From Nocardia otitidiscaviarum NBRC 14405 (GTDB lineage: Bacteria; Actinomycetota; Actinomycetes; Mycobacteriales; Mycobacteriaceae): a stretch of 64,000 nt of DNA. The notes under the pieces are model-generated. The model was not told where the DNA came from and did not search any database. It worked only from the letters and a program-made list of their open reading frames with translations. The number at the start of each line of letters is the position of its first letter. The stretch's first letter is position 1. Below, piece by piece: positions 1-64,000 of this stretch. The stretch spans positions 1-64,000 of the forward strand of contig NZ_BAGD01000113.1 in the NCBI RefSeq assembly GCF_000308635.1. The letters run 5' to 3'. Made by a program: the position numbers and the translations under genes.

Positions 1-3000
1 GGAGCCGGAGGTGAAGATGACGTAGGCGGTGTGTTCGGGGCGTAGGGGGGCGATGCGGTCGGCGTCGGTGAGCGCCATGAAATCGACTGTGCCGAGGTCG
101 AGTTCGTCCATCCGCACCAGGGGGGCGCGGTCGATGTGGAAGTCGGCGGCGGCGTTGGTCAGGACGCAGACGGGGGCCGCGGTGTCGAGGATGTAGTTGG
201 TACGGTCGGCGGCCTGGTCGGGGTCGACCGGCACATACGCGCCGCCCGCGACCGAGACCGCGTACATGGCCACCACCAGATCCACCGAACGCCGCAGCGC
301 CAGCGCCACCCGCGCCTCCGGGCCGACACCCAGCGAGATCAGGTGCCGCGCCAGGCTATTCACGCGTTTGCTCAGCTCGGCGTAGCTCACCGTGTCGCCG
401 TCGGGGCCGATGAGCGCGATGGCTCCGGGCACGGTGTTGATGCTGCGGTCGAGCAGCGCGGCCAGGGTGGTGGCCTCGACGCGGTGCGCCGTGTCGTTGC
501 GGGCCTGGAGCAGTTCGGTGCGTTCGGTGGGGGCGAGCAGGTCGATATCGCCGACCCGAGCGGCGCTGTCGGCGACCACGGCCGCGAGCAGGCGGTTCAG
601 TCGCTCCACGAAGCCGACCACGGTGCGTTCGTCGAACAGGTCGGTGGCGTAGGTGATGAAGCCACCGATACCCGCGGGTGCGCCGTGTTCGTCGTAGCCG
701 TCGGAGACGATGAGGTGCAGGTCGAACTGGGAGACGTCGAGGTCGGCGTCCACCCCGGCGATGGTGAGGCCGGGCAGTTCGAGCGCGGCGCGGGCCATGT
801 TCTGGAAGGACAGGCCGACCTGGAACAGTGGATGGTGCGCGGTGGTGCGCGGCGGGCTGAGTACCTCCACCAGGCGCTCGAACGGGATATCGGCGTGCGA
901 GAACGCCTGCAGGTCGATATCGCGCTGCCGGGCCAGCACCTCGGCGAAGGTGTCGCCGCCGTCCAGGCGGGTGCGGAAGACGACCGTGTTCACGAACATG
1001 CCGATGAGGTCGTCGAGTTCGCGTTCGCCGCGTCCGGCGACCGGGGTGCCGATGGCGATGTCGCCGGAGCCGGACAGCCGGGCCAGCAGCACCGCGAACG
1101 CGGTGTGCACCACCATGAACATGGTGGCGTTGTGCTCGCGGGCCAGCCGCACCAGCCCGGCGTGGGTGTCGGCGTCGATGGTGACGTCGACGCGCGCACC
1201 CGCCAGCGACGCCACCGCGGGCCGCGGCCGGTCGGTGGGCAGCTCCAGCAGGTCGGGCAGATCGGCCAGCGCCGTGCGCCAGTAGTCGATCTGCTGGGCG
1301 GCAATGGATTCCGGGTCGTGTTCGTCGCCCAGTACGGCACGCTGCCACAGCGCGTAGTCGGCGTACTGCACGGCCAGCGGCTGCCAGCCGGGTTCGTAGC
1401 CGCCGGTGCGGGCGGCGTAGGCGGTCATGATGTCGCGCACCAGCGGCCCCATGGAGGAGGCGTCGGCGGCGATGTGGTGGGCGACCACGGCCAGCACGTA
1501 TTCGCGCCGCGAGCCGGGTGCGAGATCGCTGATCTCCAACAGCCGCACCCGGATCGGCACCTCGCGGGTGACGTCGAAGGGGGTGGCGGCGAGTTCGGCG
1601 ACCGCCGCGAAGGCTTCCTCCGAGGTGACGCGCACCGGCGCGAGCCGCACGGCCGCCTCCGGCGATCCGGCGGGCAGCACCAATTGCACCGGGCCGTCGG
1701 CGGTTTCGGGATAGACCGTGCGCAGCACCTCGTGCCGGGTCACCACGTCGTCGAGCGCGTACGCCAGCGCCTCGGTATCGAGACTGCCCGACAGTCGCAG
1801 TGCGAACGGCAGGTTGTAGGCAGCCGAACCCGCCGACACGGTGCCGTCGCCCAGATCCTCGAACCGGTTGAGGAACCACATGCGCTGCTGCGCCAGCGAC
1901 AGCGGCAAGCGCTCCGGACGCTCGATACCGCCCAACTCGTGGGTGCGGCCCTGGCGGGTCTGCGATTCCACCGCCGCCGCCAGCGCGGTCACCGTCGGCG
2001 TCTCGAACAGGGTGCGCACCGGCACGCGTGCACCGATGGCGGCTCCCAGCCGCGCCACCACCTGGGTGGCGACCAGCGAATTGCCGCCCAGGGCGAAGAA
2101 GTCGTCGTCCGCGCCGACCCGCTCGATCCCGAGCACCTCGGCGAACACGCCGGCGACGATCTCCTCCACCGGCGTCGCGGGAGCACGGAACTCCCGTCCG
2201 GCGAAGGTCGGTTCGGGCAGCGCCTTGCGGTCCAGCTTGCCGCTCGCGTTCAGCGGGAATTCCGCCAGCGTCACGACGGTCGCCGGAATCATGTACTGCG
2301 GTAGCGAATCCGCCAGCGCCGCCAGCAGTTCGGTCTGCTCGATGGTGTGGCCGGGTGTGGGCACGGCATAGGCCACCAATTGGTCGCCCAGCTCGGACGG
2401 CACCACCAGCGCCACCGCCGCGCTCACCGCGGGCTGGGCCAGCAGTGCCGTCTCGATCTCGCCGAGCTCGATCCGCTGACCACGGAACTTCACCTGGAAA
2501 TCGGTGCGCCCGATGTAATCCAGGCGCTCCGGCCGCACCCCGTCGGATTCGCGCCACACCACCAGGTCACCGGTGCGGTACATGCGCTCACCACGACCGA
2601 ACGGGTTGGCCACGAACCGATCCGACGTCAGGTCCGGTCGCCGCACATAACCGCGCGCCAGCTGATCACCGGCCAGATACAGCTCACCGGCGACACCGGC
2701 CGGAACCGGCCGCAACCGCGAATCGAGCACGTACACCCGACTGTTCCACTGCGGCAGACCGATCGGCACCGAGGACCGCTCGTCCCCGCGCGCCTGCCAG
2801 TAGGTGATGGAGACCGCGGCCTCGGTGGGGCCGTACAGGTTGTGCACCCGGGCCCCGGAGACGGCCGCGAAGGCCGCGACCGTCTCCGGCGGCAGCGCCT
2901 CACCGATGACGAAGACGTCCTGCAGGCTCGGAATACTGCCGGGCGCGGTGTGCGCGGCGAAGACGGTGAGCATGGACGGCACGAAGTCGGTGATCGTGAC

Positions 3001-6000
3001 GCCCTCGCGGGCAATGGTTTCCGCCACGTACAGCGGATCCCGGTGGCCGTCGTGGGTGCCGACCACCAACTTCGACCCGGTGCGCAGCGGCATGAAGTAG
3101 CCCCACAGCGACACGTCGAAGGTGGTGGCGGTCTTCTGGAAGTAGACGTCGTCCGGCGTCAGCGGGTAGGCGGCCAGCATCCAGGTGGTCTGGTTGTGGA
3201 TGGCGGCATGCGAGACCGCGACGCCCTTGGGCCGACCGGTCGAGCCGGAGGTGAAGATGACGTACGCCGGATGCTCGGGCCGCACCGGCCGCAGCAGCTC
3301 ACCCGAAGTCACGGGCGCGGCGGCGAATTCGTCCAGCGGCGCGGTGTCGAGCCGGATGACCGGCGTGCCCTCGGGCACCGGCACCTCATCGGCGCTGGTC
3401 GTCAGCACCGCCACCGGCTGCGCGGTGTCGAGAATGTGGGCGATGCGCTCGGCCGGATGGTCCGGATCCAGCGGCACGTACGCGCCACCGGCGGTGATGA
3501 TGGCGTACATGCCCACCACGAGATCCAGCGACCGCCGAATGGCAAGGCCCACCAGCGATTCCGCCCCCACGCCCTCGGCGATGAGCAGCCGGGCGAGCCG
3601 ATTGACCCGCTCGTCGAATTCGCGGTAGGTGAGTTCCGCGCCCTCGTACACCACCGCGACGGCGTCCGGATGCCGCCGCACCGCGCGGCGATACTCGTCC
3701 AGCAGCAGTTCGGGGGCGATGGGATGCGCGGTGTCGTTCCAGTGGTGCAGGATTCGTTCCCGCTCGGCGGCGTCGAGCAGGTCGATCTCACCGAGGGCGG
3801 TGCTCGGATCGTCGGTGACGGCGGTGAGCACGCGCACCAGCCGTTGCGCGAACTCCGCCACCGTGACCTCGTCGAACAGGTCGGTGGCGTAGGTGAACAC
3901 GGCGGTCATACCGTCGGCCGCACCGTCGCGCTCGCGCGGGATCACCGACAGCTGGAGGTCGAATTTCGCTACCGCACCGTCGAATTCGACGGCCTCGGCG
4001 GTGAGGCCGGGCAACTCCATGCGCGGGGTCTCGATATTGTGGAAGAACAGCGCCACCTGGAACAGCGGGTGGTGTGCCTGCGACCGCACCGGGTCCAGGA
4101 TCTCCACCAGCCGCTCGAACGGCAACTCGGCATGCGAGAACGCCGCCAGATCCGTTTCTTTCGCGTTCTCCAGCAGGTCCGCGAACGACACGCCAGCGTC
4201 CACGCGGGTGCGCAGCACCAGCGTATTGACGAACATACCGATGAGATCGTCGAGTTCACGCTCGCCGCGGCCCGCGACCGGCGTGCCGATCACGATGTCG
4301 TCGGTGCCCGAGAGCCGCGCCAGCAGCGCCGCGAGCGCGCCGTGCACGACCATGAACGGCGATGCGCCGCTGTCGTGGGCGAGTTCGGTGAGACGTGCGT
4401 GCAGCGCGGCGTCGATCTCGAAGGTGTACACCGCGCCCCGCCCGGACGCGATGGACGGCCGCGGCCGGTCGGCCGGCAGGTCGAGACGGTCCGGGATGCC
4501 CGCCAGGGTCTCGCGCCAGTAGGCGATCTGGTTGGCGGCCAGCGAGCCGGGCTCGTGTTCGTCGCCCAGCAGCGCCCGCTGCCACAGGGTGTAGTCGGCA
4601 TACTGCACCGCCAGCGGCTCCCAGGCGGGAGCCTCGCCACCGCGACGAGCGAAGAAGGCCGCCAGCAGATCTCGCATGAACGGGCCCACCGACGCGCCGT
4701 CGGCGGCGATGTGGTGCACCACCACCGCGATCACATAATCGTCGCGCCCGATTTCGGCGAGTTCGATGCGCAGCGGCACCTCGGCGGCCACGTCGAAGCC
4801 GCGCAGCGCCAGCCCGGTGAGCCAGTCCGCGACTCGCTCCGGCTCCACCACCTGCGGCTCCAGCTCCGGAATCGCCTGCTCAGCGGGCAGCACCACCTGA
4901 TAGCCGGTGCCGTCCACGGCCGGGTACACCGTCCGCAGCGTCTCGTGCCGCCGCACCAGGTCACCGATGGCCGCGCGCAGCGCCGCGATATCGAGCGCAC
5001 CGGTGAGCCGGATGGCGAACGGGATGTTGTTGGCCGCCGAGGCGGTGTCGAACTGGTTGAGGAACCACATGCGCTGCTGGGCCAGCGACAGCGGAATGCG
5101 GTCGGGGCGCGGCTGCGGCGTGAGCGCGGGTCGTCCGCCCGCGCCGACGAGCGGTTCCAACTGGGCGGCCAGTCCGGCGACCGTCGACGCGGTGAAGATC
5201 ATGCGGGCCGGGACGCGCGCGGAGATCTCCGCGCCCAGCCGGGCGGCGACCCGGGTGGCGATGAGCGAATTGCCGCCGAGTTCGAAGAAGTCGTCGTCCG
5301 CGCCGATGGGATCGCCCGGGTCGAGCAGGTCGGCGAAGACGCCCGCGACCAGTTCCTCCAGGCGACCGGCCGGGGCGCGGAATTCCTTGGTGCGCAACTG
5401 CGGTGCGGGCAGGGCGCGGCGGTCCAGCTTGCCGACCGGGGTCAGTGGAATCGTATCCAGCACCATGATGGTGGTGGGCACCATATGCGCGGGCAGGCTC
5501 TGCTCGGCGTAGGCGGTCAGCTCGTCCACATCCACCGACGCGCCCGGGGCGGCGTGGACGTAGGCGGCGAGAATGGTCGCCCCGGAATCGAGCTGGTGAC
5601 CGACGGTGACGGCGAAGTCCACGCTGTCGTGCGAGCCCAGCACCGCGTCGATCTCGCCCAGTTCGATGCGGAAGCCGCGCACCTTCACCTGGAAGTCGTT
5701 GCGCCCCAGGTACTCCACATCGCCGGAGGGAGTGCGCCGCACCAGGTCGCCGGTACGGTAGAGGCGGGATCCGCCCGGATCGAGCGGATTGGCCACGAAA
5801 CGTGCCGCCGTCAGGCTCGGCCGCTCGTGGTAGCCGCGCGCCACCTGCGCACCGGTGATGTACAGCTCCCCCACCACGCCGTCGACCACCGGCACCAGCC
5901 GCTCGTCGAGCACGTATTCGGTGATGCCGCGCACCGGACCGCCGATGGTGACCAGTTCCCCCGGCACCAGCGGCGCGCTGATATTGGTCATGATGGTGGT

Positions 6001-6966
6001 CTCGGTGGGCCCGTACCCGTTGTAGAACTCCCGGGTGCCGCCGCCGGCGATGGGAAGTACCCAGCGCCGCACCAGATCCGGCGGGCAGGCTTCGCCACCG
6101 GCGACCACCACGCGCAGATCGTCGAGCCCGGTCGGATCCACCGATGCCAGCGCGGCCGGGGTGATGAACGCGTGCGTCACCCGTTCGCGCCGCAGCAGCG
6201 CGGCCAGTTCGTCACCACCGAGCACCTCGGGCGAGGCGACCACCAGCGTCCCCGCCCCGCCGAGGGCGAGCAGCAGCTCCAGCACCGAGGCGTCGAAGGA
6301 CGGGGAGGCGAAATGCAGTGCGCGCGATTCGGTTCCGGTGCGGTAGCGCTCACGCTGCTCATCGCAGAAGCCGGACAGACCGGCCTGCGTGACCACCACG
6401 CCCTTGGGCTTGCCGGTGGAACCGGAGGTGTAGATGACGTAGGCCGGATGTTCGGCGCGCAGCTGCCGCACCCGGTCCGCCGAGGTGATGGCCTCCTCCG
6501 AATACGACGCCACCTGCCGCTCGAATTCGGCGCTGTCGATGGTCAGCCATTCGACGTCGTCGGCCAGATCGTCGCGCACCGCGGCGACGGTCAGTCCCAG
6601 CACCGCCCGCGAGTCGGTGACCATGTGGGTCACCCGGTCGGCCGGATAGTTGGGATCGACCGGAACGTATCCGGCGCCGGTCTTGGCGACCGCCCACACC
6701 GCGACGACGGAGTCCAGCGACCGCGGAATCCCGACCGCCACCAGATCCTCGGGTCCGATCCCCCGCTCGATCAGCAGCCGCGCCAGCCGGGTGGAGCGCG
6801 CGTCCAGCTCGGCGTAGCGGAGCGTCCCCAGCGTGGCCGCGGCATCGGCGTAGACGATGGCCTCCCCGCTCGGATTGGCCTCCACCGCCGACGCCATGAG
6901 CTGCGGCAGCGTGGTGACCCGGGGTCGACGGGTGCGGGTGGGCCGCTGACGAACCGGCCGGGTCAT
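1..6966 (-). CDS. Non-ribosomal peptide synthetase, A-T-C-A-T-C-A (3' end outside window)
   Basis: This frame is open from the ATG at 6966 to the window edge: 2,322 codons and no stop. Domains in order by residue: A about 1-520 (P-loop TSGSTG near 180), T (GGNS near 565), C (HHIAADG near 750), A (TSGSTG near 1240, ending GKLDRKALP near 1580), T (GGNS near 1630), C (HHIAADA near 1835), then a third A cut off just at its TSGS motif. It starts with an A domain and no C domain, after a short Arg/Thr-rich leader. The upstream NRPS ends in a C domain, so this first A-T probably serves that C. Residues at the A-pocket positions read about DALFVGGIMK (first A, hydrophobic-looking) and DVWDFILVSK (second A); I match neither to a known substrate. 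The second C has Ala for the Gly of HHxxxDG. No thioesterase is visible. Confidence 0.95.
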   Translation of the reverse strand, partial: MTRPVRQRPTRTRRPRVTTLPQLMASAVEANPSGEAIVYADAAATLGTLRYAELDARSTRLARLLIERGIGPEDLVAVGIPRSLDSVVAVWAVAKTGAGYVPVDPNYPADRVTHMVTDSRAVLGLTVAAVRDDLADDVEWLTIDSAEFERQVASYSEEAITSADRVRQLRAEHPAYVIYTSGSTGKPKGVVVTQAGLSGFCDEQRERYRTGTESRALHFASPSFDASVLELLLALGGAGTLVVASPEVLGGDELAALLRRERVTHAFITPAALASVDPTGLDDLRVVVAGGEACPPDLVRRWVLPIAGGGTREFYNGYGPTETTIMTNISAPLVPGELVTIGGPVRGITEYVLDERLVPVVDGVVGELYITGAQVARGYHERPSLTAARFVANPLDPGGSRLYRTGDLVRRTPSGDVEYLGRNDFQVKVRGFRIELGEIDAVLGSHDSVDFAVTVGHQLDSGATILAAYVHAAPGASVDVDELTAYAEQSLPAHMVPTTIMVLDTIPLTPVGKLDRRALPAPQLRTKEFRAPAGRLEELVAGVFADLLDPGDPIGADDDFFELGGNSLIATRVAARLGAEISARVPARMIFTASTVAGLAAQLEPLVGAGGRPALTPQPRPDRIPLSLAQQRMWFLNQFDTASAANNIPFAIRLTGALDIAALRAAIGDLVRRHETLRTVYPAVDGTGYQVVLPAEQAIPELEPQVVEPERVADWLTGLALRGFDVAAEVPLRIELAEIGRDDYVIAVVVHHIAADGASVGPFMRDLLAAFFARRGGEAPAWEPLAVQYADYTLWQRALLGDEHEPGSLAANQIAYWRETLAGIPDRLDLPADRPRPSIASGRGAVYTFEIDAALHARLTELAHDSGASPFMVVHGALAALLARLSGTDDIVIGTPVAGRGERELDDLIGMFVNTLVLRTRVDAGVSFADLLENAKETDLAAFSHAELPFERLVEILDPVRSQAHHPLFQVALFFHNIETPRMELPGLTAEAVEFDGAVAKFDLQLSVIPRERDGAADGMTAVFTYATDLFDEVTVAEFAQRLVRVLTAVTDDPSTALGEIDLLDAAERERILHHWNDTAHPIAPELLLDEYRRAVRRHPDAVAVVYEGAELTYREFDERVNRLARLLIAEGVGAESLVGLAIRRSLDLVVGMYAIITAGGAYVPLDPDHPAERIAHILDTAQPVAVLTTSADEVPVPEGTPVIRLDTAPLDEFAAAPVTSGELLRPVRPEHPAYVIFTSGSTGRPKGVAVSHAAIHNQTTWMLAAYPLTPDDVYFQKTATTFDVSLWGYFMPLRTGSKLVVGTHDGHRDPLYVAETIAREGVTITDFVPSMLTVFAAHTAPGSIPSLQDVFVIGEALPPETVAAFAAVSGARVHNLYGPTEAAVSITYWQARGDERSSVPIGLPQWNSRVYVLDSRLRPVPAGVAGELYLAGDQLARGYVRRPDLTSDRFVANPFGRGERMYRTGDLVVWRESDGVRPERLDYIGRTDFQVKFRGQRIELGEIETALLAQPAVSAAVALVVPSELGDQLVAYAVPTPGHTIEQTELLAALADSLPQYMIPATVVTLAEFPLNASGKLDRKALPEPTFAGREFRAPATPVEEIVAGVFAEVLGIERVGADDDFFALGGNSLVATQVVARLGAAIGARVPVRTLFETPTVTALAAAVESQTRQGRTHELGGIERPERLPLSLAQQRMWFLNRFEDLGDGTVSAGSAAYNLPFALRLSGSLDTEALAYALDDVVTRHEVLRTVYPETADGPVQLVLPAGSPEAAVRLAPVRVTSEEAFAAVAELAATPFDVTREVPIRVRLLEISDLAPGSRREYVLAVVAHHIAADASSMGPLVRDIMTAYAARTGGYEPGWQPLAVQYADYALWQRAVLGDEHDPESIAAQQIDYWRTALADLPDLLELPTDRPRPAVASLAGARVDVTIDADTHAGLVRLAREHNATMFMVVHTAFAVLLARLSGSGDIAIGTPVAGRGERELDDLIGMFVNTVVFRTRLDGGDTFAEVLARQRDIDLQAFSHADIPFERLVEVLSPPRTTAHHPLFQVGLSFQNMARAALELPGLTIAGVDADLDVSQFDLHLIVSDGYDEHGAPAGIGGFITYATDLFDERTVVGFVERLNRLLAAVVADSAARVGDIDLLAPTERTELLQARNDTAHRVEATTLAALLDRSINTVPGAIALIGPDGDTVSYAELSKRVNSLARHLISLGVGPEARVALALRRSVDLVVAMYAVSVAGGAYVPVDPDQAADRTNYILDTAAPVCVLTNAAADFHIDRAPLVRMDELDLGTVDFMALTDADRIAPLRPEHTAYVIFTSGS

Positions 6967-7179
6967 GCCCGCGGCCCTTCCCCCGTCAGCGTGCGCTGCT
7001 TTCCGTCTTCCCGACCCATCAACTCCGCCTCATTCTTGCCGTCTACGTCTGCGCGCCGCGCGGGCGCACATCCTGCTTCATCGAATCTCTGCGCATCGAC
7101 CGTTACCCCGGCGGTGGACGGCCGCCGGAGTATGGGGATTCCGGCTCCACAGCATGCCGGAATGACGGACGGAATGCAC

Positions 7180-10100
7180 TCAGTCCAGCGGCACGACCGC
7201 GGGCAGCCAGGGAATGCGCCGCGCCGCGTCCAGGTCCGCCCCGTCGTCGACGACGACGGCGCCCAGGTCCTCCAGCGGTTCACCACCGAGTTCGGCGAGC
7301 CCCGCGCCATCGGTGAACAGATGCGATACCCATTCGTCGGCCAGCACCTCGGCCAGCGCGCCGTGCGGCGGCACCGCGGTGACGACCACGGACGCGCCGC
7401 TGGCGCCGGCGGCGAGCACCTCGACCACCGCGGCCAGCGCATCGGGGCGACCGAACCGGAAGGTTCGCGACTCGAAGGTCAGCTCGGTGCGGCCGCTGAC
7501 CCGGTTCACCAGTTCCGCGAGCTCGTCGTAGCTCAGTCCCCGGTCGGCGTGCACGAAGGCGAGATCGCCGCCCTGCAGGGCGCGGGTGCGGTTGGCGTAG
7601 GTGACCGGGCGGGGTGAGGCCGCCGCGATCTCCGCGACCAGGGTGGGGTCGACCAGGAGCAGCCAATCCACGCCGTTGCCGGAGTTCTCGGCGCTCGCGG
7701 TGAGGCCGACCTTGACCACCAGGTCGGTGGGCAGCTCGGCATCGGCGGCGGCGACCGGGACCACGGCCGCACCGGACTTGAGGACCGCCCAGGTGGCGAC
7801 CACGGCGTCGACACCGCGGTCCAGGCGCAGCGCGACACCGGTGCCCGGACCGCAGCCGCGGCCGATGAGCACCCGCGCCAGCCGCGAGGAGCGGGCGTCG
7901 AGTTCGGCGTAGGACAGGGCGTCCTCGCCCCAGACCAGGGCCGGACCGTCCGGGTCGTCCTCCACGGCGGCGGTCAGCAGCAACGGCAGCTGGGTGCCGC
8001 GGGTGACCGCGGGCGCGGCGTCGGAGAGCCCGGCAGCCGCGCTGTGCGAACGCTGCTGTACGCCACCGAATTCGATGGCTCCCACGCGTTGGCGCGGGTC
8101 GGCGGCCACGGCCGCCAGCACGCGCTGCAGGCGCTCACCGAAGGTGTGGATGGTGGACTCGTCGAAGATGTCCGAGGCGTAGGTGAGCGCGCCGGCGAGT
8201 TCGCCGACCGCGCCGTCCTCCCACTGGCGTGGGTCGATGGTGACCTGGAGATCGAACTTGGCCGACACCGCGCCGGTGTCGAGGGCGCTGATGGACAGGC
8301 CCGGCAGTTCGAGGTCGGGGCGGTCGGTGTTCTGGAACGACAGCACCACCTGGAACAGCGGGTCCTGGGCATTGGCCCGGTCGGGCGCGACCACCTCGAC
8401 CACGCGCTCGAAGGGGATGTCGGCATTGCCATAGGCGGCGAGGTCGGTCTCCCGCGCCTTGTCGACCAGATCGTCGAAGCTGGCCGCCGAGTCCACAGGG
8501 GTGCGCAGCGCCAGGGTGTTGACGAACATGCCGACCACATCATCGAGCACCCGCTCACCGCGACCCGCGATGGGCGTGCCGATGGTGACGTCGCCGCTGC
8601 CGGACAGCCGCGACAGCAGCACCGCCAGTGCGGCGTGCACCACCATGAACAGCGAGGCGTTGTGCTCGCGGGCGATCCGCGCCAACCCCTCGTGCACCTC
8701 GGCGGGCACCGTGAAGGTGGTGGCCCCGCCCTGCAGGGTGCGCACCGCGGGTCGCGGCCGGTCCAGCGGCAGGTCGAGGGTGCCGACCGCGCCGTCGAGC
8801 CGATCCCGCCAGAAGGCCAACTGCCCTGCGGCGACCGAGTTCTCGTCGTCGTCGGTGCCGATGACCTGGTGCTGCCAGAGCGCGAAGTCCGCGTACTGCA
8901 CCGGAAGTGGCGACCAGGCGGGCGGATTGCCCTGGCAGCGCGACACATACGCGGTCACGAGATCGCGGGCCAACGGCGGCAGCGACGCGCCGTCCGCGGT
9001 GATGTGGTGCACCACGACCACGAAGTAGTGCTCGGTTCCGGTGTCGCCGTCGGTGCACAGCAGCGCCCGGATGGGAACCTGTGCGGTGACGTCGAATCCG
9101 GCGGACAGCACCTCGGTCATGCGGTGCAGCGCATTGCCCAGCGGCTCCACGGCCAGTCCGCCCGGCAGCGCCTCCGCGACGGACACGATGTCCTGGTAGG
9201 CGATGCCGTCGGCGTCCACGGGATAGCGGGTGCGCAGCGATTCGTGCCGCTCCAGCACGTCCAGCACCGCCAGGCGCAGTGCCTCGATGTCGAGCGTGCC
9301 CGAAAGCCGCAGCGCCAGTGGGATGTTGTAGGCGGGCGAGTCCGGATCGAGCTGGTTGATCACCCACATGCGCTGCTGCGCCAGCGACAGCGGCACCCGC
9401 GCGGGACGCTCGGCGCGCACCAGCGGCGGGCGGTTCTCGGCGGTGCCGGTCACCACCCGGGCTGCCAGCGCGGCGACGCTGGACGCCTCGAACAGCTCCC
9501 GCACGGCGAGATTCGCGCCCAACGCCTCGTTGATGCGCGCCACCGCGCGGGTGGCGAGCAGCGAATTGCCGCCGAGGGCGAAGAAGTCGTCGTCCACGCC
9601 GACCTCGGTAGCGCCCAGCAGGGCGGCGAACTCGGCCGCCACCACGCGTTCCACCTCGGTGCGCGGGGCCCGGTACTCGACGGAGCCGCCGAATTCCGGT
9701 GCGGGCAGCGCCTTGCGGTCCAGCTTGCCGTTCGGGGTGAGCGGCAGTACGTCCAGGGCCACGATGGCGTCGGGAACCATGTAGGCGGTGAGGAATTCGC
9801 CCAGCGCGGCCTTGATCTCGGCCGGGTCGAGCGAGGTATCGCCTTCGGGCACCACATAGCCGACGAGTTGGTCGACGCCGTTGTCGTCGCGCACCAGCAC
9901 CACGGTCTGGCTGATGCCCGGAACCCGCAGCAGCGCCGATTCGATCTCACCGAGTTCGATGCGGAAACCGCGCAGCTGCACCTGCTGGTCGCTGCGGCCC
10001 GCGTACTCGAGGTTGGCCTCGCCGCCGAATCCGGCCCAGCGGCCGACGTCACCGGCGCGGTACATGCGCGAGCCGGGCGGGCCGTAGGGGTTGGCCACGA

Positions 10101-13100
10101 ACCGTGCCGCGGTCAGGCCCGGACGCCCCAGGTAGCCGCGGGAGAGCTGCGCGCCGTCCACGTAGATCTCGCCCGCGACGCCGACCGGAGCCGGGTGCAG
10201 GCGCTGGTCGAGCACGCGCGCGCCCAGGCCGGGCAGCGCCCGGCCGATGATGCTGCTCGGCTGCTGCGCCAATTCCTCGTCCAGGGCCAGGAACGACACG
10301 TGCACCGTGGTCTCGGTGATGCCGTACATGTTCACCAGCGTCGGCGCGTCCGGCGCGTGCCGGTCGTACCAGCGCCGCAGCTGCCGCAGATCCAGTGCCT
10401 CGCCGCCGAATACGACATAGCGCAGCGCGTAGTCGCCGGTCTGCGCCGCGGCGGCGCGGTCGGCCTCGGCCAGCTGGTAGAACGCCGACGGCGTCTGGTT
10501 CAGCACCGTCACCCGCTCACGAATCAGCAACTCGCGGAACTGTTCCGGCGATCGCGAGGTCAGGTGATCGACCACCACCACCGCGCCGCCGTTGGCCAGC
10601 GCGCACCACAGCTCCCACACCGAGAAGTCGAAGGCGAAGGAGTGGAACAGCGTCCACACGTCGTTCTCGTCGAATTCGAAGTGCGCCTGGGTGTTCGCGA
10701 ACAGCTCCACCACATTGCGGTGCGCCACGCCCACCCCCTTGGGCACGCCGGTGGATCCGGAGGTGTAGATCACGTACGCCAGGTGATCGGCGCGCAGCGG
10801 GGCGCGCCGTTCGGCGTCGCTGACGGGCGCGTCGGAGAAGCTCGCCACCTCGTCGAGCAGCACCACCGGGAAGTCCCCGGCGGGCACCGACTCCCGCTCA
10901 CCGGTCGTGGTCAGCACACAGGCGGGCTGGGAATCGGCCAGCATGAATTCCAGCCGCTGCGCCGGGTAGGCGGTGTCGACGGGCAGGTAGCCCGCACCGG
11001 AGATGAGCACCGCCAGCAGCGCGACGGGCAGCTCCTCGGTGCGCGGAACGGCGACCGCCACCAGCGTTTCCGGCCCGGCACCGTAGGCGATGAGGGCCCG
11101 CGCCACCACATTGGCGCGGCGCAACAGCTCGTCGAAGGTCAACGTGGTGTCGCCGGAGCGGACGGCCGGGGCGTCGGGGCGACCGGCGGCCTGCGCGGTG
11201 ATGAGGTCCACCAGGGTCACGTCCGGCACCGGCACGCCGGGCGTATTCCATTCGTGCAGGACGAGTTCGCGCTCCCCCGGCGCGTAGACGGCGATATCAC
11301 CGACCACGGCGCGGGCGTCGGCGGCCACGGCCGCGAGAATGCGGCCGAGCCGGTCGGCGAAGTCCAGTACGGTCGCCGGGTCGAACAGATCGACGGCATA
11401 GGTGTAGGTCAGCGCCATGCCCTGGGTGTCGGTCCGCTCGGTGACATCCAACTGGAGGTCGACCAGTGCGGTGCGCTCGCCGCGCCCGGTCTGCCCGGCG
11501 GTGAGCAGCACCTGGAACGGCGGATGCCCGGCGGCGGAACGGATCACGTCGAGCACATCGGCCAGCCGCTCGGAGCCGCCGCCCGCACGGCCGAACACCT
11601 CGGCGTCGGCGCGGGTCACCGCCTCGAGCAGGTCGGCGAAGGCGATGCCCGGGTCGATCTCGGTACGCAGCACGACCGCGGCCGAACCCGGGTGCACCGC
11701 ACCGAGTTCCGGGGACACCGCGCCGACCGCGATCTCCCGGGTGCCGCCGGACAGCCGCGCCAGCAGCACCGCGAAGGCGGCGTGCACGACCGTGAACAGG
11801 GTCGAATCCGTCTGCCGCGCCAGCTCCGCCAATGCGGCGGCGACGTCGGCCGAGATGTCGAAGCGCAGCTCCCCGCCGCGGCGCGTGGGCGTCGCCGGAC
11901 GCGGCCGGTCGGCGGGCAGTTCCAGCTGGCCGGGCACCGCGCCCGCGCGCCACCAGTCCGCCCGCGCCGCGAGCGCGTCCTGCGGTGCGCCGACGAAGCG
12001 GCCGATGAGCACGCGCAGCAGGTCGGCCAGCGCCCGGGCCGCCGGATCGCCGACGGTGTCGCGGCGGTGCCAGATCTTGAAGCGCAGGCACGCACCGGAT
12101 TCCACCACCACGGTCACCGGGTAGTGGGTGAAGGTCACCGACTTCACGCCCGCGACCTCGAGGCCGTCGATGGAGCCACCGGCGGCCTGCAGGCCCTCGG
12201 CGTCCACGGGATAGGACTCGTAGGCCACCAGCGAATCGAACGCCGCACCGGTACCGGCCGCGCTCTGGATCTCGGCCAGCCCCAGGTAGTGGTGTTCGAG
12301 CAGGCCCGCCTGCTCGGCCTGCACCGCGGTCAGCAGGTCGCGCACGGACTGCTCGGCGTCGAAGCGCACCCGCACCGGAATGGTGTTGACGAACAGGCCG
12401 ATCATGTCGTCCACGCCGTCCAGCTGCGGCGGACGGCCGGAGACGACCGCGCCGAAAACGACGTCCTCGCGATCGGTGAGCGTGGCCAGCAGCAGCGCCC
12501 AGGCGGCCTGCACGACCGTATTGACGGTCACCTCGGCATCGGCGGCGAAGGCGGTCACGGCCTGGGTCTCGGCCTCGGTGAATTCGAATTCGATTTCGCC
12601 GTAACCGATCTCCGCCTGTTCCGGGCGTTCCAGCACGGCGGAGACGGTGGTGGGCTGCGCACCGGCCAGGGTGTCGCGCCACTTGTCCAGGGTCGCCGCG
12701 CGATCCTGCTTCGCCAGCCACGCCAGGTAGTCGCGGTAGGGCCGCACCGGCGGCAGCGGCGACGAATCGCCGTGCGTCGCATAGAGGACCAGCAGATCCT
12801 TCATGAGCAGCGGCAGCGACCAGCCGTCGAAGAGCAGATGGTGCGTGGTCAGCACGAAGTGGATGCGGCCGGTGCCGGTGCGGTACACCGTGAAGCGCAT
12901 GAGCGGCGCGACGGCCGGATCGAAACGGGTGCGCTGGTCGTCCTCGAGCAGCGCCGGAATGTCCTCGTCGGCTACGTCCAGCAACCGCCACGGCACCTCG
13001 AGGGAGTCCACCACGACCTGCACCGGGGTGCCGTCGGCGGCGGTCACGAAGGCCGCGCGCAGTCCGGCGTGGCGGTCCAGGATGGCCTGCGACGCCCGGT

Positions 13101-16100
13101 GCAGCCGTTCGAGATCGACCTGACCGGCCAGTTCCAGGGCGAACTGGGTGACGTAGTCGTCGGCCGCGCCCTGGGTGAGCTGGGTGTGGAAGAGCAGGCC
13201 CGCGCCCAGCGGCGACAGCGGCAGCACATCCGAGAGCCCCGGATACGCCGAGCGCCAGCCGTCGAGTTCGACCTGGGAGACCCGCACCAGCGGCACATCC
13301 GAGGGCGTCAGACCACCGGCGGCGGGGTCCTGTACGTGGCGGGCGACGGCGGTGAGCGCGCGCACCCAGTCCTCGGCCAGTTCCCGCACGGCCGCCTCGT
13401 CCAGAATCTCGGCGGCGTACTGCACCGACACCGACATGCGCGGGCCGTCCTCGCCATCGGTGACGATGGCGTTGAGGTCCACCACCATGCCCGCGGGCAT
13501 GGTCGGATCCTGGTCGACGCTCAGCTCGCCCAGCGCGTCGGTGGGCAGCCACGCGGCGTCGGCCATGCCCTCGGGCGCCTCGCTGGCGGAGACGCGGCCC
13601 AGGTAGTTGAAGCCGATCTGCGCCAGCCGCCCGTCCAGCTCCGCGGCGGATTCGGGGTCGAGGTAACGCAGCAGGCCGAAGCCGATGCCCTTGTCGGGCA
13701 CGGCGATCAGCTGTTCCTTCACCGCCCGCAGCGCGGCGGCGGTGACCGAGCCGCCCTCGAGCGCGGCGGCGGTGTCGATACCCGACAGGTCGAGCGCGAC
13801 CGGGTAGACGGTGGTGAACCAGCCGACGGTGCGCGTGATGTCCGCACCCGGCAGCACGCTCTCCTCGCGGCCGTGGCCCTCCAGGCGCACCCGGGTGACC
13901 GGGGATTCGATGCCGCGGCGGGCGCGCCAGCCGCGCACGGCCAGTGCGAGCGCGGCCAGCAGGCCGTCGTTCACGCCGCCGCGGTACAGCGCCGGCACCT
14001 CGGTGAGCAGGGCTTCGGTGATATCGACGGGCACCTGCACGGAGAACCGCCGCACGGTGGCGAAAGTGTCCACGGCGGAATCGAGTTCGCGCGTGCCCAG
14101 CAGCGGGTCCGGGGTGGCGAGCACCTGCCGCCAGTACGGCAGCTCGGCCCGGCGTGCCTCCGAGCCGGCCACCTCCCGCAGCCCGTGCGCCCAGCGCCGG
14201 AAGGAGGTGCCCACGGCGGGGAGCGTCGGCCGCTGCCCGGCGGCGCGCTGCATCCAGGCCGCGACCAGATCGGAGATGAGGATGCGCCACGAGACGCCGT
14301 CGATGACGAAGTGGTGCGCGGCGATCAGCAGCACGTCCGCGGCGTCCGGGCGGTGCAGCCAGGTGCAGGCCAGCATGCGACCGGCCGCCGGGTCCAGCGC
14401 GTCCAGGGTGGCGTCCATGGCGGCACTGCCGATCCGGGCCAGCTCCTCGCCGGTGGCTCCGGCCGGGACGTCACCCTCGGCGAGCAGCGAATCGGCCGAT
14501 ACGGCACCGGCTTCGGGCACCTCGAGCTGGAATCGCCCGTCTCCCTGGACGAGTCGCGCCCGCAGGATGTCGTGGTGGGCCAGGACGTCGTCGAGGGTTT
14601 CGGTCAGGGACGCGCGGTCGATGCCCTCCGGCAGCGACAGCACCATGCTCTGCGAGAAACGGTTGTACACACCGTCTTCGAGGTAGTCGGCCAGCACCGG
14701 GGTCAACGCGATGGTGCCCACGCCGCCGCCGGGCAACTCCTCCAGGGTGACCGGCGCACCGCCGTCGCCGACAACGGCGACCTTGGCCAGCGCGGCCACG
14801 GTGCGCTGTTCGAAGACATCCTGCGGGGTGAACACGATGCCCGCCGCGCGGGCCCGCGACACCAGCTGGATGGACAGGATGGAATCGCCGCCGATGGCGA
14901 AGAACGAATCGTCCGCGCCGATCTCGTGCACGCGCAGCAGTTCCGCGAACAGCTCCGCGATCTTCTCCTCCACCGGGCCGGACGGGGCACGGGTGGTGGT
15001 GGTCTCGAATACCGGCTCCGGCAAGGCGTCCCGGTCCAGCTTGCCGTTCGGGGTGAGCGGGAGGTGGTCGAGCACCACGATGGCCGAGGGCACCATGTGC
15101 GCGGGCAGGCCGCGTCCGACGTGCTCACTCAGCGCGGCCGGATCGGCGGCCCGGCCCGGCTTGGCCAGCACGTAGGCGACCAGCGCGGTCGCGCCCGAGG
15201 GCAGCGTCTTGCCCATGGTGACCGCGAAGTCGATGTCGGGATGCGTGGTCAACGCATTGTCGATCTCGCCGAGTTCGATACGCAGACCGCGGATCTTGAC
15301 CTGGAAGTCGGAGCGGCCCAGGTATTCGATGACGCCGTCCTCGCGGCGGCGCACCAGATCGCCGGTGCGGTACAACCGCGCTCCCGGATTCCCGGTGTCC
15401 GCGCCGAACGGACTGGCCACGAAGCGTTCCGCGGTCAGGCCCGGCCGGGCCAGATAGCCCTGCGCCAGTGCCGGACCCGACAGGTACAGCTCGCCGGTCA
15501 CGCCCGCGGGCACCGGCCGCAGCCGAGTGTCCAGCACGAACGCGCCCACCCCGGCGATGGCCGGGCCGATGGTGATGGGCTCGCCGGGCACCATGGCCGC
15601 GGTGCTGGTGGCCAGGATGGTGGCCTCGGTGGGGCCGTAGCCGTTGTAGAAGGAGCGGCCCTCGACCGCCCAGCGCGCGACCAGCTCGGGACCGAACTTG
15701 TCACCGGCCACCACCACGACCCGCAACTCGTCGAGTCCGGTCGGGTCGACCGACTCCAGCGCGGCCGGGGTGATGAGCATGTGCGAAACACGTTCGCGGC
15801 GCAGCAGTTCGGCGAGATCGTCACCGCCGAAGACGCGGGGCGGGGACACCACCAGCGTCGCGCCGGAGGAGAAGGTGAGCAGCAGCTCCAGCACCGACAC
15901 GTCGAAGTTCGGGGAGCACACGTGCAGCACGCGCGAATCCCCGGTCACCGCATAGTGTTCGCGCTCGGCGGCCACCAGGCCCGCGAGACCGGTGTGGGTG
16001 ACCACCACGCCCTTGGGGCGGCCGGTGGAACCCGAGGTGTAGATGACGTAGGCCGGATGCTGCTCGGTGAGCGGGCGCACCCGGTCGGCGTAGGAGATGG

Positions 16101-16584
16101 GGTGCGCCGGATGGGCGTCGATGCGCTCCGCACGCACCGGATCGTCCAGCTCCACCCAGTACACGGTGGTGCCCAGGGCCGCGCGATGCGCGGAGGTGGT
16201 CAAACCCAGCACCGCGCCGGAATCGGTCAGCAGGTATTCGATGCGTTCGGGCGGGTAGCTCGGATCGACGGGCACGTACGCCGCGCCGGTCTTGGCGACC
16301 GCCCACACCGACAGCACCGACTCGATGGACCGGGCGATGCCGATGGCCACCACGTCGCCGGGCCCGACACCGCGCGCGATGAGTTCGCGGGCCAGCTTGG
16401 AGGAGGCTTCGTCCAGCTCACGGTAGGTGAGTTCACGGGTGTCGGCCGGAGCTCCGGTCGGATTGAACCGGATGGCCACCGCGTCGGCGGCGGACTCGAC
16501 CGCAGCCGTCAGCAGTTGGGCGAACAGCGGGCTGCCCGACCGGCGGCGACGGCTACCACGTGCGGAACGGCGGACAGTATCCAT
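7180..16584 (-). CDS. Non-ribosomal peptide synthetase, initiating subunit (A-T-E-C-halfC-A-T-C-degenerate A)
   Basis: 3,134 aa. Residues, approximately: A1 20-515 ([10 protein letters not shown] near 178), T1 with GGDS near 565, epimerase 610-1060 ([10 protein letters not shown] near 760), C 1110-1510 (HHLLFDG near 1248, [10 protein letters not shown] start typical of acceptors of D-residues), an extra C-terminal half of a C domain 1515-1765 without any HHxxxDG, A2 1785-2290, T2 (GGNS near 2336), C 2385-2810 (HHITADG near 2528), then about 300 residues of decayed A domain. A2 pocket residues read DFWNVGMVHK, one conservative change from the classical threonine code DFWNIGMVHK. A1 reads about DVLLVAGILK, which I cannot assign. 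With no leading C domain this is the initiation subunit. The ATG at 16584 follows GAGAGGTG. It lies 213 bp upstream of the second NRPS gene and is probably cotranscribed with it. Confidence 0.96.
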
Positions 16585-16818
16585 TCGAGCTAGTTCACCT
16601 CTCGCAATTCATCAGGTCCGCGCGACCGAATAGCGAATCCGGCCCGCGCCCACGGGCGTCGATCCGGTGTCGTCGCCTGGGCCTGCGGTCCGAGCAATCC
16701 TATATGGGGGAAGCGATGCGGCCGAGACCGCCCGAGCTCCCTATACCCATCGGTACGAGGGGGCGCAGGTGTTGCACGGTTCCGTCAACGCAGTGACATA
16801 CACCACAGAGAGTGGCGG

Positions 16819-17799
16819 TCAGAGCCAGCCCCGCCGGGTGGCCTGCACGCCCGCCTGGAAGCGGGTGCTGGCTCCGAGCCGTTCCAGCAGGCTCGCGGTC
16901 CGCCGCACCACGGTGCGGCGGGACAGGCCCAGTCGCCGCGCGATGGTGTCGTCGGTGGCCCCCAGGCTCATGAGGGTGAGGATGGCGCGATCACGCTCGT
17001 CCAGGGACTCCTGCGGGTTCACCGAGATCGGCGTGGACATGGCCCACAGCACGTCGAAGGTCTTCACCAGCAGGTCCAGCGTCGGGGAGACGCTGATGCG
17101 CAGGCCCATCGGGTCGCCGCGGCGCTCGTCGGTGTGCAGCACCAGGATGGCGCGCCGGTCGTCGGCGACGATCAGCTTCATCGGCGGATCGGGCAGCGTG
17201 CGCGCCTGCGCCCCGGCGGCATTGGTGGCCAGCACGTGCCGCAGCCGTTCCGGATCCTGATAGATGGTGTCCTGGTACAGGGTTCGGTAGCCGATGCCCT
17301 GGGCCAGCCGCGCGGTCTTGAGTTCGAAGAGCCGCTCCTCGGTCTCCACGTCGGAGAGGTAGGGGCCGCGCTCGATCGTCTTCACCTGGGTGTGCGCGGT
17401 GTGCTGCAGATCCTCGAAGTCGGCCAGCAGCTGCCGTCTTTCGTACACCGCGACGATCGCGCCGTTGGTGTCGGTGGCACGGCGCACCGAGCGGAAGGTC
17501 TCGCCCAGCCGCGCGGCGGCGGCCTGCATACGTTGCGTGTCGTGATGGCGGCGACGCGATTCGGCCTCCGAAAGAGCTTCCGGCGCATGGGCGTCCCAGC
17601 GAACGCTGCCGTCGTGGTCGACGATGCGTACCGCCGCCTGAATGTGGCAGAGGGCTTCCAGCGCTGCCTCGGTCACGCGGGGCGGGGCGCCCAGTCGTGC
17701 CGCGACTTCGGTCAGTGTGGAACGCGGGTGCTGGACCAGCGCGGCGTACGCGCGGCCCGGCAGCGTGGTCGGGTCGAATAGTTCATCCAAGGTCGTCAC
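16819..17799 (-). CDS. LuxR-family transcriptional regulator with TrmB-like N-terminal helix-turn-helix
   Basis: 326 aa from a GTG at 17799. A longer frame exists (start 17910), but it would overlap the upstream peptidase gene by 55 bp and its extra N-terminus looks non-coding. Residues 1-60 resemble a winged-helix sensor domain (ALVQHPRSTLTEVAARLG). The C-terminal 65 residues carry a LuxR-type HTH (LTLMSLGATDDTIARRLGLS followed by RRTVVRRTASLLERLGA). The middle part is predicted to sense an unknown signal and has no response-regulator aspartate pocket. It sits directly upstream of the NRPS pair in the same orientation, so cluster control is plausible, but only position supports this. Confidence 0.8.
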   Translation of the reverse strand: MTTLDELFDPTTLPGRAYAALVQHPRSTLTEVAARLGAPPRVTEAALEALCHIQAAVRIVDHDGSVRWDAHAPEALSEAESRRRHHDTQRMQAAAARLGETFRSVRRATDTNGAIVAVYERRQLLADFEDLQHTAHTQVKTIERGPYLSDVETEERLFELKTARLAQGIGYRTLYQDTIYQDPERLRHVLATNAAGAQARTLPDPPMKLIVADDRRAILVLHTDERRGDPMGLRISVSPTLDLLVKTFDVLWAMSTPISVNPQESLDERDRAILTLMSLGATDDTIARRLGLSRRTVVRRTASLLERLGASTRFQAGVQATRRGWL

Positions 17800-17855
17800 C
17801 GCACCCACCGGGACGCGTCGGTCCGGAAACCGTCCCGGCACGGGCGCCTGACGAT

Positions 17856-18722
17856 CTACAGGCCCGGGCCCCACTGCTGCTGCATGACGACGCCCTTGCT
17901 GGCCAACCACGGCAGCGGATCCATCTTGTTACCCGCGGCATCCCAGATCTCCAGGTGCAGGTGCGGGCCGGTGGACTGACCGCGATTGCCGACGGTGGCG
18001 ATGACGTCGCCCGCGTTCACACGCTGGCCCTCGTGCACCAGCATGTCGTTGACGTGGCCGTAGACGGCGGTGGTGCCGTCGTCCTGCAGGATGCGCACCC
18101 ACAGGCCGAAGCCCGAGGCCGGACCAGCCTCGACGACGGTTCCACCCATGACGGATTTGATCGGTGCGCCCAACGCGTCGGCGAAGTCGACGCCGTAGTG
18201 CATGGCGCCCCATCGGCTGCCGAAACCGGAGCTGATCTGACCGGCCACCGGCGCGACGGCCGGGGCGGGGGCGAACTGCTGCTGCAGGCTCTTGAGGGTC
18301 TGCTCGGCCTGGGCCAGCGGGGCGGCGATCTCGGGCGGCAGGTTGGTCAGGCCGAAGGGGGCGGCCTGGCCCGCGATGGGGGCGGCCTGCGCGTCGGGCA
18401 CCGCGGGGGCCGCCGGAGCGGGGGCCTCGGCCTCGGTGGCCTGTTCGAGGGTCTGGGTGGCGAGGCTCAGATCGGTGTCCTCGGCGGCACGCTTCTCGGC
18501 ATTGTTGCCGGACAGCGGCGCGGCGTTGGCCAGCGCGGGCACCAGCTGGCTGGCGCTGCCGATGAGGGCGCCCGCGGCGACCGCGGCGCCGGCGGCGACC
18601 TTCACCCGGTCGGCCGTGCTGGGCTCGGCGCGATGCCGACGGTTGGCCCGAACGCCGCCCGCGTTCTCGCCCAGCAAATCCATAACTGATACGGAGTTCG
18701 AGTTCTCTCGGTGCTGAGCCAA
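17856..18722 (-). CDS. M23 family (LytM-type) murein endopeptidase, secreted
   Basis: 288 aa, TTG start preceded by AGGAC; an in-frame ATG at codon 14 is an alternative. A basic N-terminus and an Ala-rich hydrophobic stretch (about residues 38-66, ending ANAAP) look like a signal or anchor. A Pro/Ala-rich and possibly coiled linker follows to about residue 155. The C-terminal domain has the zinc-site signature of M23 peptidases: GSRWGAMHYGVDF (His and Asp ligands) and GPHLHLEIW (HxH). Expected role: cutting peptide cross-links in peptidoglycan outside the membrane. It lies upstream of the regulator and NRPS genes on the same strand; nothing links it functionally to them. Confidence 0.9.
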   Translation of the reverse strand: MAQHRENSNSVSVMDLLGENAGGVRANRRHRAEPSTADRVKVAAGAAVAAGALIGSASQLVPALANAAPLSGNNAEKRAAEDTDLSLATQTLEQATEAEAPAPAAPAVPDAQAAPIAGQAAPFGLTNLPPEIAAPLAQAEQTLKSLQQQFAPAPAVAPVAGQISSGFGSRWGAMHYGVDFADALGAPIKSVMGGTVVEAGPASGFGLWVRILQDDGTTAVYGHVNDMLVHEGQRVNAGDVIATVGNRGQSTGPHLHLEIWDAAGNKMDPLPWLASKGVVMQQQWGPGL

Positions 18723-19008
18723 AGCTTTGTCCTAGCGTTCGGGTGGTGATGCTTCCGGTAACGATTCGGCATCGCTGTGACGGAAACAGTACTCCGTCGT
18801 GACCATTCCGCAACCTTGCTTGGCCGAAATTTGGGTACTCAGACCTATCCCCTCCGCGGAAACCAACTGGACGAATGCCTTCTACCTGCGGTTTCCGCAC
18901 CGCCCCCGAACATGCGACAAACCGGACGACACGCATCGAGGGGACACCCGGCGCTGTTACATACAGCCCGCGCCGTGACCTCGACGTCACCCGGAGCACA
19001 CTGGGCGC

Positions 19009-20046
19009 ATGCTTCTGGACGAGCTGCGCACCCCCATCGTGTCGGCCCCCATGGCGGGCGGACCCTCCACACCCGAACTCGCCGCCGCGGTGTCGAACGC
19101 GGGCGGACTCGGATTCCTGGCCGCGGGCTACCTCTCCGCCGCCGACACCGCCGCGCGTATCGCGCGCACCCGGGAGCTCACCGCCGCACCGTTCGGCATG
19201 AATCTCTTCGTCCCCGCCGCGCCCACGCCCACCACCGACTACACCCGATATCTCGAGGAACTGCGCCGTGACTTCCCGGTCGGCGAGCCGCGCTACGACA
19301 CCGACGACTGGGCGGCCAAACTCGACCTGCTGACCGACGCGCCGGTGCCCGTGGTGTCGTGCACCTTCGGCTGCCCCTCGCCCGCCGAGATCGCCCGGCT
19401 GCGGGCGGCCGGATCCGAGGTGTGGGTGACCGTCACCTCGGTGGCCGAGGCCCGGCTGGCGGTGGCGGCGGGCGCGGACGCGCTCATCGCACAGGGCAGT
19501 GAGGCGGGCGGTCACCGCGGCTCGTTCGCGGACCGACCGGAGGACGACGCCACCGATCCGCTCGGCCTGCTCGCCCTGCTGCAACTGCTCACCGCGGCGG
19601 TGGAGGTGCCGATCATCGCGGCGGGCGGCATCGCGACCGGCGCGGCCGTCGCCGCCGCGCTCACCGCGGGTGCGTCCGCCGCCCAACTGGGCACCGCCTT
19701 CCTGCGCTGCCCGGAGGCCGGCACCCCGGCCCTGCTCCGCGACGCCCTCCCCCTCGACACCCCCACCATGCTCACCCGCGCCTTCACCGGCCGCCGAGCC
19801 CGCGGCCTGCGCAACCGCTTCCTGCTCGACCACCCGGACGCCCCCGCGGCCTACCCCGAGATCCACCACGCCACCGGCCCCCTGCGCGCTGCCGCACGGG
19901 CCGAGGCGAACCCCGACGCGGTCAACCTCTGGGCCGGCCAGAGCCACACCCTGACCACCGCACAACCGGCGGGCGACCTGGTGCGACAGTTGTCCGAGGA
20001 GGCGAAAACCGCTCTGCGGAGCACACTTTCACGACGGTTCGAATGA
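19009..20046 (+). CDS. Nitronate monooxygenase (2-nitropropane dioxygenase family)
   Basis: 345 aa, ATG start. This is an FMN-binding TIM-barrel enzyme expected to oxidise alkyl nitronates to carbonyl compounds and nitrite. Supporting motifs: PIVSAPMAGG at residues 9-18, the FMN-binding GGLGFLAAGY near 32, ALIAQGSEAGGHRGSF near 165 with the conserved Gly-His-Arg, and PIIAAGGIATG near 203. No Shine-Dalgarno is seen; CACACT lies 6 nt before the ATG, so the mRNA may be leaderless. It is divergent from the M23 peptidase. The inverted repeat GTGAC-N6-GTCAC at about 18976-18991 could be an operator. Confidence 0.92.
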   Translation: MLLDELRTPIVSAPMAGGPSTPELAAAVSNAGGLGFLAAGYLSAADTAARIARTRELTAAPFGMNLFVPAAPTPTTDYTRYLEELRRDFPVGEPRYDTDDWAAKLDLLTDAPVPVVSCTFGCPSPAEIARLRAAGSEVWVTVTSVAEARLAVAAGADALIAQGSEAGGHRGSFADRPEDDATDPLGLLALLQLLTAAVEVPIIAAGGIATGAAVAAALTAGASAAQLGTAFLRCPEAGTPALLRDALPLDTPTMLTRAFTGRRARGLRNRFLLDHPDAPAAYPEIHHATGPLRAAARAEANPDAVNLWAGQSHTLTTAQPAGDLVRQLSEEAKTALRSTLSRRFE

Positions 20047-20049
20047 AAT

Positions 20050-20064
20050 TGACAATCTTTGTCA
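20050..20064. promoter_or_regulatory. Palindrome TGACAA-N3-TTGTCA, candidate operator
   Basis: A perfect inverted repeat of 6-bp arms with a 3-bp spacer lies 4 nt after the nitronate monooxygenase stop and 44 nt before the SCO5389-like start. It includes a TTGACA box at 20049-20054, but no -10 lies at the usual distance, so it looks more like a repressor or activator site than a plain promoter. The binding protein is unknown. Confidence 0.45.
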
Positions 20065-20107
20065 TTTAGAATCGGCTGGCACCTTCCGCCATCCCAAGGA
20101 GAGCGCC

Positions 20108-20500
20108 ATGTCACTCGAGGTACCCACCGCACTGCTGGAACGCGCCGAGCGCGGTGAGGTCAGCGACGCCGACTTCGTCGCATGCGTGCGCGATTCGCTG
20201 CCCTACGCCTACGCGGTCGTCGAGCGGGTGGCCGCGGAGCTGCGCTCCGGCACGGCCGAATACGCCGACAACACCATTGCCCCGCCCGACGAGACCGCCC
20301 GCGGCCAACTGCTGCGCGCCATGGCCTCCGATGCCATCCGCGGCGGTCTCGAGCGCCACTTCGGCGTGAAGCTCGCCTTCCAGAACTGCCACCGGGTAGC
20401 GGCCTTCCCGCTTTCAGCGGTGGGCGGCGACACCTACGGCACCTTCGTCTCCACCCGCGCCCAGCTGCTCAACCAGAGCCCGGAACTACGCAACTGCTGA
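20108..20500 (+). CDS. SCO5389-like small conserved protein
   Basis: 130 aa, ATG start with AAGGAGAGC spaced 3 nt before it. The sequence (SLEVPTALLERAERGEVSDADF at the start, then the DSLPYAYAVVERVAAEL region, ending in QLLNQSPELRNC) matches what I recall of the conserved actinobacterial SCO5389 family, whose function is not known. It has no signal peptide or membrane segment, so it is probably cytoplasmic. Hydrophobic and acidic helices alternate. It lies downstream of nitronate monooxygenase with its own palindromic upstream site and a strong hairpin after it. Confidence 0.85.
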   Translation: MSLEVPTALLERAERGEVSDADFVACVRDSLPYAYAVVERVAAELRSGTAEYADNTIAPPDETARGQLLRAMASDAIRGGLERHFGVKLAFQNCHRVAAFPLSAVGGDTYGTFVSTRAQLLNQSPELRNC

Positions 20501-20502
20501 TG

Positions 20503-20561
20503 TTCACCACGCATTCGGCGTGCGGGACGGCAGTGTCCCGCACGCCGAATCCCATGGTGAA
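20503..20561. terminator. Strong hairpin between convergent genes
   Basis: Arms ATTCGGCGTGCGGGAC (20513-20528) and GTCCCGCACGCCGAAT (20535-20550) are a perfect 16-bp inverted repeat with a 6-nt loop. They are enclosed by TTCACC (20503) and GGTGAA (20556). There is no T-tract. The position between the SCO5389-like gene and the convergent XRE gene suits a bidirectional terminator. Confidence 0.7.
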
Positions 20562-20679
20562 CACACGCACTCGGTGGTGACCCCCCTTCGGACACCACCG
20601 GCCCATCGAGATTCCTGTCCGGCCCCCACCTGCGTCAAGTTCGAGCCGACACACATTTCGTGTGCTGTGCGCCTGCTCA

Positions 20680-21498
20680 CTATCGATTCGGCCACGACAT
20701 CAGCGGCCGCCGCGTGCCCCCGACGATGGTGCGCGGGGTGAGCAAGAAGATCTCGTAGTCGCACCACGGGTGGATCGATTGCAGCGACCGCATGCGCCAG
20801 TGGGTCTCCCGGCCCTGCGGGTCCACCATGACCACCTGGTCGTCGTCGAAGAGTTCCGGCTCCATGGGGGTGTTCCAGAAGTGCTCCGCCTTCGGGTGCG
20901 CCATGGTGGCCGCGCGGATGGCGGCGAGCTCGTCCTCGGGGACGATGCCGGCGGCCATCTCCTTGTGGAAGTAGATGAGGCGGTGCAGGACCGTATCGGT
21001 ATTGGTCACGATCTGCTGTGCCCGTGGGTCGCTGGCGAACTGCACCATCACATTGAGCGGCCGATCGCCGGTCGCCAGCGCGGGGTCGAGGAAGGGGCAC
21101 ATCTCGATGCCGACCCGGTTGCCCGCCAGGATGTCGTATTGCGGAACGCGGTGCAGCCAGGCCGGGTAGGGCAGTGAATTGATGAAGTCGAGATCATCGT
21201 CGGTGATGTTCTCCGGCGACCCGATGGCGACGGGCACCAGTTCGCCCATCACGATCGAAATCACCTTGCGTCGCTTCTCGTAGGTCAGTTCGAGCGCATC
21301 ACACCAGTCGCGTATCGCCTGCACCGTCGGATTGCGCTCACCGTTCTCGTGCTTCTGATACGCGGATTTGGACATGTACAGCCGATCAGCCACCTGTTGC
21401 TGCGTCAAACCCAGCAGTATCCGCTGCCGCTGCATGTACGCGCCGATCGTCGGACGGGTCGCGGCACCGGACGGGGATTCGGGCGAAATCGATCGCAT
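20680..21498 (-). CDS. XRE-family regulator with MmyB-like ligand-binding domain
   Basis: 272 aa from the ATG at 21498, which has a very strong Shine-Dalgarno (GAGGAGG, 5 nt away). A longer frame to 21621 lacks such support. Residues 15-75 form a Cro/C1-type HTH (QRILLGLTQQQVADRLYMSK). The rest resembles the MmyB-like domain found behind such HTHs in actinobacteria (WLHRVPQYDILAGNRVG, then CPFLDP). Those domains are thought to bind fatty-acyl-like ligands; the ligand here is unknown. The gene is isolated and convergent to the SCO5389-like gene. Confidence 0.85.
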   Translation of the reverse strand: MRSISPESPSGAATRPTIGAYMQRQRILLGLTQQQVADRLYMSKSAYQKHENGERNPTVQAIRDWCDALELTYEKRRKVISIVMGELVPVAIGSPENITDDDLDFINSLPYPAWLHRVPQYDILAGNRVGIEMCPFLDPALATGDRPLNVMVQFASDPRAQQIVTNTDTVLHRLIYFHKEMAAGIVPEDELAAIRAATMAHPKAEHFWNTPMEPELFDDDQVVMVDPQGRETHWRMRSLQSIHPWCDYEIFLLTPRTIVGGTRRPLMSWPNR

Positions 21499-21635
21499 TG
21501 TTCCTCCTCTTCTCCGCCCGAATCCTCGCATCGGCACGAGGACGGAAGCTGAGCGGCGCTGCGGACCCCAACCGGCCGCCCATGAGAACCGCGTGGGTGA
21601 GACGACCGTCGTCGCACCCACGCGGGCCGGTGGAA

Positions 21636-22397
21636 CTACTTGGGCGGGGCCGGGGTCATCGGGTTCTTGCAGGCGGGAAGTTCGGGCGGGCAGGGGGACA
21701 GGATGGTGCTGAAGTATTGGAAGGCGGAGAAGAGGGCGAGGGGGCCGCCCACCGTGACCAGGCCGACCATGCCGCCGACGGCGCCGACGGTGGCGGCGCC
21801 CATGACGCAGCCGGCGATGGCGGCGCCGACGAAGGGCAGCAGCAGGGCGATGACCGGGCTGGCGATGGTCGCGCCGGCCGCGCCGCCGACCAGGCAGCCG
21901 ATGCCGCCGCCGACCACCGCGCCGATGATGGCGCTGATGGCGCTGCCGATGGTGAGGCGTTGCGCCAGGGTGCCCAGCGCCGCCTGGTCGCGGGGGGTGA
22001 GCGATTCCGCGACGGGCGCGGCGACCTGGTCGGCGGTGACGATCTCGCTGGCGGCGATATCGGCCACCGGGGTGCCGCCGGCACGCTGCGGCGTCAGCAC
22101 CGCGGTGCCGCCGTCGATGCGCGCCGTGATCGGGTACGCGGTGTCGTTCATGCGATAGGTGAGCGGTACGGCCGCCACCGGAGTGCCATCGGCGGCGGTC
22201 AGCACCAGTTGGTCGCCGACGGTCCGCAGCGCACCGTCGCTGGTGGTGAGGACGGCCGCATCGCCTTGGCGGCCGACCTCGTAGTGCACCTCGGTCTGGG
22301 TGGGTGCGGGCGCGGGTGCGGCACTGCCGGTGCCCGCGGCGATCCCGAGGGAAACGGTGGCGAGCGCGGCGGTGACGACGGTCTTACGGAACTTCAT
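21636..22397 (-). CDS. Secreted or membrane-associated protein of unknown function
   Basis: 253 aa, ATG with GAGGATC upstream. Residues 1-27 form a signal peptide (KFRKTVVTAALATVSLGIAA, then GTGSAAPAP). A beta-rich middle follows, and residues about 150-215 form a long Gly/Ala-rich hydrophobic stretch (IGSAISAIIGAVVGGGIGCL and more) able to span or insert into a membrane. Four cysteines lie in the C-terminal half, two in the final CPPELPAC. This pattern is common among nocardial exported proteins. I do not recognise a function. Confidence 0.75.
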   Translation of the reverse strand: MKFRKTVVTAALATVSLGIAAGTGSAAPAPAPTQTEVHYEVGRQGDAAVLTTSDGALRTVGDQLVLTAADGTPVAAVPLTYRMNDTAYPITARIDGGTAVLTPQRAGGTPVADIAASEIVTADQVAAPVAESLTPRDQAALGTLAQRLTIGSAISAIIGAVVGGGIGCLVGGAAGATIASPVIALLLPFVGAAIAGCVMGAATVGAVGGMVGLVTVGGPLALFSAFQYFSTILSPCPPELPACKNPMTPAPPK

Positions 22398-22447
22398 GGT
22401 GATCCTCGTTGATCCGGTTGGAAACTGAATGGGTCGTAGGGACAGGG

Positions 22448-23698
22448 CTATTCACTGGTGTCGATGACGGAGCCGACGGCGGTCCAGTGGTCGTTCTCGA
22501 AACGCTGGATCTGCACGCCCTCCATGGGGAAGGCGTCGTCGGGTCCGGTGGTGAGGGTGATGCCGGGCAGCAGGGTGTCGATCTGCACGCCGGACAGCGA
22601 CCTGGCCGCGGCGCTGAGTCCTTCGCGGGTAGCGCATTTCGCGGAGGCGAAGGTCTTGGCGAAGCTGTCGGCGGCGGCCCAGCCGATCAGGGTGTAGGTG
22701 TTGGTCGGGTCCGCGCCCGGGGCGTAGGTGGCCAGCTTCTCCCGGTAGAGCGTGATGGCCGGATCGTCGGCCCAGCGCGGATCGGCCGGATCCTTGGTGA
22801 AGGCACCGGACACCACGCCCTGCACGTTCTCCAGCCCGACCGGCTTCAGCACGCTGAGCGAGTTGGCCACCATGGACAGGATGTGCAGCGGGTTCCAATC
22901 GGGGTTGCGGGCGTCCCCGGCCAGGGCTTGGGAGGCGAACTTGGGTGTCGAGAAGTTGAGCAGCACATCGGCTTTCGAGTTGGCCAGATTGCGGAGCTGT
23001 GGATCGACGGTGGGATCGGTGACCTCGTAGCTCTGTTCGGCCACCACCCGCACCCCGCTGCCGTCGATGGCCTCGACGAAGTTGTCGCGCAGGTCTTTCC
23101 CGAAGTCGTCGTTCTGATACAGCACGGCGACAGTGGCGTCGGGCTTCTCCTGCCGCACGAACTCGGCGAAGGCGCGCCCCTCGGCCCGGTAGCTGGGCTG
23201 CCAGCCGATGGTCCACGGATGTTCGGTGTCCGCACCCCATTTGGTGGCACCGCCCGCGACGAAGATCTGCGGTACCTCGCGCTGGTTCAGGTAGTCCCAG
23301 ACGGCCGAGGAGGTGGGGGTGCCGAGGGTCTGGAAGATGGCGAACACCTGATCCTGTTCGACCAGGCGGCGCACCTCCTCCACGGTCTTGGGTGGCTGGT
23401 AGCCGTCGTCGCGCACCTGGTATTCGACGGTGCGGCCGTCGATTCCGCCGTGTTCGGCATTGAGGTAGTCGAAGTAGGCCCGCACCCCCTTGGGGATCTC
23501 CCCGTAGGCCGATGCCGGACCGGAGAGCGGGTAGACCCCGCCCAGTTCGATACTCGAGTCGGTGATGCCGACCGTCTGTTGACCCTTGCAGTCGCCCTGG
23601 GCGACGGTGCCGTCACCCTCGCCGCGACCACCGCAGGCGGTCGCCGCGAGCAGCACGGCCGCCGCGGCTCCGATGACGCGAATGGCCTTAGTGCGCAT
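22448..23698 (-). CDS. livJ: Branched-chain amino acid type ABC transporter, substrate-binding lipoprotein
   Basis: 416 aa from the ATG at 23698 (GGAAGGGG 7-8 nt upstream), overlapping the end of the livM-like gene by 11 nt. Residues 1-26 form a lipoprotein signal with lipobox LAATAC, so the protein is probably lipid-anchored outside the membrane. The mature part is a periplasmic-binding-protein type I fold (IELGGVYPLSGPASAYGEIP; Leu/Ile/Val-binding family). This family binds amino acids, amides, urea or aromatic compounds, so the substrate cannot be read from sequence. It is the last gene of the liv-type operon. Confidence 0.92.
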   Translation of the reverse strand: MRTKAIRVIGAAAAVLLAATACGGRGEGDGTVAQGDCKGQQTVGITDSSIELGGVYPLSGPASAYGEIPKGVRAYFDYLNAEHGGIDGRTVEYQVRDDGYQPPKTVEEVRRLVEQDQVFAIFQTLGTPTSSAVWDYLNQREVPQIFVAGGATKWGADTEHPWTIGWQPSYRAEGRAFAEFVRQEKPDATVAVLYQNDDFGKDLRDNFVEAIDGSGVRVVAEQSYEVTDPTVDPQLRNLANSKADVLLNFSTPKFASQALAGDARNPDWNPLHILSMVANSLSVLKPVGLENVQGVVSGAFTKDPADPRWADDPAITLYREKLATYAPGADPTNTYTLIGWAAADSFAKTFASAKCATREGLSAAARSLSGVQIDTLLPGITLTTGPDDAFPMEGVQIQRFENDHWTAVGSVIDTSE

Positions 23699-24743
23699 TG
23701 GTTTTCCCCTTCCGAACGACATTTCCTATCCACTGCGCCGCGCGGCCGGCGAGGCCGGCCAATCCGGTCGGCGCGAGGTACATGACCGCGATGAGCAGCA
23801 GTCCGAAGACCACGCCGGGCGCGGCCTGATTGACGTCCTGGGCGAGGCTGGGGACGTACATGACGAACAGTCCGCCCAGCAGCGGCCCCCACAGCGAGCC
23901 CAGTCCGCCGACGACCAGTCCGGCGAGCAGCGTGATGGACAGCCCGGTCGCGAAGGAGTCGGGTGAGACGAAGGCGATCACCCAGGTGTAGACGCAGCCC
24001 GCGATCCCGGCGAACATGGCGCTCCAGGCGAAGGCGAGGGTCTTGTAGTGCGCGGGGCGCACACCCATCACCTCCGCGGCGGTCTCGTGATCCCGAATGG
24101 CGTTGAGCGCCCGCCCGACTCGCGAGCGCACCACCCCGGCGACGAACAGGAAGCTCACCGCCGCGACCGCGAGGGACAGCAGATACAGCCACTGGTCCTC
24201 GGCCAGCCCGGTCCACGCGGGCGCTTCCGGTTTCGCCACGGTGAGTCCCATGGAACCGCCGGTCAGCGTTTCGAAGCGTTTGAGCAGCGGCACCAGGAAG
24301 ATGGCGATGGCCAGCGTGACCAGGGCCAGATAGAGCCCGCGCAGCCGCAGCGCGGGCACGCCGAGCGCGTAGCCGAGCACGAAGGTCAGCGCGGCGGCCA
24401 CCGGCAGGGTCGCGAGATGCGGTGCGTCCCAGCGGTCCAGCAGCACGGCGGTGGTATACGCGCCGATCGCCAGGAACGCTCCGTGGCCGAGCGAGATCTG
24501 CCCGGTCTGCCCCACCAGCAGGTTCAGGCCGAGCAGGGCGATGGCGTACACCAGCGCCATGGACAGCTGGAAGGTGTGGAAGGGCGCGAGCTGGAACGGC
24601 GCGTAGCAGGCCACGCCGAGCAGTACCAGCGCCGCCACCCGGTTCCGGTGGCGCACCGGCCAAGCGGGAACGGAGCGTCCCTGCGTGCCGGAAGGCGTTG
24701 CAGCCGTTGTTTTCTCCGTTAGGACCGTGGTCTCGTCACTCAT
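23688..24743 (-). CDS. livM: ABC transporter permease, LivM type
   Basis: 351 aa from the ATG at 24743, which overlaps the livH-like stop by 4 nt (ATGA). About nine hydrophobic segments, with the family landmark GLNLLVGQTGQISLGHGAFL near residue 80 and the cytoplasmic loop SRVGRALNAIRDHETAAEVM near 205 that contacts the ATPases. It should form the membrane channel with the LivH-type protein. A longer frame starting at 25292 is an artefact of open reading in GC-rich DNA. Confidence 0.92.
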   Translation of the reverse strand: MSDETTVLTEKTTAATPSGTQGRSVPAWPVRHRNRVAALVLLGVACYAPFQLAPFHTFQLSMALVYAIALLGLNLLVGQTGQISLGHGAFLAIGAYTTAVLLDRWDAPHLATLPVAAALTFVLGYALGVPALRLRGLYLALVTLAIAIFLVPLLKRFETLTGGSMGLTVAKPEAPAWTGLAEDQWLYLLSLAVAAVSFLFVAGVVRSRVGRALNAIRDHETAAEVMGVRPAHYKTLAFAWSAMFAGIAGCVYTWVIAFVSPDSFATGLSITLLAGLVVGGLGSLWGPLLGGLFVMYVPSLAQDVNQAAPGVVFGLLLIAVMYLAPTGLAGLAGRAAQWIGNVVRKGKTNAH

Positions 24744-25627
24744 ACCCGCTCCACCACCGCTCGCCCGAACAGCCCCTGCGGTCGCAGCAGCAGGACGCCG
24801 AGGATGATCACCAGCGGCACGCCGATCTTGAGTTCGGTGCCGATGACGTCCACGTAAGCGCCGGTGAGGGTTTCGGTGACGCCGACGATGAGGCCACCGG
24901 CCACCGCACCGCCCGGACTGTCGAAGCCACCCAGGGTGGCGGCGGCGAAGGCGTAGATGAGAACCCCTCCCATCATGTTGGGTTCGAGAAAGAGCACGGG
25001 CGCGGACAGCACCCCGGAGACCGCGCCGACCAGGGCGGACAGCCCCCAGCCGAGGGCGAGGACGACGCCGACCCGAATACCGGACAGCCGCGCCGAGGCG
25101 GGATTGCTCGCCACCGCCCGCATGGCCAGACCGATCTTGGTGTAGCGGAAGAGCAGGTAGATGAGCGCCATGACCAGCGCCACCACCACGATCACGCCGA
25201 GGCTGCCGTACCCCGCGGTCACTCCCCCGGCACGTAACGCACCGTCCGGGAAGGGATTCGGGAAGGACTTCACCTGATACGACCAGATCCACCCGGCCGC
25301 GGCGTTGACGAAGAAGTAGAGGCCGACGGTGACGATCACGAGGGTGAGTTCGGGCGCGCCCTCGACGGGCCGGATCACCACCCGCTCGATGAGCATGCCG
25401 CCCAGGAACGAGACGACCAGCGTGGCGAAGAGCGCCTGCCAGAACGGCATTCCCATCTCGGTGAACTGCCAGGCCAGGAAGGCGGAGAACATGGCTAGCT
25501 CGCCCTGGGCGAAGTTGACGATGCCGGTGAACCGGTAGATGAGGACCATGGCCAGCGCCAGACCGGCGTAGATCGCACCGGCGCTGAGCCCTTCGATGAT
25601 CTGTTGCAGCAGTCCGGACACGATCAC
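24740..25627 (-). CDS. livH: ABC transporter permease, LivH type
   Basis: 295 aa if it starts at the GTG at 25627, overlapping the livF-like stop by 4 nt; a second GTG lies at 25621. Hydrophobic throughout, with LivH landmarks YRFTGIVNFAQGELAMFSAF near residue 30 and TKIGLAMRAVASNPASARLSG near 175. Partner of the LivM-type permease in a heterodimeric importer. It contains GGFDSPGGAVAGGLIVGVTE near 240, the conserved re-entrant region of the family. Confidence 0.92.
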   Translation of the reverse strand: MIVSGLLQQIIEGLSAGAIYAGLALAMVLIYRFTGIVNFAQGELAMFSAFLAWQFTEMGMPFWQALFATLVVSFLGGMLIERVVIRPVEGAPELTLVIVTVGLYFFVNAAAGWIWSYQVKSFPNPFPDGALRAGGVTAGYGSLGVIVVVALVMALIYLLFRYTKIGLAMRAVASNPASARLSGIRVGVVLALGWGLSALVGAVSGVLSAPVLFLEPNMMGGVLIYAFAAATLGGFDSPGGAVAGGLIVGVTETLTGAYVDVIGTELKIGVPLVIILGVLLLRPQGLFGRAVVERV

Positions 25628-26349
25628 ACCCGGTATCCCAGGTAGGACCGCGCGACCTGGTCGTCGGCGCGGATGGCGGCGGCGGTGCCGGACAGCACGA
25701 TGCGCCCGGCCTCGATCACATGCGCGTGCTGAGCGATCTCCAGCGCCAGGTGCGCGTTCTGTTCGACGACTATCACGGTGGTGCGCTCCTCGGCATTGAT
25801 GGTGTGCACGATCTGGAAGAGCTCCTGGGTGACCAAGGGCGAGAGTCCGAGAGAGGGTTCGTCGAGCAGCAGCAGCCGGGGCCGCAGCATGAGCGCGCGG
25901 CCGATGGCCAGCATCTGCTGCTGGCCGCCGGACAGGCCGCCCGCGGATTCGGCCAGCTTCTCCCGCAGCACCGGGAAGAAGTCGAAGACACGGGCCAGGT
26001 CGGCGTCCACCCGGGTGCGGTCGCGTCGGGTGTAGGCCCCGACCCGCAGGTTCTCCTCGACGGTCAGCGCCGTGAAGGTGCCCCGACCCTCGGGAACGTG
26101 AGCGACACCCAGTCGCGCCACGGATTCCGGTGCGCGCCCGGTGATCTCGGTACCGTCGAGCCGAATCTCGCCACTCACCTTCACCATTCCGCACAGTGCC
26201 CGCAGCAGGGTGGTCTTACCCGCGCCGTTGGGCCCGAGCACCGCGCACACCTCGCCACGGCGGACCGCGAAGTCGACCCCGTGCAGCACGCGTGCCCCGC
26301 CGTATCCGGCGTGCAGGTCGTCGACGGTGAGGAACGGCCCCCCGCTCAT
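25624..26349 (-). CDS. livF: ABC transporter ATP-binding protein, LivF type
   Basis: 241 aa, ATG at 26349 overlapping the livG-like stop by 4 nt. Complete ATPase motifs: Walker A GPNGAGKTT near residue 38, Q-loop region VAHVPEGRGTF, signature LSGGQQQ near 142, Walker B LLLLDEPSLGLSP near 163, H-loop VEQNAH near 197. VPEGRGTFTALTVEENLRVG is typical of LivF. It powers the importer together with the LivG-type subunit. Confidence 0.94.
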   Translation of the reverse strand: MSGGPFLTVDDLHAGYGGARVLHGVDFAVRRGEVCAVLGPNGAGKTTLLRALCGMVKVSGEIRLDGTEITGRAPESVARLGVAHVPEGRGTFTALTVEENLRVGAYTRRDRTRVDADLARVFDFFPVLREKLAESAGGLSGGQQQMLAIGRALMLRPRLLLLDEPSLGLSPLVTQELFQIVHTINAEERTTVIVVEQNAHLALEIAQHAHVIEAGRIVLSGTAAAIRADDQVARSYLGYRV

Positions 26350-27104
26350 GCGGCGCTGCCCAGGTAGGCGGCGATCACGGCCGGATTCCGCTGCACGGCT
26401 TCGGGTTCGCCGTCGGCGATGACGCGACCGAATTCCAGGCAGACGACGTGCTCGCAGGTGCCCATGACGAAGCCCATGTGGTGTTCGACCACGATCACGG
26501 TCAGCCCGAGGTCGCGTTGCAGGGCGCGCAGCCGTTCGGCGAACTCGTCGACCTCGCCGTGGCTGAGACCGTTGACGGGTTCGTCGAGCAGCAGCAGTCG
26601 GGGCCGCACCGCCAACGCTCGGGCCAGTTCGATGCGCTTGAGCGTGCCGAAGGGCAGGCCCGCGGCGGGCCGATCGGCCACCTCGGTCAGTTCCAACCGC
26701 TCCAGCAGTTCGTCGATCTCCGCGCGCAGCCGTGCCTCCTCGCTGCGCACCCGCGGCAGCCGCAGCCCCGCGGCCAGGAATCCGGCGCGGGCGCGGTGAT
26801 GCGCGCCGACGAGCACGTTGTCCCGGACGGACATGCGGGTGAAGAGGCCGAGGTTCTGGAAGGTCCGGGCGATGCCGAGGTCGGCGAGCGCGTAGGGCGG
26901 CCGCTCCAGCAGTGACGCGCCCTCGTAGACGATCGATCCGGCATCCGGGGTGTACCGCCGGGTGAGGCAGTTGAACAGGGTCGTCTTGCCCGCGCCGTTG
27001 GGCCCGATGAGACCGACCATGCCGCCGGCGGCGACCCGGAAGCCGACGTCCGACAGTGCGGCGATCCCGCCGAAGCGGAGCGTGAGTTGGGAGATTTCGA
27101 GCAT
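26346..27104 (-). CDS. livG: ABC transporter ATP-binding protein, LivG type; first gene of the operon
   Basis: 252 aa from the ATG at 27104 with GGAGG 6 nt upstream; a frame starting at 27170 has no ribosome site. Motifs: GPNGAGKTT near 38, QNLGLFTRMSVRDNVLVGAH near 88 (LivG hallmark), Walker B LLLLDEPVNGLSHGE near 175 with a conserved His after. The usual LSGGQ signature is replaced by LPFGTLK, a known variant position in LivG proteins. The 224-bp gap to the divergent PucR gene should hold the operon promoter. Five genes overlap end to end, implying translational coupling. Confidence 0.93.
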   Translation of the reverse strand: MLEISQLTLRFGGIAALSDVGFRVAAGGMVGLIGPNGAGKTTLFNCLTRRYTPDAGSIVYEGASLLERPPYALADLGIARTFQNLGLFTRMSVRDNVLVGAHHRARAGFLAAGLRLPRVRSEEARLRAEIDELLERLELTEVADRPAAGLPFGTLKRIELARALAVRPRLLLLDEPVNGLSHGEVDEFAERLRALQRDLGLTVIVVEHHMGFVMGTCEHVVCLEFGRVIADGEPEAVQRNPAVIAAYLGSAA

Positions 27105-27251
27105 GCGTCCTCCGGCCCACCGCGCGGCGGCGGGCTGTCGTCGGTATCGAGCGCGAACCGCGCCCGCCACCGCAGGGATAGAACTCGCTCAGCGTAAATT
27201 CGCAGGTCAGGCGGCACACTGGACGCGGAGGACCAACTTCGCGGACGGCAT

Positions 27252-27328
27252 TTGTCCCCCGTGGACATGGTCTGCGTCACATTCCCGGCGTTGACACGCC
27301 GGGGCGACACGTGGATTAATCCCGTCCC
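27252..27328 (+). promoter_or_regulatory. Promoter of PucR gene and possible operator in livG/pucR gap
   Basis: TTGACA at 27291-27296 and ATTAAT at 27315-27320 (18-bp spacing) precede the PucR ATG by 8 nt, without a Shine-Dalgarno, so the transcript is probably leaderless or nearly so. TGTCC-N5-GGACA at about 27252-27266 is an inverted repeat that could bind a regulator of either divergent gene. Confidence 0.5.
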
Positions 27329-28615
27329 ATGTCCGCTGGATCACAATCGATCGGGGCCGTGCATTACTCCGAGAGCGTGCTGGCCGCCCGCACGCGCATC
27401 GTGACCCGGCTCTTCGACCACGTGCACGACATGGCCGATATCGGTGTCGCCGCCATCATGGGCCGGATTCCCGCCTATGCCGCCCGCGACGAGACCTTTC
27501 ACGCCGATGTGCACGATCAACTCGCCCAGTTGTGCCGGATCGGGCTGGGCGCGCTGCTGGAGAATCGGAAGGTGACGCCCGGCGATATCGCCTACACGCG
27601 ACGGGCGGCGGCGCGGCGGGCGCGGTCCGGGCTCGCGCTGGTCGATTACATCAACGCCTTCCGGCTGGGTCAGCAGGCGCTGTGGAAATCCCTCATGGAC
27701 TACGCGGGCGACTCCGAGGACGACCGCGAGGCCGCGCTGTCGATGGTGGTGCCGCTGAACCGGTACTGCGATCTGATCAGCACCCAGGCGGCCAACGCCT
27801 ATCTGGAATTCCAGCGCTACCAGTCCGAGAACGGCCACGAGAGCCGGGAACTGCTGGAGACCCTACTGAGCGGCGCACTGCCGGACCGGGGTCCACAGCT
27901 GTCGCTGGCGCACGGGTTCGGCATCGGCGTCGACGCCGATGCGCCGCTGGTGGTGGTCACCGCCGCGATGCTGGATCCGCACGACACCGATTCGGACGCC
28001 ACACAGCTCACCGCGTCGTCACTGGCTCGGGTGGGAGTCAACGGCCTGCGCACCCTGTCGGCGCCCCACCGCAACGAGGTGGTGGCGATTCCGGCGCTGG
28101 GCCGCGGCAGCACCGACGAGCTGTGCGCGCGGCTGCGTGAGACCCACGACAAGCTGCGGACGGCCGGGATCCGGCTCGCCGTCGGTGTGAGCCCGGTGGT
28201 CACCCGGATCGCGGATCTGCCACGGGCACACCAGGAGTCGCGCTCGGCACTGGAGCTGCTCCCGGAGGACGGCGGCGTCATGGCGCTACCGCATCTGACA
28301 CCGTTCCGCTACCTCGTGCTGCGCGCCGACGACACCGCCCGGCATCTGGTGGACCCGCGCATCGCGACGCTGCTGGCCGAGGACCGCTCGCGGGGCGGGG
28401 TGCTGGCGGCGACGATCCGTGCCTTCGCCGCCGCGGACATGAATCTGCGCGAGGCGGCGGAAGCACTCTGCATCCACCCGAATACGGCGAAGTACCGGCT
28501 GGGGCGGATTCAGGAGCAGACCGGGCGGAACCCGCGCGGTGTCGGAGATCTGATCGACCTGCTGGTGGCGATCGAACTCCAGGACCCGCTGCGGCGTGAC
28601 GAGGTCCCGCGCTAG
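27329..28615 (+). CDS. PucR/CdaR-type transcriptional regulator
   Basis: 428 aa. The N-terminal 190 residues are a mostly helical sensor region, the middle is a GGDEF-like fold typical of CdaR/PucR regulators (degenerate, not a cyclase), and the C-terminal HTH reads MNLREAAEALCIHPNTAKYR followed by LGRIQEQTG, at about residues 372-410. Proteins of this class often regulate the use of purines, amides or amino acids. It is divergent from the liv-type operon, so it is the best candidate for its regulator; this is inferred from position only. Confidence 0.88.
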   Translation: MSAGSQSIGAVHYSESVLAARTRIVTRLFDHVHDMADIGVAAIMGRIPAYAARDETFHADVHDQLAQLCRIGLGALLENRKVTPGDIAYTRRAAARRARSGLALVDYINAFRLGQQALWKSLMDYAGDSEDDREAALSMVVPLNRYCDLISTQAANAYLEFQRYQSENGHESRELLETLLSGALPDRGPQLSLAHGFGIGVDADAPLVVVTAAMLDPHDTDSDATQLTASSLARVGVNGLRTLSAPHRNEVVAIPALGRGSTDELCARLRETHDKLRTAGIRLAVGVSPVVTRIADLPRAHQESRSALELLPEDGGVMALPHLTPFRYLVLRADDTARHLVDPRIATLLAEDRSRGGVLAATIRAFAAADMNLREAAEALCIHPNTAKYRLGRIQEQTGRNPRGVGDLIDLLVAIELQDPLRRDEVPR

Positions 28616-28732
28616 TCGCACTCTCCCCCGGACGAATACCCGTGTCGTGACGCCGCAAGGCGATGAGGCCCGCCCGACGTCCGGAAGCGCGCCCGCCCAG
28701 CGTCCCCACAGTGCACCCGCCCGGCGGGCCGC

Positions 28733-29632
28733 TCAGTCGCTCGGTCCCGGGAAGACCTCGTCGGCGATCCGCAGCACCGCGCGCAGCGCCGGAGACGCGT
28801 TGTCCTCGCGCCAGGCGAGCGCGGCCTCGATGGGCGGCCGCTCGCCGCGCAATTCCTTGTAGACCATGCCGGGACTGCGGATGTGCCGCACCGACGACAC
28901 TGTCAGGGTGACGCCCACGCCCGCCGCCACCAGGTCCAGCAGGGTGTAGGTGTCGCCGGCCTCCTGCACGATGCGCGGTGCGAATCCGGCCTGGAAGGCC
29001 GCCGCGACAATGTGTTCGCGCACGGTCGAACCGCGTGCACCGGGCAGGCTGACGAACGGGTCGTCGGCCAGATCCGCCACCTCGATATCGGGCGCGTCGG
29101 CCAGCCGATGATCGATCGGCAGCACCGCGACCAGTCGTTCGTACTTGTAGACGCGGGTACGCACGCCCGCTCTCCGCACCGGCATGCGCACGAACCCCAG
29201 GTCGATCTCGCGGTCGGCGATGGCGGCCACCGTCGCGCCCGCGTAATAGCCGCTCTCCAAACGCAACTCGATCCCCGGGTGCGCGGCACGCACCGCACGG
29301 GTGAGCGCCGGTATCTCCTCGCGGCTGCTGGGTCCGGTGAAGGCGATCGACACCCGGCCCACCTCGCCGCGTCCACCGGCACGGGCCGCGAACCGGGCGG
29401 CCTCCAGTTCGTCGAGCACGCGGCGGGCATAGGGCAGGAATGCCGTGCCCGCCGCGGTCAGCCGCACCGAGCGGGTGTTGCGCTCGAAGAGCGGGACGCC
29501 GAGTTCGCGTTCCAGGGCTCGGATCTGCTGGCTCAGTGGCGGCTGTGCCATATGCAGTCGTTCGGCCGCCCGACCGAAATGCAGTTCCTCCGCCACCGCG
29601 AGGAAGCCCGCGACATGACGGAACTCCACCAC
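28733..29632 (-). CDS. LysR-family transcriptional regulator
   Basis: 299 aa, the usual LysR length. N-terminal winged HTH at residues 4-62 (FLAVAEELHFGRAAERLHMA, then QPPLSQQIRALERELG). The effector-binding domain from about 90 resembles the CatR/BenM branch (IAFTGPSSREEIPALTRAVR), which senses aromatic or organic acids. GTG start. It is divergent from the thiolase gene, 178 bp away, the classical layout for a LysR activator and its target. Confidence 0.9.
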   Translation of the reverse strand: MVEFRHVAGFLAVAEELHFGRAAERLHMAQPPLSQQIRALERELGVPLFERNTRSVRLTAAGTAFLPYARRVLDELEAARFAARAGGRGEVGRVSIAFTGPSSREEIPALTRAVRAAHPGIELRLESGYYAGATVAAIADREIDLGFVRMPVRRAGVRTRVYKYERLVAVLPIDHRLADAPDIEVADLADDPFVSLPGARGSTVREHIVAAAFQAGFAPRIVQEAGDTYTLLDLVAAGVGVTLTVSSVRHIRSPGMVYKELRGERPPIEAALAWREDNASPALRAVLRIADEVFPGPSD

Positions 29633-29810
29633 GGCCTCTACTAGGTAGATCTTCGTCTTACTGATTGAGTGATTCGGTATTGGAACTTACATGGTGTCGC
29701 CTGTCAGGCTGGAGCCGCGCGGCCGCCGCCGCCCATGCCGCCCTGCTTGTCAGGAGGCGGTGGCCGCGTTCGCCCTCGATCCGCTCACCTGTCGACATCC
29801 GGGAGCATTC

Positions 29811-31031
29811 TTGTCCTACGCGGTCATCTGCGAACCACTCCGCACGCCGGTCGGCCGATTCGGCGGCGTCTTCACCGACGTCGCACCGCAGGCCCTCGCC
29901 GCCACCGTGATCGCAGAACTGTTGCGCCGCACCGGCATCGAACCGAGCGCCGTGGACGATGTGATTCTCGGGCAGGCCGGGCCCACCGGTGAGGCTCCGG
30001 CCATCGGCCGGGTGGCCGCCCTGGACGCCGGGCTCGGCGTCGAAGTGCCGGGCGTGCAGGTGGACCGCCGGTGCGGTTCGGGTCTCCAGGCCGTGCTCCA
30101 GGCGTGTATGCAGGTGAGCAGCGGCGGCAGCGATCTGGTGGTGGCGGGCGGGGTGGAGTCGATGAGTTCGGCCGAGTTCTACGCCACCGGAATGCGCTGG
30201 GGCGTCACCGGATCGGGCGTCACCCTCGCGGACCGCCTGGCCCGCGCGCGCATCACGGCGGGCGGCAGGGATTTCCCGGTACCCGGCGGCATGATCGAGA
30301 CCGCCGAGAATTTGCGTGCCGAATTCGGCATCGGCCGCGAGGAGCAGGACGCGCTCGCGGTGCGCTCGCACCGGCTGGCGGTGGCTGCGCAGGCGGCCGG
30401 ACGATTCGCGGCCGAACTGGTACCGGTCACCGTGCCCGACCGCGGTGCCGGACCGGTCACGGTCGATCGTGACGAACACCCGCGCGCCGACACCAGCCTC
30501 GAGAAGTTGGCGCGACTGCGCCCCATCCGGCTCGGCGTCGACCCGAAAGCCACGGTGACCGCCGGGAATTCCAGCGGTCAAAACGACGGTGCGGCGGCCT
30601 GTGTGGTCACCACGCCCGCGCGGGCCGCGCAGCTCGGCCTGCGCCCCATCGCCCGCCTGGTGTCCTGGGGCGCGTCCGGGGTGGATCCGCGCACCATGGG
30701 TCTGGGTCCGGTGCCCGCCACCGATCGGGCGCTGGCGCGCGCCGGGCTCGCCCTCGCCGATATGGACGTCATCGAACTCAACGAAGCCTTTGCTGCACAG
30801 GTGCTCTCGGTGCTGCGGCTGTGGGGGCTGAGCGCCGACGACGAGCGGCTCAACCCGAACGGCTCCGGCATCTCGCTCGGACATCCGGTGGGTGCGACCG
30901 GTGCCCGCATGGTCGCCACCCTGCTGCGCGAGCTGGACCGCCGTGGCGGCCGCTACGGTCTGGCCACCCTCTGCATCGGCGGCGGACAGGGCTTGGCCGC
31001 CGTCTTCGAACGATGGACAGACCCCGCATGA
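29811..31031 (+). CDS. Acetyl-CoA acetyltransferase / thiolase
   Basis: 406 aa from a TTG at 29811 with GGGAG upstream; earlier in-frame codons back to 29691 encode a non-thiolase-like peptide. Catalytic residues of thiolases are all visible: Cys in DRRCGSGLQ near 88, NEAFAAQ near 323, His in GHPVGATGA near 357, Cys in CIGGGQG near 388. It would catalyse thiolytic cleavage or condensation of acyl-CoA, in fatty-acid or branched-acid breakdown. The acyl-CoA ligase gene is convergent, 26 bp away. Confidence 0.93.
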   Translation: MSYAVICEPLRTPVGRFGGVFTDVAPQALAATVIAELLRRTGIEPSAVDDVILGQAGPTGEAPAIGRVAALDAGLGVEVPGVQVDRRCGSGLQAVLQACMQVSSGGSDLVVAGGVESMSSAEFYATGMRWGVTGSGVTLADRLARARITAGGRDFPVPGGMIETAENLRAEFGIGREEQDALAVRSHRLAVAAQAAGRFAAELVPVTVPDRGAGPVTVDRDEHPRADTSLEKLARLRPIRLGVDPKATVTAGNSSGQNDGAAACVVTTPARAAQLGLRPIARLVSWGASGVDPRTMGLGPVPATDRALARAGLALADMDVIELNEAFAAQVLSVLRLWGLSADDERLNPNGSGISLGHPVGATGARMVATLLRELDRRGGRYGLATLCIGGGQGLAAVFERWTDPA

Positions 31032-31057
31032 ACGAGACGCTGTCATCGGCGGTGAGA

Positions 31058-32677
31058 TCAGAGTTCGCGCAGCCGCTTCTTCAGCACCTTGCCGGTCGGA
31101 TTGCGGGGCAGTTCGTCGAGGAAGACGACGTCGCGGGGGACCTTGTAGCGGGCCAGGTTCCGCTTCACGAAGGCTTTGGTGTCCTCCTCGGTGAGGGTGG
31201 CGTCGGGCTGCCGGACCACGAAGGCGCGCAGGCGGGCGCCGAACCGCTCGTCGTCGACGCCGATGACCGCGGCCTCCCGGATCTCCGGATGCGTGTGCAG
31301 CAGCTCCTCCACTTCGGCCGGGAAGACGTTCTCGCCGCCGGAGACGATCATGTCGTCGTCGCGGCCGTCGATGAAAAGCCTTCCGGCGGCGTCGAAGTGG
31401 CCGACGTCGCCGGAGGACAGCAGGCCACGCACGCGTTCCTTGTCGCCGCCGCCGGTATAGCCCTCGAACTGCACCGAATTGCCGACGAAGATGCGGCCGG
31501 TGGTGCCGGTGGGTACCCGACGGCCCCGGTCGTCCAGGATCTCCACCCGCGCGCCGAGCACGGGGCTGCCCACGCAGCCGGGTTCGACGGCCAGATCGTC
31601 CGGGGTGGCGATGGTGGCGTAGGCGACCTCGGTGGAACCGTAGACGTTGTAGACCACCGGCCCGAACAGGCCGGTCAGGTCGCGGGCCAGCTGCGCGCCG
31701 AGTTGGGAGCCGCCCACGAAGATGATGCGCAATGCGGTGAGATCCCGGCCCACCAGCGCGCGGCCGCCGAGGTCGACGATGCGGGCGAGCATGACCGGCA
31801 CCGCGATCACCGTGGTGACCCGGTGTCGCTCCATGCTCTCGATGGTGGTCCGCGGGTCGAAGCGGCGGCGGATCACCAGGGTGGAGCCGAAGCCGAGACC
31901 CAGCATGGCGCAGGCGAATCCGAGGGTGTGGAAGATGGGGGCGCAGCACTCGGTGACCTCGCCCGCGCGGAAGGGCACCTTCGACAGCAGCGCGCCGAGG
32001 GCGGCCAGGGATTTCGGTTCCGCGCGCGGCGCACCCTTGGGGGTGCCGGTGGTGCCGGAGGTCAGCAGGATCAGCTTGGGCATGGCCCCGGGGGCGGGCG
32101 GCGGCGACGGGTCGCCCTCGGCGATGAGCGCTTCCAGGCAATCCGGACGGGTCTTCTCGGTCCAGGCGCGCCAGGTGCCGTGCCGCGGTGCGACATCGGC
32201 GAGCATCTCCCCGTACTCCTCGTCGTAGACGAGCAGGTCGGTGCCCTCCCGGGTCGCGACGTCCCGGATCTGCGGCCCCGCGAAGTCGGTGTTCAGCAGG
32301 ATGATTCGCGCACCGCACTTGGCCGCGGCGAACACCGCGTCCAGCAGGCCGCGGTGATTGCGCGCCAGGATGGCCACGCCCTCACCGCCGCGCAATCCCC
32401 GCGCCCGCCAGGCATTGGCCAACCGATTGGACCGCTCCTCCAGCTCGGCGAAGGTCAGCGACCCGAGTTCGTCGATGACCGCCGTCCGGTTGCCGTACCG
32501 GGCCGCCGACAGCGTCAGTCCCGCCGCTATGGTGCCGTACCGCAGCATGGCGGTGGCCGCCGCCACCATGGTCGCGGGCGATTCGACGCTCACCACGCCG
32601 GTACGCAGCACCAGCCGCGCCGATTCGACCTCCGTGTACGCACGATTCCCCACCGCTTTGAGCAACCCGACCGTCAC
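31058..32677 (-). CDS. AMP-forming acyl-CoA synthetase (FadD family)
   Basis: 539 aa from the GTG at 32677, which has GAGGAGG 6 nt before it; the frame extends to 32773 but the extra part looks spurious. ANL-superfamily motifs: LLTSGTTGTPKGAP near 205, YGSTEVAYA near 340, SGDVGHFDAAGRLFIDGRDD near 425, and the catalytic Lys in NPTGKVLKKRLREL at the C-terminus. It activates a carboxylic acid to its CoA thioester. The N-terminal region (YGTIAAGLTLSAARYGNRTA) resembles mycobacterial FadD2/FadD12-type proteins. Convergent with the thiolase and divergent from the TetR gene, so a shared degradation pathway is plausible. Confidence 0.9.
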   Translation of the reverse strand: MTVGLLKAVGNRAYTEVESARLVLRTGVVSVESPATMVAAATAMLRYGTIAAGLTLSAARYGNRTAVIDELGSLTFAELEERSNRLANAWRARGLRGGEGVAILARNHRGLLDAVFAAAKCGARIILLNTDFAGPQIRDVATREGTDLLVYDEEYGEMLADVAPRHGTWRAWTEKTRPDCLEALIAEGDPSPPPAPGAMPKLILLTSGTTGTPKGAPRAEPKSLAALGALLSKVPFRAGEVTECCAPIFHTLGFACAMLGLGFGSTLVIRRRFDPRTTIESMERHRVTTVIAVPVMLARIVDLGGRALVGRDLTALRIIFVGGSQLGAQLARDLTGLFGPVVYNVYGSTEVAYATIATPDDLAVEPGCVGSPVLGARVEILDDRGRRVPTGTTGRIFVGNSVQFEGYTGGGDKERVRGLLSSGDVGHFDAAGRLFIDGRDDDMIVSGGENVFPAEVEELLHTHPEIREAAVIGVDDERFGARLRAFVVRQPDATLTEEDTKAFVKRNLARYKVPRDVVFLDELPRNPTGKVLKKRLREL

Positions 32678-32905
32678 CCGGTCCTCCTCGTCCCGCCCAT
32701 CCACGTGCTGGCATCCGCCCGCAACCCCACCGTACGGCGGCCGTCGGCGGAACGGAACGACCACATCCGCCATACCGGACCCGCGCGCCGGAGCTGAGCC
32801 GGTCGATCGGCGATTTCGGGCGTGAGCGGCGGTGCACCTTGCCCAGCGGAGTTTTCACCAGCCCACTCCCTGAGAGTCGGTCGGTGGTCCAGGCGCACTC
32901 GCACC

Positions 32906-32918
32906 TATTCTGTGCGGT
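32906..32918 (+). promoter_or_regulatory. -10 box of leaderless TetR gene
   Basis: TATTCT at 32906-32911 is followed by 7 nt and the GTG start at 32919, with no Shine-Dalgarno. This spacing places the transcript start at the start codon. Confidence 0.55.
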
Positions 32919-33566
32919 GTGAGTGAGGAGGCCGCGGGGCCGCTGCCGCGCGGACGGCATCGGCTCAGTCGCGAAGAGGTGACGAGTTCGCAGTACCGCA
33001 GGCTGTGTACCGCGGTACTGGAGTCGGTGGGCGAGGTCGGCTACGCGGCGACCACCGTGGCCGATATCGTCGGCCGCGCCAAGGTGGCGCGCCGCACCTT
33101 CTACACCATGTTCGGCGGCAAGGACGAATGTTTCGCCGCCGCATACGATCTGGCGGTGCAGGCCGCGCTGGACGGGCTGCGTGACACGGTCACCGGCATG
33201 GAGGGTGTGCGCTTCGCCGACCGGGTGCGGATCTCCTTCGAGATCTACCTGGCCTTCCTGGCGAGCCAGCCGGGCGCGGCGCGGGCGCTCTACGTGGAAA
33301 CCCTCGCGGCGGGACCGGCGCTGGTCGCCCACCGCGCCCGCGTGCACCGGATGTTCGCCGACTACATCATGGCGGTGGCGCGCATCGGCGTCCGCGAGGG
33401 CGATCTGCCCGCCGACCCGGATCCCGAGGCCATCGACATGCTGCTCGGCGGTATCGACGACCGGGTCCGCAACTGTCTGCACGAGCGCGGCGCGACCGCG
33501 CTGCCGCTGCTGGCTCCGCTGTTCACCCGCACCGCCATCGCCCTGGCCAACCCGCTGCCCGAGTGA
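32919..33566 (+). CDS. TetR-family regulator
   Basis: 215 aa, GTG start. HTH at about residues 35-80 (VGYAATTVADIVGRAKVARR then TFYTMFGGKDECF). The effector domain is divergent, as usual for the family. It is divergent from the FadD-type gene (242 bp gap) and followed on the same strand by two lipases after 149 bp, so it could control acid activation, lipases or both. No palindrome in the gap was convincing enough to list. Confidence 0.88.
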   Translation: MSEEAAGPLPRGRHRLSREEVTSSQYRRLCTAVLESVGEVGYAATTVADIVGRAKVARRTFYTMFGGKDECFAAAYDLAVQAALDGLRDTVTGMEGVRFADRVRISFEIYLAFLASQPGAARALYVETLAAGPALVAHRARVHRMFADYIMAVARIGVREGDLPADPDPEAIDMLLGGIDDRVRNCLHERGATALPLLAPLFTRTAIALANPLPE

Positions 33567-33715
33567 GCCCTGTCACCCGCCACAAACCGTCACCCGCTCC
33601 CGCCCGGCCGCTTTGTCGGTTGACACAGCGTGAGTGACATGCGGGATTCGCCCGCCCTACCGTCGAATTCGGGTTCGGGACGGTCCCGGTTCGGGACAAT
33701 GACGAAAGGTTTCCG

Positions 33716-34870
33716 ATGCAACGAGGTATTCGGATGCTGGTGAGTGCCGTACTCACCGGTGCCGCGGCCGCGACCGTGGCTTTCTCGGCCGGAGCGGCCG
33801 ACGCCGAGCCAGAAATTCCGGCCACCCCCGAGGGGCTGGCCAACTATATGAACTCCCTGTTGAATCCGGCCGCCGATGGGCGCACGCCAGAGTTCATCGT
33901 GGATTCCGGCAGTAGTTCGGGCAGTGGTTCCGGATCGGCGACCCCCCGCAGCTTCGCCACCGATACCCGCGGAAACGGTCCGGAGGTGTCGTCGTTCCTG
34001 GCCGCGTTCGCACACGGACTGTCGAATCCCGACGCGGCCCCGCCCGGTACGAACGACTGGAATTGCCGCCCGTCCGCCGAACACCCGCGGCCGGTGGTGC
34101 TGGTGCACGGCACCTGGCTCAATGCCTACGACACCTACGCGTATATGGCGCCGCAGCTGGTCCGCGCCGGATTCTGTGTGTTCACCACGAATTTCGGACG
34201 GCTCGGAGTGCTCGACGGCGGTGGTGTCGGACCGATTCTGCCCGGTCGCTACGGCGTCGGACCGATGGAGGATTCCGCGAAACAGTTGGGCGTCCTGGTC
34301 GATCGAGTGCTGGCCACGACCGGTGCCGACAAGGTCGATGTGATCGGCCATTCCCAGGGCGGCCCGGTCACGAGTCACTACATGAAATTCGAGGGCGGGC
34401 ACGACAAAGTAGGCAAGCTGATCACTTTCGGCGCGACCAATCACGGCACCTCGCTGTTGGGAATGGCGACACTGGGCCGGATCATCACGAATCTGGGCGT
34501 CAATATTCTGGGTTTCTATCAACCCATTATCGGGGCCGCGAATATTCAGCAGGCGGTCGGTTCACACTTCTACGCGGTCCTGAACGCCGACGGTGATACC
34601 GTGCCGGGCGTCTCCTACACCTCGGTCGGCACCCGGCACGATCAGATCTCCAATCCGTACGAGTGGACCTTCCTCCAGGCGGGGCCGGATGCGACGGTCG
34701 AGAACATCACCCTGCAACAGGGTTGTGAGCAGGACTTCTCCGACCATCTGACGCTCATGTACTCGCCCCGCGCTATCTCCATCGCGCTGCGCGCACTCGA
34801 TCCGATCGCTCATCCGGAGCTGGTGTGCAGTTTCAACCCCTGGATGATCGGCGGCGGAGGGAAGCTGTAA
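33716..34870 (+). CDS. Secreted alpha/beta-hydrolase lipase
   Basis: 384 aa, ATG with AAAGG upstream. Signal peptide about 1-31 (LVSAVLTGAAAATVAFSAGA then ADAEP). A Ser/Gly-rich linker (SSGSGSGS) near 65-75 is followed by the hydrolase: oxyanion region VVLVHGTWLNAYDTY near 128, nucleophile elbow GHSQGG near 210, and a candidate catalytic His in DFSDHLTLM near 343. It resembles the secreted triacylglycerol lipase class of actinomycetes (Lipase_2-like). Its stop overlaps the start of the next lipase (TAATG), so the two are translated together. Confidence 0.9.
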   Translation: MQRGIRMLVSAVLTGAAAATVAFSAGAADAEPEIPATPEGLANYMNSLLNPAADGRTPEFIVDSGSSSGSGSGSATPRSFATDTRGNGPEVSSFLAAFAHGLSNPDAAPPGTNDWNCRPSAEHPRPVVLVHGTWLNAYDTYAYMAPQLVRAGFCVFTTNFGRLGVLDGGGVGPILPGRYGVGPMEDSAKQLGVLVDRVLATTGADKVDVIGHSQGGPVTSHYMKFEGGHDKVGKLITFGATNHGTSLLGMATLGRIITNLGVNILGFYQPIIGAANIQQAVGSHFYAVLNADGDTVPGVSYTSVGTRHDQISNPYEWTFLQAGPDATVENITLQQGCEQDFSDHLTLMYSPRAISIALRALDPIAHPELVCSFNPWMIGGGGKL

Positions 34871-36240
34871 TGCCGCAGACCGCACCGGCCGTGCCGCTCC
34901 GGCCACAACCCACCGCCCACACTCGGCCGGTGCTGCCCGACGCGGACCCGTTCCACGCGGCCCCCGCCGAGCTGGAGCGGTTCGCGCCCGGCGAGATACT
35001 GCGCTCCCGCCAGGTCGAACTGAGCCTGTTCGGCGTGGTGCCGCAACGGATCTCGGCCTGGCAGCTGCTGTACCGCACCCGTGATCTGGACGGCGTCCCG
35101 GAAGCGGCGGTGACCACGGTCGCGCTGCCCTGGGAGGCCGATCCGGACGCCTCGCGGCCGCTGGTGTCCTTTCAGTGCGCCATCGACGCCGTCGCCCCGA
35201 AGTGCTTCCCCTCCTACGCGTTACGGCACGGCGCGCGGGCGCTCGGCGCCATTCCGCAACTGGAGCTGCCGCTCATCGCCGCCGCCCTGGCGCGCGGCTG
35301 GGCGGTCTCGGTCCCCGATCACGAGGGCCTCAGCGGTCGGTTCGGCGCGGCCCGGGAGCCCGGCTACCGCGCGCTCGACGCGGCCCGCGCCGCCCTGCGC
35401 TTCGACCCGCTCGGTCTGGACGCCGGCACGCCGATCGGCCTGTGGGGTTATTCCGGCGGCGGTCTGGCCACCAGCTGGGCGGCGGAACTGGCCACCGACT
35501 ACGCCCCCGAACTGGATATCGTCGGCGCGGCCGCGGGCTCACCGGTGGGTGATCCCGCGGCCGCCTTCGTGCGCATGAACGGTTCCGCCTTCGCGGGTTT
35601 CGCCATGGTGTTCACCGCCGGGCTGCGCCGGGCCTATCCGCAGCTGGATCGCATTATGCGCACCCGGGTCTCGGCCGACTACCTGCGGCTGCTGCTGCGC
35701 GCGGAGACCAGCGCCACCATCCCGCTGCTGGCCAAGCTCGCCTTCCGCAGTGTCGACAATCATGTGCGCGGCGGTGTCGACGCCTTCCTCGACCATCCGG
35801 AGATGCGGCGCATCCTCGCCGACATCCGGCCCGGCCACCGGGTTCCGGATATGCCCATGCTGGTCGTGCAGGGCGTGAACGACGAGGTGATCGCCGTCGG
35901 CGATGTCGACGCCCAGGTGTGGCGCTACCTGTACGGCGGCGGCCACGTGCACTATCTGCGCGATCGGCTCAGTGCCCATCTGCCCCTGCAGTTCCTGGGC
36001 GCACCGGTCATGATGGATTGGCTGGCCGACCGTTTCGCGGGCCGTCCGCTCCAGCCCGCCGGGATCGATACGGTGTGGTCGGTCGCGACCTCGCGCCGGG
36101 CCCTGGCCCAGCACCGGGAGTTCGCCGAGCTGTGCGCGAGAATGGTTACCGGCAGCCCGATTCGGGAGCGGATCGAGATCGCCGCCGATTCCCGGCCGGT
36201 GAACCCACATCGAAACGATGCGGAAGTCGCACCGGCGTGA
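34870..36240 (+). CDS. Lipase family protein (secretory-lipase LIP type fold)
   Basis: 456 aa from the ATG at 34870, overlapping the previous stop by one base. Motifs: LIAAALARGWAVSVPDHEGL near 140, nucleophile GYSGGG near 192, Asp in VQGVNDEV near 337, His in GGGHVHYL near 359. This matches the LIP-type lipases (the Candida secretory lipase family found widely in actinomycetes), but no signal peptide is visible at this start, unlike its partner. Either it acts inside the cell or it is exported another way. The pairing suggests sequential attack on an ester lipid. Confidence 0.88.
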   Translation: MPQTAPAVPLRPQPTAHTRPVLPDADPFHAAPAELERFAPGEILRSRQVELSLFGVVPQRISAWQLLYRTRDLDGVPEAAVTTVALPWEADPDASRPLVSFQCAIDAVAPKCFPSYALRHGARALGAIPQLELPLIAAALARGWAVSVPDHEGLSGRFGAAREPGYRALDAARAALRFDPLGLDAGTPIGLWGYSGGGLATSWAAELATDYAPELDIVGAAAGSPVGDPAAAFVRMNGSAFAGFAMVFTAGLRRAYPQLDRIMRTRVSADYLRLLLRAETSATIPLLAKLAFRSVDNHVRGGVDAFLDHPEMRRILADIRPGHRVPDMPMLVVQGVNDEVIAVGDVDAQVWRYLYGGGHVHYLRDRLSAHLPLQFLGAPVMMDWLADRFAGRPLQPAGIDTVWSVATSRRALAQHREFAELCARMVTGSPIRERIEIAADSRPVNPHRNDAEVAPA

Positions 36241-36383
36241 CGACGATCGGCGCCGGGCGGTCCCATGCTCCACGCCGGGCAGTCACGTGCTCCGCGCCGG
36301 GCGAAGCCGAGCGCTGCGTCGAGTCGATCACGCCCGGCACGTCGAGCCGATTCCTCGCTCCATGCCGGGGCGAAGCCGTGCTC

Positions 36384-36420
36384 CGCGCCCCGGTCCTACT
36401 TGCGCGAGGATCGGGGCGCG
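36384..36420. terminator. Hairpin between convergent lipase and PucR genes
   Basis: Arms CGCGCCCCGGTCCT (36384-36397) and AGGATCGGGGCGCG (36407-36420) pair over 14 bp, with one G-U pair in RNA, and a 9-nt loop. The flanking 36241-36557 stretch (317 bp) has no gene. It is rich in imperfect repeats of the type TGCTCCGCGCCGGGC, and I see nothing else in it. Confidence 0.6.
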
Positions 36421-36557
36421 TTCGTGTCCAGCGGGTACTGTCCACGCCCACCGTCGCCCCGTTTCTCTCGGTGGCACCGCATTCCTCGAATGCGCCGCGC
36501 CCCTCAGACGCGCCGCGCCCCCGGACTCGCTGCGCCTCCGGATGCGCCCCAGCCCGC

Positions 36558-37853
36558 TCAGATGCGCTGGAATTCCTTGCCCGACAGGTTGATACCGCGC
36601 GACGGCAGCCCATCGGCGGCGGCGCTCCCCGCCGCCGAATTCCGATACGTCCGCGCCACCAGCGAAGACCGCAGATGCCACAGCCCGGACGGCCGCGACG
36701 GATCGAAACCGGTCAGCTGCGCGATGCGCTTGAGCCGGTAGTCCACCGTATTGGTGTGCACACCCAGCACCCGCGCGGTGCGCTGTCGGCTGTGGTCGCT
36801 GCCGACGTAGGTGCGCAGCGTCTCCATGAGGTCCGGATGCTCGTCGAGCGGGTCGAGCAGCGCACCGAGGTGTTCGCGGCCCGGCCCGGGCCGGGTGAGC
36901 TGGTATTCGACCGCCAGATCGTCGAACCGGTACAGGCCCGGCGCGCACTGCAGCCGGTGCACCATGTCGAGCAGTTCGTGCGCGCGCTCGGCCGCCTCCG
37001 GAATGCCGCCGGTCGCGGTGTGCACCACGGTGGCGGTCAGTGCGACCCCGGTGGCCGCGGACAGTCGGCTCACCAGATCGGCCACGGGCAGCGGTTCCGG
37101 GGTGGGCACCAGCACGGTGCCGCCCTCGGTGCCGAGCAGCGACAGCCCGCGACCGGCGGTGTGCGCGGCCAGCGCGGCCTGGACGCGCCGTAGCGTGCGG
37201 CGGGCGGCGACGGTGAGATCGAGTCCGGGGCGCGGCTGCGGTGCCGGAATACCCAGGGCAAGCACCGAATACGAGTCGGCTATCTCCACTCCCCCGGAGC
37301 GCGCCATGGTGGCCGCGGAGCGTCCGGCCAGCAGTGCGGAGGTGACGGTCTGCACGGCCGTGTGGTGTTCGGCCGCCGCCGCCCGGTGTTCGCGCACGTA
37401 GGCGACCGCGAAGGCAGCGTTGATCAGCGCGAGGATCTCCAGGAACCGCTGGGCGGTGAGCATCAGCCGGGCGTAGTCGTCGGGTCCGGCGGCCTCCAGC
37501 ACCAGCCCGAAGGCGAGTTCCACGCCGTCGCGCACCGCACGGTGGATGGCCCCGATGGGAATGCCCTCGCGCGCCCATTCCGCGCCCGCCCGGTGCAGGC
37601 GTTCGACCTTGTCCTCGACATCGTGGCCCTCGAGGACGCCGGTGGCGAGTTCCACGCAGGTCCGGGTGACGTTGGTGACCTCGCCGCGCAGCACCTCACC
37701 GGGCAGATTGCCGATGGGGGTCACCACCTCGGTGAAATGCGTGACCAGCCGCTGCGACAGTGCCCGCGCGTCGTGCAGTGGAGCCGAGATCGTCTGCACC
37801 GCCGCGAGCCCGTTGGACGCGGTGGTTGTTGCGGTATGTCCTGTACCGATCAT
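36558..37853 (-). CDS. PucR/CdaR-type transcriptional regulator
   Basis: 431 aa from the ATG at 37853 (GGAG 7 nt upstream); a longer frame to 37955 would run through the upstream palindromes. Helical sensor region to about 180, degenerate GGDEF-like middle, and C-terminal HTH SRQRTARVLGVHTNTVDYRL followed by KRIAQLTG near 362-392. It is a different subgroup from the PucR protein at 27329. Its neighbours are a lipase pair and an acyl-CoA ligase, so a role in lipid or acid use is possible. The strong tandem palindromes upstream point to autoregulation or control by another factor. Confidence 0.88.
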   Translation of the reverse strand: MIGTGHTATTTASNGLAAVQTISAPLHDARALSQRLVTHFTEVVTPIGNLPGEVLRGEVTNVTRTCVELATGVLEGHDVEDKVERLHRAGAEWAREGIPIGAIHRAVRDGVELAFGLVLEAAGPDDYARLMLTAQRFLEILALINAAFAVAYVREHRAAAAEHHTAVQTVTSALLAGRSAATMARSGGVEIADSYSVLALGIPAPQPRPGLDLTVAARRTLRRVQAALAAHTAGRGLSLLGTEGGTVLVPTPEPLPVADLVSRLSAATGVALTATVVHTATGGIPEAAERAHELLDMVHRLQCAPGLYRFDDLAVEYQLTRPGPGREHLGALLDPLDEHPDLMETLRTYVGSDHSRQRTARVLGVHTNTVDYRLKRIAQLTGFDPSRPSGLWHLRSSLVARTYRNSAAGSAAADGLPSRGINLSGKEFQRI

Positions 37854-37877
37854 GCGCGACTCCACTACAGCTGCTGA

Positions 37878-37910
37878 AAAACGTCGACGTTTTGGGAACG
37901 CTGACGTTCC
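37878..37910. promoter_or_regulatory. Two tandem palindromic operators upstream of pucR-like gene
   Basis: Site 1, AAAACGTCGACGTTTT (37878-37893), is a perfect 16-bp palindrome. Site 2, GGAACGCTGACGTTCC (37895-37910), has the same 16-bp length and the same inner bases (AACG..GACGTT). Start to start is 17 bp. They lie 25-57 bp before the start codon, where the -35 region of the PucR gene should be. Confidence 0.65.
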
Positions 37911-38043
37911 TATTGAGGCTCCACTGTAATGGCTGTCACGCGCGGCGGCAATCACGCATGACGGCGCACTCGTGCCAGCACAGACGCCGATGGCGGGTGC
38001 GACCGAGAAGTCGCACCCGCCACCGGGATTCGATCGGAATGGA

Positions 38044-39681
38044 TCAGGACAGCGTGGTGACCGTCAGCTCGCCGTCGGCGTACTGACCGCGCAGCCGCTT
38101 CTTGTCGTACTTGCCCACACTGGTTTTCGGCACCTCGGAGATGAAGGTCCAGTACTCCGGCAGCTGCCACTTGGCGAACTTGTCGACCAGGAATTCGCGC
38201 AGCTCTTCAGGTTTGGCCGTCGCGCCCTCCGCCAGCACCACCGCGACCAGCGGTCGCTCGTCCCACTTCTCGTCCGGAATGCCGATGACCGCGGCCTCGG
38301 CCACCGCCGGGTGCCCAACGATCGCGTTCTCCAGATCCACCGACGAGATCCACTCGCCGCCGGACTTGATCACGTCCTTGGAGCGGTCCACCAGCGTCAG
38401 GTAGCCATTGGGGCTGATCTTGCCGACATCGCCGGTGCGCAGCCAGCCGTCGTGGAACTTGTCGGGGTCGACCTGCGCGCCGTCGGGCGAATAGTAGGAG
38501 CCGGTGATCCAGGGCCCCTTGACCTCCAGTTCACCCAGCGAAACACCGTCGTTGGGCACGACATTGCCGTCGTCGCCGACCAGCCGCGCCTGCACACCGG
38601 CCGGGAAGCGGCCCTGGGTGTAGCGGTAGGCCCAGCGCTCGTCACCCTCGGTGCCGGTCGGCGGGTGCGAGACCGAACCCAGCGGCGAGGTCTCGGTCAT
38701 GCCCCAGGCATGCAGCAGCTTCACGCCGAACTTCTCCTCGAAGGCGTGCATCATCGACGGCGGCACCGCCGCACCACCCACAACGCAGGTGCGCAGATGC
38801 GAGATGTCCTGCGGCTGCGCGGCCAGCGTGGCCAGCACCCCGCCCCAGATGGTCGGCACGGCCGCCGCGAAGGTGGGCTCGACCGCGGCCATCATCTCCA
38901 GCAGCGGCGCGGGCTGCAGGAAGCGGTCGGGCATGAGCAGATTCGACCCGGACATGAGCGCGGCGTATGGAATGCCCCAGGCGTTGGCGTGGAAGAGCGG
39001 CACGATGGCCAGCACGGTGTCGTCGGCGGTGAAGCCCATGCCGTTGGGCGCGCACACCTGGGCGGCGTGCAGCCAGTTGGAGCGGTGCGAGTAGACGACG
39101 CCCTTGGGGTCGCCGGTGGTGCCGGAGGTGTAGCACATGCCCGCGGCGGAACGCTCGTCGATGATCGGATAGTCGAAGGTATCCGGCTGCGCGGCAAGCA
39201 GTTCCGCGTAGGAGTGCACCTGCACGCCCTCGGGAGCGGTGAGCGCGGCGGCGTCGCCGTTGGCCACGATGACGTGGCGCACGGTCTTCAGGCTGGGCAG
39301 GTACTGGGCGAACATCGGCAGCAGCGTGCCGTCCACGATCACGACCTGGTCCTCGGCGTGATTGGCCACGTAGATCAGCTGCTCGGGGAACAGCCGGATG
39401 TTCAGGGCGTGCAGCACCGCGCCCATGGCGGGCACGGCCACGTACGCGACCATGTGCTCGTTGTTGTTCCACATGAAGGTGCCGACCCGATCGCCGACGC
39501 CGACGCCGAGTCCACGCAGGGCATTGGCCAGCCGCGCCGCATCGGCCCCGATCTCCCGGTAGGTCTGCGTGCGGACGCCCTCCCCGGTCCAGGTGGACAC
39601 GGTGCTGTCGCCCTGGAAGGTGGATGCGTACGTCAGCAGCGTCGCCAGCGACAGCTGCTCATCCTGCATGGTGCTCAACAT
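38044..39681 (-). CDS. Long-chain fatty-acid-CoA ligase (AMP-forming)
   Basis: 545 aa from the ATG at 39681 (AGGGAG 12 nt upstream; ATG at 39669 is an alternative); the frame beyond, to 40233, is not protein-like. ANL motifs: CYTSGTTGDPKGVVYSHRS near 185, AWGMTETSP near 330, GWLRTGDVGKI near 415, catalytic Lys in SVGKYDKKRLR near 525. HANAWGIPY near 240 is typical of medium/long-chain acid ligases. It is divergent from the Baeyer-Villiger type monooxygenase, so it could activate acids made after ester cleavage; that is inference. Confidence 0.92.
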   Translation of the reverse strand: MLSTMQDEQLSLATLLTYASTFQGDSTVSTWTGEGVRTQTYREIGADAARLANALRGLGVGVGDRVGTFMWNNNEHMVAYVAVPAMGAVLHALNIRLFPEQLIYVANHAEDQVVIVDGTLLPMFAQYLPSLKTVRHVIVANGDAAALTAPEGVQVHSYAELLAAQPDTFDYPIIDERSAAGMCYTSGTTGDPKGVVYSHRSNWLHAAQVCAPNGMGFTADDTVLAIVPLFHANAWGIPYAALMSGSNLLMPDRFLQPAPLLEMMAAVEPTFAAAVPTIWGGVLATLAAQPQDISHLRTCVVGGAAVPPSMMHAFEEKFGVKLLHAWGMTETSPLGSVSHPPTGTEGDERWAYRYTQGRFPAGVQARLVGDDGNVVPNDGVSLGELEVKGPWITGSYYSPDGAQVDPDKFHDGWLRTGDVGKISPNGYLTLVDRSKDVIKSGGEWISSVDLENAIVGHPAVAEAAVIGIPDEKWDERPLVAVVLAEGATAKPEELREFLVDKFAKWQLPEYWTFISEVPKTSVGKYDKKRLRGQYADGELTVTTLS

Positions 39682-39708
39682 TTCCAACCGCTCCCTCGCG
39701 CTTCCCTG

Positions 39709-39730
39709 AGTGACCGTGAGACAGGTCACT
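39709..39730. promoter_or_regulatory. Inverted repeat AGTGACC-N8-GGTCACT upstream of acyl-CoA ligase
   Basis: Seven-base perfect arms (39709-39715 and 39724-39730) with an 8-bp spacer lie 28-49 bp upstream of the ligase start. The size and symmetry suit a dimeric TetR- or GntR-type repressor of fatty acid genes; the factor is unknown. Confidence 0.5.
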
Positions 39731-40270
39731 AACCGGCGAGGATAGCCGAAATCGGACATCATGTGATCGGGGGTACCAAACATGTCCTCTTCACCAGGCG
39801 ACAACTGATCTCGTGAGGTCCGGGGTAACTCGCCGGGTACGCCCATAATGGTTTCGGCAGTCGACCGCAAGCACGCGTGCACAACCGGCGACGGCACTCG
39901 GCCGTGCGCTGAAGACGCGGAGAGGCGGGGGAGCTTGCGGGCGGCGAACCCCACCTTCGCCGCCCGCAAGCTGAATGTCGACACGCCGCCGCCCCACGCA
40001 GCGCCGAGCCGACCCGGAGGTCTCAGCACGGCATCGATGGGCAACGACACCCCCTGCGGCGCCGCAGAAAACACCAATCCCGAACCGAGACAAGCAAATT
40101 GAAGTAAATTCTTCCGTGAAATATATGCGCTACTGTCTGGGCTGTCCAGTCGAGCGCAGACCCGCTGGTTGAGACAGTGCCGCCCGGGGTACCCCGCTGC
40201 GCCGATCATGGTGGCCGAAAATACCGATTCCATGTCCCGCGATGTCTTCGCTACCGGCCACCCGGCCCTC
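39731..40270. other. Long divergent intergenic region with perfect 17-bp hairpin
   Basis: No convincing gene is present in these 540 bp. It contains a perfect inverted repeat, AGCTTGCGGGCGGCGAA (39932-39948) and TTCGCCGCCCGCAAGCT (39956-39972), with loop CCCCACC. The stretch 40090-40135 is unusually AT-rich (AAATTCTTCCGTGAAATATA). The hairpin looks like a terminator but sits upstream of both flanking genes, so it may be left from a lost gene. Confidence 0.6.
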
Positions 40271-40282
40271 TACCGTCGGTGT
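40271..40282 (+). promoter_or_regulatory. -10 box of leaderless monooxygenase gene
   Basis: TACCGT (40271-40276), six bases, then the ATG at 40283, with no Shine-Dalgarno. Confidence 0.45.
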
Positions 40283-41746
40283 ATGAGTCGTGAGCCGTCC
40301 ATTCTGATCATCGGCGCGGGTTTCGCGGGCCTGGGCATGGCGCTGGAGTTGCGCCGCCACGGCATAGGCAACTTCACCCTGCTGGAGAAGGCCGCCGAGC
40401 TGGGCGGCGTCTGGCGGGAGAACACCTACCCGAACGCGGCCTGCGATGTGCCGTCCCCGCTGTATTCGTGGTCGTTCGAACCGAAATCCGATTGGCCGCG
40501 CCGTTTCTCGCATCAGCGCGACATCCACGAATACATGCGCGCGGTCGCCGACAAGTACCGCATTCCCGAGCACATCGAGTTCGGCGTGGAGGTCACCGAC
40601 GCCGAATTCGACGAGCGGGCGGGCGTCTGGCGGGTGACCACCGCCGACGGTGCGACCCGCACCGCCGACATTCTCATTCCGGCCGTGGGCCAGCTGTCGC
40701 GCCCGGCCATGCCGAATCTGCCGGGTATCGAGTCCTTCACCGGCGCGGCCTTCCATTCGGCGCAGTGGGATCACAGCGTCGATCTCACCGGCAAGCGGGT
40801 GGCCTGCATCGGCACCGGAGCCAGTGCCATTCAATACATTCCGGCCATTCAGCCGAATGTCGAGCACCTCACCCTCTTCCAGCGTTCGGCCGCCTGGATC
40901 CTGCCGAAGTTCGACACCGAGTATTCGGCGCTGCACCACGCGCTGTTCAAGTACGTGCCGCCGGTGCGGTTGGCCGAGCGGTTCGCCATCTGGTCCTTCT
41001 TCGAGGTGCTGGCGCTGGCGCTCACCGATATCCCCGCGATCAAGTCGCCCGTCATCGCCATCGCCGACCGGCACCGGGAGAAACAGGTCCCGGATCCGGA
41101 ACTGCGTGCCAAGCTCACCCCCGACTACGCGGCGGGCTGCAAGCGCGGCCTGTTCTCCAACGAGTACTTCCCGGCGCTGGCGCAGCCGAATGTGACCGTG
41201 GAGACCACGGCCATCGAGGCGGTGACACCGACCGGCATCCGGACCGCAGACGGCGTCGAGCACGCGGTCGACGTGATCGTCTACGGCACCGGTTTCAAGG
41301 GCACCGAGTTCCTCGCGCCGATGAACATCTACGGACTGGGCGGCCGCAAACTGTCCGACGAGTGGGCGGCCGAGGGTGCCCGCGCGTACCTGGGCATGTC
41401 CGTACCGCACTTCCCGAACATGTTCATGATGTACGGCCCGAACACCAATGTGGGTTCCGGCTCCATCATCTACATGCTGGAGGCGCAGGCCCGCTACATC
41501 CGCCAGGCCATCGGCTATCTGGCGCGGCGGCCGGGCAGCTTCGTGTCCGCCCGCCCGAATGTCGAACAGTCCTGGGACGATTGGCTCCAGCACCGCCTGA
41601 AGGACACCCCCTGGAACTTCTGCTCCAGCTGGTACCGCAATGCCTCGGGCCGCATCACCAACAACTGGCCCGGCGCCACCGTGCTGTTCCGCTGGAAGAC
41701 CCGCACGTTCGAGCCGGGCGACTACGAGGTGGCCGCGCGCGCTTGA
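40283..41746 (+). CDS. Flavin-containing monooxygenase of Baeyer-Villiger type
   Basis: 487 aa from the ATG at 40283; the in-frame start at 40169 adds 38 residues before the FAD motif that do not fit the family. FAD Rossmann motif GAGFAGLG near 11, then GGVWRENTYPNAACDVPSPL. The BVMO fingerprint FxGxxxHxxxW is present as FTGAAFHSAQW near 153, and the NADPH motif GTGASAIQ near 177. Such enzymes insert oxygen next to a ketone to give an ester or lactone. It is slightly shorter than most BVMOs (500-550 aa). Its stop codon lies inside the next promoter's -35 box. Confidence 0.93.
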   Translation: MSREPSILIIGAGFAGLGMALELRRHGIGNFTLLEKAAELGGVWRENTYPNAACDVPSPLYSWSFEPKSDWPRRFSHQRDIHEYMRAVADKYRIPEHIEFGVEVTDAEFDERAGVWRVTTADGATRTADILIPAVGQLSRPAMPNLPGIESFTGAAFHSAQWDHSVDLTGKRVACIGTGASAIQYIPAIQPNVEHLTLFQRSAAWILPKFDTEYSALHHALFKYVPPVRLAERFAIWSFFEVLALALTDIPAIKSPVIAIADRHREKQVPDPELRAKLTPDYAAGCKRGLFSNEYFPALAQPNVTVETTAIEAVTPTGIRTADGVEHAVDVIVYGTGFKGTEFLAPMNIYGLGGRKLSDEWAAEGARAYLGMSVPHFPNMFMMYGPNTNVGSGSIIYMLEAQARYIRQAIGYLARRPGSFVSARPNVEQSWDDWLQHRLKDTPWNFCSSWYRNASGRITNNWPGATVLFRWKTRTFEPGDYEVAARA

Positions 41747-41773
41747 CCTTGTCACAGTGACAAGGTGTTCAGT
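41743..41773 (+). promoter_or_regulatory. MerR-type promoter with operator palindrome
   Basis: -35 TTGACC (41743-41748), a 19-bp spacer, and -10 TTCAGT (41768-41773). The spacer region holds the palindrome ACCTTGTCAC-A-GTGACAAGGT (41746-41766), perfect over 10-bp arms. A 19-bp spacer with a central dyad is the hallmark of promoters twisted open by MerR-family activators, and a MerR gene is the second gene of this unit. The ATG at 41780 is 7 nt after the -10 box, so the mRNA should be leaderless. Confidence 0.8.
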
Positions 41774-41779
41774 GGCGGC

Positions 41780-42439
41780 ATGAACACACGAGAGGGACTA
41801 CTCGCCGGGCTGGCCGCCGAGAACTCGTCCACCCGGCTCGCGGCGGCACTGGCGATCGGCACCCGGCGCGAGCCGGACGCCGTCGACGCACTCGTCGCCC
41901 GGTGCGCGATCGAGCCGGACTTCTTCGTGCGCGACATGCTCACCTGGGCGCTGACCCGCTATCCGCCGGAGCTCACCGTCCCGCGCTTGCGCACCGAGTT
42001 GCGGGCGGAAGCCGCGCAGGCCCGCAGTCAGGCGCTGCACACGCTGTCCAAGATCGGGGACCGCGCGGTGTGGCCCGACATCACCACCCGGTTGCTCCGC
42101 GACCCCGACGACGAGGTCGCGCGCAGTGCCTGGCGGGCCGCTGTCATTCTGGTACCCGAGGCCGAGCGGGCGAGCCTGGCGACGGAACTGGGTGCGTTGC
42201 TCGGTCGCGGTGATCGGGAACTACAGCTCAGCCTGAGCCGTGCCCTGGTCACATTGGGCGAGGTGATCGAACCGGTACTGGACACGGCGGCCGCGAGCCG
42301 GAATGCGGCTGTCCTGGCGCACGCCCGCGCCACGCAGCGGCTGCTGCACGACCCGGACGCCGGCTTCGAACTCGCCATCGACGAGGCGCGCCGGATCGTC
42401 GCGCTCGGACCGGATCGGAAGGAGGCGAATGCGTGCTGA
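41780..42439 (+). CDS. HEAT-repeat protein, partner of the MerR-HEAT regulator
   Basis: 219 aa, ATG start without a Shine-Dalgarno. Made of alpha-helical repeats of about 30-35 residues (RLAAALAIGTRREPDAVDAL, AVWPDITTRLLRDPDDEVAR, and similar), the pattern of HEAT/PBS-lyase-like repeats that form a protein-binding solenoid. No enzyme motif, signal or membrane segment. It overlaps the following MerR gene by 7 nt. Because that regulator carries the same kind of repeats, the two proteins may bind each other or the same ligand. I cannot assign a substrate. Confidence 0.85.
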   Translation: MNTREGLLAGLAAENSSTRLAAALAIGTRREPDAVDALVARCAIEPDFFVRDMLTWALTRYPPELTVPRLRTELRAEAAQARSQALHTLSKIGDRAVWPDITTRLLRDPDDEVARSAWRAAVILVPEAERASLATELGALLGRGDRELQLSLSRALVTLGEVIEPVLDTAAASRNAAVLAHARATQRLLHDPDAGFELAIDEARRIVALGPDRKEANAC

Positions 42440-43443
42440 TCGGTGAGGTGGCACGGCGGCTCGGCGTGAGCGCCCGCATGCTCCGGCACTACGACTCGCT
42501 CGGCCTGGTCCGGCCGACGGGCCGCACCCTGGGCGGCTACCGCGAGTACGCGGCCGCCGACATCCGCCGCCTCTTCCTGGTGGAAGGGCTGCGCTCGCTG
42601 GGACTGTCGCTGCGCGAGATCGGGCGCGCGCTCGACGACCCCGAGTTCAGCCCTGCCACCCTGGTCGGCGACCTCATCCGGAAAACCGAGGACCGGCTGG
42701 CCCGCGAACGCGAACTGCTGGACCGCCTCCGCACTGTCGACGCCGCCAACCCCGACGACTGGCAGGACGTGCTGCGCATCGTCGAACTCCTGCACGCCCT
42801 GCGCTCCCCCGATGCCGCCCGCCGCCAACAGGCCGTCCTCGCCCCCGCCGAGGACGCCGCCATGCCCGCCGACCTGCTGGCCGACGCGATCCTGACCGAA
42901 TCCGACCCCAATGTCGCGGGCGCGCTGCGCTGGGCGCTCGCCCGCGCGGGCGGTGACGGCGTCTCGCAGCTGGCTCGCGGCCTGCGCTCGGAAGACGCCG
43001 CCATCCGTCTGCGCGCGGTGCTGGCACTGGCCGAACTGCCCGGCGACGAGTCGACCGCCGCCCTCACCGAGGCCCTCACGGACCCCGACCCCGACATCCG
43101 CCGCCACGCCGCCCTGGCCGCGGGCGCCCGCGGCATCACCCAGTCCATCCCCATCCTCGTCCACACCGTGGCCACCGGCCCCAACGACATCGACGCCGCC
43201 GAAATCCTCGGCGCCCTCGCCCACGACCCCGCCTGGTCCACCCCCATCCTCACCGCCCTCACCAACGAATTCACCGCCCACCCAACAGATCCCGCCGCCC
43301 GAATCCGCCTCACCCAATCCCTCGCCGAACTCCCCACCCCCCTGGCGACCCCCACCCTCCACCACCTCACCCGAGACCCCGACCGCACCGTCTCCGGCAT
43401 AGCCACCGCCCTCCTCCATCGCCCCACCGCCCAGACCCCCTGA
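42433..43443 (+). CDS. MerR-family regulator fused to HEAT repeats
   Basis: 336 aa, GTG start with AAGGAGG 7 nt upstream. Residues 1-70 are a MerR winged HTH (LIGEVARRLGVSARMLRHYD, then SLGLVRPTGRTLGGYREYAA), followed by the family's coiled dimerisation helix about 80-120. From about 120 to the end are HEAT-like repeats (IRLRAVLALAELPGDESTAA, IRRHAALAAGARGITQSIPI). MerR proteins usually have short metal- or drug-binding tails, so a 200-residue solenoid effector is unusual. The last 100 codons are extremely C-rich. It probably controls its own operon through the palindrome at 41746-41766. Confidence 0.9.
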   Translation: MLIGEVARRLGVSARMLRHYDSLGLVRPTGRTLGGYREYAAADIRRLFLVEGLRSLGLSLREIGRALDDPEFSPATLVGDLIRKTEDRLARERELLDRLRTVDAANPDDWQDVLRIVELLHALRSPDAARRQQAVLAPAEDAAMPADLLADAILTESDPNVAGALRWALARAGGDGVSQLARGLRSEDAAIRLRAVLALAELPGDESTAALTEALTDPDPDIRRHAALAAGARGITQSIPILVHTVATGPNDIDAAEILGALAHDPAWSTPILTALTNEFTAHPTDPAARIRLTQSLAELPTPLATPTLHHLTRDPDRTVSGIATALLHRPTAQTP

Positions 43444-43557
43444 CCACCCCGAAAACCCCTGTACGAACACCCCCACCCCCGTGCATGCTGTCCTCACCCC
43501 GGTGACCCGGTAGACTCCCCGGCGTCCAGGTAGGCGGCGCCCCGCGCCGCGACCCAG

Positions 43558-43630
43558 GCCCTCGTAGCTCAGGGGATAGAGCACCGCTCTCCTAAAGCGG
43601 GTGTCGCAGGTTCGAATCCTGCCGAGGGCA
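43558..43630 (+). tRNA. tRNA-Arg (anticodon CCT)
   Basis: A 73-nt cloverleaf: acceptor GCCCTCG pairs with CGAGGGC, followed by discriminator A. D-loop TAGCTCAGGGGATAGAGC, anticodon stem CCGCT/AGCGG with loop CTCCTAA (anticodon CCT at 43591-43593, reads AGG), T-arm GCAGGTTCGAATCCTGC. CCA is not encoded. A TAGACT -10 box lies at 43511-43516. The 3' end borders an integrase remnant, so this tRNA is a likely attachment site. Confidence 0.97.
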
Positions 43631-43704
43631 CGTCATCGGTGCTGGTCACAGCGTTTTTCCTCCGGGCTCAGTGCGCCGCGCGGAGGGTTCTGACTTCATT
43701 CTGA

Positions 43705-43965
43705 CTACTTCTCCGCGCGGTTCCACCAGTCGCGGCGGACGTTCCGCAGCCGCATCGGCTCACCGTTGGTGGCCGGGAATTCGAGGTCGTGCGGCCCTTT
43801 GTCCCCGATGAGGTCTTTCACCATCGACATGACGAACTTGAGGACAGCCACGTGGCGATCCTTGCCCGTCTTGGTGGAGCCGTGAAGGGCGAGCCCCCCG
43901 CTCTTCCGCCCGGAGACCCTGACGACGACTAGCCGTGGTCGAATATCGCCTGACCCAAAACTCAA
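43705..43965 (-). pseudogene. Tyrosine recombinase (integrase) fragment
   Basis: 86 codons from a TTG. The segment RLVVVRVSGRKSGGLALHGS, TKTGKDRHVAV, then LKFVMSMVKDLIGDKGPHDL resembles the middle of the catalytic domain of phage/ICE tyrosine integrases (the beta-hairpin with the T-K-T-x-K-x-R pattern). The first catalytic Arg, the HxxR box and the nucleophile Tyr are missing, so it cannot be active. It points toward the tRNA-Arg 3' end 75 bp away, the usual geometry of an int gene next to its att site. Confidence 0.75.
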
Positions 43966-44450
43966 TTCACCCCCGGATCATTCGTGTGATCCGGGGGTGA
44001 ATTCAGCTTTCGGGTCTGTCCGGCAAGTACCTGCCACCGCGCCAATTCGGCTTCCGGTGATGGGCTGCCGTCCTGCGGGTTCGTGTTGACGTCGGGGTCT
44101 TTGAGCTTGCCGAGTGTCACCGGCTTGCCGTCTGCCAGGGTGGAGTTCTCTACCCGCACGAAGTACACGTTGCGGGCGATCCCGACCCCCTTCAATGTCT
44201 TTGCCAGCGGATTTGCGATGGGGCGGAGCTGATCGGCCGAGGTGATTCCGGGGGGCAGAGGTCGAACGCGACGCCTTTGGCGTCGGGGTTGATGTCCTTC
44301 ATCGGCGTGACTCGGCCCGCGACGACCAGCACGTCGGCCGGAAGGGCGGCATCCTTCACCACGGTTTCGAGGTAGGCGTTTTCGGTGGGCTGCGGCTCCG
44401 CGCAATTCGCAGGTGCGGGTGCCGCGCTGGTGAAGCACGCCCCCGGCGTA
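43962..44450 (-). pseudogene. Frameshifted gene for an unknown protein
   Basis: Two protein-like stretches lie in different frames. One (about 44450 to 44256) reads AYLETVVKDAALPADVLVVA, GRVTPMKDINPDAKGVAFDL. The other (44255 to the stop at 43962) reads PPGITSADQLRPIANPLAKT, ARNVYFVRVENSTLADGKPV. They join smoothly if one base is added to the G-run at 44250-44255 (C6 on the coding strand). Either a one-base deletion or a sequencing slip explains this. No convincing start codon is visible for the first part. I do not recognise the family. It seems to follow the small gene at 44463-44549. Confidence 0.6.
43964..44003 (-). terminator. 17-bp hairpin with T-run (minus-strand terminator)
   Basis: Arms AATTCACCCCCGGATCA (43964-43980) and TGATCCGGGGGTGAATT (43987-44003) are perfect, with a 6-nt loop. 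On the minus strand it is followed by GAGTTTTGGG. It overlaps the stop codon of the broken gene upstream. Confidence 0.75.
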
Positions 44451-44462
44451 CACCCGTAGCCT

Positions 44463-44549
44463 TCACCGATCGGGCCAGAACACAGCCACAGCTAGCACAC
44501 TCAACGGCAGGCCAATCACCACCACCCACCCGATAATGACCCAGTTCAT
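44463..44549 (-). CDS. 28-residue single-span membrane peptide
   Basis: Begins NWVIIGWVVVIGLPLSVLAV and ends AVFWPDR: one hydrophobic span and a charged tail. Its ATG overlaps the stop of the upstream small gene (ATGCGATGA) and GAGATG precedes it, so translation is coupled. Such peptides are common in integrated elements. Function unknown. Confidence 0.5.
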   Translation of the reverse strand: MNWVIIGWVVVIGLPLSVLAVAVFWPDR

Positions 44550-44734
44550 CGCATCTCGTTGTCCTGCACAGAGATCGGATCTACGTCGATCACCGGCATG
44601 GTCACAGCGGCTATCGCGGCCACGACCTCGGCGTGGAGGTCTCCCACATCGACGAGCCACCCGTCCAAGCCGACCATCGACCAGGTGCCGTCGCTGTGCT
44701 GGAGATATCGTCCGGTCCCTATCACCTGGTCCAT
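44546..44734 (-). CDS. Small hypothetical protein (62 aa)
   Basis: Starts at the ATG at 44734, after AGGTGACAGGG; a longer frame to 44830 has no ribosome site. Sequence DQVIGTGRYLQHSDGTWSMV, GLDGWLVDVGDLHAEVVAAI: a compact alpha/beta-looking protein without known motifs. It heads a minus-strand set with the membrane peptide and the frameshifted gene, and is divergent from the orphan/DUF6879/XRE set. Confidence 0.5.
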   Translation of the reverse strand: MDQVIGTGRYLQHSDGTWSMVGLDGWLVDVGDLHAEVVAAIAAVTMPVIDVDPISVQDNEMR

Positions 44735-44960
44735 GGCCCTGTCACCTTCGGTCCGGTGTCGTTGGTACGCGCCCACCGCCGAGGATCGATGAGGGCACGG
44801 CGTCCACCCGGCGGCGGGGCTGAAACACACGCTATGCGTGCGTATTCCACGCCCAACAGAAAATTGCGCAATATTGCGGCGAACTTCGCTGTGCCCCCAG
44901 GTCAGCCGCCTGATGATGGATACGTGCCCTCATCGGCACGCCCACACCACGGGAGGAACC

Positions 44961-45290
44961 ATGAAGCTCGAAAGACTCGGCGGCGACAGCACCGACGGGC
45001 AGTCACCCACCCTGTTCCTGAGCGACCGAGGCTCGTACGTCACACAGGGGTGGCGTACCGACCGGGCCGACACCATCGAGATACCCCACCGCCTGATCCG
45101 CCACCTGAAACCGGGGACCTGCCTCGGCGCGCTGCTGCGAGACACCGGACATGGCACCTTCATGCTGACGGGAGAGCCCGTCACCGATCCGGAAGCCCTG
45201 AAACAGATTCAGCTGCCCGGTCACGAGACAGCGGTCGAGGTGCCCATGGGCACGGAGCGGAGGCGTGATGCTGCACCTAACGTTCGATGA
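44961..45290 (+). CDS. Hypothetical protein, first gene of DUF6879-XRE set
   Basis: 109 aa from the ATG at 44961 with GGGAGGAACC directly before it; the frame opens at 44838 but without ribosome site. It contains SPTLFLSDRGSYVTQGWRTD and a C-terminal IEIPHRLIRHLKPGTCLGAL. This resembles small partner proteins found beside XRE-DUF5753 regulators in actinomycetes; I know no function. It overlaps the next gene by 23 nt. Confidence 0.7.
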   Translation: MKLERLGGDSTDGQSPTLFLSDRGSYVTQGWRTDRADTIEIPHRLIRHLKPGTCLGALLRDTGHGTFMLTGEPVTDPEALKQIQLPGHETAVEVPMGTERRRDAAPNVR

Positions 45291-45783
45291 TCTGGCGCGC
45301 GCCTTCCGCACCCACCGCCGGGCCTTCCATCTCGAGGTCCGCGACGATTACAGCGGAGTGGCCGGGGAAGCGGACCGCGTGCGGCGGTTCCTGGAAGGCC
45401 AGCCCCAAGACCCGACCGCGAGCGCGCGGTGGCACGCTCTCATACGGGATGTCACCGGCGCGGGCTGTGCGGTGCAACGGGTCCGGGTGATCACCGAGCC
45501 CCATGGGGACTACACGCGATTCTCGGTGGGCACCACTGCCGCCAATATCGAAGTGGGAGAAGATATCCGGTGGCTACCGCGCCAGAACGCGCCAGCCGAT
45601 CTTCCCGATGACGATTGGTGGTTGTTCGACGACGACATGGCTGCCTACACCGTCTTCAACCACGACGGCACCGCCGAGCCGGGCTGGGCCGCGACAACAG
45701 ACCCAGTGGTCACAGCACACTATGCCCAACGCCGAGACGAGCTGTGGGCCAAGGCAGTTCGGCACACCGAGTATGCCCGGTGA
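45268..45783 (+). CDS. DUF6879-like protein
   Basis: 171 aa from the ATG at 45268 (GCGGAGG 5 nt upstream). Features of the family: N-terminal TFDDLARAFRTHRRAFHLEV, then DRVRRFLEG, RVRVITEPHGDYTRFSV, and an acidic DLPDDDWWLFDDD near 120. Members sit next to XRE-DUF5753 regulators across actinobacteria and may act with them as a toxin-antitoxin-like or signalling pair; this is inference from context. The stop overlaps the next start (GTGA). Confidence 0.75.
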   Translation: MLHLTFDDLARAFRTHRRAFHLEVRDDYSGVAGEADRVRRFLEGQPQDPTASARWHALIRDVTGAGCAVQRVRVITEPHGDYTRFSVGTTAANIEVGEDIRWLPRQNAPADLPDDDWWLFDDDMAAYTVFNHDGTAEPGWAATTDPVVTAHYAQRRDELWAKAVRHTEYAR

Positions 45784-46619
45784 CCAATGCGGGTGAAGCG
45801 CGCCGCGACCTGGGAGCCCGATTGCGGGGCATCCGGGTGGCGGCGCGTCTACGCGGTTACCAGCTGGCAGAACAGGCAGGCTGGCATCCGGCGAAGGTCT
45901 CGCGTATCGAGCACGGCACGCAATCGCCGTCCGAGGAAGACCTCGCAATCTGGTGCCGCATCACCGGAACCGAGAACGAATACCCGGATCTGCTGGCAAC
46001 GCTGCGCAATATCTCCGCCGCATGGATGGAGTGGCGGCGAATCGTCGGCCACGGCTACTCCAGCCATCAACGCCAGATCAGCGGCATGGAGGACCGCGCC
46101 GAACTCCTGCGTGGTTTCGACCCCCAGGTCTTCCATGGCCTGATGCAGACCCCGGACTACGCGCGTGCGCTTATGGCCGCCGGGATGGCCTTCCTGAACA
46201 CCAGCCGCGACCTGGACGCCGCCGTCGCCGCGCGCATGAAACGGCAACATGTCCTCCACGAAGGGCGGCATCGCTTCTACTTCCTGATCGGTGAGCAAGC
46301 ACTCAAGACGACGGTCGGCACCAATGACGTAATGGCCGAGCAGCTGCAACATGTACTCGCCTTGATGGATCTCCCCCGATTGGTTTTCGGCATCGTCCCG
46401 GCCACCAGCCCCTTCTTTCGACGCACCACCGATTTCGTGCTGTACGACCGCCGCAAGGTTCTGGTGGAGACCATCACCGCCGAGTCCGCCATCACCCAGC
46501 CCCGAGAGATCGCCCTCTACGAGAAGGTGTTCAACGGACTGGCGGAGCAAGCCATCCACGGCGACGCCGCCCGAGAGCTGATCGGTGCCGAGTTGACGCG
46601 GCGTGAAAGCGGCTCGTGA
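45780..46619 (+). CDS. XRE-family regulator with DUF5753 domain
   Basis: 279 aa from the GTG at 45780, coupled to the preceding stop. Residues 10-65 are a Cro/C1-type HTH (LRGIRVAARLRGYQLAEQAG, WHPAKVSRIEHG). The remainder is DUF5753 (ELLRGFDPQVFHGLMQTPDY near 105, RQHVLHEGRHRFYFLIGEQA near 150), a putative ligand-binding domain common in Streptomyces and Nocardia. Expected to regulate its own set. Confidence 0.9.
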   Translation: MTNAGEARRDLGARLRGIRVAARLRGYQLAEQAGWHPAKVSRIEHGTQSPSEEDLAIWCRITGTENEYPDLLATLRNISAAWMEWRRIVGHGYSSHQRQISGMEDRAELLRGFDPQVFHGLMQTPDYARALMAAGMAFLNTSRDLDAAVAARMKRQHVLHEGRHRFYFLIGEQALKTTVGTNDVMAEQLQHVLALMDLPRLVFGIVPATSPFFRRTTDFVLYDRRKVLVETITAESAITQPREIALYEKVFNGLAEQAIHGDAARELIGAELTRRESGS

Positions 46620-47232
46620 GCACGCGAGCGTACGGTCGCCGACTGGTCGGCAAGCGCAAGTTCCGACTGCGAAACATCGGGACTGTGACCACCCATGAGG
46701 TGTCCGTCGTGGTCGATAGGGTGCGGTGCCCAGCATGACGGTCTACCGCGGCGGGAGACGATTCCGGCGGGCAGAAGGGGTCGATTTTTCCTTCTTGGTG
46801 CCGTTCGTCGGGCTACTCGAGCGGATACCCGAACCGCCCGATCGCGTGACAGCTGCCCTATCGGGTTCCGCAACCCCGCGTCACGCATCAGCAGGCGATA
46901 ACCCGCTACCGCGGCATGTGCGCCGATGTAGAAACCCGGTAGCGGGCTTCTCTTTTCCTCGCCGCGACGTCGAGACGCCCGTCCGTACTCATCGACGTGG
47001 TTGCACGCCCGCGCATATGCCCGGTGAGACGCTTCCCCGCCGTCGCGCTCCCTCCCGACGCACGATTCGCAGTGTGTTGCCAACCTCGATCACCTCGACC
47101 TCGTCCCCCTCCTCTTCCTACGTAATACATCAGATACGTAGTACTACCGAGTGGGTGCGGTCCCGACCACGGATCACGATGTATCCTCAGCAGCTGACCT
47201 TCGATCGGCGGCCAAGGAAACCCACGCTGCTC
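46620..47232. other. Gene-poor 613-bp stretch in accessory region
   Basis: I see no convincing gene. A 10-bp stem (CCCGCTACCG at 46902-46911, CGGTAGCGGG at 46937-46946) followed by CTTCTCTTTTCC is a plausible terminator for the plus-strand set. At about 47117-47140 lies CTACGTA-N10-TACGTAG, an inverted repeat in locally AT-rich DNA. A short minus-strand stretch near 47030-47105 is protein-like (DEVEVIEVGNTLRIVRREG) but has no good start, and may be a gene remnant. Confidence 0.6.
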
Positions 47233-47673
47233 TCAGGCCGCGGATTCTGGCGCATTCGTATCGAAGGTCGCCACTCCCAATGCTCTCCACGTTTCGAGGA
47301 GTCGCTTGTCGCCCGACGCGGCGACGAGATCCGTGTCCTCCAACTGTTCGGCTGATGCGCAATGGACCGCGTCGTAGCCGCGCAAGGCCAGCGAGTCTGT
47401 CAGCTCCGCTGCGCGGAGGATCAAAGGCTCATCTACCTCGGATACCTCGATCTGCGGCCAGAGCTGATCGAGCAGTCGTCGAGACGACGCATACCCGGCG
47501 TCGTCGAGACGCGCCATGCGGTGAGCTTGCGCGAGTGCGGCTGCAGTTTCGACGTAGAGCATCCTGCTCGACACAACAGCGTCGGCATCATCCCAGAATC
47601 GGCGACAGGCTCGACTGCTCGGTTCCTCGACCAACAGCGGCACGAACGCCGACGTGTCCAGGTATCCGATCAT
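47233..47673 (-). CDS. vapC: VapC-type PIN-domain toxin
   Basis: 146 aa. PIN ribonuclease acidic residues are present: Asp in YLDTSAFVPLL near 5, Glu in YVETAAAL near 42, Asp in GYDAVHCASAEQ near 99, Asp in AASGDKRLL near 120. Expected to cleave RNA when free of its antitoxin. The ATG overlaps the antitoxin stop by 4 nt. Confidence 0.92.
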   Translation of the reverse strand: MIGYLDTSAFVPLLVEEPSSRACRRFWDDADAVVSSRMLYVETAAALAQAHRMARLDDAGYASSRRLLDQLWPQIEVSEVDEPLILRAAELTDSLALRGYDAVHCASAEQLEDTDLVAASGDKRLLETWRALGVATFDTNAPESAA

Positions 47674-47924
47674 CGGCGCTGCTCATCTATCAAGTCGCTG
47701 ACGACGCCCTTTCCCTGAACAGGCGTTGGAGCCGGCTGCTTCTTCTCGCGTGCCGGTCGTATGCGTCCTTCGGCGCGCAACTGTTCGAGTCTGGTCGGCT
47801 GCTCGACGGGAACGATGCGGGCAATCGGCCGCCCGTGATCGGTAATCGTGACGGTACGGCCGGAGCGAACCTCGGCCAGGTGACGGCTGAGGCTGTCGCG
47901 CAGTTCTCGAATTCCGACGTCCAC
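47670..47924 (-). CDS. vapB: VapB/Phd-type antitoxin
   Basis: 84 aa from the GTG at 47924, 6 nt after AGGAG; the TTG at 47930 lies too close to that site. N-terminal Phd/YefM-like DNA-binding fold (VGIRELRDSLSRHLAEVRSG, then RTVTITDHGRPIARIVP) and a basic C-terminal tail that should wrap the VapC toxin. It represses its own promoter in known systems. Confidence 0.9.
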   Translation of the reverse strand: MDVGIRELRDSLSRHLAEVRSGRTVTITDHGRPIARIVPVEQPTRLEQLRAEGRIRPAREKKQPAPTPVQGKGVVSDLIDEQRR

Positions 47925-47936
47925 GATCAACTCCTA

Positions 47937-47995
47937 TCGCCACATATCGATGGCAAATTATAGCCACAAGTACACCCCCTCTGGCACTCAAATGG
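47937..47995 (-). promoter_or_regulatory. vapBC promoter with repeated TGGC/GCCA half-sites
   Basis: A -10 box TATAAT (minus strand, 47957-47962) is framed by TGGC and GCCA half-sites: TGGC-N8-GCCA-N8-TGGC over 47939-47966, with further GCCA copies at about 47983 and 47994. Half-sites straddling the -10 box suit autorepression by VapB. Confidence 0.55.
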
Positions 47996-48214
47996 CAAAT
48001 GGACTGGCGTCCAGCTGTGCGCACGGGCATCGAGCATCGGCGAACACGGTGGCGCGTATGCGACCTCGTTCGGGCAGACATCGCCGCGTGGGCACGCAGT
48101 GTGTGTGCGCCACCTGTCGTCCAGCCACCGGCCTGCGCCGAGCACGATCGGCATGGTTGGTGCCGAGGGCTCCGGTAGCCCGTTTGGCCACGGGTGACGT
48201 GAATCCCGCGCGTC

Positions 48215-48238
48215 CCTCAGCCTCGGAAGCGGCTGAGG
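48215..48238 (-). terminator. Short hairpin at the end of the tetR-like gene
   Basis: CCTCAGCC (48215-48222) and GGCTGAGG (48231-48238) pair around an 8-nt loop that overlaps the last codons and stop of the TetR gene. Confidence 0.35.
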
Positions 48239-48849
48239 AAGGTTTCCACGCCCTCGGTCAGGAGCTTGTCCGCCGCATCGGGCGGGATGCTGGAGCCGAG
48301 AGACCCGACGATCAGGTGCGGGTAGATGGTGAGCGCGAAGAACTGGGTGACCGCGATTTCCATATCGGGGATATCCAGTAGCCCGCGGTCGCGGAGGTCG
48401 CCGAGCAGTTCGGCGGTCGCGGCGGCCGACAGCGCGGGGCCGCGCTGCTGGTAGGCCGGGCCGAGGTCGGGGAAGCGGCGGAGTTCGCCGGTGACCAGAT
48501 TCCGCAGGGCCAATCGGGAGGGGTCGGTGGCGGAGTCGATCAGGCTGCGGGCCGCGCGCAGGAGCGCCTCGCGCGGGTCCATCGTGACGGTGAGTTCGGC
48601 GCGTACCTCCGCCAGGCTCGCCCGCGCCTGGGCCATGGCCTCGCCGACGACTTCGGTGAACAGTTCTTCCTTGCTCGGGAAATGGTTGTAGACAGTCACT
48701 TTCGACACGCCCGCCGCAGCGGCGATGGTGTCCATACCGGTGTCGAACCCGGAGTGGATGAACAGTTCCCGGGCCGCGGCCAGGATCGCCTGCCGACTGC
48801 GTTCGGCGCGTTTGCCGGTCGGTGCCGGGGTGCTGCTCGCTCGGGCCAC
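48217..48849 (-). CDS. TetR-family repressor
   Basis: 210 aa, GTG start. HTH at about 35-65 (GFDTGMDTIAAAAGVSKVTV, YNHFPSKEELFTEVV). The C-terminal part resembles the AcrR-like TetR_C domain (DLGPAYQQRGPALSAAATAE). TAGACT at 48856-48861 lies 6 nt before the GTG, so the mRNA is probably leaderless. It is divergent from the hydrolase gene across a 44-bp nested palindrome, the standard self-repressing layout. Confidence 0.92.
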   Translation of the reverse strand: MARASSTPAPTGKRAERSRQAILAAARELFIHSGFDTGMDTIAAAAGVSKVTVYNHFPSKEELFTEVVGEAMAQARASLAEVRAELTVTMDPREALLRAARSLIDSATDPSRLALRNLVTGELRRFPDLGPAYQQRGPALSAAATAELLGDLRDRGLLDIPDMEIAVTQFFALTIYPHLIVGSLGSSIPPDAADKLLTEGVETFLSRFRG

Positions 48850-48870
48850 GGGACCAGTCTAAACCACAAA

Positions 48871-48914
48871 TTAACTATTGAGTACAGTTCTTCCTTACTG
48901 TACCGTTCAGTTAA
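48871..48914. promoter_or_regulatory. Nested palindrome, TetR operator
   Basis: Inner arms GTACAGT (48882-48888) and ACTGTAC (48897-48903), 8-bp spacer. Outer arms TTAACT (48871-48876) and AGTTAA (48909-48914). Both share the centre 48892.5. It lies in the gap between the TetR and hydrolase genes. Confidence 0.75.
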
Positions 48915-48944
48915 CTTATCGTTCGATGGTCAGGAGCACCCCCG

Positions 48945-49796
48945 ATGACCCGGAATCCGACAGCCTCCTCCGCTTCCGCTCGCACCCTCCGTGTCGCCGA
49001 CGCGACCCTCCACTACGAGGTGCGCGGGCAGGGTCCGCTGGTAGCGCTCATCGGCGCACCCATGGACGCCGACGCTTTCGCACCGCTGGCGGATCTGCTC
49101 GCCGCGGACTACACGGTGCTCACCGCCGATCCACGCGGCAGCAACCGCAGTGTGCTCGATGATCGCGAACAGGACACCACCCCGAAACTGCGCGCCGCGG
49201 ACCTGTCCGGACTGCTGGCTCATCTCGATGCCGGACCCGCCGCGGTGTTCGGGTCCAGCGGCGGTGCGGTCACCGCGCTCGAGCTCGCTCGGTCGCGGCC
49301 CGATCAGGTGCACATGGTGATCGCACATGAGCCCCCGGTGGTGGAGCTTCTCGAGGATGCCGAGGATCTGCACGCGGGCACCGAGGAGATGATCGCCACC
49401 TACCTGCGCGGCGATGTGCTCGGCGCCTGGGGGAAATTCATGGCGCAAGCCAACATTCATCTCCCCGCCGGGGTACTGGAGATGATGTTCGGCGGTGAGC
49501 GCGATCCGCGCGCGCTCGCCGACGAACGCCGGTGGTTCGCCCACGAACTGCGGGCGACCACCCGATACCGGCCCGATATCGACGCGCTGCGCCGGTCGGG
49601 CGTCTCGATCGTGGCCGGCATCGGTGAGGACTCGGCCGGGCAACTCTGCGACCGCACCACACGCGCGCTGGCCGCGGCGCTTGGTGTGGAACCGACGCTG
49701 TTCCCCGGTGATCACACCGGCTTCGCCCAGCAGCCGCAACAGTTCGTCGAACCGTTGCGCGCTGTGCTGCGTCGGGCTCGAGCGCTCTCCGACTGA
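48945..49796 (+). CDS. Alpha/beta-hydrolase
   Basis: 283 aa, ATG with AGGAG 9 nt upstream. Nucleophile elbow GSSGGA near 106, candidate Asp in GIGEDSAG near 226, catalytic His in GDHTGFAQQP near 257. DPRGSNRS near 66 is a typical strand-turn of small esterases and haloperoxidase-like hydrolases. The substrate is unknown. Tightly linked to the divergent TetR gene, suggesting inducible detoxification. Confidence 0.9.
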   Translation: MTRNPTASSASARTLRVADATLHYEVRGQGPLVALIGAPMDADAFAPLADLLAADYTVLTADPRGSNRSVLDDREQDTTPKLRAADLSGLLAHLDAGPAAVFGSSGGAVTALELARSRPDQVHMVIAHEPPVVELLEDAEDLHAGTEEMIATYLRGDVLGAWGKFMAQANIHLPAGVLEMMFGGERDPRALADERRWFAHELRATTRYRPDIDALRRSGVSIVAGIGEDSAGQLCDRTTRALAAALGVEPTLFPGDHTGFAQQPQQFVEPLRAVLRRARALSD

Positions 49797-49838
49797 GCGA
49801 GCCCCGAGGGCAGCGCCGGCGTTACGCCGAGATCTAAA

Positions 49839-49914
49839 CAAGACGATACGTCTCGTCTTGACAAGTCGGTCGACATGGCGCAGAGTTGCACGCATCAGCG
49901 AGACGCAACGTCTC
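49839..49914 (+). promoter_or_regulatory. Promoter flanked by two AGACG-N3-CGTCT operators
   Basis: Site 1 AGACGATACGTCT (49841-49853) overlaps a wider repeat CAAGACG-N8-CGTCTTG (49839-49860). Site 2 GAGACGCAACGTCTC is at 49900-49914. Between them are -35 TTGACA (49858-49863) and -10-like CAGAGT (49881-49886), 17 bp apart. Paired sites on both sides of a promoter suggest cooperative repression of the SDR gene. Confidence 0.6.
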
Positions 49915-49972
49915 GTTCCAACTCCGCCGACTACGCCTTCGAGGCGCGAGTGCCAGACGAAAGGGATTTGCG

Positions 49973-50845
49973 TTGTCCAGAACCTGGTTCATCACCGGAG
50001 CCAACCGCGGTCTCGGCCGCGCGTTCACCGTGGCCGCGCTCGCCGCCGGTGACACCGTCGTCGCGACCGCCCGCGACCCGCACGCCATGGCCGACCTGGC
50101 CACCGAGCGGCTCACCGTGCTGCCCCTCGACGTCCGCGACCACGACCGCGTCCGCACCACGGTGGCCAAGGCCTTCTCCGTCACCGGCCGCGTCGACGTC
50201 ATCGTCAACAACGCGGGCTATGGGCTCGTCGGCGCGCTCGAGGAACTCACCGAAGCCCAGATCCGCGACCAGATCGACACCAACTTCTACGGCGCACTCT
50301 GGGTCTCGCAGGCCGCGCTGCCGCACCTGCGCGCCCAGGGCTCCGGCCACATCGTGCAGATCTCGACCGTCGGCGCGGTCGGCTCGCTGCCGCTGTTCAG
50401 CATGTACAACGCCAGCAAATGGGCACTCGAGGGGTTCAGTGCCTCGCTCGCCGACGAGCTACGCCCGTTCGGCATCAAGGTCACGCTCGCCCAGCTGGGC
50501 GGCTTCGACACCGACTGGGCCACATCGAGCATGAAGTTCGCCACCGGCATTCCCGCCTATGCGGCGATCCGCGAAGCCATCCTCGGCATGCCCGACTACC
50601 CCGACCCCACCACCGCACCGCCCGCCGCCGAGCCGCCCGCGACCGACACCACACCCGCCGCCGAGGACGAATGGGCCGATGCCGCACCCGAAGTCGCCGC
50701 GACCGCCCTGCTGGCACTCGTCGACGACCCAAACCCGCCGCTGCGCAAGGTCATCGGCCCCACCGCCCATCAGATGGTCACCATGGCCCTCGACGCCCGC
50801 CGTCAGGATTACCTCACCGACCCCGAATTCACCTGGCCCGCTTAA
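49973..50845 (+). CDS. Short-chain dehydrogenase/reductase
   Basis: 290 aa from the TTG at 49973 (AAAGGGA upstream); an in-frame ATG at 49886 would read through operator 2. NADP-binding TGANRGLG near 7, NNAG near 80, active-site YNASK near 145 with Ser upstream in ISTVGAVGS. It carries an Ala/Pro-rich insertion near 210-235 (PPAAEPPATDTTPAAEDE). It resembles the retinol-dehydrogenase-like SDR group that reduces carbonyls; the substrate is unknown. Confidence 0.92.
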   Translation: MSRTWFITGANRGLGRAFTVAALAAGDTVVATARDPHAMADLATERLTVLPLDVRDHDRVRTTVAKAFSVTGRVDVIVNNAGYGLVGALEELTEAQIRDQIDTNFYGALWVSQAALPHLRAQGSGHIVQISTVGAVGSLPLFSMYNASKWALEGFSASLADELRPFGIKVTLAQLGGFDTDWATSSMKFATGIPAYAAIREAILGMPDYPDPTTAPPAAEPPATDTTPAAEDEWADAAPEVAATALLALVDDPNPPLRKVIGPTAHQMVTMALDARRQDYLTDPEFTWPA

Positions 50846-51240
50846 CCGGCGGCAGGGTCCAGCGAGTGGAGTACGGCTGTCGCACCGGTCGAATACCGAC
50901 TTATCGCGGCGAGTTCGACTCACGGTGCAGGAAGGAGGCGACCGTGGGAGACGCGGCTCCGGCCGGTACACGACCGAAACATGGGACGCGCCGGCCAGGC
51001 TTTCCCATGTCCGCGGGCCCGCCCATGCGGTTCACCCAAACCGTTTGGTCTGAATCTCGAGACAGCGGATCGGGCACGGCGTAGAGTTCGCGATCGGTGA
51101 ACTGATCTTGGTTGCGGCGGTCGCGGCAACTCAGGAGCGCGGCGATCGCGAGAGTTCGACGAATCGGCACTGTCGACCCGGATCCGGATCGCACGGACCA
51201 CACGGTGGCGGGACGGATCCCATCGCGGGAGAAGACGCTG
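50846..51240. other. Intergenic stretch of 395 bp
   Basis: Apart from the short candidate frame at 50944 I see no gene and no strong hairpin. It separates the SDR gene from the DUF4189-like secreted protein gene. Confidence 0.5.
50944..51084 (+). CDS. Candidate 46-residue small protein
   Basis: A GTG preceded by a strong Shine-Dalgarno (AAGGAGG, 6 nt away) opens a 46-codon frame, GDAAPAGTRPKHGTRRPGFP and on to a TAG at 51082. The composition is low in hydrophobic residues and no family is recognised. Only the ribosome site supports it. Confidence 0.25.
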   Translation: MGDAAPAGTRPKHGTRRPGFPMSAGPPMRFTQTVWSESRDSGSGTA

Positions 51241-51666
51241 ATGAGCCTGTTGCACAAGGTATTCGGTATGTGCGCGTTGGCCGTCGTCGCCACGGCCTGT
51301 CCGGGGATCGCGGCGGCACAGCCCGGTTCCGACGGGCGTTTCTACGGATCGATGGCCTCGGAGATCCTCGGGGACCAGGTCCACATCATCTGGGCACTCA
51401 ACTACCCGAGTTGGGCGGACTCCGACGGCCAGGTGCTGTCGAAGTGCGTTTCGGAGAACTGCACCGTGCGGGCGCGGTTCGCCAATGGGTGCGGGTCCAT
51501 CGCGATCCGCAATGGCGTGCTGCTGGGCGGGGCGGGCTTCACCAGGGGCGACGCCGAGGGTGCCGCCATGGCCGCCTTCGGTCCTCCGGACCTCGTTTCG
51601 ATGAGTGCGGGCGGCGATCCGTTCCCCACGGTGCTGCACACCGAATGCACCGCCCACTCGGGCTGA
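51241..51666 (+). CDS. Secreted DUF4189-like protein
   Basis: 141 aa, ATG with GGGAG upstream. Signal peptide about 1-26 (FGMCALAVVATACPGIAAAQ). The mature part has the DUF4189 pattern: repeated ALxxC and Gly-rich motifs (VSENCTVRARFANGCGSIAI, then GAGFTRGDAEGAAMAAFGPP), with cysteines likely in disulphides. The function of the family is unknown; exported. Confidence 0.8.
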   Translation: MSLLHKVFGMCALAVVATACPGIAAAQPGSDGRFYGSMASEILGDQVHIIWALNYPSWADSDGQVLSKCVSENCTVRARFANGCGSIAIRNGVLLGGAGFTRGDAEGAAMAAFGPPDLVSMSAGGDPFPTVLHTECTAHSG

Positions 51667-51738
51667 ACGGGCAACCGATTCGCTTCGCCCGATCGTCGGC
51701 CGACGACATGAACCTCCTGCCGTCGGCCGTCACCCGTC

Positions 51739-52188
51739 CTAGAAGCCGAAACTGCCGGTGGCGGGCGGTGTTCCAGTGGTGGGGACGGTGATCGCGACGA
51801 AGTCGGTGAACTGTTCCTCCCACTTGTTCACACAACCGCCCCGCACCTGGATCGTGGATCCCGGTTCGAGACCCGACAGCGTCACGGTGAGCGTCTGGCC
51901 GACCTTGGCGAGGGTGTCGTTGCGGGCGGGCTCCTCGTATCCGTCCAGGGGATCACTGTCGCCGAAGAAGACGCGCTGATCGCCGATCGACGCCTCCGCC
52001 CAGCAGGCGCCGCGATCGTTGGGGTTGCGCAGGGTGGCCGACACCGCGCCGGCACCCGCGCCGTTGAAGCTCACCTCGGGGGCATTGAAAGGGGTGTCGG
52101 CGTGCGCGGGCGCGGCGGCGACGGGTGCCAGCGCCATGGTCGCGGTGGCGGCGAGGAACCCGATACGGGAGAGTCGTCTGTTGATCAC
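51739..52188 (-). CDS. Secreted protein ending in TGSFGF
   Basis: 149 aa, signal peptide about 1-30 (FLAATATMALAPVAAAPAHA). A beta-sandwich-looking mature part (VSFNGAGAGAVSATLRNPND, LTVTLSGLEPGSTIQVRGGC) with two cysteines. The last residues PATGSFGF echo the TGSFGS end of the divergent gene at 52362. Function unknown. Confidence 0.75.
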   Translation of the reverse strand: MINRRLSRIGFLAATATMALAPVAAAPAHADTPFNAPEVSFNGAGAGAVSATLRNPNDRGACWAEASIGDQRVFFGDSDPLDGYEEPARNDTLAKVGQTLTVTLSGLEPGSTIQVRGGCVNKWEEQFTDFVAITVPTTGTPPATGSFGF

Positions 52189-52361
52189 ATCAACCTACCT
52201 TTCCATGAAATGCCTTGCGCCGCACTGTCACCACATCTGAATTGCTCATATTTCAGAACCTGTTCCACCAGTGGCCCGCCCGTGATCTAATGCTCGCCAA
52301 CTCGGGTGCGTCAGCGCCTCGATAACGATGTCGAGGGGCACCCGGGGGCGTGGGAGTGACG

Positions 52362-53228
52362 ATGGTGGACAGCAGAATGCAGCGGGTGGCCGGATCGGTG
52401 GCCGCGGCCGCGGTGGCGGCCGGTTTCGCGGTGGCGGCGATGCCGGGGACGGCGGCGGCCGATCCGGGGACGATCACCTGGACCGACGGGAACAGCAAGT
52501 TCACCCGGACGGTGTCGGACACCAATCCGGTCGTCGGTGACATCGTCACCGTCACAACGAAATTCGAGCGGACCGGGATCCCGGTGGAGTACATCTACTC
52601 GATCAAGGATCTGCACCCCGCCTGCCTGACCCCGGTGCCGGGCTCGGCACGCATGGGCGGTGACCAGGTCCAGCTCGACACCTCGTCCTCGGATTGGGTT
52701 CGTGCCGAGTTCGGGATCACCAAATACCCGGTGTACCCGAATATCCAGCCGAAGTCGCAGACCTTCGAGGTGCAGTACACGGTGGGCGTCAACTGCGCCC
52801 GCGACACCCCGCTGCCGACCTCCATGCACTACGGCGGCTCCCTCGGCGAGGGCATCTACCAGGGCAAGGGTCCGGCCATCACGGTGTCCGGCGATGCCGT
52901 GTCGAGCACGGTGCTCACCGATGTGACCGGCGCGCAGGTCGGCAAGGCCGTGACCCTGGAGGCGAGCGTGTCGCCCGCGGCCGCGGGCGGCACCATCCAA
53001 TTCAAGGCGGGCGACCAGGTTCTCGGTGACATCCCCGTCGCCGCGACCGGCAAAGCCTCGATCGTGTGGACCCCGGGCGCGCCGGGCGACTACACCATCG
53101 GCGCGACCTTCTCCGGCCGCAGCGGCGTCGCCGGATCGTCGACCACCAAGGTGGTCACCGTGGCCGACCAGCCGACCGATCCCGACCCGGGTCCCGGCAA
53201 GCCGAGCACGGGCTCCTTCGGATCCTGA
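52362..53228 (+). CDS. Secreted Ig-like-domain protein ending in TGSFGS
   Basis: 288 aa from the ATG at 52362 (GGGAG 6 nt upstream; GTG at 52350 is possible). Signal peptide about 1-34 (VAAAAVAAGFAVAAMPGTAA). First domain to about 170, then a bacterial Ig-like repeat (Big_3-type) from about 175 (GAQVGKAVTLEASVSPAAAG, ATGKASIVWTPGAPGDYTIG). A Pro/Asp/Gly linker and the end PSTGSFGS follow. Probably cell-surface or secreted; ligand unknown. Confidence 0.82.
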   Translation: MVDSRMQRVAGSVAAAAVAAGFAVAAMPGTAAADPGTITWTDGNSKFTRTVSDTNPVVGDIVTVTTKFERTGIPVEYIYSIKDLHPACLTPVPGSARMGGDQVQLDTSSSDWVRAEFGITKYPVYPNIQPKSQTFEVQYTVGVNCARDTPLPTSMHYGGSLGEGIYQGKGPAITVSGDAVSSTVLTDVTGAQVGKAVTLEASVSPAAAGGTIQFKAGDQVLGDIPVAATGKASIVWTPGAPGDYTIGATFSGRSGVAGSSTTKVVTVADQPTDPDPGPGKPSTGSFGS

Positions 53229-53316
53229 TCGGCATCCCGGCCGCGCGGACCGAACGATCAGCGCGGCGCGCGACAATGCGCGCACTCACCATCCGGTCAC
53301 CGGGAGGCCGTCGAAT

Positions 53317-53958
53317 TCACGCGGCGGTGGCGTGGCGAACGATGATGTTGCCGTAGGTGTTTCGCGCGTAGACCTGAACGACTTCAGCGCTTCGCGCGTC
53401 GCCGACCGGGTCCATGAGGTTGCGGACCGTGCCGACCGGCGCGGTGGTTTCCAGGCGCACGGTGCTGCTCGGGTGGACGCCGACCTCCAGTTCGCCCATG
53501 GCGGTTTCCAGCCGCAGCACGCCGTGGCTCGCCACGCCGATGCGGATATCGCCCTGGGCGGCCTTGGCGGTCACGGAGCCGCGGATATGGTCCAGGACGA
53601 TGTCCCCGGCGGAGATGTCGAGGTCGCAGTCGCCGAGTTCGCCGGTGGTCAGGATGTGGCCGACGGCGGCGGTGGCCGACAGGCGGGAGCCGGTGGGGAC
53701 CTCGATGGTCACCTCGATGGTGGGGTTGCCGCCGAACGGGGTGTAGGTGCGCCAGTCCTTCGGGGCGCGCACGGTCAGGGTGTCGCCGGAGAGGTCGACG
53801 GTGGTGTGCGCGGCGGCGCGCACGTCACCCTTCTTGGCCGGGTCGGCCGGGCGCACCTCGACCGCGGTGTCGGTGCGGTCGGAGGCGATCACGGTGACCG
53901 AGGCAGACAGCACCTCGGCGGCGACGGTGATCGGGTTCGGGGTCTGGAAAGTGGGCAT
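53317..53958 (-). CDS. DUF4097-family beta-helix protein
   Basis: 213 aa from the ATG at 53958 (GGAG upstream). Repeated short beta-strand units (VGHILTTGELGDCDLDISAG, DIVLDHIRGSVTAKAAQGDI) form the DUF4097/DUF4098 adhesin-like right-handed helix. No signal peptide. In other actinomycetes such genes accompany DrrAB-type exporters and SARP regulators. Its promoter carries the same 11-bp-spaced repeats as the exporter promoter. Confidence 0.85.
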   Translation of the reverse strand: MPTFQTPNPITVAAEVLSASVTVIASDRTDTAVEVRPADPAKKGDVRAAAHTTVDLSGDTLTVRAPKDWRTYTPFGGNPTIEVTIEVPTGSRLSATAAVGHILTTGELGDCDLDISAGDIVLDHIRGSVTAKAAQGDIRIGVASHGVLRLETAMGELEVGVHPSSTVRLETTAPVGTVRNLMDPVGDARSAEVVQVYARNTYGNIIVRHATAA

Positions 53959-54041
53959 GACGGGCTCCTCGAGCGTAGGTCGGTGCACCGGGAGGCGTTC
54001 CGTGAGCCGGAGCCGCACTCGCCGTGCTGTTCACGGGGATT

Positions 54042-54089
54042 ACGGTCGCCGGGTCCGCTGACAGGGAGCTGACAGCCCGCTGATACCGC
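54042..54089 (-). promoter_or_regulatory. Three TGTCAG-type direct repeats at 11-bp period before the DUF4097 gene
   Basis: On the minus strand: TATCAG, TGTCAG, TGTCAG, each start exactly 11 bp apart (units at 54079, 54068 and 54057 on the plus strand), then 10 bp and the -10-like GACCGT (54047-54042). Exact 11-bp tandem repeats just before a -10 box are the classical SARP binding layout, and a SARP gene starts 94 bp away. Confidence 0.7.
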
Positions 54090-54182
54090 CGAAGCCACCG
54101 CGTCATGCCTGGTCACCGGCGTTCGTGAGGCCGCCGAAAGGTCGCCGGACGAAACACCGACCGATGGCGGCAGAATGTCCGG

Positions 54183-57100
54183 GTGCAGATCAGAGTGCTG
54201 GGACCGCTGGAGATCCGGACGGATGAGGGTGGTGCGATCGAGGTGTCCGGGGCGCGGTTGCGGGCGTTGTTGATCGCGCTCGCGCTGGAACCCGGACGCG
54301 CGGTGCCGAAAGCACAACTGGTCGACTGGATCTGGGGTGAGCAGCCGCCGGCGGACGCGGCGAACGCGTTGCAGGCGCTGGTCTCCCGGCTGCGCCGGGC
54401 GCTGCCGGACGGTGCGCTCGACGTGCAGGCTGGCGGGTACCGGCTGGCGGTGCCGCCGCACGCCGTCGACGCCCATCGGTTCGAGCGGCTGCTCGAACAG
54501 GCTCGTGGCGGCACGGATCCGCAGCGGGCCCCGCTGCTGCGCGAGGCGCTGGAGCTGTGGCGCGGTGCGCCCATGCGCGATGTCGACATCGACAGCGGAG
54601 CGGCCGACGCCGTGGTCACCCGCTTCGAAGGACTGCATCTCGCCGCCCTGGAGGACCGCTACGAGGCGGAGATCCGCCTGGGCACCGGCGCGGAACTGGT
54701 CGCCGAGCTGACCGAGGTGGTCGCCCGGCATCCGCTGCGGGAACGGCTGGCCGCCGCGCTGATGCGGGCCCTGGCCGCCGCCGGTCGCGGCGCGGAGGCG
54801 CTGACCGTGTACCAGCGGACCCGCGAGGCGCTCGCCGACGAGCTGGGCGCGGATCCCTCGCCGGAACTCTCGGCGCTGCACGTCGCCCTGTTGCGCGGCG
54901 AGGTGGGTGCGCAGGACGAGGAACGCCGGACCAATCTGCGGGTCGAACTGACCAGCTTCGTCGGCAAGGACACCGAAATCGCCGTGGTCCGTGAACTTCT
55001 CGCGGGATATCGGCTCACCACCCTGACCGGCCCCGGCGGCTCCGGCAAGACCCGGCTCGCGCAGGAGACCGCGCGCACCATGCTCGACGATCTGCCGGAC
55101 GGGGCCTGGCTGGTGGAGTTGGCGGCGCTCGGCCCCTCCGGCGATGTGGCGCAGGCGGCGTTGGCCGCACTCGGGCTGCGGGACACGCTGCTCGGCGGCG
55201 CATCCCACGCCGAACCGATGGAACGCCTGATCACCGCCCTCCGCGACCGGGAAACACTGTTGATCCTGGACAACTGTGAGCATGTGATCGAGGCGGCGGC
55301 ACGATTCGCGCACCGGATCCTCGGCGAATGTCCGGGCCTGCGGATACTTGCCACCAGCCGGGAACCGCTCGGCATCACCGGTGAGGCGATCCGGCGGGTG
55401 GAACCGCTGCTCTCCCCCGCCCCCGACGCCGACCCCGCACAGATCGAATCCGCGCCCGCCGTCAAGCTGCTGCGCGATCGCGCCGCCGCCGTACGCCAGG
55501 ACATGACAGCGGATCCGCCGACCCTGGCGACCATGGCCCGCGTCTGCCGCGCACTGGACGGCATCCCGCTGGCGATCGAGCTGGCGGCGGCCCGGCTGCG
55601 CACCATGTCCCTGGATCAGCTCGCCGACCGCCTCGATGACCGGTTCCGACTGTTGACCGGCGGCAGCCGCACCGCCATTCCGCAGCACCGGACCCTGCGC
55701 GCGGTGGTGGACTGGAGTTGGGAGCTGCTCACCGACAGCGAACGGGTCGTGCTGCATCGGCTCGCAGTCTTCGCCGACGGCGCGAGTTCCGAAGCGGCCG
55801 AACAGGTGTGCGCGAGCGACGAGACGAACCCGGCGGTCGAGGCGTGGGAGGTGCCGGACCTGCTCACCGCGCTGGTCGAGAAGTCGCTGCTGCGCAGCAC
55901 CGACGACGATGCCGCTCGCGCGAACGGGCCGCGCTATCGGATGCTCGACACGATCAAGCGGTACGCCCGCGATCGGCTCGACGAATCCGGCGACGCCGAA
56001 TCCGCGCGGCGGGCGCACCTCGCGTACTGCACCGACCTGGCCGCGACCGCGGAACCACATCTGCGCCGTGCCGAACAACGGGAGTGGCTCACCGTGCTCG
56101 CACTCGAGCACGACAATATCGCCGCCGCCATGCGCGCCGCGCTGGCCGTCGACGACGGCCCCGGGGCGCTGCGGCTCGCGGCCGCAGCGGGCTGGTACTG
56201 GTGGCTCGGCGGGCACAAGGCCGAGGGCACCGAGTTCGTGACAGCCGCCGCCGACGCCCGCGGCGAGGTGGACGACGAGACCCGCGCCACCGTGTACGGG
56301 CTGGCCGTCCACTTCCTGAGTTCGGGGCGCAGTGGCGAACAGCAGCTGGCGGAGTGGATTCGCAAGTCGCACGAATACGCTCACGACCGCCGCGACGGCC
56401 ATCCGACGCTGCGGTTCGCCGGTGTGCTGGAGCGGCTGCTGCACGGACCGCAGGAGTATCTGCCCGCGTTCGAATCGCTGCTCTCCGACGAGGATCCGTG
56501 GGTGCGGGCGCTGGCTCGGCTACAGCTGGGCAAGATGCGGGTCGTCCTCGGTCAGGACGGTCCGGAGACCGGTGACCATCTGCGGACCGCGCTGACCGAG
56601 TTCCGGGAGATCGGAGAGCGGTGGGGTATCTCGTTCGCGCTCACCGAGCTGGCCGACCATTTGGCCACCGGCGGCGAATTCGCCGCCGCCGGTGAGCTTT
56701 TCGACCAGGCGGCCACGGTGGTGGCCGAAGTCGGCGCGTACGAGGACACGGTACGGATGCGGGCGCGGCAGGCGCAGCTGTACTGGCTGCTGGGCGATGC
56801 GGACGCGAGCGGGGCCGCGCTGGCCGAGGCGCGGCGGCGGGCGGAACAGGCCGCGTGGCCCATCGCACGCGCCGAATTGGCTTTGGCCGAAGCGGAACTC
56901 GCGCGGTGGACCGGCGACACCGAGCGGGCGCACCGGCAGATCGACGTCGCGACGACCATGCTGGGCGTGGAAGCGGAACAGCCGCACACCAGCGCGGTCA
57001 TCCACGAGCTGCGCGGCTATCTGGCGACGGATCTCGATACGGCCCGCACCCACCACGACGCGGCCTACCGGGCGGCCACCGCGTCCGGACACGTCCCGCT

Positions 57101-57344
57101 GCTGGCTCGCGTGCTCGTCGGCATCGCGGATCTGGCTCTGCGGTCGGGTGCGGACGAGCGGGCGGTGCGGCTGCTCGCGGCGAGCACGACCGTGCGCGGA
57201 CGCTCCGATCGCTCGCTGCCCGACGCGGCCCGCATCGAGGCGACCGCACGGCAGCGCCTCGGTGACGCGAGGTTCACCGAGGCGCTGCGGGAGGGTGAGC
57301 GGACCGACTGGCAGGACCTGGTCGCCGCTACGCTCGCTTCGTGA
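54183..57344 (+). CDS. SARP/BTAD-NB-ARC-TPR transcriptional regulator (AfsR-like)
   Basis: 1,053 aa, GTG start; CAGAAT lies 6 nt before it, so it is probably leaderless. OmpR-type winged HTH about 1-95 (QIRVLGPLEI, LVDWIWGEQPPADAANALQA), BTAD 100-240, NB-ARC ATPase with Walker A GPGGSGKT near 281 and Walker B LLILDNCEH near 359, then a long TPR-like helical region. STAND regulators of this type bind ATP and an inducer before activating transcription. The likely targets are the flanking DUF4097 gene and exporter. It converges on, and overlaps by 17 bp, the exporter permease gene. Confidence 0.93.
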   Translation: MQIRVLGPLEIRTDEGGAIEVSGARLRALLIALALEPGRAVPKAQLVDWIWGEQPPADAANALQALVSRLRRALPDGALDVQAGGYRLAVPPHAVDAHRFERLLEQARGGTDPQRAPLLREALELWRGAPMRDVDIDSGAADAVVTRFEGLHLAALEDRYEAEIRLGTGAELVAELTEVVARHPLRERLAAALMRALAAAGRGAEALTVYQRTREALADELGADPSPELSALHVALLRGEVGAQDEERRTNLRVELTSFVGKDTEIAVVRELLAGYRLTTLTGPGGSGKTRLAQETARTMLDDLPDGAWLVELAALGPSGDVAQAALAALGLRDTLLGGASHAEPMERLITALRDRETLLILDNCEHVIEAAARFAHRILGECPGLRILATSREPLGITGEAIRRVEPLLSPAPDADPAQIESAPAVKLLRDRAAAVRQDMTADPPTLATMARVCRALDGIPLAIELAAARLRTMSLDQLADRLDDRFRLLTGGSRTAIPQHRTLRAVVDWSWELLTDSERVVLHRLAVFADGASSEAAEQVCASDETNPAVEAWEVPDLLTALVEKSLLRSTDDDAARANGPRYRMLDTIKRYARDRLDESGDAESARRAHLAYCTDLAATAEPHLRRAEQREWLTVLALEHDNIAAAMRAALAVDDGPGALRLAAAAGWYWWLGGHKAEGTEFVTAAADARGEVDDETRATVYGLAVHFLSSGRSGEQQLAEWIRKSHEYAHDRRDGHPTLRFAGVLERLLHGPQEYLPAFESLLSDEDPWVRALARLQLGKMRVVLGQDGPETGDHLRTALTEFREIGERWGISFALTELADHLATGGEFAAAGELFDQAATVVAEVGAYEDTVRMRARQAQLYWLLGDADASGAALAEARRRAEQAAWPIARAELALAEAELARWTGDTERAHRQIDVATTMLGVEAEQPHTSAVIHELRGYLATDLDTARTHHDAAYRAATASGHVPLLARVLVGIADLALRSGADERAVRLLAASTTVRGRSDRSLPDAARIEATARQRLGDARFTEALREGERTDWQDLVAATLAS

Positions 57345-58095
57345 AAGTGGCGCGCGACCACAGGAATCCGACGATGGCGAACCCGGCGCACCAGGCCAGC
57401 GCCGCGGCGGTGTCACCGCCGGAGGGGTTGCCGGAGAGGAATCCGCGCAGCGCCTCGATGATCGGCGTGAAGGGCTGGTACTCGGCGAACTGCCGCACCC
57501 CCTGACCCATCTGCTCGGCGGGCACGATGGCGGTGCTCAGGAAGGGCAGCATGATCAGCGGCACCACGCTCATGCCCGCCGACTCCGGGGTTTTGGCGGC
57601 CATACCCAGCGCGACCGTCAGCCAGGACGCCGCGAACGAGGTCGCCAGCATGACGCCGATCGCACCGAGCCAGTCGGTCGCGGTGGCGGCCGGGCGGAAG
57701 CCCAGCGCGAAGGCCACGCCGATGACCGCCGCGATGGCGACCAGATTGATGACGATGGTCGCCACCACATGCCCGATCAGGATGGCGCTGCGGGAGACCG
57801 ACATGACCTTGAACCGGTTGATGATGCCTTTGGCCATATCGGAGCTCACCGACACCGCGGTGCCCGACAGCCCATAGCTGATGGCCAGCAGGATCATGCC
57901 CGGCGTGGCGTAGTCGATGTAGTCCTCGCCGACGTCGAACGCGCCACCGAACACGTACACGAAGATCAGCATCATCACCACCGGCATCAACGCCGCATTG
58001 AAGATGGTGACCGGATTGCGGGCGATGTGCTTGAAGTTGCGGCCCAGCATGGTCGACGAATCGGCCAGCGATGCGACCGGGGACAGGGTGCTCAT
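57328..58095 (-). CDS. ABC-2 type permease (DrrB-like)
   Basis: 255 aa, six hydrophobic segments (PVTIFNAALMPVVMMLIFVY at the first). Landmarks of the daunorubicin-exporter permease family: ATPGMILLAISYGLSGTAVS near 65 and YQPFTPIIEALRGFLSG near 205. The start overlaps the ATPase stop (ATGA). Expected to export a hydrophobic compound or lipid with the adjacent ATPase. Confidence 0.92.
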   Translation of the reverse strand: MSTLSPVASLADSSTMLGRNFKHIARNPVTIFNAALMPVVMMLIFVYVFGGAFDVGEDYIDYATPGMILLAISYGLSGTAVSVSSDMAKGIINRFKVMSVSRSAILIGHVVATIVINLVAIAAVIGVAFALGFRPAATATDWLGAIGVMLATSFAASWLTVALGMAAKTPESAGMSVVPLIMLPFLSTAIVPAEQMGQGVRQFAEYQPFTPIIEALRGFLSGNPSGGDTAAALAWCAGFAIVGFLWSRATFTKRA

Positions 58096-59036
58096 GATGC
58101 GACAGCCTCCGTGGTGGCGCGCCCGGTGAGGGCGAAGAAAACGTCATCGAGATCGGGGGTGTGAATGGAGACCTCGGCGGCCTCGAGCGAGTACGCGGCG
58201 AGCCGGTCCAGCAGGTCGCGCAGGAAGGCGCTGCCGCCGCTGCCCTCCACCCGCAGGGCGAGAGCGTCGTCGTCACGGGTAGCGGTGGGCAGGGCGCGTT
58301 CGGCCGCCGCCACCTCGGCGGCGGTGGTGAAGCGCAGCCGGATGTGGCTGCCGGGGATACGGCGCTTGAGTTCCTCGGCGGTGCCCTCGGCGACGATGCG
58401 CCCGGCGTCCAGCACCGCGATCCGATCGGCCAGCTGATCGGCTTCCTCGAGGTACTGGGTGGTGAGGAAGATGGTCACGCCGTCGGTCGTGAGTTCGCGG
58501 ACGATCTCCCACATGGTGCGGCGGCTGCGTGGGTCCAGCCCCGTGGTGGGCTCGTCCAGGAAGACGATGTCCGGCTTGGTCACCAGCGTCATGGCCAGAT
58601 CCAGTTTGCGTCGCATGCCGCCGGAGTAGGTGGCGGCGGGCTTGCGCGCCGCCGCCGTCAGCTCGAAGCGTTCCAGCAGTGCGTCGATCACCTGCTGCCG
58701 CCGCGCGCCCCGCATCCGGTGCAGGTCCGCCATCAGCCGCAGGTTCTCCTCACCGGTGAGCAGATCGTCCACGGCGGCGAACTGCCCGGTCACCCCGATG
58801 ACCCGGCGCACCGCCTCGGGCTCGGTCACCAGATCGTGCCCGGCGATGCGCACCGTGCCGCCATCCGCCGTCTGCAGCGTGGTCAGCACGTTCACCGTCG
58901 TCGTCTTGCCCGCCCCGTTCGGGCCGAGCAGCGAGAAGATCGTGCCCGCACCGATATTCAGGTCGATTCCGTCGAGGATCGTCTTGTCCCCGTATGCCTT
59001 CCGCAGCCCGGAGGCCACGATTGCCGCGTCGTTCAT
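58092..59036 (-). CDS. ABC transporter ATP-binding protein (DrrA-like)
   Basis: 314 aa from the ATG at 59036; a frame to 59066 would start inside the repeat region. Walker A GPNGAGKTTT near 39, signature YSGGMRRKLDLA near 141, Walker B IVFLDEPTTGLDPRSR near 158, H-loop TTQYLEEADQ near 193. The C-terminal 80 residues are the DrrA accessory domain (ALRVEGSGGSAFLRDLLDRL). It would energise the DrrB-like permease. The -10-like GATCGT lies 7 nt before the ATG, giving a leaderless message. Confidence 0.93.
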   Translation of the reverse strand: MNDAAIVASGLRKAYGDKTILDGIDLNIGAGTIFSLLGPNGAGKTTTVNVLTTLQTADGGTVRIAGHDLVTEPEAVRRVIGVTGQFAAVDDLLTGEENLRLMADLHRMRGARRQQVIDALLERFELTAAARKPAATYSGGMRRKLDLAMTLVTKPDIVFLDEPTTGLDPRSRRTMWEIVRELTTDGVTIFLTTQYLEEADQLADRIAVLDAGRIVAEGTAEELKRRIPGSHIRLRFTTAAEVAAAERALPTATRDDDALALRVEGSGGSAFLRDLLDRLAAYSLEAAEVSIHTPDLDDVFFALTGRATTEAVAS

Positions 59037-59043
59037 GGGTAGA

Positions 59044-59088
59044 ACGATCACGGCAGCGCCTGACACCGACCTGACACCGGGCTGACAC
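59044..59088 (-). promoter_or_regulatory. Three TGTCAG direct repeats at 11-bp period before the exporter operon
   Basis: On the minus strand GGTGTCAG occurs three times, exactly 11 bp apart (CTGACAC at 59060, 59071 and 59082 on the plus strand), followed by 10 bp and GATCGT (59049-59044), then 7 bp and the ATG. The same repeat, period and distance to a GAYCGT box occur before the DUF4097 gene. Confidence 0.75.
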
Positions 59089-59126
59089 CCCCGCCGACAC
59101 GGCGTACGGCGCGGTTGACCGAGGTG

Positions 59127-59645
59127 TCAACGACCTCGGTCTCTTGTTGTCTCCTCACGAACCGGCGTTCGAGCGGCGGTCACGAGCCGCTGCAAGACAA
59201 ACTCCAGCGATGCCATGCCCGCGGGGTCGTACTGATCGAGCGCGTCGATCGGCCTCTGGTCCGCTCTGCGTCGCGCCAGTTCGAACTCCTTGACCACTCG
59301 GTGCCATCGCTCATATGCGGCTTGCTTGGATGACCCGCATGCTATGCCGACCTGTTCCCAGGTCGCTCCGACCAAACGAGCAGCGGCTACCGCAGCACCC
59401 AGGTCCATATGTGCCAGTCGCAGGATCTGTAGCTTGGTCAACTCCAAGCGAAGGCGGTCCTCGGATCGATCCGACTTTTCGGTTCGATCACCATCTCGGT
59501 CACGGGGAAGCCCGAGCAGCCTCCTGGCCAATTCGTCGCATTTGTCGTTCACTGCCAAACTGAGATCAGTCGCAGCCTGCGCCACCAGCGTCGGATCCGA
59601 AATAGATAACAACCCGTCCGGTACTTTTTTTCGCCCTCGGGACAT
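59127..59645 (-). CDS. Small helix-turn-helix protein of unknown family
   Basis: 172 aa from the ATG at 59645; the frame continues to 59843 but through AT-rich non-coding-like DNA. A basic N-terminus (SRGRKK), an acidic/charged middle (DRDGDRTEKSDRSEDRL) and an HTH near 105-130 (LVGATWEQVGIACGSSKQAA, YERWHRVV). This HTH type is seen in small orphan DNA-binding proteins. Lower GC around its start hints at transfer. No partner gene is recognised. Confidence 0.65.
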   Translation of the reverse strand: MSRGRKKVPDGLLSISDPTLVAQAATDLSLAVNDKCDELARRLLGLPRDRDGDRTEKSDRSEDRLRLELTKLQILRLAHMDLGAAVAAARLVGATWEQVGIACGSSKQAAYERWHRVVKEFELARRRADQRPIDALDQYDPAGMASLEFVLQRLVTAARTPVREETTRDRGR

Positions 59646-59652
59646 ACATAAA

Positions 59653-59681
59653 GACTTACTTGACGCAGCAACACGCGTCAA
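59653..59681 (-). promoter_or_regulatory. Promoter and operator of the small HTH gene
   Basis: On the minus strand -35 TTGACG (59681-59676), 17 bp, -10 TAAGTC (59658-59653), then 7 nt to the ATG at 59645: a leaderless promoter. The perfect inverted repeat TTGACGC-N8-GCGTCAA (59660-59681) fills the spacer and overlaps the -35 box, suggesting repression, perhaps by its own HTH product. Confidence 0.55.
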
Positions 59682-60223
59682 GATTTCCTTTATCGCAATA
59701 TCCGGAGACCAGGCCAGATAAGCGGCATTATCTGTGGAGCCCCCAATGCATGCAGTGATGCACCTCACTCGATAGATGTGATCTACGCAACAAAAATATT
59801 CGGGTCGCAATACTCGGCCCGCCCGTAAAAATTGAACCACCATCGCTCAACCAGGCTTTTATACGCCGCATATGAGTTCGGAATGCCAGCACGACACGAA
59901 TCATCCGACGTTATCTTCTCGTGATCTAGTCACACGGGCCAGCTACAGTCGTATTCAGCGTTGCAGCAAGGTCCAGGACCCAAGCTTCGACATAGTGTGG
60001 TAATCGATGTCGTGATCCGCCCCCGTGCCAGCGAGGGCGGATCACGGGTTCTCGACAGCCGCCGCAATGCGTCCAATTTCCGCTACTACCTCGGAGCTGT
60101 CCTTGCCGACGATATCGGTTGCTACCACCCAGAGCAATCGCACGAGCCTTCGCAACGATCGAACAAATGCAAGTACACCTCATTGCCTGTTGCCGACGGC
60201 GACCTCGATGATGAGGAGCCACC
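59682..60223. other. AT-richer intergenic stretch
   Basis: About 540 bp without a gene I can defend. It is clearly lower in GC than the rest between 59690 and 59960. A short minus-strand stretch, 60049-60160, reads protein-like (VRLLWVVATDIVGKDSSEVV, then AEIGRIAAAVENP and stop) but is bounded by an upstream stop and has no ribosome site, so it may be a gene remnant. Confidence 0.5.
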
Positions 60224-60622
60224 GTGCCGGCTGATCACGAAGGAGAGGCCACACCCGCACCCATGTCCGAGTCCATCCACCCCCGAACTGGCGCAACGCA
60301 ACCAACTCCACAGGAAGTGCCACAGGTCGCGCGCACCCAAGATCCCGACCGACCCGCATTCCACACAGCAGAGCCGTCACCTTGGACACCGCAAGCGGCC
60401 TTGACAGTCCTCGGACTGGTCGGGATGAGCTTCGCCTTCATCATCGTGCTCGCACTCGCGGTGGGGATGGATCCGAAAGTGGCTGTCCCACTGACGATCT
60501 TGCTCGTTTCCTGCATTGTCATGTGCATTACGCCGAGGAAGGGAAGCGCCAGCCTCGGTCGACGCCTGTGTCGGCTCTTGGTGGCCTATTACAGCGACGG
60601 CCCCCAGGATGGAACCCGATAG
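60224..60622 (+). CDS. Small membrane protein, two predicted spans
   Basis: 132 aa, GTG with GAGGAG 6 nt upstream. A Pro/Thr/Glu-rich soluble N-terminus (about 1-55) precedes two hydrophobic spans (ALTVLGLVGMSFAFIIVLAL near 58 and VAVPLTILLVSCIVMCIT near 86) and a basic tail (RKGSASLGRRLCRLL). No homologous family is recognised. It converges on the fadD15-like gene. Confidence 0.6.
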   Translation: MPADHEGEATPAPMSESIHPRTGATQPTPQEVPQVARTQDPDRPAFHTAEPSPWTPQAALTVLGLVGMSFAFIIVLALAVGMDPKVAVPLTILLVSCIVMCITPRKGSASLGRRLCRLLVAYYSDGPQDGTR

Positions 60623-60695
60623 ATCGTCAAGCGTCGGAGCTCCCGAGCGCGGGAATCGCAGCGTAACCGGTCCCGCGCCCAGAGTTCGGGCATGC

Positions 60696-62501
60696 TCAGC
60701 GGCGGTACATGCTCTCGATCTCGGCGGCGAAGCGTTCGGCGATGACGTGGCGTTTGACCTTGAGGGTGGCGGTGAGTTCGCCGGACTCCTCGCTGAGGTC
60801 GCGGGGCAGGATGGTGAACTTCTTGATCGCCTCGGCGTGCGAGACGGTGTTGTTGGCGTCGTCGACGGCTCGCTGCACCTCGGCCAGCAGGGTCGGGTCG
60901 TCGCGTAGGTCGGCGATGGTGGCGTGGAGCGGGGTGGCGGTGGTCGCCTTCCAGGACTCGAACGCCTCCGGGTCGATGGTGATCAGGGCGGTGATGAAGG
61001 TGCGGCCGTCGCCGACCACGATCGCCTGGGAGATCAGGGCGTGCGAGCGGATGCGGTCTTCCAGTGGGCCGGGTGAGACGTTCTTGCCGCCCGCGGTGAC
61101 GAGCAGGTCCTTCTTGCGTCCGGTAATGGACAGGAAGCCGTCGACGTCGAGTTCGCCGAGATCGCCGGTGCGCAGCCAGCCATCGGACAGCGCCGCGGCG
61201 GTGGCCTCCTCGTTGCGCCAGTAGCCGGCGAACACCACGCCGCCGGACAGTTCGATCTCGCCGTCCTCGGCGATCCGAACCCCGTTGCCGCCCAACGGCT
61301 GTCCCACGGTACCGATCTTCACCGCGCCCGGCACGTTGACGCAGTGCGCGGCGGTGGACTCGGTCAGGCCGTAACCCTCGTAGATCGGGACGCCGACGCC
61401 GCGGAAGAAATGTCCGAGTCGGGGCGCGAGCGCGCCGCCGCCGGAGATGGCGAACTCGCAGTCCCCGCCCAGGGCCGCGCGCAGCGGCGCGTACACCAGG
61501 CGATCGCACAGTGCGTGCTGGACGCGCAGCAGCGGGGACGGTCGCCGCGTGAAACCGCCGGTGCGATCCAGATTCTCGCTCCACCGGATGGCGGTGCGCT
61601 CGGCGAACCGGAAGATCGCGCCCTTGATCGCTCCGCCCTCGTACGCCTTCTTGTCCGCGCCGTCGCGCACCTTCTCGAACACCCGCGGCACCCCGAGAAT
61701 GGTGTGCGGGCGGAAACGCGTGAACTGCCCGGTAATGGTCTTGAAGTCCGACCAGTGCGCCTGGGTCATGCCGCCCTCGAGGGCGGCCAGCGAGACGGCG
61801 CGGGCCAGCACGTGGGCCAGCGGCAGGAAGGTGAGCATGCGCTGCCCGGGGCGGGCAACGTCGCCGATGCTGGCCTTCAGGATGCCGCGCACCTCCGACA
61901 GGAAGTTGCGGTGGGTGAGCATGCAGCCCTTGGGGCGGCCGGTGGTGCCGGAGGTGTAGACCAGCGAGGCGAGGCCGTCGGCACGCAGCCCGTCGAGCCG
62001 CTCCCGCAGCGCCGCGTCGGGCACGTCCGAGCCCTCGGCGATCAGGGTGGCCTCGGCCCCGTCGTCGATGACCAGCATGCGCCGCAGCGTGTCCGGCGCG
62101 GCGGTGACCAGATCCTTGTGGCGAGCGGTCTCCACCACTGCGAGCGCGGCCCCGGAATTCTCCAGGATCCAGCGCACCTGGTCGGCGGAGGAGGAATCGT
62201 AGACCGGGACGGTCACCGCACCCGCGGCCCAGATCGCGAAGTCGAGCAGCGTCCATTCGAATCGGGTCGCCGACAGCAGCACCACCCGGTCGCCGGGTTG
62301 GATGCCATTGGCGATCAGGCCCTTGGCGACGGAGGAGACCAGGCGCGCGAATTCGGCGGCGGTGACATCGCGCCACTGGTCGCCGGTGGGCCGGGAGAAC
62401 AGCACCCGGCTCGGATGGTGCTCGGCCTGGGCGTAGACCGATCCGACGATGGTCTCGTCGTCGGCGATGGTGAAGCTGGCTGCCGCGGTGAACTCACGCA
62501 T
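60696..62501 (-). CDS. fadD15: Long-chain acyl-CoA synthetase, FadD15 type
   Basis: 601 aa, ATG overlapping the MarR gene stop by 8 nt. Very similar in layout and sequence to mycobacterial FadD15 (600 aa) as I recall it: EQVRW-like DQVRWILENSGAALAVVETA near 110, LVYTSGTTGRPKGC near 182, FLPLAHVLARA near 225, GYGLTESTAAHCVN near 375, GWLRTGDLGELDVDGFLSIT near 440, AGGKNVSPGPLEDRI near 468. It activates long-chain fatty acids to acyl-CoA. Confidence 0.94.
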   Translation of the reverse strand: MREFTAAASFTIADDETIVGSVYAQAEHHPSRVLFSRPTGDQWRDVTAAEFARLVSSVAKGLIANGIQPGDRVVLLSATRFEWTLLDFAIWAAGAVTVPVYDSSSADQVRWILENSGAALAVVETARHKDLVTAAPDTLRRMLVIDDGAEATLIAEGSDVPDAALRERLDGLRADGLASLVYTSGTTGRPKGCMLTHRNFLSEVRGILKASIGDVARPGQRMLTFLPLAHVLARAVSLAALEGGMTQAHWSDFKTITGQFTRFRPHTILGVPRVFEKVRDGADKKAYEGGAIKGAIFRFAERTAIRWSENLDRTGGFTRRPSPLLRVQHALCDRLVYAPLRAALGGDCEFAISGGGALAPRLGHFFRGVGVPIYEGYGLTESTAAHCVNVPGAVKIGTVGQPLGGNGVRIAEDGEIELSGGVVFAGYWRNEEATAAALSDGWLRTGDLGELDVDGFLSITGRKKDLLVTAGGKNVSPGPLEDRIRSHALISQAIVVGDGRTFITALITIDPEAFESWKATTATPLHATIADLRDDPTLLAEVQRAVDDANNTVSHAEAIKKFTILPRDLSEESGELTATLKVKRHVIAERFAAEIESMYRR

Positions 62502-62949
62502 GCTCGTCTCCAGTGGTCGGATGGGGGTGACGGAATCGCCGGAGCGCGGCGGCGAAGTCGGAGATTTCCCGGGAGGTCCAGTCGGTCATGCGCTCGCCGA
62601 GCAGGGTCAGATCCCGGGCGACCGCCGCTTCGAGCGCCTGCCGTCCCGCGGGGGTCAGGGTGAGCGGGTATCCGGCGTGCAGGCTGCCCTCCCCCGCCGC
62701 CACCCAGCCCGCGTCCATGCAGGACCGCAGCTGCCGCGACACCGTCGACCGGTGCACTCCGAACGCCTCGGCGAGCTGGGTGGCCCGGCAACCCGGATTC
62801 CGCGCGATATAGGACAGCGTCGACTGCTGGGCGAACGACGGCACGCCGTCGGCGGCGGGACGGCCCGCGATGATCTCGCGGACGATCCACGCGAGCTCGT
62901 CGTGAACCGCGACGAGCTCGGGGGACGCCCCGCCCGACTCGTGTTGCAT
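62494..62949 (-). CDS. MarR-family regulator
   Basis: 151 aa from the ATG at 62949; a longer frame to 63186 is spurious. Winged HTH about 55-95 (GCRATQLAEAFGVHRSTVSR, QLRSCMDAGWV). The message is probably leaderless: -10 TATAGT is 6 nt before the ATG. It overlaps fadD15, so it likely senses an acid or CoA ester and controls that operon and itself. Confidence 0.92.
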   Translation of the reverse strand: MQHESGGASPELVAVHDELAWIVREIIAGRPAADGVPSFAQQSTLSYIARNPGCRATQLAEAFGVHRSTVSRQLRSCMDAGWVAAGEGSLHAGYPLTLTPAGRQALEAAVARDLTLLGERMTDWTSREISDFAAALRRFRHPHPTTGDEHA

Positions 62950-62961
62950 AGCGCAACTATA
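62944..62961 (-). promoter_or_regulatory. marR-fadD15 promoter with inverted repeat
   Basis: -10 TATAGT (62961-62956, minus strand), six bases, ATG. GTTGC-N5-GCAAC (about 62943-62957) covers the start codon and part of the -10 box, ideal for self-repression by the MarR protein. Confidence 0.6.
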
Positions 62962-63144
62962 GCGCCGCGGACGGCCGCCCCGACGGACCGGGGTGTTCGG
63001 CCGCACGACCGGCCGATCGCGCCGAACCGGACCGGATACCGAGGCACCGCCACCGCCCTGCGCACCACTACGTGCTCGTTCCGTGCCCGGAATCCGTGGT
63101 TGGCACGGATGTCGTTCCGCCGCGCGGAAAATAGCGTTGGCTAC

Positions 63145-63777
63145 ATGAACTCCACCATGGAAACCAAGACCGACATCACCGTTCACCTCGAGGTCGCCGA
63201 CCCCGACGCCGCCCGCGCCACCTACGACGCGGCCTTCGGACTGGGCGATCGTGTGCAGTTCCGCGCCGGGCAGGAGCCGTCCTCCGGTTTCCGCGGCTTC
63301 ATGCTCTCCCTCGTCGTCGCCCAGCCCGGCACCGTCGACAGCCTAATCGCCACCGCGCTGGACGCGGGCTTCACCACTCTGAAGCCGGCCAAGAAGACCT
63401 TCTGGGGCTACGGCGGCGTCATCCAGGCCCCGGAGGGAACCATCTGGAAGATCACGAGCTCCAACAAGAAGAACACCGGCCCGGTCACCCGCGAGGTCGA
63501 CAGCATCGTGCTGCTGCTCGGCGTCGAGAACGTCAAGGCGACCAAGCAGTTCTACGTCGACCACGGCCTGCCCGTGGGGAAGAGCTTCGGCAGCAAGTAC
63601 GTCGAGTTCGCCACCCCGGGCTCGACCGTCACCCTGGCGCTCTACGGCCGCCGCGCCGCCGCCAAGGACGCGGGCGTCGCCCCGGAGGGCTCGGGTTCGC
63701 ACCGCATCGTCATCGGCGGCGACACCGGCACCTTCACCGATCCCGACGGATTCGTCTGGGAGTCCGACGCTGTCTGA
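63145..63777 (+). CDS. VOC (glyoxalase/bleomycin-resistance fold) protein
   Basis: 210 aa with two VOC half-domains (ITVHLEVADPDAARATYDAA near 11; DSIVLLLGVENVKATKQFYV near 124). VOC proteins bind metals and act as glyoxalases, dioxygenases, isomerases or drug-binding proteins; the activity is not predictable here. TAGCGT at 63132-63137 lies 7 nt before the ATG with no Shine-Dalgarno, so it is probably leaderless. Confidence 0.85.
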   Translation: MNSTMETKTDITVHLEVADPDAARATYDAAFGLGDRVQFRAGQEPSSGFRGFMLSLVVAQPGTVDSLIATALDAGFTTLKPAKKTFWGYGGVIQAPEGTIWKITSSNKKNTGPVTREVDSIVLLLGVENVKATKQFYVDHGLPVGKSFGSKYVEFATPGSTVTLALYGRRAAAKDAGVAPEGSGSHRIVIGGDTGTFTDPDGFVWESDAV

Positions 63778-63807
63778 TCCCGGGCTGCCACCACCGACGC
63801 CGCGGGC

Positions 63808-63861
63808 GGAATCGAACCGGTGGACCACGCGGACCCACCGCCGTGGTCCACCCTCGATTCC
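63808..63861. terminator. Hairpin between convergent genes at window end
   Basis: GGTGGACCACG (63819-63829) pairs with CGTGGTCCACC (63842-63852). An outer stem GGAATCGA (63808) / TCGATTCC (63854) extends it past a small bulge. It lies between the VOC gene and a minus-strand gene end. Confidence 0.6.
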
Positions 63862-63935
63862 CCTGCGGCACACCGCTGCTTCCGACCGAACCGAGCCGAC
63901 ATCCGCTCGGCGTTCCACCGGCCGGCGCGGTGCGG

Positions 63936-64000
63936 TCACCGAGCGTCGCGGGGCACTCGGAGCAACCGAGCTTGCAGGGCCAGGTACAGCACCGCCGCGT
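63936..64000 (-). CDS. C-terminal end of an unknown protein (partial)
   Basis: The last codons of a minus-strand frame entering from the right edge read AAVLYLALQARLLRVPRDAR then TGA. The hydrophobic helix and basic tail look like a membrane protein end. Too short to identify. Confidence 0.4.
   Translation of the reverse strand, partial: AAVLYLALQARLLRVPRDAR

Follow-up and report, generated by a model that had tools for sequence, protein, structure and literature searches.

Tandem TGTCAG triads as the probable operator of a large SARP in Nocardia, with apparent copying of drrA start codons before other genes

Genes and operators of the locus

The window, i.e., the whole stretch of 64,000 nucleotides analyzed from Nocardia otitidiscaviarum NBRC 14405, harbors a gene for a large SARP regulator (54183..57344, forward strand, GTG start, 1053 aa), which is presumed to bind the operators described below. 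The encoded protein comprises a winged helix, a BTAD domain, a STAND/NB-ARC-like ATPase, and a weak TPR part. Pfam matches to Trans_reg_C (34.8 bits, cut-off 26.2) and BTAD (120.1 bits, cut-off 22.1) represent an OmpR-type winged helix followed by BTAD. The ATPase region was recognized by AAA_22 (30.6 bits, cut-off 27), with NB-ARC just under its cut-off (22.0 vs. 23.5 bits), and a GPGGSGKT P-loop was read in the translation; the C-terminal TPR match was weak (TPR_12, 21.3 bits, under the cut-off of 30.1). Encoded on the reverse strand are drrA, specifying an ABC exporter ATPase (58092..59036, 314 aa, TIGR01188 328.7 bits vs. a cut-off of 312.45), a drrB-like ABC-2 permease (57328..58095, ABC2_membrane 86.1 bits) scoring under the DrrB-specific NCBIfam cut-offs (TIGR00025, 73.7 vs. 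146.9; TIGR01247, 44.1 vs. 223.05), and a DUF4097 (Toastrack) protein (53317..53958, 213 aa, PF13349 33.6 bits, cut-off 22.9). On the SARP/NB-ARC regulator, the DrrAB exporter and the DUF4097 gene, Pfam and NCBIfam agree with a previous sequence-only reading of this DNA: the regulator shows Trans_reg_C, BTAD and AAA/NB-ARC-like matches, and the exporter consists of an ATPase of the DrrA subfamily and an ABC-2 permease. The ‘adhesin’ label of that reading was not upheld, the adhesin-like Pfam match DUF2807 falling under its cut-off.

Operator 2 (59060..59087, reverse strand), located upstream of drrA, consists of three perfect TGTCAG repeats with an 11-bp period and matches TGTCAG-N5-TGTCAG-N5-TGTCAG exactly. 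It is followed, exactly 10 bp further on, by the -10 box GATCGT (59044..59049, reverse strand), and 7 nt separate this box from the drrA ATG. Operator 1 (54058..54085, reverse strand), located upstream of the DUF4097 gene, features the same period and, again exactly 10 bp past it, the -10 box GACCGT (54042..54047, reverse strand). The presence of both triads, each followed by 10 bp and GAYCGT, was thus confirmed, including coordinates and -10 boxes; they had also been described as identical, but operator 1 has one mismatch, its first repeat being TATCAG ahead of two TGTCAG repeats.

Two triad matches were found in the 64 kb, compared with 0.02 expected, and two were reached in none of 100 shuffles; an origin of the triads by chance was ruled out by these shuffles and by reversed-pattern controls in the same genome and across the genus. 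The offset of GANNGT from the triad was exactly 10 in 142 of 164 triads and 12 in three, with zero elsewhere within 2–20, the triads having been picked without a -10 requirement from loci of which many were fetched by a -10-containing pattern, so that the values are not fully independent. Judged from these sequences, the N10 spacing to the -10 box is not due to chance. As is typical of SARP targets, direct repeats with an 11-bp period lie at the predicted -35 region, and the sequence evidence is in accordance with the proposed SARP-type layout, its 11-bp register, and a non-AfsR core before drrAB and the DUF4097 gene.

Distribution of the site and its association with the SARP

Within the genome of origin, five sites were detected at ≤1 mismatch (reversed-pattern control, 0), each followed by N10 and GA[CT]NGT, while two further sites with three mismatches lacked this -10 layout. 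The ‘mini’ regulon originally suggested is thus too small a frame, since five sites instead of two were found genome-wide, and more target families occur across Nocardia. The site was present in 103 of 118 Nocardia genomes, the reversed control giving 0 in all 118. It was found in 99/99 Nocardia genomes with an orthologue of the SARP vs. 4/19 without (Fisher p = 1e-15; counted by hand from listings, with a test that ignores the kinship of the genomes). Two of the four orthologue-free genomes with a site carry a different SARP beside it, one a truncated drrA behind the operator, and one an orphan site; the remaining 15 were covered by the site and orthologue searches alone.

Class-wide, the link between SARP and site is looser than in Nocardia, with a pattern match in 31 of 44 SARP-bearing genomes vs. 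18 of 350 others (hand count), several of these 18 being evident simple repeats. An exact-pattern scan of named genomes recovered 50 stretches, hand-sorted into 21 from Nocardia, ten other loci, and 19 unrelated simple repeats, eight of the latter originating from one Saprospiraceae assembly. Beside the site, the ten other loci (actinobacterial records in nine cases, a Solirubrobacterales assembly in one) feature a gene for a SARP, a DrrA-like protein, a hydrolase or a P450, with mixed strength.

The sequence-only reading expected the triads to be retained at orthologous loci, and the operator was indeed kept before drrA in all 27 fetched Nocardia loci and in 19 of 21 loci of other families, the same loci yielding 0 matches when reversed. 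Outside Nocardia, the middle repeat is often degenerate, and two of the 21 miss the threshold. On the divergent side, 32 of 40 Nocardia loci have an operator, vs. just one of 28 distant loci. In a more distant clade (11 loci), the operator precedes drrA in five of nine cases, approximately 46–50 nt ahead of the start codon, and drrA of this clade is therefore, as deduced from the gap, not leaderless.

Recognition of the triads by another regulator (a global factor or a SARP paralogue), with the adjacent SARP as a bystander, is unlikely. In the genomes G110 and G021, a SARP of approximately 35% identity has a triad of similar type next to it, the -10 box being CACGGT, and the motif alone therefore does not identify its regulator. 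Furthermore, the paralogue L113 in the genome of origin possesses the helix QSAVSRLRR, related to that of the window SARP. However, among the 14 BTAD matches of this genome, the window SARP alone has the helix QALVSRLRR itself, the sites track the orthologue in the genus counts given above, though at least six of the 19 orthologue-free genomes hold a paralogue at E ≤ 1e-100, and the operator remains beside the SARP gene across families. Repression of these promoters by the SARP is improbable as well: for the medium SARP Atr32, negative regulation is reported (PMC10972967), but the register observed here is the same as that of the AfsR activator box and is placed where a -35 element would be.

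Further predicted targets and drrA codons before other genes

In total, 236 sites were collected, of which 35 without a coding-like ORF (many being non-Nocardia simple repeats) were dropped ahead of clustering. To choose the ORFs next to the sites, codon usage was scored with the four genes of the window as training set; some loci scored as P450 in this way actually have ferredoxin as the first gene. Predicted further targets include alpha/beta-hydrolase, P450-ferredoxin, beta-lactamase-type hydrolases, GtrA, DUF4097, and a 134-aa helical protein. The latter obtained no Pfam match; its predicted model is all-helical (mean pLDDT 86), for which Foldseek returned nothing at E ≤ 0.001 and the best VIA Z was 6.4, a value of little meaning for a helical bundle. 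Sequence comparison of this protein with solved structures gave five weak matches (best E 0.0034), four of them to designed helical proteins.

Some of the non-drrA sites carry the first codons of drrA past the -10 box. Compared to a null of 181,400 windows not drawn from drrA-holding loci, 38 of 147 non-drrA Nocardia sites scored above the 99.9% level for drrA codons, and 23 exceeded the null maximum, one of these (L122) being itself a truncated drrA. The other 109 sites fall below the 99.9% level, and copying therefore accounts for part of the regulon only. In 22 of 22 distinct cases examined, drrA-like codons are in frame with GtrA, and at two loci drrA codons are joined to a P450 tail ahead of ferredoxin. 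In a local comparison of six proteins only, not database-wide, the N-termini matched DrrA with E-values of 1e-13 (ferredoxin locus L069), 2.5e-12, and 5.8e-11 (GtrA loci L095 and L176, respectively).

Within the window, an apparent decayed copy of the first ~13 drrA codons (GTGAACAGCACGGCGAGTGCGGCTCC...) is located 7 nt past the -10 box of the DUF4097 promoter (53995..54034, reverse strand). Its alignment to drrA needs a gap; its score, whether against the cassette consensus or against drrA of the window, was reached by none of 5000 base shuffles. Of its first 24 nt, 19 match the consensus, the best value elsewhere being 17 over 115,320 window positions outside 53001–59300. Because the DUF4097 promoter carries these apparent drrA codons, the two window promoters seem to be alike at least partly by descent. 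This shared descent was missed by the sequence-only reading.

Copying of a promoter-plus-start cassette thus seems to lie behind the growth of part of the regulon. We lean towards the view that this cassette, consisting of the SARP operator, the -10 box, a leaderless start, and the first ~5 to 31 drrA codons, was repeatedly copied before unrelated Nocardia genes. On this view, GtrA keeps the captured codons in frame, ferredoxin stands behind a chimeric drrA-P450 scar, and the DUF4097 gene retains a decayed trace. As a leaderless mRNA dispenses with a separate ribosome site, a copy of the promoter with the first codons would confer transcriptional control and translation initiation at once. Leaderless promoters would therefore spread with unusual ease and be natural seeds for regulon growth.

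That the MNSTA-type starts are convergent, having been selected for leaderless translation, instead of copied from drrA is very unlikely. Starts of the alpha/beta-hydrolase class are N/S/T-rich (MTKNSTSSTDSK), and 20 of its 23 sites lie under the 99.9% null for drrA codons, as convergence would have it; however, the leaders of GtrA (SGLRKIYGDNMIHVGIDLDIGAG, E 2.5e-12) and ferredoxin (SGLRKAYRDKTILDG, E 1e-13, both from the six-protein comparison) are ABC-ATPase-like over ~23–30 residues. A merely recent segmental duplication with repeats devoid of a regulatory role, to which the apparent decayed drrA 5' end in the DUF4097 promoter would also conform, is hardly credible, as distant families retain the period, the N10 and the -10 box in front of non-homologous genes, in contrast to the copied codons, which decay.

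Proposed mechanism and comparison with known systems

The conserved site, its spacing, its co-occurrence with the SARP, the target identities, and the drrA-like codons before other genes were observed directly. The triads probably serve as operator for the large SARP whose gene they enclose, and would drive a drrA predicted to be leaderless; the regulon would derive in part from copied drrA operator and codons. Binding, activation, leaderlessness, the signal, and the direction and mechanism of the copying are inferred. If the SARP works as AfsR does, adjacent protomers would occupy the 11-bp repeats, which stand in for a -35 box, and would bring RNA polymerase to the weak GAYNGT -10 box. The drrAB mRNA would be leaderless, its 5' end coinciding with the drrA start codon or lying directly beside it, and the ATPase/TPR part of the SARP may gate activation on chemical or envelope stress; a compound removed by the exporter, as put forward in the sequence-only reading, may be the signal. 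The regulated set would include the exporter, hydrolases, the P450-ferredoxin pair, GtrA, DUF4097, and the 134-aa helical protein. The drrA operator and first codons would have been copied before other genes, some retaining the codons as likely start and others a decayed trace, as in the window.

Antibiotic biosynthesis is the main process that SARPs are known to switch; the regulon of the window SARP seems to be a dispersed one, made up of efflux and modifying enzymes, in Nocardia, a genus including opportunistic pathogens. The drrA-derived leaders would represent direct sequence traces of genes joining a regulon, which is usually inferred solely by comparing binding sites, and the question whether leaderless promoters are more prone to spread than other promoters becomes countable. 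Searches of an open-access paper collection revealed no paper joining SARP, direct repeats, 11 bp and TGTCAG, none joining TGTCAG with AfsR or DUF4097 with BTAD, and, judged by title, none fitting leaderless promoter capture or leaderless SARP promoters.

The best solved relatives of the window SARP are the AfsR structures of Streptomyces coelicolor (8HVR, 8JKE, 8K60), although the NCBIfam AfsR equivalog score (174.6 bits) lies far below the cut-off of 1430 bits. Both proteins combine a SARP domain with an ATPase part. According to PMC10936776, the afs box spans -40 to -19 with two 11-bp repeats, R92 is a contact of the recognition helix, and T88 is described as highly conserved in SARPs. R92 is retained as R69 in the window SARP; T88 is replaced by alanine (A65), so that specificity contacts would differ from AfsR. 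Both systems place 11-bp direct repeats over the -35 region, and the -10 distance is equal once the TCA of TGTCAG is aligned with the AfsR repeat consensus CGTTYATCGNN (PMC10972967), the last core then occupying -28 to -23, with ten bases between it and -12. In contrast to AfsR, with its target afsS, the window system features three or more repeats instead of two, the core TGTCAG instead of CGTTYATC, and exporter and enzyme genes as apparent targets. Three repeats over the -35 region are shared with DnrI and ActII-ORF4, listed as three-repeat SARP operators in PMC10972967; those regulators control antibiotic biosynthesis clusters, whereas the sites described here belong to dispersed single genes and the drrAB operon.

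In promoter capture by duplication, a gene gains regulation via a copied promoter. Unlike this general case, the unit proposed here extends past the promoter into a predicted leaderless gene, of which it takes in the start codon and up to ~30 codons, and several gene families of one regulon are preceded by it.

Triads of the window and the SARP encoded between them

Two TGTCAG-type triads with an 11-bp period were present in the window, compared to 0.02 expected, both on the minus strand and each followed after 10 bp by a GAYCGT box, as the sequence-only reading had described. They had been called identical, which holds for operator 2 before drrA (59060-59087, exact), but operator 1 before the DUF4097 gene (54058-54085) carries one mismatch. 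The regulator encoded between them (54183..57344, plus strand) features an OmpR-type DNA-binding domain, a BTAD and a STAND-like ATPase; judged from its sequence, it is a large SARP and not an AfsR equivalog. Among the 14 BTAD matches of its own genome, the helix QALVSRLRR occurred in this SARP only. DrrA scored above its subfamily cut-off, and the permease is of the ABC-2 type, with the DrrB cut-offs not reached.

Within the own genome, seven triad matches were obtained at ≤3 mismatches, five of them with ≤1 mismatch, and these five good sites share the layout N10-GA[CT]NGT. Three of them precede genes elsewhere in the genome, namely for an Rce1-like (CPBP-type) protease, a 134-aa protein and an alpha/beta-hydrolase (the latter two families being assigned via scanned relatives), indicating that the regulon is not confined to the window locus and that the earlier term mini-regulon was too narrow.

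A survey with the pattern triad-N10-GACNGT (≤3 mismatches) covered 118 Nocardia genomes, among them that of the window. The pattern was found in 103 genomes, its reversed form in none of the 118. SARP orthologues (best match below E 1e-190) were assigned to 99 genomes, 98 by genome search and one, G093, whose gene is cut by a contig end, exemplifying that the first-look step of these searches can miss orthologues. The site was present in all 99 genomes with an orthologue, and no site was found in 15 of the 19 without (Fisher p = 1e-15, relatedness being ignored and genomes sorted by hand). In two of the remaining four, a different SARP (~35% identical) adjoins the site; another, without detected orthologue, retains a truncated drrA behind the operator (locus L335, around 5041-5223), and the last has an orphan site before a beta-lactamase-like gene. 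In the class-wide set, counted by hand, 31 of 44 SARP-bearing genomes matched the pattern versus 18 of 350 others.

The triads were also expected to persist at orthologous loci, and before drrA they did: the operator preceded all 27 drrA genes found in the 40 fetched Nocardia loci, and 19 of 21 in the 28 distant loci (SARP identity 59–65%). A more distant clade contributed 11 loci; here the operator preceded five of nine drrA genes, 46–50 nt upstream of the start codon. The divergent-side operator was detected in 32/40 Nocardia loci, in 1/28 distant loci at the same threshold and in 0/11 loci of the more distant clade. Operators of the distant loci often have a degenerate middle repeat and can include a fourth one. 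Elsewhere in these 79 loci, 19 further sites were located, and scanning the reversed sequences gave none. The most plausible reading is that the triads serve as operator for the SARP encoded between them.

Putative target genes and other operator-like arrays

In total, 236 sites were collected, and 201 with ORFs were clustered, Pfam being run on one representative per family. The larger clusters comprised drrA (51), the 134-aa protein (29), DUF4097 (25), alpha/beta-hydrolase (24) and P450 (23), the smaller ones beta-lactamase-family PF00144 (14, fusions to the 134-aa domain counted), GtrA (13), ferredoxin (5), MMPL (2), RibD_C (2) and others; these proportions are not genome-wide, because part of the sampling centred on the SARP locus. 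The target mix suggests a system that reacts to envelope stress or to a toxic compound. The 134-aa family, a frequent target (e.g., L147:4811-5212, minus; L003:1602-2003, plus; L276, L296, L298 and L305), is modelled as all-helical and has no Pfam match, and its domain is also the N-terminal fusion partner of PF00144 serine beta-lactamase-type hydrolases.

Similar arrays were also observed in other settings. In L341 and L342 (genomes G110 and G021), a SARP of ~35% identity adjoins a TGTCAG triad of similar form, whose -10 reads CACGGT and which precedes a gene judged by eye to be methyltransferase-like; this arrangement would represent a second operator class. TGCCAG triads keeping the N10-GACCGT layout (G203, G256 and G414) are a possible operator variant, and a further actinobacterial genus (G463 and G376) has TGTCGG triads with the 11-bp period that possibly serve a paralogous SARP. 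In one Saprospiraceae assembly (L132, L134, L139, L141, L143, L148, L165 and L175), numerous arrays of the TGTCAGACA type occur together with inverted copies; they are apparently unrelated to the system.

drrA-like first codons before other genes

Leaders of non-homologous genes were found to carry the first codons of drrA (M/V-NSTAIAASGLRK) directly behind the -10. Scored with a matrix from 30 drrA 5' ends against a clean null of 181,400 windows, 38 of 147 non-drrA Nocardia sites exceeded the 99.9% null level and 23 the null maximum, one of the latter (L122) being a truncated drrA. The 99.9% level was exceeded by ferredoxin (5/5), GtrA (11/13), DUF4097 (6/24), P450 (5/21), the beta-lactamase classes (4/14), hydrolase (3/23), MMPL (1/2) and unlabelled sites (3/6), and by none of the 29 134-aa sites or the ten of the remaining small classes.

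In comparisons restricted to six proteins, three GtrA leaders matched DrrA over ~30 residues (E 2.5e-12, 5.8e-11 and 2.4e-9), and two ferredoxin loci joined drrA residues 1–23 or 4–26 to a P450 C-terminus (E 0.003 and 4e-6), followed by a stop and the ferredoxin; for several other leaders, among them L074, L296 and L124, the DrrA match is too short for significance. Examination of 22 distinct GtrA cassettes showed every one to be in frame with GtrA, even with leaders ranging from 26 to 70 residues; they do not count as 22 independent events, because some come from related species. A DNA search with one cassette matched 87 of 118 genomes (≤6 per genome, drrA itself and operator-only matches counted), and 20 fetched matches led to GtrA (nine), hydrolase (five), DUF4097 (three), drrA (two) and a 134-aa gene (one). 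In L370 and L371, two operators lie back to back, with gtrA and drrA transcribed away from them on either side, which suggests that the drrA promoter was duplicated locally in inverted orientation.

The window DUF4097 leader (54034-53995) looks like a decayed drrA copy: none of 5000 base shuffles reached its score, and 19 of its first 24 bases agree with the cassette consensus, compared to ≤17 elsewhere in the window. The likeness of the two window promoters, noted in the sequence-only reading, probably reflects ancestry in part, the operator of drrA having apparently been copied along with the drrA start. The direction, from drrA outward, is deduced from the ABC-ATPase character of the copied sequence. 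Many other sites lack a drrA trace, among them those of the 134-aa class and the majority of P450 and hydrolase leaders, and may be of older or independent origin.

Predicted leaderless start and geometry relative to AfsR

The drrA start codon lies 6–7 nt after the -10 in 27/27 Nocardia genes and in 15 of 19 at distant loci (the other four being 6 nt by eye), too close for a ribosome-binding site to fit in between; drrA is therefore predicted to be translated from a leaderless mRNA.

In the complex of Streptomyces coelicolor AfsR, two 11-bp repeats make up a box from -40 to -19, to which R92 and T88 make the specific contacts (PMC10936776); the AfsR repeat reads CGTT(T/C)ATCGNN (PMC10972967). 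In a register of our choice, the TCA of TGTCAG was aligned with this repeat, placing TGTCAG at repeat positions 2–7; the last core then ends at -23, leaving ten bases before a -10 at -12. The -10 was found at offset 10 in 142 of 164 triads, which is the spacing predicted from the AfsR register, so that the proposed SARP layout with 11-bp repeats and a different core fits once TCA is aligned. Of the two AfsR contact residues, R92 is kept here as R69, whereas T88 is replaced by an alanine (A65).
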